Positions 1 through 32,917 of a DNA stretch of 32,917 bases are shown one piece after another. Every line of letters begins with the position of its first letter. The stretch's first letter is position 1. Source of the stretch: Bacteroidota bacterium (GTDB lineage: Bacteria; Bacteroidota; Bacteroidia; Bacteroidales; F082); the NCBI GenBank assembly GCA_018336075.1, contig JAGXRB010000321.1, forward strand, positions 1-32,917, read 5' to 3'. The notes below the pieces were generated by a model that searched no databases, was not told the origin of the DNA, and worked only from the letters and a program-made list of their open reading frames with translations. The position numbers were made by a program, and so were the translations under genes.

Positions 1-1371
1 ATAAAACTGTGTCAAAGGAAGGTTGTTGATTTTGCTCCAGGAGTTACCATAATTGCTGCTTTTGTAGAGCCCACCGTCATTTCCGTGAATTATTTCGCCG
101 GTCAGCGGATGGATAAACATTGCATGATGGTCCACATAAATCTGATCAAGATTGAAGTAGCCGGCAATCTGTGTATAACTGTTTCCTCCGTTTTCACTTC
201 TGTAAAGGTCTACTCCCAATACCCAGATACGGTTGTCGTTTTGTGGATCTACACGTATTTGTCCGAAATACCAGCCAAAAGTGCTGTTCATTCCGCTCAG
301 GTTGCCGTCATTGGTTTGCTGCCAGTTTTGACCGCCATTGGCGGTTTTATAAACTGTTGCAACATAATTCCCGTTTACAAGCCTGTCGATAAAAGCATAA
401 ACTATTTCAGGATTATTATTCGCAATAGCCAGACCAATGCGGCCTTTTTCGTTTCCACCGGGCAAGCCATTGCTGAGCAAAGTCCAGCTGTCGCCGCCAT
501 CGATGGATTTATAGATGCCGGAAGTTGCTCCGTGAGAGCGTCTGTAAGTGAGGCCGCGCATGCGTTCCCACATTGTTGCATACAAAATATCAGGGTTTGT
601 TGGATGTTGCACAATATCGACGCCGGCAGTGGAATCCGAAACAAAAAGTACCCGTTCCCAATCATTTCCGCCATTGATGCTGCGGTAGATTCCACGCATT
701 TCATTGGGTGTAAAAAGTGTTCCCAATGCTGCCACAAAAACCCTTTCACTGTTGTTGTGATCAACCAGGATTCGGCCAATATATGCAGATTGTTCCAGAC
801 CAATATGATTCCATGATTGGCCGGCATCAATAGATTTGTATAATCCGTTTCCAATAAAACTGAAGCTTGAAGAATTGGCTTCCCCAGTTCCGGCATAAAG
901 GATATTTTCATTTGCAGGATCAAGCGCCAGTGCACCAATCGAAATCACTGGTGCATCTGTGAAAAGATGTTCCCAGCTGTTTCCGCTGTCGGTAGTTTTA
1001 AAAATGCCACCGGATGCTGCTCCGATATACATTGTTGTAGGATTTGCGGGATTTATTGCAATGTCTGTTATGCGTCCTCCGATATTTGTAGGCCCTGCAA
1101 GCTCCCATGCTGCATTGCGGATTGCAGAAGATTTATGGAGTGCTACTGCCTGTTGAAGGGCATACAAATAGTGTTCATAGCTGAACTCCGCATTGGGATA
1201 TAGTTTTTGTTTGGCAAGCCAGTCATTTGGCGCCATTTTGGGTTCTTTTGTTTCGGGCAAAGATTGAAAAACAGGGTTCAGGTTTTTTATTTCATTTTTG
1301 CTGTGAAACATTAAGAAAGTGGCTATACCACCAGCAATAAGCAAAGTGAGGAGGAAGATTTTTCTTTTCAT
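1..1371 (-). CDS. Secreted Asp-box (BNR/sortilin-like) repeat protein, 3' end outside window
   Basis: 457 codons are visible from the ATG at 1371, and the frame is still open at base 1, so the C-terminus is missing. The N-terminus is a signal peptide or anchor (MKRKIFLLTLLIAGG). The body has about seven Asp-box-type repeats of the form GG(I/L)(Y/F)K(S/T)xDxGxSW, for example FKTTDSGNSW, YKSIDAGQSW, YRSINGGNDW and YKSIDGGDSW. Asp boxes mark beta-propellers of the sialidase, sortilin (VPS10) and photosystem-stability-factor type. In Bacteroidota such proteins are usually exported and often carry a type IX secretion C-terminal signal, but that end cannot be seen here. No catalytic sialidase residues were recognised, so no enzyme activity is proposed. 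Other reading frames over this stretch are shadows. Confidence 0.85.
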   Translation of the reverse strand, partial: MKRKIFLLTLLIAGGIATFLMFHSKNEIKNLNPVFQSLPETKEPKMAPNDWLAKQKLYPNAEFSYEHYLYALQQAVALHKSSAIRNAAWELAGPTNIGGRITDIAINPANPTTMYIGAASGGIFKTTDSGNSWEHLFTDAPVISIGALALDPANENILYAGTGEANSSSFSFIGNGLYKSIDAGQSWNHIGLEQSAYIGRILVDHNNSERVFVAALGTLFTPNEMRGIYRSINGGNDWERVLFVSDSTAGVDIVQHPTNPDILYATMWERMRGLTYRRSHGATSGIYKSIDGGDSWTLLSNGLPGGNEKGRIGLAIANNNPEIVYAFIDRLVNGNYVATVYKTANGGQNWQQTNDGNLSGMNSTFGWYFGQIRVDPQNDNRIWVLGVDLYRSENGGNSYTQIAGYFNLDQIYVDHHAMFIHPLTGEIIHGNDGGLYKSSNYGNSWSKINNLPLTQFY

Positions 1372-1402
1372 GGGCGTGCAGTTTTCCATTGTGGACCGTT
1401 TG

Positions 1403-1410
1403 CAAATATA
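1403..1410 (-). promoter_or_regulatory. Candidate -7 box (TATATTTG) of the Asp-box protein gene
   Basis: Read on the minus strand, 1403-1410 is TATATTTG, an exact match to the Bacteroidota -7 consensus TAnnTTTG, about 32 nt upstream of the ATG at 1371. No -33 TTTG is present at the usual 19-21 nt spacing, so support rests on this one box. Confidence 0.4.
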
Positions 1411-1497
1411 GCTGAAACTGTTTTGATGGAGGTTTGTTTTTCAAACTGAGGCGAAAAATGAGAGTCGTCTAGTGAAGGAAAAGCTGTTTTCAATGGG

Positions 1498-2664
1498 TTA
1501 TTTAGTTTTTCCCCGAAGCAGCTGATCAGCTGCAAAAGCGAATGCTATAAAGGCCATCAGCAGGCCCGGATAATAGAAGGCATCATTGACACTGCCACGA
1601 GTAACAAGCGGATGCACCATGATCGGTGAAATAAACTGACCAAGAAAAACTGCCATCGTCAGGTTGCCTATCATGCGGCCGCGACTTACCTCCGGAGCAA
1701 TACTCATCATCCAGAGATTGGCGTTGGGCATGAGCAAGCCGGTTCCTGCGCCTGCAATAAGCAACCCAAAAAGGATGGTATAAAAACTTCCGGCAGAAGC
1801 AATTACAAGGTAGCCTAAAGCAAAAAGACTGAAAGCTGCGGCATAAATCCACTGAAAAGACAGACGGCGACGGATACTACCGTAAAACAGCGAAATCAAC
1901 GCTCCGGAGAAAGTAGAAACACTGATTGCATAGCCAATCATGCTGTTTGAAACGCCCTGAGTTTGCTTCAGTAAAAATGGAAGTTGAGCCGGAATAATAT
2001 AAAAAAGCGCCATTCCGGTGAACCCCATTAAGTAGATAAATTTTGAGGTTTTAATATCGAATTGCTTCGTTTCATTGGATAAAAGCAAAGCCTTCCTTCG
2101 TTTTATTTCAGGTTCGGGAATGCTTTTCCAAGCCAAAATGCAAATGGGTAAAGAAAGCGCATAAAGCCAGAATGGCATTTCCCAGCTGATGTCGGCCAGC
2201 CAGCCTGCGATGAGGATGAAAATGACACCGCCAAAAGCCATAAATGAACCTTGAAAACCAATGAATCTATTGCGCTCATGCCCTGTGAAGTAGTCGCCGA
2301 TGAGGGTTGTTAGCGTTACCATATTTCCTGCAACTGCAATTCCAAGCAGCGCCCGGCCAGCAAGAATCGTGTAAAGATTGTCGGCATATGCACCTGTTGT
2401 TCCAGCCAAAGCATACAAAATCAGTGAACCCAAAAGCATGATGCGGCGTCCAAAACGATCAATTGACCAACCGGCAAGACTTGAAAAAAAGACGATAAAC
2501 AATGCAGGCATTGTAATTATGAGTCGGCTTAAGAGCCCGATATTGGGCTCATCAGCGAAATGCTCACTAATACGGGGAAGCGAAGGTGCCACAATTGCGC
2601 CTGCCATGATTGTCATGGTGCTCGCTGCCAGCAAACCAGCTTTGATCCACATTCGTTGATTCAT
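1498..2664 (-). CDS. Major facilitator superfamily (MFS) exporter, DHA1-like
   Basis: This 388-aa integral membrane protein has about 12 predicted hydrophobic helices, the normal size for the major facilitator superfamily. The loop after helix 2 carries the MFS motif A (GWSIDRFGRRIMLLG, near residues 65-79). The next region (GRALLGIAVAGNMV) resembles the R-containing helix 4 of drug:proton antiporters. It is most likely a proton-driven exporter of small molecules in the inner membrane; the substrate cannot be read from the sequence. It stands alone: the upstream gene diverges (sigma factor at 3024) and the downstream gene has its own promoter candidate. A TATCTTTG box at 2742-2749 lies about 80 nt upstream of the start. 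Confidence 0.88.
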   Translation of the reverse strand: MNQRMWIKAGLLAASTMTIMAGAIVAPSLPRISEHFADEPNIGLLSRLIITMPALFIVFFSSLAGWSIDRFGRRIMLLGSLILYALAGTTGAYADNLYTILAGRALLGIAVAGNMVTLTTLIGDYFTGHERNRFIGFQGSFMAFGGVIFILIAGWLADISWEMPFWLYALSLPICILAWKSIPEPEIKRRKALLLSNETKQFDIKTSKFIYLMGFTGMALFYIIPAQLPFLLKQTQGVSNSMIGYAISVSTFSGALISLFYGSIRRRLSFQWIYAAAFSLFALGYLVIASAGSFYTILFGLLIAGAGTGLLMPNANLWMMSIAPEVSRGRMIGNLTMAVFLGQFISPIMVHPLVTRGSVNDAFYYPGLLMAFIAFAFAADQLLRGKTK

Positions 2665-2741
2665 GTCCTGCTTTTTCGTTGCGCGGCCAAATGTTTAAAT
2701 GCTTTTTCAATGAAAACGATTAAAAACATGGCCTTTCATGA

Positions 2742-2749
2742 CAAAGATA
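2742..2749 (-). promoter_or_regulatory. Candidate -7 box (TATCTTTG) of the MFS gene
   Basis: The minus strand reads TATCTTTG, an exact TAnnTTTG match, giving a predicted leader of roughly 70 nt before the ATG at 2664. No clear -33 TTTG is seen at the expected distance. Confidence 0.45.
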
Positions 2750-2911
2750 TAAAAACCAACAACTTTTTTCTATTCTGACAGCTGATCTTTTAAGAGTTTT
2801 TTAAAGCCTGGAAAATTTTATATAAGGTTTGTGCAAATGCCATTTTCATGAGGAAAGAATAAAAAGTTTGAAAAGCCCTTTGATATGCACAAAATATGAC
2901 GTTTTTGAACG

Positions 2912-2919
2912 TATTTTTG
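2912..2919 (+). promoter_or_regulatory. Candidate -7 box (TATTTTTG) of the sigma-factor operon
   Basis: TATTTTTG matches TAnnTTTG and lies about 105 nt before the proposed TTG start at 3024. No TTTG occurs at 19-21 nt upstream. ECF operons are often autoregulated from a different, sigma-specific promoter, which cannot be identified from one locus. Confidence 0.3.
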
Positions 2920-3023
2920 TCAGGCTTAGTCATTGAAAGTTAAGCAAAAGGAATAAAACTTTCTTTTGTTTTGTCAAAGGCTAAGATGCAGTTAAGAAGG
3001 AAATAGGAAAGACTGGAAAACGT

Positions 3024-3614
3024 TTGACGACAAAGAAAATTCGAAACGTATTGGAGCATTACAAACAGTTGGACGAATCGGAGTTGGTGAAAATGTTGAA
3101 GCAGGGAAAGGAGCTTGCGCTTACAGAACTCATCAATCGCTATCAAAAAACGGTAGCCCGCGTTGTTATTGGTATGCTTGGCAATACTCCCGAAGCCGAA
3201 GATGTAGGTCAGGAGACCTTTATACGCTTTTGGAGCTCAGTAGAAAATTACAGGCATGATGCAAAAGTGTCAACTTTTTTGACCCGAATTGCTATAAACC
3301 TCTCAATAAACGAATTGCGCAGACGGAAAAAACGTTACGAATGGCTCGATTTTTTGGAAGATAAGAAGTATAAGAATATTACGATAATTGAATCAGACCA
3401 ATACATTCAGACCGATGAACAGGAGCATATTACGAAGGCACTTGCCTCCATTGAACCAGATCAGCGCGCTGTTGTTATTCTTAGACTGGTGCAGGGATAT
3501 TCAACAAAGGAAACGGCTGATATGCTTGAAATCCCATTGGGAACGGTCTTGTCACGCTTGTCAAGGGCATTGGAAAAACTGAGGATTGAAATCATCAAAC
3601 TTGAGGAAATATGA
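3024..3614 (+). CDS. ECF-type RNA polymerase sigma factor (sigma-70 family)
   Basis: The 196-aa product has the two domains of an extracytoplasmic-function sigma factor. Region 2 lies at about residues 32-100, with ALTELINRYQ and the DVGQETFIRFW core-binding/-10 recognition motif. Region 4 lies at about 138-186, with the helix-turn-helix STKETADMLEIPLGTVLSRL. The start is TTG at 3024: the next in-frame ATG would remove residues just before region 2, and there is no in-frame ATG upstream before a TAA at 2982. The next gene overlaps its stop by 4 nt (ATGA), the normal layout for a sigma/anti-sigma pair. The family is certain; the regulon is unknown. Confidence 0.9.
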   Translation: MTTKKIRNVLEHYKQLDESELVKMLKQGKELALTELINRYQKTVARVVIGMLGNTPEAEDVGQETFIRFWSSVENYRHDAKVSTFLTRIAINLSINELRRRKKRYEWLDFLEDKKYKNITIIESDQYIQTDEQEHITKALASIEPDQRAVVILRLVQGYSTKETADMLEIPLGTVLSRLSRALEKLRIEIIKLEEI

Positions 3615-4012
3615 AAAGGGAAAATGAAAAATTACTTATCAAGGCACTTGCTGAAGAACTGGATGCAGGAGAACATGCATTGCTCCAAAAGCGTCTTGAT
3701 TTTGATCCAACGATGAAGGAAACGCTTCATGCATGGAGAAAAGTTGATAGCAGGCTCAAAAACTATCATCCGGATTTTGGTAAAGGATTTACACAAGGGG
3801 TTTTGATGAAGATTATTCAGAGGAATGACCAGTCTGAGGGGCAAAAAGATCTTTACAGATTGATGGTTCGCATCAGCATGTCCGCAGCTGCAGCGGTAGT
3901 TTTGCTTTTACTTTATGTGGTCTGGCAGGAGAATTCTATTGCTTTGGATGGATTGCTTGGACTGGCCGGACTCAAAAGTGATGACTTTACCAATCTGCTC
4001 GCAAATTATTGA
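3611..4012 (+). CDS. Putative anti-sigma factor, single-pass membrane protein
   Basis: This 133-aa protein has a charged cytoplasmic N-terminal part (residues 1-88) rich in short helices, including LAEELDAGEHALLQKRL, then one transmembrane segment (about 89-106, ISMSAAAAVVLLLLYVV) and a short periplasmic tail. Its start codon overlaps the sigma-factor stop (ATGA), and the next gene follows after 15 nt. The position, size and topology are those of a membrane anti-sigma factor that holds the upstream sigma factor. No zinc-binding HxxxCxxC motif is present, so it would not be a ZAS-type anti-sigma factor. The role is inferred from context. Confidence 0.65.
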   Translation: MKRENEKLLIKALAEELDAGEHALLQKRLDFDPTMKETLHAWRKVDSRLKNYHPDFGKGFTQGVLMKIIQRNDQSEGQKDLYRLMVRISMSAAAAVVLLLLYVVWQENSIALDGLLGLAGLKSDDFTNLLANY

Positions 4013-4027
4013 AATACTATTTAAGCC

Positions 4028-4456
4028 ATGAAAACAAAATACATTCTTCTACTTTTCGGAACTTTAGTCGCAGGCATACTTATCGGAACACTTACTACCG
4101 GAAGAGTGACACGAAATAAAGTCGAAAAGATCAAGTCCTTCAACACCAGAGAGGGTTTCAGAGATCACCTTTACATGATTGTTCAGCCTACACAAGCGCA
4201 AAAAGAACTGCTAACACCAATTCTCGACTCATTCAGCGATGTGCACTGGGAGTTGATGAAGGAGCATTGGGACAATCAAAAAGCCCTGTTCGATGAAATG
4301 GACAATGCCATAAAGCCCCTTATTACGGAAGAACAATTTCAGATTCTGATGGATCACAAGCAGAAAACGAGAAAAGGCAGGGAACATAAATACAACAAGC
4401 GAAACGAAGAAGTCAAATCAAAAAAATCCGGCAAGCAAAACAGATCAACAGATTAA
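4028..4456 (+). CDS. Membrane-anchored periplasmic protein, heavy-metal-sensor/Spy-like
   Basis: The 142-aa protein begins with a hydrophobic anchor (ILLLFGTLVAGILIGTL, residues 6-22). The rest is an all-helical, highly charged soluble part containing the stretch PTQAQKELLTPILDSFSD and a later LITEEQFQILMD. That pattern (a helix hairpin, then a helix beginning with TxEQ) is typical of the Spy/CpxP and CnrX-like periplasmic family that senses metals or misfolded protein. The C-terminus is very lysine-rich. It follows the putative anti-sigma gene by 15 nt, so it is likely the extracytoplasmic part of the same signalling unit. The family assignment is by pattern only. Confidence 0.6.
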   Translation: MKTKYILLLFGTLVAGILIGTLTTGRVTRNKVEKIKSFNTREGFRDHLYMIVQPTQAQKELLTPILDSFSDVHWELMKEHWDNQKALFDEMDNAIKPLITEEQFQILMDHKQKTRKGREHKYNKRNEEVKSKKSGKQNRSTD

Positions 4457-4493
4457 ATTTTTCATTCAACAAAGACCTGAAAATTAAAACCAA

Positions 4494-5342
4494 TTAGTTT
4501 TTAAGCTTTTTCTCCTCAACCTGAATGATTTCAAAGGTTGTGGCATCGTAAACAAAAGAAATTACGGAAACATTTTTCGCTTGGTAATTCCCATTTAGTG
4601 TCAGGGTGTAATTTTTTGTGTTGGTGGATGCAGAAGCCTGTCCGGCAGCGATGAAGTCTTCACCCCAAATTCCATTTACATTTTCGCGAAGCATATGCCT
4701 GTGTACATAGTCCGGAATTGTTGGTGTCGGGCCAACGGTACTTTCGTTGTTGCGTTGCGCACTCACAATACTATCCTCCACAATACAAGCAATTATTTTA
4801 TAATTTTCGTCTGCGACACTCAATAAAGTTGACTTCAATGTGATGTCAAGCTTGCGGGAACCTTCATTAAATGAAGTTTCGATTTCCAGTTTTAAAGCAG
4901 CAGGATCTTCAATAATTGCAGCAATAGCAGATCCCCATTGACCGGGAGGAACAACATAATTTCCGCCAGTTTTTTTGCGGTTGACCATTCCATTTGGATT
5001 TCCTTCTGCAGAAATAGCAAAAAACTGATCCCAGGCTTCACCGGCAGCAGTGCGATAATCATTGTTGAATGGAGCGCCTTGGGGCCATGCAAAAAACCCT
5101 GCATGAATGGCTAACATAATCATTTTGCCATCATAGGATTCCTGTAAGGCTATTGCTGATTTTGCTGCCAGCGGACAGTTTACACAGGTATGACCGGTAT
5201 AATCTTCAAGCAATACTTTTCGGGTAACTGTTTCCGGATTGGTTTGCTGATTATCCTGTTTGTAGGGAGGTTCTATTTTATCGCAAGAAGCCAGAATGAT
5301 TGCAAAGGCAAGAAAAAAGCTTATTTTTTTGATGTTTGTCAT
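4494..5342 (-). CDS. Omp28-related lipoprotein with thioredoxin-like CxxC motif
   Basis: The start chosen is the ATG at 5342, giving 282 aa; an in-frame ATG 15 nt upstream would spoil the signal. The N-terminus is a lipoprotein signal with lipobox IILASC (Cys20). The body resembles the Omp28 family of Bacteroidota: a short thioredoxin-like segment RKVLLEDYTGHTCVNCP with Cys53 and Cys56 (CVNC), then GNPNGMVNRKK and a beta-rich C-terminal half. It is the last gene of a same-strand run with a DUF6029 protein (21 nt gap) and a TlpA-like thioredoxin. The context suggests envelope thiol chemistry or outer-membrane assembly; the exact function is unknown. Confidence 0.82.
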   Translation of the reverse strand: MTNIKKISFFLAFAIILASCDKIEPPYKQDNQQTNPETVTRKVLLEDYTGHTCVNCPLAAKSAIALQESYDGKMIMLAIHAGFFAWPQGAPFNNDYRTAAGEAWDQFFAISAEGNPNGMVNRKKTGGNYVVPPGQWGSAIAAIIEDPAALKLEIETSFNEGSRKLDITLKSTLLSVADENYKIIACIVEDSIVSAQRNNESTVGPTPTIPDYVHRHMLRENVNGIWGEDFIAAGQASASTNTKNYTLTLNGNYQAKNVSVISFVYDATTFEIIQVEEKKLKN

Positions 5343-5363
5343 GACTGAACGATTCAAAGAATG

Positions 5364-7031
5364 TTAGAAATTTGTTGTCAAAGTCAGTGTCAACCCACTT
5401 GAAGCAGGCACTTGTCTGCAAACGCCACCTACACAGACCACACCTTCTGCCTGACGCCCAAAAGTGAGTGCTAAACGGCTTGCTTCACGCGTGAAACCTG
5501 CAGAAACAGTGTAATAATGATTGCGTTGGTCTTTGTCAGGATTCCCATAATTGTATTGGTCTGCTATTGCAAAAAACCATTTCGGTGCTATCGTGTATTC
5601 CACCATTGCAGCAATCCAGTCGCCATCATCCTGTTTTGTCCATAAGCCTTGAAGTTCGGTGCGTATGGCATTTCGTGCAGTCAGGCGATAAGTGAAATCA
5701 ACTACAAAAAGGTTTGCTTCAACAACAGGATCGCCTGCATGACCCTCGATTGTAGCAATGTCATAAAGCAGATTCATGTATTGAAAAGTTCCTTTCAGTT
5801 TATTGCTGAAACGTTTGTCAACTTCAAAATTCAGGTCGCGGAAAAATACATGATCCGAAACTTTGAAGAAATCTGAAGTGTAGCCCAGTGTACCTTCCTG
5901 ACCGATTTTTGTTGTGTCGTTCACAGCCACACGCATAATGTCGTTCACCTGACTGAAATTTAAGGCGATACCAGTTCCATATTTTCCTCCCAGAAGGGTT
6001 CCTTTCGGGATTTTATAATTCACCTGAAACTGCAAACCCATTTCGCCGTTGGGTTGCGTGGCATAAGGATATTTTCCGGTCAGACTGTAGGCGTGAGTGC
6101 GGTTGATTGGAGGTAAAAAATTGATGTCCAATGCATTTCCAGATACACTGCGATCAGATTTGAAGCCCATGTTGTCAACGCGTTTCAGCTGAAGAACCAC
6201 GCCCAGCCCTCTTGTGGAATAAGAGAGCGACGACAGCATGGCATGACCTTCCTTGTAGATGAAGTTGTTCATTGCCGAAGGATCGTTGATTTTGTGCGCA
6301 TATTCTGTCATAAAATTGAAATTGCCGGCGCCCAGATTTATCCGTCCTGCAAAACTGCCCACGTTTTCAGGTAAATTGTAAATCGGATCAGCATCACGCT
6401 GGTATTTGCTCACCGCACTTGCGCCAACACTGATTGACACTGGCGAAGATTCCATTCCTTTAACAATGTCATTCAGATTCACTTCGGCATCAAGGCCTCT
6501 GACGATTCCGCGGTTGTTGCGTTCAAATTTTTGCCAGTAATAGCGCTGACTTCCATAAATTCCTTTTACTGAAATCCCTTTCGCAGGATTCAAAACCACA
6601 CGTATGCCATTCATGCTGTTATCATAGCCTAAAGTCCACTCTTCGTAGGTTCTGAAAATTAATCCATTTCCAAACTGTTCGTAAAAGTTACCGACCGTGA
6701 CATCAATAAAATCGCTGCTATAGGAAGCCCATAGATAAGGAACGCCATTCCCTTCCTGACGTGGATCGAAGCCTGCAATAGGCGTCAGTAAAGCTTCGTA
6801 GCGCATTCCGGCTTTAAAATTGCCTAAGGTGTAAATGATGTTTCCATAACCGTTGATGCCAAGTTTCCGGCCGGCGATGGAGGAATCTGTAATGCCGATA
6901 ACAGCATCTGGCCTGTAAAACTGTGCATCGACCTGAAAGCTTCCGTTTACAGTAGAATTATTTAAAAAATCCTGTGCATTCAGTGTGCCAAATGACAGGA
7001 TAAGGATTATAAAAATCAGATTTTTTTTCAT
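5364..7031 (-). CDS. DUF6029-type outer-membrane beta-barrel protein
   Basis: Starting at the ATG at 7031 gives 555 aa with a clean signal peptide (MKKNLIFIILILSFGTLNAQ). An in-frame ATG at 7058 adds nine residues that weaken it. The rest is a run of alternating amphipathic strands ending in LTLTLTTNF, with terminal Phe, as expected for an outer-membrane barrel. It matches my memory of DUF6029 proteins, which sit between TlpA- and Omp28-like genes in Bacteroidota. Just before the last strand is a cysteine pair (VVCVGGVCR, CxxxxC), unusual for a barrel; both neighbours also carry paired cysteines. Substrate and role are unknown. Confidence 0.75.
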   Translation of the reverse strand: MKKNLIFIILILSFGTLNAQDFLNNSTVNGSFQVDAQFYRPDAVIGITDSSIAGRKLGINGYGNIIYTLGNFKAGMRYEALLTPIAGFDPRQEGNGVPYLWASYSSDFIDVTVGNFYEQFGNGLIFRTYEEWTLGYDNSMNGIRVVLNPAKGISVKGIYGSQRYYWQKFERNNRGIVRGLDAEVNLNDIVKGMESSPVSISVGASAVSKYQRDADPIYNLPENVGSFAGRINLGAGNFNFMTEYAHKINDPSAMNNFIYKEGHAMLSSLSYSTRGLGVVLQLKRVDNMGFKSDRSVSGNALDINFLPPINRTHAYSLTGKYPYATQPNGEMGLQFQVNYKIPKGTLLGGKYGTGIALNFSQVNDIMRVAVNDTTKIGQEGTLGYTSDFFKVSDHVFFRDLNFEVDKRFSNKLKGTFQYMNLLYDIATIEGHAGDPVVEANLFVVDFTYRLTARNAIRTELQGLWTKQDDGDWIAAMVEYTIAPKWFFAIADQYNYGNPDKDQRNHYYTVSAGFTREASRLALTFGRQAEGVVCVGGVCRQVPASSGLTLTLTTNF

Positions 7032-7075
7032 GAAAAAACTTTTGCCTGACAGAATCAAGTGAATTAAATATGTGA

Positions 7076-7573
7076 CTACTTTTTGGCTGCTATTTTCTTT
7101 ACTTTTTCATAAAGTTCAAATTCGGCGCCTTCAAAGTAGGATGTATGCTGAGACACTACATTTCCTTTGCCATCCAGAAGAAAAGTATGGGGAATCATAT
7201 TTACGTTCATTGCTCTTTTGAAGTCGCCGTTGGCATCAAGCAGGATTTCAAAATCCCAGCCTTTACCTCTTGCTAAAGGGGCCACTTTAGCGGTAGAGCG
7301 TGAGTCGTCAATGGAAACAGCATAAATTTTTACGCCTGTTTCAGCTTGCCAGTCTTCATAATGCTCCATGAAAGCATCCAATTCCTTCTGGCAAGGTTTG
7401 CACCAAATAGCCCAGAAGCTAAGTATGATAGGTTTCCCATCGTTGTAAATTTCACTGGTATTGAAGTTCTTTCCGTCCAAAGTTTTGATAATCACTTTGG
7501 GCAGAACCGATTCCTGTGAAAATGCGCCAGAAACAAATAAGCTGAAAAAGGCCAGTATCAGAATTTTTTTCAT
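7076..7573 (-). CDS. TlpA/ResA-like periplasmic thioredoxin
   Basis: The ATG at 7573 gives 165 aa with a signal peptide (MKKILILAFFSLFVSGAFSQ). Translation from a more upstream ATG (7645) would bury this signal. The mature part is a redoxin fold: ILSFWAIWCKPCQKEL holds the WCxxC active site (Cys58, Cys61), followed by the TlpA-type insertion, VSIDDSRST, and the cis-Pro loop MIPHTFLLD. It is a periplasmic thiol-disulfide oxidoreductase, probably reducing or oxidising partner cysteines. The DUF6029 and Omp28 genes follow with gaps of 44 and 21 nt, so the three are likely one transcript. The 75-nt gap from manA leaves it open whether that gene is included. Confidence 0.9.
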   Translation of the reverse strand: MKKILILAFFSLFVSGAFSQESVLPKVIIKTLDGKNFNTSEIYNDGKPIILSFWAIWCKPCQKELDAFMEHYEDWQAETGVKIYAVSIDDSRSTAKVAPLARGKGWDFEILLDANGDFKRAMNVNMIPHTFLLDGKGNVVSQHTSYFEGAEFELYEKVKKIAAKK

Positions 7574-7648
7574 TTGAAGAAGTTTATGAAATAAGTAAAA
7601 TTCACTTTTGCATTTCAGACAACCAAAACCTTGTATAGGTTGCATCTG

Positions 7649-8629
7649 TCAGGCAATATAGACTTCAAGAAGTGTACATTTTACTGAAGGGAAAAGCTCT
7701 ATTTCTTTTATCAGATTAGGTAAAAGGATCGTCTCAGCTTTTTTAACAAGATAGCTTTGATCTTCCCATTTTAATTCGAATGAACCTTCGGTACACAATA
7801 GAATCACAAAGGAATCCAGTTCGCTGTAGTCTTTGCGGATAGCCTCTGAAAACTGGAGGATATTCGTTGTAAAAAATTCAGAAGTGATTACTTTTTCTGT
7901 TTGATTTTCGGTTGTATGGTAAGGAGTTTTATAGGAATTATGCATTTTGTAGTCGATAGCTTCAAGGGCTTCTTCGGTGTGGAGTTCGCGCATCTGACCC
8001 AAATGATCTTTGCGGTCCCAGTCATAAATGCGGTAGGTAGTGTCGCTTGTTTGCTGAATTTCGGCGATAACAGTGCCTGGCCCCAGAGCATGAACACGGC
8101 CGGCAGGGATGAAAAATACATCACCCTGATTTACCTTTTCGAAGTTCATTATTTCTTTAAGCTTGCCTGAGTTAAGATGTTCAAGATAACTTTTTTCGTC
8201 GGTAGGTCTGTTGAAACCACTAATTAATTCAGCATTTTCATCAGCTTGCATCACATACCACATCTCCGTTTTTCCATAACCTGTTTTGCGCTTTTGGGCT
8301 AACGCATCATCGGGATGGACCTGAATTGAGAGCCAGTCGTTGGAGTCGATGACTTTTACGAGAATCGGAAAAACATCTCCAAAACGATCATAAACCCTGT
8401 CGCCAACAAGGTCACCCATAAAAACTTCAACGATCTCGTTCAGCTCATTGCCGGCGAGGTAGCCGTTGCTTATGATGGTCGGATTTCCATCGACACCTGA
8501 TACCAGCCATGCTTCTCCGCAATTCGGAAGATTACCGAAATCAAGTTGCAGATGTTGTCTGATTCTTTGCCCTCCCCAGATCTTATCTTTGAAGATAGGC
8601 TTTAGTTTGAAAGGATAGAGTGATTGCAT
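7649..8629 (-). CDS. manA: Mannose-6-phosphate isomerase, class I
   Basis: This 326-aa protein is the short (Bacillus-type) class I phosphomannose isomerase, which interconverts mannose-6-phosphate and fructose-6-phosphate in the cytoplasm. Diagnostic features are KDKIWGGQRI at the N-terminus, the zinc-binding SIQVHPDDALAQ and KTEMWYV segments (His and Glu ligands), FIPAGRVHALGPG with the second ligand His, and the conserved ISDTTYRIYDWDR-like element (here QTSDTTYRIYDWDR). A TATTTTTG box on the minus strand at 8649-8656 lies 20 nt before the start. It feeds mannose or GDP-sugar metabolism; no sugar genes adjoin it. The start at 8629 is at the expected N-terminus. Confidence 0.93.
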   Translation of the reverse strand: MQSLYPFKLKPIFKDKIWGGQRIRQHLQLDFGNLPNCGEAWLVSGVDGNPTIISNGYLAGNELNEIVEVFMGDLVGDRVYDRFGDVFPILVKVIDSNDWLSIQVHPDDALAQKRKTGYGKTEMWYVMQADENAELISGFNRPTDEKSYLEHLNSGKLKEIMNFEKVNQGDVFFIPAGRVHALGPGTVIAEIQQTSDTTYRIYDWDRKDHLGQMRELHTEEALEAIDYKMHNSYKTPYHTTENQTEKVITSEFFTTNILQFSEAIRKDYSELDSFVILLCTEGSFELKWEDQSYLVKKAETILLPNLIKEIELFPSVKCTLLEVYIA

Positions 8630-8648
8630 TCAGCATAAATTTAATCCG

Positions 8649-8656
8649 CAAAAATA
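8649..8656 (-). promoter_or_regulatory. Candidate -7 box (TATTTTTG) of manA
   Basis: The minus strand reads TATTTTTG (TAnnTTTG consensus), 20 nt upstream of the manA ATG, implying a leader of only about 10-15 nt. No -33 element is evident. Confidence 0.4.
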
Positions 8657-8750
8657 AGCATTAATGAAAAGTTAGCATACTTATGATGTGTTTTGAAACA
8701 GATTGATGCCATGCTTTTGGAAAATTACCTTTTAAGAGAACCGAAAAACG

Positions 8751-8758
8751 TACATTTG
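8751..8758 (+). promoter_or_regulatory. Candidate -7 box (TACATTTG) of the LOG/kinase/deaminase operon
   Basis: TACATTTG is an exact TAnnTTTG match, 22 nt before the GTG start at 8780. It lies downstream of the first in-frame ATGs (8693, 8711), so transcripts from it could not use those codons. No good -33 TTTG is found at 19-21 nt. Confidence 0.45.
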
Positions 8759-8779
8759 TCATTCAAAATAATATGCATA

Positions 8780-9373
8780 GTGAAGAAAATTTGTGTGTTT
8801 TGTGGAAGCAGTATGGGTGTTAAATCAGCCTACAAAGAAGCTGCCGTTGCTTTAGGGATTGCTTTGGCAGAAAGGCAGGATGAATTGATTTATGGAGGCG
8901 CGAATGTAGGATTGATGAAGGTTCTGGCCGAAACAATGATGCAAAAAGGAGGCAGAGTAGTTGGCATAATGCCACATCATCTTATCAGGAAAGAAGTAGC
9001 CCACAACGGAATTGATCTTATGCATGAAGTGCAATCAATGGCCGAACGCAAAGAGCTGATGGTGGAACTTTCGGATGCATTCATCGCTATGCCGGGTGGT
9101 TTTGGAACGTTGGATGAAATATCAGAAATACTTACTTTAAACCAGCTTCGTATTGCCGATAAGCCGATAGCGCTACTGAATATTGAAGGCTATTTCGATC
9201 ACTTGCTGGCTTTTCTCGACCATGGTGTCAAAGAAGGATTCATTCGCCCCGAACATCGTGAAAATATAATTGTTTCGGATGATCCATTCAAACTTCCGGC
9301 TTTGCTTGAGGCCTACAGGCCGGTGGAAATTGGAAAATGGATCGAAGATATCAAACAGGAAAGCAGCTTATAA
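8780..9373 (+). CDS. LOG-family (TIGR00730) nucleoside 5'-monophosphate phosphoribohydrolase
   Basis: The 197-aa product has the lysine-decarboxylase-like/LOG Rossmann fold. Hallmarks are KKICVFCGSSMG at the N-terminus, YGGANVGLM (38-46), the catalytic Arg-Lys pair in MAERK (Arg90) and the PGGFGTLDE motif (105-113) with the active-site Glu. Family members hydrolyse (cytokinin) nucleoside monophosphates to base plus ribose 5-phosphate, or act on purine nucleotides such as AMP and GMP. The GTG at 8780 was chosen because the family starts right before KKICVFCG and a promoter-like TACATTTG lies just upstream; the in-frame ATG at 8693 would add 29 unlike residues. The kinase gene starts 1 nt after its stop. 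Confidence 0.88.
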   Translation: MKKICVFCGSSMGVKSAYKEAAVALGIALAERQDELIYGGANVGLMKVLAETMMQKGGRVVGIMPHHLIRKEVAHNGIDLMHEVQSMAERKELMVELSDAFIAMPGGFGTLDEISEILTLNQLRIADKPIALLNIEGYFDHLLAFLDHGVKEGFIRPEHRENIIVSDDPFKLPALLEAYRPVEIGKWIEDIKQESSL

Positions 9374-9374
9374 T

Positions 9375-9938
9375 ATGCTCATAATTGGCATCACCGGAAC
9401 ACTCGGGGCAGGGAAGGGCACTATCGTTGATTTCCTGGTCAAAGAAAAACAGTTTGAGCACTATTCTGTCCGTGCTTTTCTTATCCGAGAAATAGAAAAA
9501 AGAGGTCTGGAAGTAAATCGTGACAGCATGACCCATGTGGCAAATTCTCTCAGGGCTGAATTTGGTCCAAGCTATATCACAGATTGTCTCTACATTGAAG
9601 CTTTGGAGGCAGGTAAATCCTGTGTGATTGAAAGCATACGCACAGTTGGTGAAATCACATCGCTTCGCGGAAAACCGGGGTTTTGGCTTTTTGCAGTTGA
9701 TGCCAATCCTGAGCTTCGTTACCAACGTATTCAAAAGCGGAAATCGGAAACAGATGCTGTAAGTTTCGAAACTTTTCTGGCCAACGAAGCCAGAGAAATG
9801 CATGCCACCGATCCCAACCATCAGAATCTTGCCGAGTGCATCCGTATGGCAGATTTTGTGCTGCACAACGAGGAAAACCTGGAAAGTCTGCACCATCAAA
9901 TAGAAGAAATTCTTCAAAAAATAAATACCCATGTCTGA
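9375..9938 (+). CDS. P-loop nucleotide kinase, dephospho-CoA-kinase/UPF0200-like
   Basis: The ATG at 9375 gives 187 aa opening with a Walker A loop (GITGTLGAGKGT, Gly8-Thr16, Lys14). Next comes a UPF0200-like segment (RAFLIREIEKRGLEVNRD, then SLRAEFGPSYI), a Walker-B-like strand (SCVIESIRT) and a lid with basic residues (RYQRIQKRKSE). This is a small nucleoside- or nucleotide-monophosphate-kinase fold. It starts 1 nt after the LOG gene and overlaps the dCMP deaminase gene by 8 nt, so it probably acts in (deoxy)nucleotide metabolism. The longer in-frame start at 9270 lies inside the LOG gene and is unlikely. The exact substrate is unknown. Confidence 0.82.
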   Translation: MLIIGITGTLGAGKGTIVDFLVKEKQFEHYSVRAFLIREIEKRGLEVNRDSMTHVANSLRAEFGPSYITDCLYIEALEAGKSCVIESIRTVGEITSLRGKPGFWLFAVDANPELRYQRIQKRKSETDAVSFETFLANEAREMHATDPNHQNLAECIRMADFVLHNEENLESLHHQIEEILQKINTHV

Positions 9939-10437
9939 GAATCAACCAAAAATCCCCATGCATATAAGACCCAGCTGGGATGAATATTTTCTGAAACTGG
10001 CCGATTCCGTTGCCAGCAGGGCTACCTGCGATCGTGGCCGGAGCGGATGCGTCATTGTAAAAGACAAGCAGATTCTTGTTACAGGCTATGTTGGGTCGCC
10101 GCGCGGATTGCCGCATTGTGATGAAGTGGGTCATCTGATGAAAAAAGTGATTCACGAAGATGGCAGTGTCACGCAACATTGTGTGCGAACCGTCCATGCT
10201 GAACAAAATGCGATCACACAAGCGGCACGCCGGGGTATTGCACTCGATGCAAGCACTTTATATTGCCGGATGACTCCCTGCCGCACATGTGCCATGCTCA
10301 TCATCAACTGTGGAATAGAACGTGTGGTTTGCGAGCGGAAATACCATGCCGGCCTCGAGTCTGAAGCCATGTTTGCCGAAGCCGGCGTTAAACTGGAGTT
10401 CGTTTTTGATGAAATTCAGCAGTACGAGGGGCAGTAA
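9931..10437 (+). CDS. Deoxycytidylate (dCMP) deaminase family protein, ComEB-like
   Basis: The 168-aa protein has the zinc-dependent cytidine-deaminase motifs VHAEQNAI (His89, catalytic Glu91) and PCRTCAM (Cys117, Cys120). It also has the extra zinc-site residues typical of dCMP deaminases (CDRGRSGC near 33-40, HCDEVGH near 62-68, QHC near 82-84). It would convert dCMP to dUMP, feeding thymidylate synthesis. The ATG at 9931 lies inside the end of the kinase gene (8-nt overlap), implying translational coupling. The next gene is convergent (higA), so this is the last gene of the trio. Housekeeping is the simplest reading; a link with antiviral kinase-deaminase proteins is discussed under findings. 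Confidence 0.92.
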   Translation: MSENQPKIPMHIRPSWDEYFLKLADSVASRATCDRGRSGCVIVKDKQILVTGYVGSPRGLPHCDEVGHLMKKVIHEDGSVTQHCVRTVHAEQNAITQAARRGIALDASTLYCRMTPCRTCAMLIINCGIERVVCERKYHAGLESEAMFAEAGVKLEFVFDEIQQYEGQ

Positions 10438-10488
10438 AATTTGTTTTTTAACAACTTGGTTTTGAAGAAATAATCTCAGAAAGCTGAT

Positions 10489-10791
10489 TTAAATTGCCTG
10501 TTTTGGCGCCTTATTTTGTATTCTGATTAATATTTCCTTCTTGTTTTCTCTTTCCTCTTCAATGTCAAAATCATCTTGTAATCCAAGCCAGAATTTTGCA
10601 GTTGTTCCAAAATATGTTGCCAATCTAAGGGCTGTGTCGGCTGTTATTCTTCTTTTTCCTTTGATTATCTGGGAAATCCGTGTCTGAGGTATATCCGTGT
10701 CTTTTGATAATCGATAGGCACTTATCTCAAGAGGGGATAAAAATTCCTCTGATAAAATTTCTCCAGGGTGAATATTCGCTAATCTCTCCAT
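10489..10791 (-). CDS. higA: HigA-family antitoxin (Xre/VapI type)
   Basis: The 100-aa protein is an Xre helix-turn-helix antitoxin of the HigA/VapI type: IHPGEILSEEFLSPLEISAY, then the recognition region (DIPQTRISQIIKGKRRITAD) and the typical LATYFGTTAKFWLGLQDDFD. It lies 16 nt downstream of the toxin, the reversed toxin-first order characteristic of higBA. Unusually for this phylum it has a perfect Shine-Dalgarno AGGAGG at 10799-10804, 7 nt before the ATG, which would favour antitoxin over toxin synthesis. It is expected to neutralise HigB and, with it, repress the promoter at 11108-11139. Confidence 0.92.
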   Translation of the reverse strand: MERLANIHPGEILSEEFLSPLEISAYRLSKDTDIPQTRISQIIKGKRRITADTALRLATYFGTTAKFWLGLQDDFDIEEERENKKEILIRIQNKAPKQAI

Positions 10792-10798
10792 TTTTTAT

Positions 10799-10804
10799 CC
10801 TCCT
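10799..10804 (-). promoter_or_regulatory. Perfect Shine-Dalgarno (AGGAGG) of higA
   Basis: The minus strand reads AAAGGAGGAT, with 7 nt between AGGAGG and the higA ATG. Strong Shine-Dalgarno sites are rare in Bacteroidota, so this stands out in the window and may reflect foreign origin or deliberate boosting of the antitoxin. Confidence 0.7.
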
Positions 10805-10807
10805 TTT

Positions 10808-11083
10808 TTAATGATAATCTATTATCTCAACATCCTGTGCATTGTTGTCGTTCCATCGAAACACTATGCGCCATTGGTCATTAATCCTGATACTGTAAAA
10901 ATATGAACCTTGTAATTTTTCAAGTCGATTTGAAGGCGGAATTCTTAGATCTGACCAATTTTGTGAATTGTTTAACATCCTCATTTTTCTCCGTCCAATC
11001 TGTTGAATTTCAATTGGTATTTTATTGACGCTATCGCCATTCCAGATTCTTTCTGTATCCTTTGAACCAAATGAAATGATCAT
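10808..11083 (-). CDS. higB: HigB-family toxin (RelE/ParE superfamily mRNA interferase)
   Basis: The 91-aa protein shows the whole HigB pattern: ISFGSKDTERIWNGD, then RRKMRMLNNSQNWSDLRIPP, NRLEKLQGSYFYSIRINDQW and RIVFRWNDNNAQDVEIIDYH. HigB toxins cleave mRNA at the ribosome; the basic and aromatic residues in the C-terminal half are all present, so the gene looks intact. It precedes higA in one operon. A canonical promoter with -33 TTTG and -7 TATCTTTG spaced 20 nt, and an 11-bp palindrome at the likely transcription start, lie immediately upstream. Confidence 0.92.
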   Translation of the reverse strand: MIISFGSKDTERIWNGDSVNKIPIEIQQIGRRKMRMLNNSQNWSDLRIPPSNRLEKLQGSYFYSIRINDQWRIVFRWNDNNAQDVEIIDYH

Positions 11084-11095
11084 GCTAACTTTTTA

Positions 11096-11106
11096 CGTTA
11101 CTAACG
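11096..11106. promoter_or_regulatory. Palindromic candidate operator of higBA (CGTTA-C-TAACG)
   Basis: A perfect 5-bp inverted repeat with a 1-nt centre lies 12 nt upstream of higB, at the transcription start expected from the -7 box at 11108-11115. HigA antitoxins autorepress by binding such palindromes. Confidence 0.5.
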
Positions 11107-11107
11107 C

Positions 11108-11139
11108 CAAAGATAAGTGGTTTATTTCAATTTGTCAAA
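11108..11139 (-). promoter_or_regulatory. Promoter of higBA (-33 TTTG, 20 nt, -7 TATCTTTG)
   Basis: On the minus strand TTTG (11136-11139) is followed after exactly 20 nt by TATCTTTG (11108-11115). This is a full match in sequence and spacing to the Bacteroidota vegetative promoter TTTG-N19-21-TAnnTTTG, the best promoter in the window. Confidence 0.7.
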
Positions 11140-11209
11140 TATGACAATATAACCATTTACTGTAAAAGTTCTAGCATCGAAAATCAAAATCTAGTATAAT
11201 CATTCTATA

Positions 11210-11239
11210 TTACCTCAAAAATGACCTGTTTACCTCAAA
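11210..11239 (+). repeat. Phased 10-bp direct repeats TTACCTCAAA, 20 bp apart
   Basis: TTACCTCAAA occurs at 11210-11219 and again at 11230-11239, so the copies start exactly 20 bp (about two helical turns) apart. The second copy ends 1 nt before a TTTG at 11241-11244 that could act as the -33 element of the following operon. The arrangement suits a dimeric activator binding next to RNA polymerase. Confidence 0.5.
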
Positions 11240-11240
11240 G

Positions 11241-11275
11241 TTTGCCTGCATATCGGACTAAAAACTGTATTTTTG
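11241..11275 (+). promoter_or_regulatory. Candidate promoter of the adaptor-VTC-DUF4956 operon
   Basis: TTTG (11241-11244) and TATTTTTG (11268-11275) match both Bacteroidota promoter boxes but are 23 nt apart rather than 19-21. A weak spacing of this sort is often compensated by an activator, and direct repeats lie just upstream. Confidence 0.45.
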
Positions 11276-11422
11276 GAGATTAAAATAGATCCCTGCAGAA
11301 AATGTCATTATTGAACCCTTGTTTGTTATTTTCATTTCCATTTAACGTGGACATTCAATTTATTCCTTTGATTAAAGATATTCCTGATTCGTTGAATGCC
11401 TTCATAAAATCCTCTGTCAAAA

Positions 11423-12499
11423 ATGAGTTATAGATACAAAAAGCTCATTCCATTGGCATTATTGCTGTTGATTTTAGGAGGGTTATTTTTTTTACCCATA
11501 AAAGTACCATTTAGTTTCCAGTCGATGGGATTGTTGAATCCTTCAAAAAAATGGAGTCTGCGCACAGACCTTGATGGAAATTTCTACAGCGAACTGAAGA
11601 ATTTTCAGTCAGGCGTTATAGAACAATCAACCAGTTATCGCTTTGAAAGGGGTGATATAGCATCTTTATTTTTCTCTAAAGAGATTGCAAACAATGCCTC
11701 AATTTTTAAGAACGACACAATTGGTATGCTTTCTTCAAGGCTTGTGGAGGACAGGATTCAAAAACTTGAAAGTGAAATGCTGGTTTGGGAACAACAACTT
11801 CAAAGCCGTAAATCCGGTGAAAAGGAGGCTGTGGTTGAAGAATTGCGGCAGAAATTAATTTATGCCCAACAGCAGTTCGAACTGACACAGAAAAACTTTG
11901 AACGCTCGCAAATACTTTTCCTTGACAGCCTGATAGCAAGAGATAGATTTGAGTCGGCTGAAACGGAATTTATTACGGCAAAAACCAATATTGAAATTGC
12001 CCGGAATAGTTACAATGCAGTTTTATCCGGTGCAAAACCTGCAGATATAAAACTTGTAGAAGAGCAGATTCTGGCAAGTCAGAAAGAATTACAATTTTTG
12101 GAAGAAACCAGACAAAAGTATGTTTTGCTTTCACCTTTATCCGGAAAGCTGGTTTTGAACCAATATTTGCCCAAAGAGGTTGAGTATATTTCCATCATCG
12201 ACACTACTGAATTTATCTTGTATGCGCCGGTGAAATTTCATTACAAACCTTATCTGAGCTACGATCTGAAAATTGATTTTACTATTCCCGGAACTGACGA
12301 AACAGTTCAGGCAACGATATTTGACTTCACCGAACATGTGGAAATCATCAGTTCGAATCAGGTAATTTTTGTGAAAGCACGTATCTCTGATCCACCGGCT
12401 TCACTTATACCGGGGCTTTCGGTGAAATGCAAATTTGCAGGCGAACCTGTGACATTGAGGGAATACGTGAAACGAACACTTGACATTTTTTTACGGTAA
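11423..12499 (+). CDS. HlyD-like membrane-fusion/adaptor protein
   Basis: This 358-aa protein has one N-terminal transmembrane anchor (LIPLALLLLILGGLFFLPI, about 9-27). A long alpha-helical hairpin rich in Gln, Glu and Lys follows (about 105-235, for example KLIYAQQQFELTQKNFERSQ). Then comes a lipoyl/barrel-like part (VLLSPLSGKLVLNQYLPKEVE) and a beta-rich C-terminal domain (SLIPGLSVKCKF). That is the architecture of periplasmic adaptors of tripartite exporters. No ABC, RND or TolC-type gene adjoins it; instead it is followed 6 nt later by a VTC-domain polymerase and a DUF4956 membrane protein. It is therefore likely a partner in that unit rather than a drug exporter. Confidence 0.8.
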   Translation: MSYRYKKLIPLALLLLILGGLFFLPIKVPFSFQSMGLLNPSKKWSLRTDLDGNFYSELKNFQSGVIEQSTSYRFERGDIASLFFSKEIANNASIFKNDTIGMLSSRLVEDRIQKLESEMLVWEQQLQSRKSGEKEAVVEELRQKLIYAQQQFELTQKNFERSQILFLDSLIARDRFESAETEFITAKTNIEIARNSYNAVLSGAKPADIKLVEEQILASQKELQFLEETRQKYVLLSPLSGKLVLNQYLPKEVEYISIIDTTEFILYAPVKFHYKPYLSYDLKIDFTIPGTDETVQATIFDFTEHVEIISSNQVIFVKARISDPPASLIPGLSVKCKFAGEPVTLREYVKRTLDIFLR

Positions 12500-12505
12500 A
12501 TCAAA

Positions 12506-13288
12506 ATGCTGCGCTACGAATACAAATATTTTGTCCCAAACAATAAAATGGACACCCTTCGCCGGATGATAGCACCCTTTGTCAGCTATGACAAATACAG
12601 TGAAAAGATGGAGGAAAAGCATTATACAGTGCGTAGCATCTATTTTGATACTGCCGGATATGGCTGTTATTTTGAAAAAGTTGAAGGGATAAAGCATCGC
12701 AAAAAGTTCCGTTTAAGAGGTTACAATTTGCCTGAAAATATTGACCCGCAGGTGTTTTTTGAGATTAAAAGAAAATTTGAAGTTCCTATTATTAAAAACA
12801 GAGCTCCTGTGGCTTTTGACAGTGCGCTCCAAATGTTTACTGGCAATTATTTGGACAAATATCTTCCCGACACAGAAAAGTATCCCCGATCGGAGGAAAA
12901 CCTCAAACGCTTTTTTTATCACTATCATACTCACAAGCTTCGGCCTGTGATTCTTGTGATTTATGAAAGAGAAGCATTTCTGGGTAATCATGACGATTCC
13001 ATCAGGGTTACCTTTGATAAAAATCTCAGGAGTGTTGCTTTTCCCAACATAGAAGAGCTTTACTCTGAAAATAATGTCAGGAGATCTCTTTCTGAACGCT
13101 TTATTCTGGAAGTAAAATTTAACGACCATTTTCCTTCATGGATGAAGCCTGTTATCGGTACATTGGGGTTAAGGCGACAATCAGTTTCAAAATATGTGAT
13201 CTCTATCGATACGCATAATTTTATCAAGCCTAAAAAGCTTCCTTCCATCTATTCACACACACAGATTTACAGAAATAACAAGAATTGA
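12506..13288 (+). CDS. VTC-domain polyphosphate polymerase
   Basis: The 260-aa protein is a stand-alone VTC (vacuolar transporter chaperone, triphosphate-tunnel) catalytic domain. Visible tunnel residues are RYEYKY (Arg3, Glu5, Lys7), TVRSIYFDT (Arg43), KKFRLRGY (Lys67, Arg69, Arg71), FFEIKRK (Glu86, Lys88), VIYERE (Arg155), RVTFD (Arg167), ILEVKF (Glu202, Lys204) and SVSKY (Lys229). By homology with yeast Vtc4 it should build polyphosphate from ATP, with the product threaded through a membrane partner. All basic tunnel positions and metal-binding acids look intact. It starts 6 nt after the adaptor gene and ends 1 nt before the DUF4956 gene. Confidence 0.88.
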   Translation: MLRYEYKYFVPNNKMDTLRRMIAPFVSYDKYSEKMEEKHYTVRSIYFDTAGYGCYFEKVEGIKHRKKFRLRGYNLPENIDPQVFFEIKRKFEVPIIKNRAPVAFDSALQMFTGNYLDKYLPDTEKYPRSEENLKRFFYHYHTHKLRPVILVIYEREAFLGNHDDSIRVTFDKNLRSVAFPNIEELYSENNVRRSLSERFILEVKFNDHFPSWMKPVIGTLGLRRQSVSKYVISIDTHNFIKPKKLPSIYSHTQIYRNNKN

Positions 13289-13289
13289 T

Positions 13290-13979
13290 ATGTTTGAAGA
13301 ATTTCAGAATTTTGACCTTTTTCCTGTAACAGTTTTTACTGTTATTGGCAATCTTATCGTTTCATTTGTCTGTGGAATTGTGATTTCTCTTGTCTATCGT
13401 TTTGTTTACAAAGGGCCAAGTTATTCGGTCACTTTTGTCAATTCTCTGGTATTTCTCTCCATGATTACGTCAGTTGTAATTCTTGTGATTGGCAACAATC
13501 TGGCTACCGCTTTTGGTTTAGTCGGTGCAATGTCAATTATTCGTTTCAGGACAGCAGTGCGCGATGTGCAGGACATTGTTTTTATTTTCTTTTCTCTGGT
13601 TGTGGGTATGGCTGCAGGCGTTGGGCTCTATTCAGTGGCAATTGCCGGAACACTTTTTATCAGTCTGGCCATTATTCTATTATCGGTGACAAATTTTGGG
13701 CAGGCCAAAAAACGGGAGTTTTTGCTGCAACTAACGTATAACAGCGGCACTGAAAACGAAGCTATGATTGATACTATTCTTAAAAGTCATTGTCGGAGAA
13801 TGAAGCTTGTGAACCTTAAAAATGCCGGTTCGGATTCGGTGCTCGAAGCGCATTACCATGTTTCACTAAAAGATGAAAGGAAAAACTCACAACTTGTATC
13901 AGACCTCCTTGCCTCACCGGCGGTGCTCGATGTGAATCTCTATTTCGATGAAGATGATGTGAATCCGCCAACATATTAG
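13290..13979 (+). CDS. DUF4956 integral membrane protein
   Basis: The 229-aa protein has about four transmembrane helices in residues 15-145 and a soluble C-terminal domain (about 150-229). Its most distinctive part is the loop GLVGAMSIIRFRTAVRDVQD, a conserved glycine/arginine element of DUF4956. This family is recurrently paired with VTC-domain polymerases in bacteria. Here it starts 1 nt after the VTC gene, so it is very likely the membrane partner, perhaps the channel or anchor for polyphosphate. A strong convergent hairpin follows at 14019-14055. Confidence 0.85.
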   Translation: MFEEFQNFDLFPVTVFTVIGNLIVSFVCGIVISLVYRFVYKGPSYSVTFVNSLVFLSMITSVVILVIGNNLATAFGLVGAMSIIRFRTAVRDVQDIVFIFFSLVVGMAAGVGLYSVAIAGTLFISLAIILLSVTNFGQAKKREFLLQLTYNSGTENEAMIDTILKSHCRRMKLVNLKNAGSDSVLEAHYHVSLKDERKNSQLVSDLLASPAVLDVNLYFDEDDVNPPTY

Positions 13980-14018
13980 CCAACATTTCAAGGAATCTGT
14001 AAACCTCAAATCAATAAA

Positions 14019-14055
14019 AATGCCTCACCAATTTCTTCAAAATTAGTGAGACATT
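14019..14055. terminator. Bidirectional hairpin terminator
   Basis: Arms at 14019-14034 and 14040-14055 pair over 14 of 16 positions with a 5-nt loop, and they are flanked by A-rich sequence on the left and T-rich sequence on the right. It sits between the convergent DUF4956 (+) and DUF4625 (-) genes and can serve both. Confidence 0.75.
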
Positions 14056-14082
14056 TATTGATGGCTACTTCTGAACCGTTGA

Positions 14083-14577
14083 CTATTTCTGCCTTTTCAG
14101 TATTTTTATGCTTAAGCCTTTTTGAGCTGACCAGCCTTCTTTGTCAGTCAGACTGATAAAAAAGTGGTAATCACCTTCATCAAACTCACCATTTGCATTT
14201 CCTTGTGGAATCAGCATTTCCAGATTCGGTTCATAAACTGTTGAACCTTCAGGAATGCTGTGGCTTTTGATAAAAACGTAAGGATTAACCGCTGGTTTCA
14301 CGGGCCAAAGCTCACAAACGGTCACTTCAGTACTGTGCGCATGATGATCAAAATTTTGGTGGATTTCGATGCTGAAGGCGCCTAATTCTTTGTTATCAAT
14401 AAATTTTGCTATAAAATTGAATGCTTCACCAAAATAAATTGTATCGCAATTAACTGGAAAAGCATTGGAATAATTGATGTCGATTTCGGGCTTTTGATCA
14501 TCGATTTCCTCTTTGCTGCAAGCATGAAAAAGAATGCTAATGAAAAGAAAAAAGACAATGGTGCGTGAAACTCTCAT
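14083..14577 (-). CDS. DUF4625 lipoprotein (second copy)
   Basis: The 164-aa protein has a lipoprotein signal (FFLFISILFHACS, lipobox Cys at about 20). The beta-sandwich pattern that follows is typical of DUF4625: a short linker KPEIDINYSNAFPVNCDTIYFGE, then GAFSIEIHQNFDHHAHS, and near the end DEGDYHFFISLTDKEGW. It carries a His cluster (HHAH). It is the last gene of the Fur/TonB-receptor operon, 57 nt after a paralogous DUF4625 gene. Outer-membrane or periplasmic metal binding is inferred from the His cluster and the gene context, not proven. Confidence 0.78.
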   Translation of the reverse strand: MRVSRTIVFFLFISILFHACSKEEIDDQKPEIDINYSNAFPVNCDTIYFGEAFNFIAKFIDNKELGAFSIEIHQNFDHHAHSTEVTVCELWPVKPAVNPYVFIKSHSIPEGSTVYEPNLEMLIPQGNANGEFDEGDYHFFISLTDKEGWSAQKGLSIKILKRQK

Positions 14578-14634
14578 GATTGATTTTTTGAATTAGTTAT
14601 AGCAGTATTCTATAACAAACGAAATTGGATTTGG

Positions 14635-15093
14635 TTATTTTACCGGAGCAGAAAGCTTTATTTCCAGTTCGCGTTCAACCTCTGCTTTGTTGCCTTCCAT
14701 ATCTATTACAGCAAAATGAAAATGATAGTCGCCAGTTTCAGCATCAGCAGGAATGTCCAGATCTTCGTGAAAAATGGTGTTTTTCAATCCTGAAAATTTT
14801 ACATAGGTTGAGTCAACTTCCCATTCACCTTCGCTCAGGATGTAGCTGGCAAACTTTTTGCCATGTTCACCTTCGTGATGAATTTTTATTTCGATTCTGT
14901 TTATTTTGCCCTCAGCCACAATATCAGCTTCAATATGTAGATCGCTTCCGGGATAGGCGGAATTACTGTTGTCATGCCCGAGTTCAAAGTTTTTGATTTC
15001 AGGTTTGGAAATTTCTTTGTCTTTGTTGCAAGAGCTTAAAGAAAAGATAGTTAGAGCAAAAAACATTGCAAAAATTACATGAGTTGTTTTCAT
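14635..15093 (-). CDS. DUF4625 lipoprotein (first copy)
   Basis: The 152-aa protein has a lipoprotein signal (FFALTIFSLSSCN, Cys at about 22) and the DUF4625 layout: KPEIKNFELG, then GSDLHIEADI, RIEIKIHHEGEHGKKF, DIPADAETGDYHFHFAVID and VERELEIKL. It is rich in histidine (HHEGEH, YHFHF), as is its downstream paralogue, although the two are clearly diverged. It follows the TonB-dependent receptor gene by 58 nt. The likely role is a surface or periplasmic metal-binding partner of the receptor. Confidence 0.8.
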   Translation of the reverse strand: MKTTHVIFAMFFALTIFSLSSCNKDKEISKPEIKNFELGHDNSNSAYPGSDLHIEADIVAEGKINRIEIKIHHEGEHGKKFASYILSEGEWEVDSTYVKFSGLKNTIFHEDLDIPADAETGDYHFHFAVIDMEGNKAEVERELEIKLSAPVK

Positions 15094-15151
15094 AGTTTAA
15101 ATGGGTATTTAATTAATTATTCGATGAGTTTGTTTAAAGTATTTTAATAAG

Positions 15152-17575
15152 TCATTCATTTATAGTGCGTTCAAAAGGAATTCTGATGCCGATACTCAGA
15201 CTTCTTCCAGGCTCGGGCACATTGATGAGCCTGTAATAGCTCATGTGATTGAAATATTTTTGGTTCATCAGATTATGAAGTTGAATATTAATCGAAATGA
15301 ACTGTTTTTTAATCTTAAAATCTGCACCGACGCTTAAATCTATCACCTGATAACCCTTGGTTTTTTCCTCAGGTGGTACAATTTTGTTTTGCGGGGCTGT
15401 CAGTTTGTAGTCGACGGACAAATAGGAGTTTTCAAAATTCATGATATTTTTCGGCAAAAATTTCAGGTTCAGCAAAAGGGATGCCGGAGGAGAAAAAGGC
15501 ATTGTAAAACCTTTTTTAGCTCCCGATAATTGCTCAGAATAAACATATTCGCCAATAACTCCCGATTTCAATGTTCTGCTCAGATCGAAGTGTGCATGGA
15601 TTTCGCCGCCAAAACGAAATACGCTGCTTTCGGTATAATTGAAAATCTGATTGCCGTTTCCATAGAGCTGATCATGTTCAAAACCGGGATTGAGGTATAT
15701 ATAGTTGGAAAAATAATTCACAAAAGGGCTGAACCCAATAGCGATTTTTCTCCCTGAATATTCAGCATTAAAATCCAGTTGATAAGCGATCTCAGGTTTT
15801 AAATCCGGATTTCCGACTTCATAGCTGAAATGATGATAATTTACGCCATTTGCTGCAAGCTCTTTGGCGATGGGCATACGAAAACTCTTGCCTGCATTGA
15901 CTTTGAAAGTCAGATTCTCAAGATTGTAATTGTATCCAACCGACCAGCTTAAATTCGAAAAACGCCTTGTCAAATCCGGAGCGCGAAGCAGAAATACATC
16001 ATTTATTCCATTGTTGGTCTCTTCCGGACTTGCATACCAGTCATTATAAGCCTCGGTGTTGATGATTCCAAAATCTGTTCTTAACCCCAAATGCAAAAAA
16101 CTTCTTTCCGAAAGTGTGAATTTCCCATAAACGAAAGCACCTGAAGCCGATTGCCTGTAGGCAGGAATCATAAATCCACGGCCATTGATGCTATTGTTTT
16201 GGTGTTCAAAACTCAAGCCTGATGTGAAATGCAGTTTTTCGTTGAAAGTATAGCTGCCTTTCAGATTTGCTGAATAGATATATTTCTCAAATTCACGTTC
16301 AAGATCTGAAGGAAAATCCATAGAATCCGGAAAAATTGGCGGCATATATCCATGATCAACATATTGGCTGTATTCTTGTCTGAAATTCCGCTGAAACCCA
16401 AGTTCCGCTTCCATACGCAGGCCATTTCTCGTCCATTCACTTTTGTTGACGGCCTTGAAATGTTTCACTTCCTGATAGGGATAATTGATGTCTCTGGCAG
16501 AGGCATCGTGCAAAACAGTATCCACTCTGCGGGGTTCAAGTCCGTGGGCATTCGCAAAAAATCCATTGACAGTGTTGATTCTGCTGATAAAAAATCTGCT
16601 GATATAATTGCTCTTCACAAGTCCGAATGAGGCGTGAAGGTTTCGTTCATTGCCAGCAGTATTTCGCAGATTATTGTTATAAAGTGGTGCTCTGTAGCTG
16701 TAAATATCTACGCTGTCGGTTGGCACTTTGTAGTCGGCATAATCAAGAATAGTAGCCCTCAGCGACAGATATAAACTGTTTTTTCTCGCAAAAACTGAAA
16801 CGGAACTACCTAGAAGATCGTTGTTTGTTTTTCCAATAAAATCAATGTTTCCGCCTATTGTGTTGTTGGAAGGAATACCTGATTGCTTCAAATCAACGAT
16901 TCCACCAATGGCATCGGAGCCATACATCAGAGATGCAGGGCCTTTGATTACCTCAATGTTTTCAACGGCAAACTGATCTATCTCCAAACCATGATCAGAA
17001 CCCCATTGCTGACCTTCGTGCTTTACACCGTTTTCGACAACAACTACCCTGTTAAAGCCGAGGCCACGAATGACTGGTTTCGACTGACCTGCTCCAATGT
17101 CTATTGTGCTGACGCCAGGCAAACGATCAAGGGATTTCATCAGGCTTCCACCAAGGTTTTGCCGCAAAAAAACATCATTTACAACTTCAGAGTTTAATGA
17201 ATTTTCCCTTCTTCTCGTTTCAATGGAATTGTCGAATATCTCAACTTCCTGAAGGGTTGTCCGTTGTGGAGCCATGGAAAAAGTGAGGTAAAGATTTTGC
17301 TCAATATTCAATTGTTTGGTTTCAGTTTTATAGCCAAGAAATGAGATTTTCAATGTGTAATTCCCTTTTTGAAGGTCATCTAGTTTGAATAGACCATTCG
17401 CATCTGTTGCAATAGCTTTTTGACCCGGCATAATGACAACCAATGCTCCCGGCAAGGGAATATTGTTTTCATCGCTGACTTTTCCCAAAAGTTCAAAATT
17501 CTGACTGTAAACAGAAGAAAATGAAACCGTCAAAAAAATGTATATGATGAGATATCGTCTCAAAAATAATTGCAT
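15152..17575 (-). CDS. TonB-dependent outer-membrane receptor, probable metal/metallophore type
   Basis: The ATG at 17575 gives 807 aa with a signal peptide (YLIIYIFLTVSFSSVYSQ). Further upstream in-frame codons (to 17764) read as non-signal sequence and overlap the preceding gene. Domains: carboxypeptidase-regulatory-like beta-sandwich (about 28-110, LLGKVSDENNIPLPGA), TonB plug (about 125-240, ending VIKGPASLMYGSDAIGGIVD), then a 22-strand barrel ending RSLSIGIRIPF. The plug stretch VKHEGQQWGSDHGLE and the barrel segment ELAANGVNYHHFSYEVGNPD resemble His-bearing zinc receptors of the ZnuD type. The Fur-family gene upstream fits metal uptake. Confidence 0.88.
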   Translation of the reverse strand: MQLFLRRYLIIYIFLTVSFSSVYSQNFELLGKVSDENNIPLPGALVVIMPGQKAIATDANGLFKLDDLQKGNYTLKISFLGYKTETKQLNIEQNLYLTFSMAPQRTTLQEVEIFDNSIETRRRENSLNSEVVNDVFLRQNLGGSLMKSLDRLPGVSTIDIGAGQSKPVIRGLGFNRVVVVENGVKHEGQQWGSDHGLEIDQFAVENIEVIKGPASLMYGSDAIGGIVDLKQSGIPSNNTIGGNIDFIGKTNNDLLGSSVSVFARKNSLYLSLRATILDYADYKVPTDSVDIYSYRAPLYNNNLRNTAGNERNLHASFGLVKSNYISRFFISRINTVNGFFANAHGLEPRRVDTVLHDASARDINYPYQEVKHFKAVNKSEWTRNGLRMEAELGFQRNFRQEYSQYVDHGYMPPIFPDSMDFPSDLEREFEKYIYSANLKGSYTFNEKLHFTSGLSFEHQNNSINGRGFMIPAYRQSASGAFVYGKFTLSERSFLHLGLRTDFGIINTEAYNDWYASPEETNNGINDVFLLRAPDLTRRFSNLSWSVGYNYNLENLTFKVNAGKSFRMPIAKELAANGVNYHHFSYEVGNPDLKPEIAYQLDFNAEYSGRKIAIGFSPFVNYFSNYIYLNPGFEHDQLYGNGNQIFNYTESSVFRFGGEIHAHFDLSRTLKSGVIGEYVYSEQLSGAKKGFTMPFSPPASLLLNLKFLPKNIMNFENSYLSVDYKLTAPQNKIVPPEEKTKGYQVIDLSVGADFKIKKQFISINIQLHNLMNQKYFNHMSYYRLINVPEPGRSLSIGIRIPFERTINE

Positions 17576-17717
17576 AGAAGGATTTTGATAAAAAGAGAAT
17601 TCACCGGATGCAAGCTGAAATCTGGCTTGAAACAAATTTTTAGGTCTTCCTCGACAATAAAATACTGGATTTCTTTTGAGGAAATTCAATCCGTAATTAT
17701 CTGAAGGAAAGTGCTGA

Positions 17718-18077
17718 TTATGCCTTAACCGGCGGTGCACGTGGCGTGCCGGGATGGCTTTCAAAGCCTAAATGTGGTGCTTCAGCAATGATGTTCCGGA
17801 TCAAAAAATGAACATCGATATCAAAACCAAAGTTGAAGGCTTGCGGGATGTTTTTTAAAGAGATTTTGTAGTCACAAATCAGGCAATTACCGTCTGATCC
17901 TTCACCAATGAAAGGGTTGAATGCTAAAGCCTCAGAATTGACAGAATTAATCGAACACTCAAAACCGGAGCAATGATGGTGCTCAGCATGTACCAAAAAA
18001 TGCGTGCTTTGAACCAGTATCGGGAATATAAATATTCCGGCTAAAACGAAGGCGATATGTGATTTAATTTTCTTCAA
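17718..18077 (-). CDS. Small secreted His/Cys-rich protein
   Basis: The 119-aa protein starts with a signal peptide (IAFVLAGIFIFPILVQS). It then has a metal-ligand-like cluster HFLVHAEHHHCSGFEC, a later NCLICDY, and a C-terminal tail ending GTPRAPPVKA. It lies 1 nt after the Fur-family gene and upstream of the TonB-dependent receptor. Small exported proteins with His and CxxC motifs and a terminal RxPP tail sit next to metal-related TonB receptors in other bacteria (DUF2946-like, HYC_CC_PP-like); I note the resemblance but cannot assign the family. Metal binding is an inference from residues and neighbours. Confidence 0.65.
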   Translation of the reverse strand: MKKIKSHIAFVLAGIFIFPILVQSTHFLVHAEHHHCSGFECSINSVNSEALAFNPFIGEGSDGNCLICDYKISLKNIPQAFNFGFDIDVHFLIRNIIAEAPHLGFESHPGTPRAPPVKA

Positions 18078-18078
18078 T

Positions 18079-18489
18079 TTATTCAGCAGTTGTTTTGCAT
18101 TTGCTGCAGCAGCCTTTTATAATCATTTCGGTTTCTGAACTGGTGAAACCGGCCGGAAGTTGCGGTATTGTTACCGGAATTGAATCCATGCACTGAACTG
18201 TATCGCATTCATGGCAGTAAAAATGTGCGTGACTGTGTTTTTGTGTGACAGCGTTGTCCAGCGCGTATTTTACAATTTGATTGTCCACAACAATTTTGTG
18301 AATAATCTTGCTGTCATGCAAAGTTTTGAAAGAGCGATAGAAAGTTGTACGGTCATAATTGCCTACCAACTTTTCCCTGATCTCATTTTCAGATAGTGCC
18401 ATACCTGCATGCATAATCGTCTCAATAATGCCTTCGCGACAACTTGTTCGTTTGAGCTGATGCTCATGCAATATTTGAGAAGCTTCCAT
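18079..18489 (-). CDS. Fur-family metal-dependent transcriptional repressor (Fur/Zur type)
   Basis: The ATG at 18489 gives 136 aa; an in-frame ATG at 18513 lies within the palindromic operator and is disfavoured. The N-terminal winged helix reads QLKRTSCREGIIETIMHAG, then RTTFYRSFKTLHDSKIIHKI. The C-terminal dimerisation part has HSHAHFYCHECDTVQ and the CCSKC motif, giving two CxxC pairs for a structural zinc. It is the first gene of an operon with a His/Cys protein, a TonB receptor and two DUF4625 lipoproteins. The perfect inverted repeat at 18509-18523 beside its -7 box is the obvious autoregulatory site. Zn, Fe or another metal cannot be told apart from sequence alone. Confidence 0.87.
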   Translation of the reverse strand: MEASQILHEHQLKRTSCREGIIETIMHAGMALSENEIREKLVGNYDRTTFYRSFKTLHDSKIIHKIVVDNQIVKYALDNAVTQKHSHAHFYCHECDTVQCMDSIPVTIPQLPAGFTSSETEMIIKGCCSKCKTTAE

Positions 18490-18508
18490 TATGCAATACT
18501 GTTTTAAA

Positions 18509-18523
18509 TGCAACGAGGTTGCA
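18509..18523. promoter_or_regulatory. Perfect Fur-family-type operator TGCAAC-N3-GTTGCA
   Basis: TGCAAC (18509-18514) and GTTGCA (18518-18523) are exact inverted repeats around a 3-nt centre. They end 20 nt upstream of the Fur-family ATG and overlap the -7 box at 18522-18529. A bound dimer would block the promoter. The half-sites resemble TTGCAA-type boxes of some Fur-family regulators. Confidence 0.7.
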
Positions 18524-18529
18524 AATGTA
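18522..18529 (-). promoter_or_regulatory. -7 box (TACATTTG) of the Fur/TonB-receptor operon
   Basis: The minus strand reads TACATTTG, an exact TAnnTTTG match, 33 nt upstream of the ATG at 18489 and overlapping the palindromic operator by 2 nt. A minus-strand TTG lies 17 nt further upstream (18547-18549); the spacing is short for a -33 element. Confidence 0.5.
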
Positions 18530-18614
18530 GATGTTTATGGCAAACACAAGAGTATTTTTTTATTAAAAATTCGAAAATAAATGCAGAACACTACATTTTG
18601 TTACTATTTCTAAA

Positions 18615-18646
18615 CAAAAAGCTGGGGTTCTTGTTTGCTGCCAGCT
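18615..18646 (-). terminator. Rho-independent terminator of the isoaspartyl peptidase gene
   Basis: Read on the minus strand, AGCTGG (18641-18646) pairs with CCAGCT (18620-18625) across a 15-nt loop and is followed by TTTTTG. It lies about 100 nt after the stop codon of the peptidase gene and before the promoter of the Fur-family gene. Confidence 0.5.
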
Positions 18647-18747
18647 ATTGTTTTTGAAAAAGTAATTAAAGTAAATAGTTGGAATAAAGCATTTTAAATA
18701 AGCGAGATTTTTTTATTTACATTCTTCAGCTCAAAAATGACAACGTA

Positions 18748-19776
18748 TTAGTTTTCCTCTTCATAAATAGCAACATTTGCTTTTTCACCGGCTTTCACAT
18801 AGCCTCTGAACATACCTGATGTATTGAATGGCATCGCAATATTTCCATCTTTGTCAACTGCAATTATCCCCCCACCGGCATCAAGTGCTTTAAGTTTTTT
18901 CATAACAACATCATCTGTAGCTTGTTCCAGTGTCTGATTGCCATAAAGCATTCTGGCGGCTATGTCGTGGGCAACGGCACTTCTGATAAAATATTCACCA
19001 TGTCCGGTTGCAGAAATCGCGCAACTTTTATTGTCTGCCCAGGTTCCGGCGCCAATTACCGGCGCATCGCCAAGCCTTCCAACGCGTTTGTAATGCATCC
19101 CACCTGTGGAAGTTCCGGCAGCCAAATTGCCGTTTTTGTCGAGTGCAACTGCGCCGACTGTACCTTTGGGGTTAAGTGGAAACTCGCGCTCCAGACGTGT
19201 CTGCCGTGTTTTTTCATAACTATCCCAACGTGGCTGTGTGAAAAAATAGGAAGGGTTCACGGTGTCTATTCCTGCTTTGACAGCAAAATCTTCGGCTCCT
19301 TTGCCAATCAGAAAAACATGGCGACCATCGTCCATGATTGCTTTTGCAGCAAGAATGGGATTTCGGATAATTCCGACGGCGCCAACTGCACCTGCTTTGC
19401 CTTCATTTCCTTCCATGATGGAAGCATCGTGGGCAATTTCACCAGCTTCATTATACACGGCACCTCTTCCGGCATTAAAAAGCGGATTGTCTTCCAAAAG
19501 AAGGATCGCAGCTACGATGGCATCGGTGCTGCTCCCACCGGATTTCAGGATTTTTTCACCAGCTTCAAGTGCAGCCATCAAGCCCGATTTGTATGCATCT
19601 TCAGCCTCTGCCGACATTTTTGACCGGTCCATTGCACCGGCTCCACCGTGTATTACCAACACATAATCTGGTTTTGTTTCTCGTTTAAGCGATTGCTGAC
19701 TAATCCCAAAAAGTGGAAGCAGAATAATAACAAGAAGAATAAAAACAGATGTGAATGATACATTAGGTTTTTTCAT
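18748..19776 (-). CDS. Exported isoaspartyl peptidase / type III L-asparaginase (Ntn hydrolase)
   Basis: The ATG at 19776 gives 342 aa. The N-terminus is a signal peptide (VFILLVIILLPLFGIS); an in-frame ATG at 19815 adds 13 residues before it. The enzyme part begins VLVIHGGAGAMD (40-50). It shows AGRGAVYNEAGEIAHDASIM (102-121), the autocleavage site KGTVGAVALD with nucleophile Thr206, and the substrate loop GRLGDAPVIGAGTWAD. These enzymes self-process into alpha and beta subunits and release Asp from beta-aspartyl dipeptides, or hydrolyse asparagine. The signal peptide suggests a periplasmic peptide-salvage role. It is monocistronic, with a hairpin terminator downstream. Confidence 0.92.
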   Translation of the reverse strand: MKKPNVSFTSVFILLVIILLPLFGISQQSLKRETKPDYVLVIHGGAGAMDRSKMSAEAEDAYKSGLMAALEAGEKILKSGGSSTDAIVAAILLLEDNPLFNAGRGAVYNEAGEIAHDASIMEGNEGKAGAVGAVGIIRNPILAAKAIMDDGRHVFLIGKGAEDFAVKAGIDTVNPSYFFTQPRWDSYEKTRQTRLEREFPLNPKGTVGAVALDKNGNLAAGTSTGGMHYKRVGRLGDAPVIGAGTWADNKSCAISATGHGEYFIRSAVAHDIAARMLYGNQTLEQATDDVVMKKLKALDAGGGIIAVDKDGNIAMPFNTSGMFRGYVKAGEKANVAIYEEEN

Positions 19777-19935
19777 AGCAAAACATTTGAAATATGTGAG
19801 AGGCGAAATTAACAAAAAAGAGATTTCAGGAATTTGTTTTATTGGGGGTTGTTATTTTCAATTTTGAAAGAAAGATGAATATTTTTTAATTCCCTAAAAA
19901 AGAGATTAATAACGTTTACTGAAGGTAATAAAGGA

Positions 19936-20724
19936 CTACCTATTAAGGAAAAAACCAATCACTTCATGCATATCGTATAAACCAAACAGTTGTGCTGAAG
20001 TAAGGATGATAACGATAATAATGACCCATTTCACAAAAACGATCCCTTTCTGAACGGCCAGATGTGAGGCAATGTAAGCGCCAATAATATTTCCAATGGC
20101 ATGAATAAGACCAAATTTCCAGTTCACTGCTCCGTGATAGACAAAAACAGCCAATGCGAAAGGCGTATAGAGCAGCACAATCCATACCTTTAATGCGTTG
20201 GCCCTTACAAGATCGAAGCCAGCACCAACTACGATTGCTGCAAGTAAAAAGTAGCCTACGCCAACCTGAACAAAACCTCCGTAAAAGCCAATAAGGAAGA
20301 AAATCAATACCTGAACCCAGCTTATCTTTCGTTTCATCAACTCTTCGTTGCCTTTCAGATATTTCGAAGTTTTGAAAACCATGAAAAAGATCATCAACAG
20401 CAATACAACAGCAAAAGCTTTTTCAAATGCCTCTTTATTGATGTCAACAGCCACCCATGCACCTACAATAGAACCAATTACAGCCGGAACTGCAAGCCAG
20501 GTTCCTTTTTTCAGGTCAAGAACTTTTTTTTGATAAAAAGTAGAAACGGAAGTGATATTCTGAAGCACTACAGCTATTCTGTTCGTGCCATTGGCAACAT
20601 CAATCGGCAAACCTAAAAACAAAAAAATAGCCATCGAAATGATTGTTCCACCACCTGCAAGCGTATTGATGAAACCCACAAAAACACCTGAAACGATCAG
20701 TGCTGTAATTTCAATCCAGTTCAT
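19936..20724 (-). CDS. TauE/SafE-family sulfite/anion permease
   Basis: The 262-aa protein has eight hydrophobic helices and the family's N-terminal element GVFVGFINTLAGGGTIISM (about 13-31), with the same pattern echoed in the second half (GFYGGFVQVGVGYFLLAAIV), as expected for the internal repeat of TauE/SafE. Members move sulfite, sulfonates or other small organic anions across the inner membrane. It starts 6 nt after the NhaC-type gene, so the two are co-transcribed; this hints at coupled ion and anion transport, but the substrate is unknown. Confidence 0.85.
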   Translation of the reverse strand: MNWIEITALIVSGVFVGFINTLAGGGTIISMAIFLFLGLPIDVANGTNRIAVVLQNITSVSTFYQKKVLDLKKGTWLAVPAVIGSIVGAWVAVDINKEAFEKAFAVVLLLMIFFMVFKTSKYLKGNEELMKRKISWVQVLIFFLIGFYGGFVQVGVGYFLLAAIVVGAGFDLVRANALKVWIVLLYTPFALAVFVYHGAVNWKFGLIHAIGNIIGAYIASHLAVQKGIVFVKWVIIIVIILTSAQLFGLYDMHEVIGFFLNR

Positions 20725-20730
20725 AATGAG

Positions 20731-22674
20731 TTATTCATTGGTCTGATTTATTACCTTTTTTCCAAAAAAATGGATGAAACCAAATAGAATTACTACTCCC
20801 AGAAGCATTAAAACCCAGCTTGAAACGAAACCATAAGCTGCCGGAATTGTTCCAAAAACAACAGCTACAAAACCAACTGTGAGTGCATATGGCATTTGGG
20901 TGCGCACATGTTCTATATGATTGCAGCCACTGGAAATTGAACTCAAAATTGTGGTGTCAGAAATTGGAGAAACATGATCGCCCAGAATAGAACCTGAAAG
21001 CACAGCTGAAACGACACTGTAAAAAATTGTCAGACCATGTTCGTGATCAATGCCTGGCGCACTTTCTGTCAACATCCAGCTTGTCGGGAGCAATAAAGGA
21101 TACAGAATTGCCATTGTACCCCATGAGGTGCCGGTTGAAAAGGCTACCAAAGCTGCCAAAATGAAGGTGAAAGCAGGTATAAGATAAGGTGAAAATGACA
21201 TGCTCAGAAGACTTTGTGCAATGAAATCGGCCGTATGCATATGTTCAGTAACCAATGCAACGGACCATGCCAGTGTAAGGATAAGGATTGCAGTCATCAT
21301 AATTCTGAAGCCTTCCAAAATGCTTTCAATCGTCTTTTGTAAATTCAGAATTCTTTGAGAAAGTGTCAACATAAAAGCAACAACCAAAGCGCTGACAGAC
21401 GACCAAAGCAAGGCTGCATAGGAGTCGCTCTTGCCGATAATTTCCGATATTTTTGTAATGAAAGACACTTCTTCATTTGCCCAAAGCGCTTTGTCCCAAC
21501 CGGTGTAAAGTAGCCCGGAAATGGTTCCGAATATGATGACTGCAACAGGAATTATTGCATTCATTGCCTTTTCATATTTTACGGATGTCTCAAACTTGTT
21601 TTCAGTTTCGGATGAGTCGGAATTAATTTCATCTTGAGGTGCTTTTTTTGATCTGACAGCGTTTTCCGCTTTTAACATAGGGCCATATTCACGTTTCATC
21701 AGGATAATCATCAACACGAAAATCAGCGTTAGGATAGGATAAAAACTGTAGGCCAAGGAGTTAAAAAATACGTTGTATGCAGATTGATTCAAGCCGATTA
21801 CGTTCAATCCATCCTGAATATAGCTCAATTCGGCGCCGATCCATGTTGTTACAAAAGCAATAGCAGCAATGGGTGCAGCAGTAGAATCTACGATATAAGC
21901 AAGTTTAGCGCGCGAAATTTTCAGCCGGTCAGCTACAGGTCGCATTGTGTTTCCAACAACAAGGGTGTTGGCATAATCGTCAAAGAAAATAACCATACCC
22001 AGAAGCCATGTTACCAGCTGCCCTGATCGGGAAGAGCGTGCAAAAACGGATAAGCGGTTTACAACCCCTTTCATTCCGCCATTGCTCGAGATAAGTTGCA
22101 CCATTCCCCCGATCATCATTGAAAAAATAATGATTGAAAGATGGCCGCGATCAGTCAAGGAGTCCATTACATAGGTGTCAATAACTGCCAAAAAACCTTT
22201 GCCAATTGCTGCAAAAAACCCAACTCCCTGATAGTAAAACATGATGGAGGTGCCGGTTAGAATGCCCACAAATAGTGCTGAAAAAACCTCTTTGAGCAAC
22301 AAGGCAAGAATTATTGCGATCAAAGGCGGAAGGACTGACATCCAGAGTGGGATAGGGGTAACAGCTTTCTCTAAGATGAAATCATCCATTTTGATAATTA
22401 GATGCTCATCTTCCGGAAAGTCATAATTGAAAGCCGCTTCATTCCTGACAAAAGTAACCTCATAGGATTTTTCGTTTAGAAAAACTGTTTTGCTTACACC
22501 TTCAAACTGCCCATACAAGCTGTCTGAAACAATCTTCAAGGTTATTGACTGCGAAACATCACCCACAATGATTTTTGGAAGCTCCACCTGAATATCAGAT
22601 TGTCCGAATTGTTTTGCATTCAAACCAAAGCTTGAATAAATTAGGAGCAAAATCAAAAGCTTAAGACGCAACAT
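20731..22674 (-). CDS. NhaC-type Na+/H+ antiporter with N-terminal extracytoplasmic domain
   Basis: The 647-aa protein is a NhaC/ArsB-NhaD-type ion transporter. Conserved segments are FFDDYANTLVVGNTMRPVAD, DSTAAPIAAIAFVTTWIGAE, GTSWGTMAILYPLLLP and GDHVSPISDTTILSS, with about 11-12 helices from residue 110 on. The odd feature is its front end: a signal peptide (LLILLLIYSSFGLNA) and about 85 residues of soluble, beta-like sequence before the first membrane helix, so this part faces the periplasm. It should exchange sodium for protons, or possibly carry an organic anion as some NhaC relatives do (malate/lactate antiport). It is the first gene of a two-gene operon with the TauE/SafE permease. 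Confidence 0.87.
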   Translation of the reverse strand: MLRLKLLILLLIYSSFGLNAKQFGQSDIQVELPKIIVGDVSQSITLKIVSDSLYGQFEGVSKTVFLNEKSYEVTFVRNEAAFNYDFPEDEHLIIKMDDFILEKAVTPIPLWMSVLPPLIAIILALLLKEVFSALFVGILTGTSIMFYYQGVGFFAAIGKGFLAVIDTYVMDSLTDRGHLSIIIFSMMIGGMVQLISSNGGMKGVVNRLSVFARSSRSGQLVTWLLGMVIFFDDYANTLVVGNTMRPVADRLKISRAKLAYIVDSTAAPIAAIAFVTTWIGAELSYIQDGLNVIGLNQSAYNVFFNSLAYSFYPILTLIFVLMIILMKREYGPMLKAENAVRSKKAPQDEINSDSSETENKFETSVKYEKAMNAIIPVAVIIFGTISGLLYTGWDKALWANEEVSFITKISEIIGKSDSYAALLWSSVSALVVAFMLTLSQRILNLQKTIESILEGFRIMMTAILILTLAWSVALVTEHMHTADFIAQSLLSMSFSPYLIPAFTFILAALVAFSTGTSWGTMAILYPLLLPTSWMLTESAPGIDHEHGLTIFYSVVSAVLSGSILGDHVSPISDTTILSSISSGCNHIEHVRTQMPYALTVGFVAVVFGTIPAAYGFVSSWVLMLLGVVILFGFIHFFGKKVINQTNE

Positions 22675-22966
22675 AGGCCTTGCAGGGTTAAAAAAACAAG
22701 GCGTAAAGATAGTTTTTTCTTAATTGAAAAAAGATGGAGGTTTTTCAAGGAAATTTTAAATCAATCGGGCATCTTTTTAATTGTGGTTTAATATATTGGA
22801 TGCATGAAAAGCTGGTTAATTCTTAGCTGTTAAACAATTTATAAAACTGTATGTTAACTTTATTTAAAAAAGCAAAGCCTGCTTGTGACCACAAAAAGTA
22901 AATTTTCTTTGGCTTTGCACTATTTATAGTGTGGATTACTAGCAAAAAATTCCAATCAGTCTGTTG
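22675..22966. other. Divergent intergenic region with two inverted repeats
   Basis: These 292 bases lie between the NhaC gene (-) and the DUF2256 gene (+). GCAAAGCC (22872-22879) and GGCTTTGC (22911-22918) form an 8-bp perfect inverted repeat with a 31-nt spacer. CACTAT-TT-ATAGTG (22918-22931) is a 14-bp palindrome abutting it, 35 nt before the DUF2256 ATG. No exact -7 box was found on the plus strand. Confidence 0.5.
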
Positions 22967-23143
22967 ATGAACAAAGTGAAAAAACAAAATAAAAAGCAGC
23001 ATTTACCCACCAAAATTTGTATAACTTGCAGCAGGCCGTTTACCTGGCGAAAGAAATGGGAAAGGGTTTGGGAAGATGTCAAATACTGCAGTGACAGATG
23101 CCGGATGAACAAAAAATCGTTAACAGACAAAATAAATACATAG
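22967..23143 (+). CDS. DUF2256 zinc-ribbon-like small protein
   Basis: This 58-aa basic protein is easily overlooked because of its size. It has the complete DUF2256 pattern: [20 protein letters not shown], then [12 protein letters not shown]. The four cysteines (Cys18, Cys21, Cys41, Cys45; CxxC...CxxxC) should bind one zinc ion. DUF2256 proteins of about 40-60 aa are recurrent neighbours of prokaryotic cryptochrome/photolyase genes. Here the photolyase ATG follows its TAG stop by only 2 nt, so the two are surely co-translated. The partner and role are unknown; nucleic-acid binding or help to the photolyase is a guess. Confidence 0.88.
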
Positions 23144-23145
23144 AA

Positions 23146-24627
23146 ATGAAAAAGCCTTCTGTTTTTCTTCTTTTTCCGAACCAGCTTTTTCAGGATATTT
23201 CCATGCTCATTGAGGCCGATGAAGTGTATCTGGTTGAAGAATTTCTGTTTTTTAAACAATACAAGTTTCACAAACAGAAACTGACATTGCATCGGGCTTC
23301 AATGAAATATTATGAAGATTATCTGATCAAAAACGATTTGCAGGTGCATTATGTTGAAGCTGCAGAAAAGGAAAGTGACATCAGAATATTGATTGAAAAA
23401 CTCTCAAAACGTAATATTTCCGGAATTCATTTTTATGATGTATGTGATGATTGGCTGGAGCAAAGAATAGTCAGGACTTGTGCTAAATGGAACATAAAAA
23501 CAAAAGAGTATCCAAGCCTTTTGTTTATAAACACGAAAGAAGATTTGAAGGTTTACTTTGGCAAAAGGGAAAAGTATTTTCAGTCGGACTTTTACATGCA
23601 GCAACGGAAAAAGCTGAATATTTTACTTGACGATCAGCAAAAACCTATTGGCGGAAAATGGAGCTATGATTCCGAAAACAGATTGAAATACCCAAAAGGT
23701 AAAACGCCTCCAAAAGTAGTTTTTCCGGAAGTAAATTCTTTTTACGAGGAAGCCGTTGACTATGTGGAAAAGAATTTCAGCAATAACTATGGTGTCAGTT
23801 CCAAATCCATTATCTATCCTGTTACCCACAGCCAAAGTGAAGCATGGTTGCAGCAGTTTTTGGAAAACAGATTTTCCGGATTTGGTGAATACGAAGATGC
23901 GATCGTAAGCAATGAACTGTTTCTGCACCACAGCGTCTTGTCTCCGCTCATCAATATCGGTTTATTGCAGCCCATGCAGGTGGTGTATGCCGCCATTGAC
24001 TTTGCCCGCAAGAATGAAGTTTCTTTAAACTCTTTGGAGGGTTTTATCAGACAGATTATCGGTTGGAGGGAATTCATCAGAGGTGTATACATTTATAAAG
24101 GAGTATATGAACGAACAGCAAATTTCTGGAAATTTCAAAAGCCTTTGCCCGCTTCATTTTACGACGCTTCTACCGGCATCGGACCCTTGGATTCAACCAT
24201 CAAAAAGGTATTGACTTCTGCTTATTGCCATCACATCGAACGTCTGATGATTCTGGGAAATTTTATGGTGCTTACGGAAACAAATCCTGATGCAGTGTAT
24301 CAATGGTTTATGGAGCTTTTTATTGATGCCTATGATTGGGTAATGGTGCCCAATATTTATGGAATGAGTCAGTTTGCCGACGGCGGACTGATGGCCACAA
24401 AACCCTATATCAGTGGCAGCAATTACCTGATGAAAATGAGTGATTTTAACAAAGGAGACTGGCAAAAAACCTGGGATGGTTTGTTCTGGCGGTTTCTGCA
24501 TGTTCACCGCGATTTTTTTAGTAAAAATCCCAGACTCAATATGCTGCTGAGTACCCTCGATAAAATGGATCCTGAAAAGCAGCAGGCACACCTGAAAGCG
24601 GCCGATGATTTTCTGCAAAGCACCTAG
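23146..24627 (+). CDS. Prokaryotic cryptochrome/(6-4) photolyase family protein lacking the Fe-S cysteines
   Basis: The ATG at 23146, just after the DUF2256 stop, gives 493 aa. The family (COG3046, PhrB/CryB-like) is shown by SVFLLFPNQLFQD at the N-terminus, FIRQIIGWREFIRGVYIYKG, AYCHHIERLMILGNFMVLTE, DAYDWVMVPNIYGMSQFADG and KPYISGSNYLMKMSDF. Such proteins bind FAD and usually a 4Fe-4S cluster held by four Cys. Here only three Cys remain (two near 110-120, one in AYCHHIERL). The usual C-terminal CxGCxY...CPFN segment is replaced by FNKGDWQKTWDGLFW, so no canonical cluster can form. It may repair (6-4) photoproducts or signal light. Confidence 0.9.
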   Translation: MKKPSVFLLFPNQLFQDISMLIEADEVYLVEEFLFFKQYKFHKQKLTLHRASMKYYEDYLIKNDLQVHYVEAAEKESDIRILIEKLSKRNISGIHFYDVCDDWLEQRIVRTCAKWNIKTKEYPSLLFINTKEDLKVYFGKREKYFQSDFYMQQRKKLNILLDDQQKPIGGKWSYDSENRLKYPKGKTPPKVVFPEVNSFYEEAVDYVEKNFSNNYGVSSKSIIYPVTHSQSEAWLQQFLENRFSGFGEYEDAIVSNELFLHHSVLSPLINIGLLQPMQVVYAAIDFARKNEVSLNSLEGFIRQIIGWREFIRGVYIYKGVYERTANFWKFQKPLPASFYDASTGIGPLDSTIKKVLTSAYCHHIERLMILGNFMVLTETNPDAVYQWFMELFIDAYDWVMVPNIYGMSQFADGGLMATKPYISGSNYLMKMSDFNKGDWQKTWDGLFWRFLHVHRDFFSKNPRLNMLLSTLDKMDPEKQQAHLKAADDFLQST

Positions 24628-24674
24628 ACGGAATTCAGGCACAGAAGTGAAACTTTCAATAAATCGTCAACCCA

Positions 24675-24713
24675 TTCGTGTTGGATTCTATTCACGAAAG
24701 ATAGAATTTTTTT
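24675..24713 (+). terminator. Intrinsic terminator of the photolyase operon, with an overlapping alternative hairpin
   Basis: ATTCTAT (24685-24691) pairs with ATAGAAT (24701-24707), and seven T follow (24707-24713). A second hairpin, TTCGTG (24675-24680) with CACGAA (24693-24698), overlaps the first and cannot form at the same time. Confidence 0.6.
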
Positions 24714-24787
24714 GATCAACCACCAAAACTGTCAACTTTTCAAAGCGCTGAAGGGAAGAATATTTTTTATACATAAAATTTCTGGAG

Positions 24788-24809
24788 CAACAAATATGTT
24801 GTATCTTTA
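24788..24809 (+). promoter_or_regulatory. Candidate operator and -7 box of the Xre-RES module
   Basis: CAACA (24788-24792) and TGTTG (24797-24801) form a perfect inverted repeat with a 4-nt centre. A near-consensus -7 box TATCTTTA (24802-24809) follows immediately, 18 nt before the antitoxin ATG. The arrangement fits autorepression by the antitoxin. Confidence 0.45.
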
Positions 24810-24827
24810 CAGCATAATTGTTGAATT

Positions 24828-25328
24828 ATGATACCTGGAGCATTAAAGACAAAGCCTTTCAACACTAAAAAAAGTGTAAAAAAAGCAGCTGGAGATAAAA
24901 AAGGTTTAAAAGTATGGGAGATATATTCCGATGAAAAGACTTATACCTGGTCAAACAGAATGGAGCGCGTTGAAGTCATTAGACAAGGAATTCCCTATAA
25001 ATCAATTGAAACAATCAGCCAAAAACTGAATCGTCCTGTCAAATCAATTCTGTCAATTGTTGGAATGCCTCAAACCACCTATAACAAAAAAATGGCTGAA
25101 CATTCTTTGCTTGACAGCAGAGACAGCGAGTTGATTGTATTAATTACTGAACTGATTGATTATGGGTTAGAAGTATTTAATAACGAAGAAGAAAAGTTTC
25201 AAAGGTGGCTGAAGAAACCAAATTTATCTTTAGAAGGAAATTCACCCGAAAGTTTATTGGATACCATAACGGGTATTGATGAAGTTAGATTTTGTTTGAA
25301 CCGAATTGAATTTGGAAATTTTGCCTGA
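24828..25328 (+). CDS. Xre/MbcA/ParS-type antitoxin (DUF2384)
   Basis: The 166-aa protein is a two-part antitoxin. An N-terminal Xre-like helical region (about 45-100, RMERVEVIRQGIPYKSIETI then SILSIVGMPQTTYNKKM) is followed by a DUF2384/MbcA-like toxin-binding end (EVFNNEEEKFQRWLKKPNLS, then PESLLDTITGIDEVRFCLNR, near residues 115-162). The RES toxin gene overlaps its stop by 1 nt (TGATG), which is the standard layout. The basic tail at the start (residues 7-26) is lysine-rich. It is expected to neutralise the toxin and repress its own promoter. Family assignment is firm from both ends of the protein and the neighbour. Confidence 0.9.
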   Translation: MIPGALKTKPFNTKKSVKKAAGDKKGLKVWEIYSDEKTYTWSNRMERVEVIRQGIPYKSIETISQKLNRPVKSILSIVGMPQTTYNKKMAEHSLLDSRDSELIVLITELIDYGLEVFNNEEEKFQRWLKKPNLSLEGNSPESLLDTITGIDEVRFCLNRIEFGNFA

Positions 25329-25798
25329 TGAGAGTTTTTAGAGTTGAACGAGAGAAACACTTAAAAACAACACTGTCAGGTATTGGCGCATCGATGGCAA
25401 AAGGTTACCGATGGAATAGTTTGAATACAAAACTGGTATACACTGCAGAAAGCCGGGCTTTGGCAACCTTGGAGGTCTCGGTACATTTGGATTTAAGTGA
25501 AGATTTACCTTCGGATAGATTTTATGTTGAATTTGAGATTCCGGAAGACTTAACCATTTTGGAGGTTGATATTAATGACCTTCCTGATTTTTGGAATTCA
25601 AAACCACCAACATATCTAACCCAAACAATTGGTGATGATTTTGTACTACAAAACGAAGCTGCAATCTTAAAAGTTCCAAGCAGCATTGTCCCGCAAGAGT
25701 TTAATTACCTGATAAATCCCAATCATGCGGATTCAAAAAGGATCAAAGTAATAAGCAAAGTTCCAATGACTTTTGATGCGCGTATTAAGTCAAAGTAA
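25328..25798 (+). CDS. RES-domain NAD+ phosphorylase-type toxin
   Basis: The 156-aa protein has a complete RES domain: MRVFRVEREKH, GYRWNSLNTKLVYTAESRA (Arg28, Tyr38), ALATLEVSVH (Glu49), DDFVLQNEAAILKVPSSIVP (Ser118/119) and NYLINPNHADSKRI. Arg, Glu and Ser give the family its name and form the NAD-binding site; all are present, so the toxin looks active. RES toxins break down NAD+ and stop growth. It overlaps the antitoxin gene by 1 nt. A GC-rich hairpin terminator follows at 25870-25893. Confidence 0.93.
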   Translation: MRVFRVEREKHLKTTLSGIGASMAKGYRWNSLNTKLVYTAESRALATLEVSVHLDLSEDLPSDRFYVEFEIPEDLTILEVDINDLPDFWNSKPPTYLTQTIGDDFVLQNEAAILKVPSSIVPQEFNYLINPNHADSKRIKVISKVPMTFDARIKSK

Positions 25799-25869
25799 AG
25801 GATATTCCATTAATAATGAGTGGTATAGCAGGTAGCCGCAAATGCCTCAATCCAAACTGACAGCAAGAA

Positions 25870-25893
25870 AAAACCCCGCCGGAGCGGGGTTTT
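25870..25893. terminator. Perfect GC-rich bidirectional terminator
   Basis: AAAACCCCGC (25870-25879) pairs perfectly with GCGGGGTTTT (25884-25893) around a CGGA tetraloop. The A and T runs serve termination from both the RES gene (+) and the peptidase gene (-). Confidence 0.9.
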
Positions 25894-26024
25894 AGTTTGA
25901 AAAAGGTTTTGGTTTTGCTGGCGGGAGATTAAAATTGAAGTGGTTTTCGACTATCAGGGTTTTTATGTAATCTGATATTCACACTTCGAAATCTTTTAGG
26001 CCGGCAGCAGGCAAAGCATTACAG

Positions 26025-26046
26025 ATAACAATGATTTTCTTGTTAT
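26025..26046. terminator. Weak hairpin after the M3 peptidase stop
   Basis: ATAACAA (26025-26031) and TTGTTAT (26040-26046) form a perfect 7-bp stem with an 8-nt loop, just after the peptidase stop codon at 26053. The stem is AT-rich and has no clear U-tract on the minus strand, so it may add little beside the strong hairpin at 25870-25893. Confidence 0.3.
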
Positions 26047-26052
26047 TAATTT

Positions 26053-28167
26053 CTATTTCAATCCGCTTCTGATTAAGAAAGGATCGATGGAAGGCTCACT
26101 ACCTCTGAATTTCACGTAGGCGTCCATGCCTTCCCAAAGACCATTTTCGGCAAGTACATATTTGCGGAATTTTTCTGCAAGTTCCTGATTGAACAGATCA
26201 CCGGATTCTTTGAAAGCCATAAATGCATCTGCATCAAGTACGCCTGCCCAGCGATATACATAATATCCGGCTGCATAGCCTGTAGCATGAATATGACCAA
26301 AATTTGGTGTTCTGTAACGTGGCACGATTTCACTTATCAAACCAATGCGGTCAAGTGTAGCTTTTTCAAAAGCATTCACATCAGTTTCCGGACTTAGAGC
26401 AATTGTATGCCAGTCCATGTCCAAAATAGCTGCAGCAATATATTCAGCATTTTCAAAACCTTGATTAAACATTGCTGATTTATTCAGTTTTTCGACCAGT
26501 TCAGCAGGAATTACTTCCCCTGTTTGATAATGGAATGCATATTCTTTCAGCAATTCAGGTTCACCGGCCCAGTTTTCAAGAATTTGTGAAGGAAGCTCAA
26601 CGAAATCGCGGGGAACACTGCGACTTGTGCGGTTATATTGTCCGTCAGCAAAAAGGTTGTGCAATGCATGGCCGAACTCGTGGAAATAGGTTCTTGTTTC
26701 GTCCCAGCTTAAAAGCGCTGGTTGATCGCCTACAGGTCTTGTGAAGTTCATTACGATGGTTACGATGGGTAAGACTTTATTTCCATCTTCGTCATAACTT
26801 CCACTGCGGTATGTGCCGCACCATGCTCCGCTGCGCTTTTCCGGCCGTGGATGCGGATCGATGAAAAGTACACCCTGATTTCCGCCATCACGGTTAAATA
26901 CTTCATAAGCTTCAACTTCCGGATGGTAAACAGGGATTTCAGTGTTTTTTACAAACGTGAGACCAAACAATTTAGTTGTAAGTGTAAAAATGCCGTTTTT
27001 AACATTCTCAATGGCAAAATAAGGTTTGATATCGTCTTCGTTCAGGTCAAATTTTTCTTTACGCACCATTTCTGAATAATACCACCAGTCCCAGGAAGCC
27101 AGCTTGAAGTCGCCACCGGTTTTATCGATGATTGCTTGTTGTTCATCGCGCTCAAGTTTGGCACGTTTGATAGACGGTTCCCATACCTGATAGAGGAAAT
27201 CGTAAACATTGGCAGGGGTTTCAGCCATTTGATCGGCAATAAAATATTCTGCATAATTCTCATAACCAAGCAGATTGGCCATTTTTTTACGCATCTCCAT
27301 AAGTTCAAGGAAAGTTGCTTTATTATCGTTCGCGTTGTTGTTGTCGCCGCGGTTGATATAAGCGGTGTAAAGCTGTTCGCGCAAGTCGCGACGCTGTGAA
27401 AACTGTAGAAAAGGAATCCAGCTTGGTTTAGCCAGAGTGAAAACCCATTTTCCTTCCATACCTGATTTTTTGGCTTCATCAGCAGCGGCAGCAATAACGT
27501 TTTGTGGCAATCCTGCAAGATCTTCCTGCTTATCCAGAACGAGTTTGAAGCCATTGTTTTCAGCCAGAAGATTTTCACCCAGTTTAAGAGAAAGCATCGA
27601 CATCTGTTGGTTTAGGCTTTTCAATTCTTCGCGTTGTTCTTCAGGCAAAGCTGCACCGTTGCGGGCAAAATCCTGATAGATTTTTTCTGTCAGACGCAAT
27701 TGTTCCTGATTCAGGCCAAGTGTTTCACGTTTTTCATAAACAGCTTTGATACGCTCAAAAAGCCCTTGATTGAACCTGATTTCATTTGAATGTGCAGAGA
27801 GAAGGGGCGTGATTTCACGTGCTATTTCTTGTAAACGAGGGTTGGTGTTTGCGCCACGAAGTCCGCCAAAAATCGGACTGATTTTGCTCATCAGTTTTCC
27901 TGAGCGGTCGTAGGCAACGATGGTGTTTTCAAAATCAGGTGCATCAGTATTATCTACAATTGCTTGAATATCTGCCTTATGCTCTTCCATAGCAACTGTA
28001 TAAGCTGGCAGATAGTGCTCGTTATCGATTATATCGAATGGAGGCGCACCAAATGGTGTTTCAAATTCAACAAGCAGAGGATTTACGGTTTCTTTTGGTT
28101 TTTCGGCTGTGCTGCATGATGCAAGAAATAGCACCGGAAACAGCAAAAACAAGAGAATTCTTTTCAT
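26053..28167 (-). CDS. M3-family oligopeptidase / peptidyl-dipeptidase (Dcp-like) lipoprotein
   Basis: The 704-aa protein is a thimet-type (M3) metallopeptidase of usual length. The zinc site is YFHEFGHALHNLF (His496, Glu497, His500), with the third ligand Glu in the downstream ENWAGEPELL. The C-terminal Tyr-rich substrate region GYAAGYYVYRWAGVLDADAF is also typical, as is SRSVPRDFVELPSQ. Unlike cytoplasmic Dcp/PrlC it begins with a lipoprotein signal (FPVLFLASC, Cys18), so it is anchored in the envelope, probably trimming oligopeptides in the periplasm. It stands alone between a terminator and a decayed gene. Assignment to Dcp rather than oligopeptidase A rests on overall similarity only. 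Confidence 0.9.
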   Translation of the reverse strand: MKRILLFLLFPVLFLASCSTAEKPKETVNPLLVEFETPFGAPPFDIIDNEHYLPAYTVAMEEHKADIQAIVDNTDAPDFENTIVAYDRSGKLMSKISPIFGGLRGANTNPRLQEIAREITPLLSAHSNEIRFNQGLFERIKAVYEKRETLGLNQEQLRLTEKIYQDFARNGAALPEEQREELKSLNQQMSMLSLKLGENLLAENNGFKLVLDKQEDLAGLPQNVIAAAADEAKKSGMEGKWVFTLAKPSWIPFLQFSQRRDLREQLYTAYINRGDNNNANDNKATFLELMEMRKKMANLLGYENYAEYFIADQMAETPANVYDFLYQVWEPSIKRAKLERDEQQAIIDKTGGDFKLASWDWWYYSEMVRKEKFDLNEDDIKPYFAIENVKNGIFTLTTKLFGLTFVKNTEIPVYHPEVEAYEVFNRDGGNQGVLFIDPHPRPEKRSGAWCGTYRSGSYDEDGNKVLPIVTIVMNFTRPVGDQPALLSWDETRTYFHEFGHALHNLFADGQYNRTSRSVPRDFVELPSQILENWAGEPELLKEYAFHYQTGEVIPAELVEKLNKSAMFNQGFENAEYIAAAILDMDWHTIALSPETDVNAFEKATLDRIGLISEIVPRYRTPNFGHIHATGYAAGYYVYRWAGVLDADAFMAFKESGDLFNQELAEKFRKYVLAENGLWEGMDAYVKFRGSEPSIDPFLIRSGLK

Positions 28168-28727
28168 GATAATTTGTGTTTGTTACTGATATATTGATAG
28201 TTCAGACTGTAAAATTAAGGATTTTCTGAAAATAGCGACTTTTTTGCGTCAGAAAGGCTGTTTTGAATCAGTTAACGGTAGGAAATGATAAATGATAATT
28301 TATCCTCTTAGACTTCAAGCAAATTGATCCGGAAAACTTTCTGCTGAACCAATCTTCAACCCTCAATTCTCCACCAATTGATCTGCTTCTACTCATATTT
28401 CAAAGCATCCACAGGGTTTGAATTCAATGCTTTTACGGCCTGAAACAACATTGTTGCCATTGCAACAATAGTAGCGCCAAAAAAACCTCCAATAAACCAT
28501 AATGCATTCATTTCGGACCTGTAAGGAAAATTGCTGAGCTATTCCGACATGAGATAATACACCAAAGGCACTGCAATTATGCCTGCAATAATCACTAGAA
28601 TCATGACGCTGCTGTGTTAGTATTCATTGATGATTGACAGTTGAGCTCATTCTTTTAACGCATTTTTGCCACCCTAATTGTGAAACAACACCATGCGCAT
28701 CATCATTAGCTACAGAATATCAATCAT
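28168..28727. other. Intergenic region containing a decayed gene
   Basis: These 560 bases separate the M3 peptidase start from the LytTR regulator stop. The only coding-like content is the ABC-permease remnant at 28389-28616 (-). The flanks (28168-28388 and 28617-28727) show no ORF, RNA or repeat that I recognise. Confidence 0.55.
28389..28616 (-). pseudogene. C-terminal remnant of a MacB/FtsX-type ABC transporter permease
   Basis: In one minus-strand frame ending with the TAG at 28389-28391, the sequence reads ILVIIAGIIAVPLVYYLMSE, an internal TAG at 28539-28541, then LSNFPYRSEMNALWFIGGFF and ALNSNPVDALKYE. This is the final membrane helix pair and the typical C-terminus (A-x-NPV-x-xL-x-YE) of FtsX-like permeases of the MacB group. 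The TAG stands where relatives have Trp (a single-base change), and a TAA at 28617-28619 cuts off the upstream part. No start codon or remaining N-terminal domain is present, so it is a relic rather than a gene. Confidence 0.8.
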
Positions 28728-29483
28728 TTACTTATCCAGCCAATTCCTGAATTCCTGAACTCTTTCTCTGGCTACAATGATCTCCTGATCTTCGATCCCT
28801 TCAATTCGAAGCTTCAAACGGCTGTTTGACCAGGCCGTAATGTTGCTGCATGCTTCGAGCGAAACAATGAATTTTCGGCTGATTCTGAAGAATTTATCAG
28901 GATCGAGAATTTGCTCCAGATGATCAAGCGGGAAATCAATAGAATAATAGCGCTTTGAAATGGTGAGAAGATAACTTGCTTTTTCAAGACTGTAGAATGC
29001 CAGAATTTCCTCAATTGGAATGGTTTTAATCTTTTCTCCTATTTTTATCAGAAACCTTGATTTATAATTCTTTACTGCTTTGTTTCCTGCCATTGCCAGA
29101 ATCTTCTCAAGCATTGGTATTGGAGAGAACTGTCTGGCTTTTTCTATTGCTTTTTGCAGACGGTTTTCCTCGATGGGCTTCAACAGGTAATCTATGCCGT
29201 TTGTATTGAATGCTTCTATTGCGTACTGATTCCATGCTGTAGTAAAAATTATAGGGCAACTCACTTTTACCTGCTTGAAGATTTCGAAACTGATTCCATC
29301 GGCCAGTTGAATATCAGAAAAAATGAGCCCGATTTCCGGATCTCCTTTCAGCCAGGCAACGGCATCTCTCACTGTTTCGAAGATCGAAATTACCTCCATT
29401 TCAGGAGCTACTTTGCTGAGCAGACGGGCCAGATGGTTAGCTGCTCTTTGTTCGTCCTCAATGATGATTACTTTCATTTTCAA
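28728..29483 (-). CDS. LytTR-family response regulator
   Basis: The 251-aa protein has a receiver domain (1-120): KVIIIEDEQRAANHLARLL with the acidic pocket, phospho-acceptor Asp57 in LIFSDIQLADG, Thr in IIFTTAWNQYAIEAF and Lys in YLLKPIEENRL. The C-terminal LytTR DNA-binding domain (about 143-250) reads RFLIKIGEKIKTIPIEEILA, then DKFFRISRKFIVSLEA. It overlaps the histidine-kinase gene by 26 nt (or 20 nt if the third residue, Met, is the start), so the two are translationally coupled. LytTR regulators bind direct repeats; the target genes are likely the transport genes beside it. Confidence 0.93.
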   Translation of the reverse strand: MKMKVIIIEDEQRAANHLARLLSKVAPEMEVISIFETVRDAVAWLKGDPEIGLIFSDIQLADGISFEIFKQVKVSCPIIFTTAWNQYAIEAFNTNGIDYLLKPIEENRLQKAIEKARQFSPIPMLEKILAMAGNKAVKNYKSRFLIKIGEKIKTIPIEEILAFYSLEKASYLLTISKRYYSIDFPLDHLEQILDPDKFFRISRKFIVSLEACSNITAWSNSRLKLRIEGIEDQEIIVARERVQEFRNWLDK

Positions 29484-30510
29484 TTTGTTGAATTAGTGGT
29501 ATCCTGACTTTAAACGTTAAACCATTGTTGATCACATCAACTTTATGATCGGTAAAAAAGCTGAATTGCTGAATTATATTCTTAAGGCCAGTATTTTTCG
29601 ACTCTTCCAAAATCTCTTTTGGTTGAAGCACATTTTCAACTTCCAGATAAATACCAATTTGTCTGAGTTCTACTTTCAAGGGTTTACTGACTGAAACTTC
29701 ATTGTGTTTCACTGCATTTTCAATCAGCAACTGAAGAGTCATGGGAACAATAAGCTGATCTTTTCCCTGTGGTAAATTGATGTTTAGCTCCAGCTTATCA
29801 CCAAAACGGGTTTTGAGTAAACCGGCATAACTATTCATAAACTCAAGTTCCTCCCCAAGGGTAACCAGTTCTTTATCGCGGCTATCGAGTACATACCGAA
29901 AAAGCTCACTCATCTGTCTGATAAACCTGACTGCCTGTTTCTGATCTTCATAAACCAGATCGCTGAGCACATTAAAACTATTAAAAAGAAAGTGAGGGTT
30001 TATCTGGCTTCGCAATGCATTGTATTTATAAGCCATCATTTCCGACTTAAGCTCAGCCTCTTTTAAAACCGATTGCCGCCAGGCTTTAAAGAAGCCTATC
30101 GCGGTGAATGTAAGGGAGATAAAAAGCGAAATGAGAAATGTGTAAATGATTGATTTCTCAATGGATAGCCATGCTGCAGCCGGTAATATGCCACGTACAA
30201 GATAATACATCAGAAACTGAACGGAGATAAAAGCAAATACTGACCAAAGCAAAAGGCTGAAAATTTCAACAAATGTTCTGGTAACCGGTCTGTCAATCCA
30301 CTTTAATCGTTTTTCCAGTATAATTTTGATCATTATCGGCCCGGCCCACTGCGTTATACAAATGGTGAATGACCAAAGATACCCAGACAGGAATCTTTCG
30401 GGATTGCTGAGTATATTTCCGAAAAAAACAGCCAAGATAATCAATGCCAATATAGCATTGGCAAGCAAAAACTGCAACACATTCCGTAGTTTGAATCTAT
30501 TCATCATCAT
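29458..30510 (-). CDS. LytS/YehU-like sensor histidine kinase
   Basis: The 350-aa protein has four transmembrane helices in residues 10-140 without a large sensor domain. The His_kinase (PF06580-type) module follows, with the phospho-acceptor His173 in SQINPHFLFNSFNVLSDLV and the ATPase N-box LLIENAVKHN (about 285-294). The G-box region is short (NTGLKNIIQQF), typical of this family. Three ATGs in a row (30510-30502) leave the exact start open. It is directly followed by its LytTR partner. A 26-bp near-perfect palindrome at 30537-30562, just before the start, is a candidate operator. Confidence 0.92.
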   Translation of the reverse strand: MMMNRFKLRNVLQFLLANAILALIILAVFFGNILSNPERFLSGYLWSFTICITQWAGPIMIKIILEKRLKWIDRPVTRTFVEIFSLLLWSVFAFISVQFLMYYLVRGILPAAAWLSIEKSIIYTFLISLFISLTFTAIGFFKAWRQSVLKEAELKSEMMAYKYNALRSQINPHFLFNSFNVLSDLVYEDQKQAVRFIRQMSELFRYVLDSRDKELVTLGEELEFMNSYAGLLKTRFGDKLELNINLPQGKDQLIVPMTLQLLIENAVKHNEVSVSKPLKVELRQIGIYLEVENVLQPKEILEESKNTGLKNIIQQFSFFTDHKVDVINNGLTFKVRIPLIQQIENESNHH

Positions 30511-30528
30511 CAGATTTGGGGTTACACT

Positions 30529-30562
30529 TAAAGCTAAATATGGGCTAAATTTAACCCATATT
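30529..30562 (-). promoter_or_regulatory. 26-bp palindrome and -7-like box upstream of the histidine-kinase gene
   Basis: AATATGGG (30537-30544), central TAAATTTA (30546-30553) and CCCATATT (30555-30562) form a 26-bp inverted repeat with one unmatched pair (a G-U wobble in RNA). On the minus strand a TAGCTTTA box (30529-30536; one base off TAnnTTTG) follows directly. The palindrome would cover the promoter spacer. Confidence 0.55.
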
Positions 30563-30697
30563 CAGTAACTTTGAAAGTATTCCCCGATTGAAATTAAAAA
30601 AGAGCATTATTTGAAGTCAAAATGGGGAGTTAAATGTGTCATTAAATTCATGTAACACACAAAGGAATAATACGTTAGCAACAATCAGTTTCACAGA

Positions 30698-31339
30698 TTA
30701 CCTACATGATCTCACCAGTTCTTCAGCCTGATCTTTTCCCCATGCCGGGTGCAGTTGCGATTTGGGAGTATATGTTTCCCATCCTGCCAATAAATCTGTT
30801 GCTTGTCCGCAAAACTCTTTTGGGTCTTTACCGAAATGATTGGCCGAACCCATGTTGTTTTGAATTTTCAACAATTTTGCACGTGGATTTGATGGATCGA
30901 GCGCCGAGGCACGCCCAAGTGACTGACCTATCAGCATGCTGTATTGCTGTCCGCGTTCCATGGGATTCACTACCAATCGGGCGGTGTAAAGCATGGCCTG
31001 AAGTGCAAAAACTTCAGCTTCTCCGGGAACCATTGTTTCGAGTTGCTTCAGAGATTTTTCAGCAACATCAAGATAAGAGTCTTTCTTTTTTGCATCTGAA
31101 GGTTCCATAAAACTCATAATGATATAGCAATGAGCATGGTAATAGATTGGAAGCCATTCTTCTTTTTCATTGTTTGCTATCATGCTGAATCTGTTGCCAA
31201 GTGCCTGAAAGTCTTCCGGTGTTTTGCAACTTGCATACTGTCCGAGGCTTTCACCCATTGCCTGATAATATTCAGGTTTCTGTGAAAATCCTGTTAAAGC
31301 AATCAGGGTAATAATAAGTGTAATAAAGGATGTTTTCAT
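30698..31339 (-). CDS. Secreted TPR-like helical protein of unknown function
   Basis: The 213-aa protein has a signal peptide (MKTSFITLIITLIALTGFSQ) and an all-helical body resembling tetratricopeptide repeats. Examples are WLPIYYHAHCYIIMSFMEPS, DSYLDVAEKSLKQLETMVPG, EVFALQAMLYTARLVVNP and GRASALDPSNPRAKLLKIQN. The last segments end in HPAWGKDQAEELVRSC. I do not recognise a named family. It lies between the TonB-dependent receptor (61 nt upstream) and the histidine-kinase gene (187 nt downstream), all on the same strand, so it is probably a periplasmic partner of the receptor or of the sensing system. Confidence 0.75.
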   Translation of the reverse strand: MKTSFITLIITLIALTGFSQKPEYYQAMGESLGQYASCKTPEDFQALGNRFSMIANNEKEEWLPIYYHAHCYIIMSFMEPSDAKKKDSYLDVAEKSLKQLETMVPGEAEVFALQAMLYTARLVVNPMERGQQYSMLIGQSLGRASALDPSNPRAKLLKIQNNMGSANHFGKDPKEFCGQATDLLAGWETYTPKSQLHPAWGKDQAEELVRSCR

Positions 31340-31399
31340 TGTGTTTAGTTTTGAAGGTTATTATTTAAAGTTGAGATTTATTCAGATTTTAAGCAGTCT

Positions 31400-32917
31400 T
31401 TATTGGATTTTATCCAATTGGTTTTCAATGCCTTTTTGGGTTAGAGTGATCAGAATAGCAATCACATAAAATCTATTAGAACCCGGAACGATAGCTGAAC
31501 TTTTAAAAAGCCCGTCCTGACCGGGTTGGTCGGAAAACCGTCTTCCAAACTCCTGTTTGAAGCCCGGAACATTTGTTACAGCAACATAGAAGATAATATT
31601 TTGTCTGTAAAGAAAACTCCAGCTAACGTCAAGGCTTTGGTAGGTAAGTGTTTTTTCACTATTGAATTTTTCGCTGTTTGGATTGTTATAAACCCTGGGA
31701 GAAGAGTAAATATAATTTATGCCGGCCAGTGATCTCAGTTCACCGAACCAATGTTTATATACCACTGCAAGATTATGTTTTGAAGCAAAGGTTGGCACAG
31801 CCAATTCCGGATAATTGCGGTAATCACGTTTGGTATCCAGATAGGAGTAAGAAATCCAGTAATCGCCGTTTTTGATGCTTTTTTTGTCTCTCCAGAAAAG
31901 ATCGAGCCCGGCTGCAAAACCACTTCCCGCGTTGTTGTAGATTTCATGAACGAAGAATTCATTTGAGTTTTGTTTTACAAGATTTCTGTAGTCTTTCAGA
32001 TAAACTTCAGTTCGAAGGGTTCGTCCGCTTTTTGCCGACTGATAGCTTAAAATATAATGGTCAGCCCTTTCATAGTCGAGTTTGTTGGTGTAAATAAGGA
32101 AATCATCATTCGGGTTTTGGTGAAACCAACCCCAGGCCATTGAAAACTGACTTGTCTCATTCAATTTCCAGGCAGCAGTCAATCGTGGAGCGAAATTGGT
32201 TTTTTTCAGGTAAGATGAATGCTCAACTCTTGCACCTACGCGGGTTACAAAACGTTTGGAAGCATATATTTCAGCTTCGGCAAAGGCAGCAAAAGTATTG
32301 TTGTCGTATTGATTTACAAAGGTGTCGGCAACAGTTTGATAGCTTTGTTCCACGGATCGCGAGAACCATTCTCCGCCTCCACGGAACGTAACTTTTTCGT
32401 TGAGTTCGTTTGAAACCGTTTGTTTCAGGTGAAAACCCTTTAACGCTTTGTCGAACTGATTTCCATCAAAACTAACGTCATCAGCATCAGCAGTGAAAGA
32501 TGCAGAAGTTGCAGCGACCCAGTTCTTGTTTAATGCTGTACGGTAAGATGTATTGATGAACATATTTCTGTTGCCCAGCGCAAAATCGACCATTTTTTCC
32601 TGTGTCAGGTCCTCCTGTGCCAATTTAAATTTTCCGTCATCGAAACTTGCATATAATTTCAGCATTCCGGTTTTTCCGGTTTTCTGTCTTAGGCTGATGG
32701 CAGCAGATGCTGATTCCGGCGCTTTTTTCCATTCGAAATTCTGTGGTACAAGATTCATGTATGGCTGCAGATTGTTATAGGTAAGCGTTGCAGTAATTGC
32801 GCCTTTTCCCCATAGTTTGGTGCCGGCAACTTCCGGGCCTACAGATAAAACAGAGATATCAAGCTGATCCTGGGTTGGCATATCGTTAGTATTGAGCAGC
32901 AGTACACTCGATAGTGC
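31400..32917 (-). CDS. TonB-dependent outer-membrane receptor, 5' end outside window
   Basis: 505 residues of the C-terminal part are visible; the frame is open at the right edge, so signal peptide, N-terminal domain and most of the plug are missing. The remaining plug end (SSVLLLNTNDMPTQDQLDIS, VAGTKLWGKGAITATLTYNN) is followed by barrel strands with a typical extracellular-loop pattern, such as SKRFVTRVGARVEHSSY and FAPRLTAAWKLNETSQFSMA. The last part (FYVIAILITLTQKG) departs from the usual short terminal strand ending in Phe. It appears to lead the following TPR-like gene and the two-component pair. The transported substrate cannot be told from this fragment. Confidence 0.88.
   Translation of the reverse strand, partial: ALSSVLLLNTNDMPTQDQLDISVLSVGPEVAGTKLWGKGAITATLTYNNLQPYMNLVPQNFEWKKAPESASAAISLRQKTGKTGMLKLYASFDDGKFKLAQEDLTQEKMVDFALGNRNMFINTSYRTALNKNWVAATSASFTADADDVSFDGNQFDKALKGFHLKQTVSNELNEKVTFRGGGEWFSRSVEQSYQTVADTFVNQYDNNTFAAFAEAEIYASKRFVTRVGARVEHSSYLKKTNFAPRLTAAWKLNETSQFSMAWGWFHQNPNDDFLIYTNKLDYERADHYILSYQSAKSGRTLRTEVYLKDYRNLVKQNSNEFFVHEIYNNAGSGFAAGLDLFWRDKKSIKNGDYWISYSYLDTKRDYRNYPELAVPTFASKHNLAVVYKHWFGELRSLAGINYIYSSPRVYNNPNSEKFNSEKTLTYQSLDVSWSFLYRQNIIFYVAVTNVPGFKQEFGRRFSDQPGQDGLFKSSAIVPGSNRFYVIAILITLTQKGIENQLDKIQ

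Follow-up and report, generated by a model that had tools for sequence, protein, structure and literature searches.

A probable Zur-type zinc-scavenging operon with DUF4625 lipoproteins in the Bacteroidota, predicted from sequence

Introduction

ZnuD of Neisseria meningitidis is a zinc-regulated TonB-dependent receptor, and its high-affinity site consists of Asp-99, His-100, Glu-340 and His-499, as given in the excerpt of PMC4557270 used here. TonB receptors also belong to Zur regulons, as in Caulobacter (znuK/L/M and znuGHI; PMC4176598), and further cases are listed in a review of Zur regulons (PMC6103462; both papers in excerpt). In Bacteroides, a lipoprotein and a TonB receptor take part in the capture of a nutrient metal as XusA/XusB, a xenosiderophore system whose ligand is an iron-loaded siderophore (PMC12574912, in excerpt). 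AztD (NCBIfam NF038015) is a zinc metallochaperone. Zinc uptake and its regulator seem to be little described in the Bacteroidota, since the main text of the Zur review contains no word starting with 'bacteroid' or 'flavobacter' and a paper on zinc in Riemerella speaks, in the excerpt consulted, of Zur in other bacteria only. Our literature search, which covered few subscription papers, returned none that joined a surface lipoprotein, zinc acquisition, TonB and 'Bacteroid', and none that named DUF4625 or PF15418; the first-pass annotation of the present DNA held the role of DUF4625 to be undescribed as far as was known to it.

Here we describe a five-gene island from the Bacteroidales which, judging by sequence and gene context, is very probably a Zur-type zinc-scavenging operon, with its DUF4625 lipoproteins as putative zinc-binding partners of the receptor. 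By analogy, it would share with the Zur regulons named above a Fur-family repressor, a palindromic operator and a TonB receptor; znuABC, COG0523 and FolE genes are further points in common with the excerpted accounts, occurring here in relatives of the island. It differs from them in that the regulator gene lies inside the operon and is accompanied by DUF4625 genes and a gene for a small His/Cys protein, and its operator differs in sequence from the Zur sites given in the Caulobacter excerpt. ZnuD is the nearest solved relative of the receptor, and the Asp-His pair of the plug is aligned between the two, but the present protein has an N-terminal CarbopepD_reg_2 domain and has the DUF4625 lipoproteins and the small His/Cys protein as neighbours. 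The likeness to XusA/XusB would be one of role. AztD-like genes cluster with receptor and DUF4625 genes at eleven related loci, although the island itself contains none.

Results

The window is the whole stretch of DNA that was analysed, 32,917 nucleotides of contig JAGXRB010000321.1 (assembly GCA_018336075.1), from a host genome of 4.79 Mb in 430 contigs that is about 94% complete with 8.6% contamination. On its minus strand, positions 14083-18489 are occupied by five genes, encoding in order a Fur-family regulator, the small His/Cys protein (HC), a TonB-dependent receptor and the DUF4625 lipoproteins D2 and D1. The first-pass annotation had reported five same-strand genes with gaps of 1, 142, 58 and 57 nt, which the ORF coordinates confirm, and the motifs to which it had drawn attention (HAEHHHC, HHAH, HHEGEH, KHEGQQ and SDHGLE) are all present in the translations. 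The island faces plus-strand VTC and DUF4956 genes. The strong terminator that had been placed at its end corresponds to a predicted intrinsic terminator on the minus strand at 14056-14018, with an 18-pair stem containing 4 G-C pairs and a fold energy of -26.8 kcal/mol (z -5.9); the fold energy weighs more here than the stem-loop scan, because the scan returned 5 sites in a region where 4.5 were expected. Throughout, names ending in '-like' or '-type' denote scores below cut-off, or similarity to one scored protein.

A palindromic operator had likewise been proposed at the head of the island, and the sequence in question, TTGCAAC-CTC-GTTGCA (minus strand, 18524-18509), recurs upstream of related operons; we treat it as a putative Zur-type box. 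Allowing one mismatch, TGCAAC-N3-GTTGCA is found in 66/96 upstream regions of related operons, compared with 6/4800 dinucleotide shuffles, the 96 comprising the window and L060-L179 with identical regions removed, among which many loci are related and so not independent. The frequency varies with the leading gene: 48/49 regions where the operon is Fur-led, 14/24 where it is HC-led, 4/14 where it is receptor-led and 0/9 where a DUF4625 gene leads. Since it is found at HC-led and receptor-led loci, the box is also retained where there is no leading regulator gene. The operator is overlapped by TACATTTG (minus strand, 18522-18529), which matches TAnnTTTG, a motif that we take to be the -7 promoter element of Bacteroidota. 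TAnnTTTG is completed by the first half-site in 44 of the 66 boxes and in 38 of the 48 Fur-led ones, and TA stands at the corresponding offset in 45/66, against a background frequency of 8.4% for that dinucleotide. This overlap suggests that repression may operate by covering the promoter.

Within the host genome, TTGCAACNNNGTTGCAW occurs with up to one mismatch at six places, five of which, all those other than the operator, lie within ORFs; the operon's box is the only one standing before a gene, and we therefore rejected the idea that the box marks a wide regulon here. Exact TTGCAACNNNGTTGCA is present in 34/100 related genomes, and the reversed control in 1/100; many of the exact sites fall at other Fur-linked loci. 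In ten genomes, hand-picked and all with DUF4625, a two-mismatch scan that counted palindromes on both strands matched the box pattern 91 times and its reversed control 39 times, with G206 and G474 showing no excess over the control. Single two-mismatch sites may therefore be due to chance, because the reversed control also matches often.

The regulator (minus strand, 18079-18489) has 136 amino acids from its ATG; an in-frame TTG at 18513 would, if used, give 144. It scores 38.6 bits to Pfam FUR (cut-off 23.1) and, in an alignment of 38 sequences, C92/C95, C128/C131, H87 and H89 are invariant, a CXXC...CXXC structural zinc motif being typical of the Fur family. We call it Zur-like and not a curated Zur, because it falls below the cut-off of every named NCBIfam equivalog of the family, the best being a PerR model (37.6 bits, cut-off 180). 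Against solved chains the single sequence had no match, while its profile had ten, with Fur and PerR best and FurB/Zur lowest. Two Fur-family genes were found in the host genome, the second of which is distant from the operon's regulator in the tree.

The receptor (minus strand, 15152-17575; 807 amino acids) begins with ATG, and a TTG start would lengthen the ORF to 17764. It combines TonB barrel (97.9 bits), plug (64.1) and CarbopepD_reg_2 (68.7) matches in Pfam, and its nearest solved chain is ZnuD, 4rdr (E 1e-22). Its NCBIfam score for ZnuD (NF038289) is 131.2 bits with a cut-off of 950, close to its TonB-hemin score of 122.6, also below cut-off; we do not claim it as ZnuD proper, because the former score is far below the cut-off. 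The residues D194-H195 align with an Asp-His pair in the plug of ZnuD; by chain count (offset 14) this pair corresponds to the Asp-99/His-100 of the excerpted ZnuD account, and H195 is His in 78/78 rows with a residue there (80-row alignment, in which 2 rows have no plug-motif residue). By the same count H581, which is His in 78/80 rows, lies two columns from the His-499 of that account. The Glu-340 given there falls in no stretch aligned with the receptor.

HC (minus strand, 17718-18077) is a protein of 119 amino acids with a TTG start and an N-terminal hydrophobic stretch. H26, C65, R113, P115 and P116 are invariant in 43 sequences and C68 is kept in 40/43. It had no match in Pfam at E 0.1 or in NCBIfam at E 1, and HC-type proteins from two relatives weakly resemble CzcI and LpqS (17.6 and 16.8 bits, each below cut-off).

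D2 (minus strand, 14635-15093; 152 amino acids) and D1 (minus strand, 14083-14577; 164 amino acids) score 90.3 and 114 bits respectively to PF15418, against a cut-off of 27. In an alignment of D1 in 50 rows, chosen from the window and 80 loci with similarity to D1, four of the 20 columns that never vary are His (H73, H79, H81 and H138). For D2, 32 hand-picked single-domain sequences, with two-domain D2 and D1-type rows left out, have 12 invariant columns including three His (H53, H72 and H109), while H124 is near-invariant. Two of the D1/D2 histidines are also invariant in a mixed set of 19. In the structural models (pLDDT 90.9 for D1, 86.0 for D2), the D2 histidines fall within strands 51-59, 64-73, 105-113 and 121-131 or at their ends, and it is plausible from the model that they form one metal site. 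The D2 model matches the PKD structure 4aqo at Z 10.1 (rmsd 2.0 over 84 residues), and other sandwiches, PKD-, Ig-like and others, tie with it at Z 10.1 to 10.7. The D2 profile had 18 matches among solved chains, led by the PKD domains of KIAA0319L (E 3.8e-7); neither the single D2 sequence nor the D1 profile found relatives among these chains, and Foldseek gave Ig-like matches with low TM-scores for the D1 model. As modelled, then, DUF4625 would have a PKD/Ig-like beta-sandwich fold, a common arrangement that says nothing of function.

The two best histidine columns were counted over 100 domain rows from 52 DUF4625 loci, with gaps taken as not His. Of 86 receptor-linked rows, 68 have His in one of these columns and 66 in the other; the corresponding counts are 3 and 2 for the 9 rows that lack a receptor neighbour, and 3 and 3 for the 5 rows at contig edges. 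L246 and L248, which are among the nine receptor-less loci, are linked to a box and lack the histidines. As to location, the surface lipoprotein export signal of Bacteroidetes is K-(D/E)2 or Q-A-(D/E)2 near the lipid-bearing cysteine, according to the excerpt of PMC5080379; on that definition the C-S-K-E-E of D1 fits K-(D/E)2, and the C-N-K-D-K of D2 does not do so strictly. At least two acidic residues occur at residues 2-6 after the cysteine in 173/207 DUF4625 proteins that have a lipobox-like stretch, DUF4625 being the only family counted. Invariant histidines and gene context together lead us to infer that DUF4625 binds zinc or passes it on.

PF15418 was found in 33/100 genomes of the 'relatives' sample (32 above cut-off) and in 22/395 of the phylum-wide sample (18 above cut-off), the host genome being counted in both. 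The samples supplied 52 above-cut-off DUF4625 loci outside the window (L060-L099 and L237-L248), some genomes giving more than one; four weak loci (L249-L252) and a match in G018, all below the Pfam cut-off, were left uncounted. The first-pass annotation would have been refuted by DUF4625 lying mostly outside such operons, and the count goes in its favour: a TonB receptor is clustered with DUF4625 at 41/52 loci, 9/52 have no receptor neighbour and 2/52 are cut by contig ends. In the set defined by similarity to D1, which holds the best 80 of 206 matches from genomes partly the same as those of the samples, a receptor is in the cluster at 73/80 loci. The first-pass annotation had proposed surveying DUF4625 genes for adjacency to Fur-family genes and the operator, and in this set the full order Fur-HC-receptor-DUF4625 is found at 40/80. 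At related loci the position of D2 is often occupied by a protein with two DUF4625 domains.

Several relatives place the box, or the operon itself, beside genes of zinc metabolism. In G088, which is of the same order, a box (L226) is followed by Fur, ZnuA, ABC ATPase and ABC-3 permease genes (Pfam ZnuA 177 bits, ABC-3 236 bits), and this genome also has the box ahead of HC, receptor and two DUF4625 genes (L080). In G015, of the same family, a box heads Fur and ZIP genes (L234; Pfam Zip 177 bits), and receptor and DUF4625 genes (L081) are preceded by a box with one mismatch. A palindromic operator at zinc-uptake promoters is a mark of Zur, and by sequence the box would occupy that position in two relatives, at the znuACB operon of one and the ZIP operon of the other. 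At L092 (G281) MerC, GTP cyclohydrolase I, a weak HC match, receptor and DUF4625 genes run in one direction with ABC genes, an alkaline phosphatase gene and genes for two CobW-family GTPases, one of them at 565 bits against the ZigA cut-off of 600; a Fur gene is divergent from MerC, with a one-mismatch box between them. At L099 (G290) Fur, MerC and FolE adjoin the DUF4625 operon, and boxes stand before HC and between Fur and MerC.

An AztD-like gene is in the cluster at eleven loci (L095-L098, L171, L175, L178 and L237-L240), called by likeness to the protein of L098, whose AztD score is 83 bits (cut-off 400). Three of the eleven loci are from Flavobacterium and the remainder from one other genus. 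The two-mismatch scan placed boxes before another AztD-like gene (L288, 66 bits), before a two-gene set ending in a ZigA-type COG0523 gene (L295, 529 bits), before MerC genes (L284 and L291, and L290 with MerC as second gene), before an HC-like gene called by eye (L285), and before DUF4625 genes at L246 and at L248, the latter downstream of an LCIB-family beta-carbonic anhydrase gene.

A general link of the box to znuABC was ruled out: box and Fur occur together at 1/24 znuA loci across 100 relatives, in a search of flanks of about 1.5 kb, from which boxes before longer operons could escape. In G091 about 4 kb separate receptor and DUF4625 genes from a ZnuA-ABC-permease set, and the 18-kb stretch holding both sets has no box at up to two mismatches. 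Searches found neither ABC-3 permease nor ZnuA in the host genome, nor ZnuA in eight other genomes of its genus, and a scan at up to one mismatch found no box at the host's single ZIP gene.

The box also occurs at other loci with Fur-family genes. Our own profile detected such a gene in 15 of 20 stretches around exact-box sites, these being outside the DUF4625 operons of most box-bearing relatives, and many of the stretches with box and Fur sit at RND efflux genes and small His-rich proteins; the one RND protein scored gave 1151 bits to a CusA/CzcA model. Since relatives of the regulator use it at RND efflux loci, the box indicates control by a Fur-family protein, not zinc alone, and by virtue of these loci and their separate Fur group, the box by itself was ruled out as proof of zinc or of uptake. 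One box-linked Fur gene, from another branch, has an Nramp gene next after it.

In the first Fur tree the L226 and L234 regulators fall within a 54-row set (98/88) with those of the window and of DUF4625 operons, while the regulators of efflux loci form a separate 15-row set (99/98). L226 and L234 are long rows whose placement the tree program flags as unsure. In a second tree, which omits the long rows L143, L227, L242, L186, L292 and L297 and whose bootstrap had not settled, the corresponding sets have 52 rows (94/81) and 14 rows (96/92). More than one Fur branch goes with the box, because the Fur proteins at FolE/MerC loci (L092, L099, L284 and L293) are another branch.

Discussion

In a zinc-sufficient cytoplasm the regulator would bind the palindrome over the -7 element and keep the operon off, its own gene included; on zinc starvation the operon would be expressed. 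The ZnuD-like receptor would then import zinc across the outer membrane, the DUF4625 pair would bind zinc through the invariant histidines and either hand it to the receptor or take it from there, and HC may handle zinc at the inner membrane or in the periplasm. The first-pass annotation had named zinc as the most likely metal, and this is favoured by sequence context: in relatives the box and a kindred Fur gene head znuACB and ZIP operons, and AztD-like, ZigA-type and FolE genes are linked to the operon or the box.

That the island handles another metal (iron, manganese, copper, cobalt or haem), its regulator being a Fur, a Mur or another sensor, is improbable in our estimation. The profile of the regulator does place FurB/Zur last of its ten solved-chain matches, NCBIfam ranks PerR and Fur first for it, all far below cut-off, the receptor scores nearly as well to TonB-hemin as to ZnuD, and a box-linked Fur is followed by Nramp; yet the Fur proteins that group with that of the window, long-branch rows as they are, stand at the znuACB and ZIP operons, zinc-related genes are linked to both operon and box, and the second, distant Fur-family gene of the host could serve iron. 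Still further from what we expect, and very unlikely indeed, is an operon for metal resistance or efflux in which DUF4625 and HC act as metal sponges. The presence of box and Fur relatives at RND loci beside small His-rich proteins, and the weak likeness of HC-type proteins to CzcI and LpqS, would suit such an operon, but the conserved unit has no efflux pump, efflux-locus regulators form their own set in both trees and TonB receptors are importers.

A different question is whether the lipoproteins partake in the handling of zinc at all, or are structural or adhesive riders in a zinc-regulated receptor operon, which would be compatible with the zinc reading of the remainder. We consider this rather unlikely, albeit deserving of attention: PKD/Ig-like folds are frequent among solved adhesion and carbohydrate-active proteins, D2 has a weak match to the FimD tip adhesin (25.8 bits, cut-off 170) and the box-linked L246 and L248 lack the histidines. 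Against it, both the D1 and D2 types keep few residues invariant and histidines belong to these few, and the two best columns are kept more often in receptor-linked than in receptor-less rows. Beyond the zinc-scavenging operon itself, we tentatively put forward, as a possibility with somewhat less than an even chance, that DUF4625 proteins are surface-exposed lipoproteins capturing zinc with the ZnuD-like receptor, that D2 and D1 form a relay of His sites, and that a Bacteroidota Zur reads TGCAAC-N3-GTTGCA across the -7 element.

Zur receptor regulons are themselves known; what is new here is a probable zinc receptor operon of Zur type with a lipoprotein family that was not found in the literature searched. 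It provides a specific operator sequence, a group of regulators and a family of lipoproteins for further work, and cultured carriers include Mariniphaga, Maribellus and Flavobacterium. The point of most interest, if true, is the capture of zinc by DUF4625 at the cell surface for the receptor, in which case these proteins would do for a bare metal ion what SusD- and XusB-type lipoproteins do for larger ligands.

Genomic neighbourhoods of DUF4625 genes and the operator

Three plus-strand genes in the window (11423-13979) lie convergent with the island: one has an OEP match below the cut-off, and the other two encode a VTC-domain protein and a DUF4956 protein. The combination of VTC and DUF4956 suggests a polyphosphate-related unit.

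Among stretches fetched from related genomes, DUF4625 genes also occur in other settings. L075 (8989-10887) carries an ArsP_1/HMA permease in place of the receptor, followed by a DUF4625 gene whose product retains most of the histidine motif. In L248 (8421-10876) an LCIB-type beta-carbonic anhydrase (173 bits) lies upstream of the DUF4625 gene, the two being preceded by two box-like sites. Genes for alkaline phosphatases, a class of zinc enzymes, were found repeatedly near DUF4625 operons (L091, L092, L093, L125 and L160).

Efflux genes with a Fur-type regulator are unusual. Fur-family genes with the palindromic box TGCAAC-N3-GTTGCA share nine loci with RND-type efflux genes (L217, L218, L219, L220, L222, L223, L231, L235 and L236), these being assigned by eye save for the single scored protein, that of L218 (1151 bits against the CusA/CzcA model); small His-rich proteins are frequent there. 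In Caulobacter, efflux genes are reportedly activated by Zur (PMC4176598).

MerC-family or MerC-like proteins, the assignment being scored for L092, L284 and L291 among six loci, adjoin the box, Fur genes, FolE (GTP cyclohydrolase I) or an FAD oxidoreductase (also L099, L290 and L293), and this proximity suggests that in Bacteroidota these 'mercury' proteins have a function connected with zinc.
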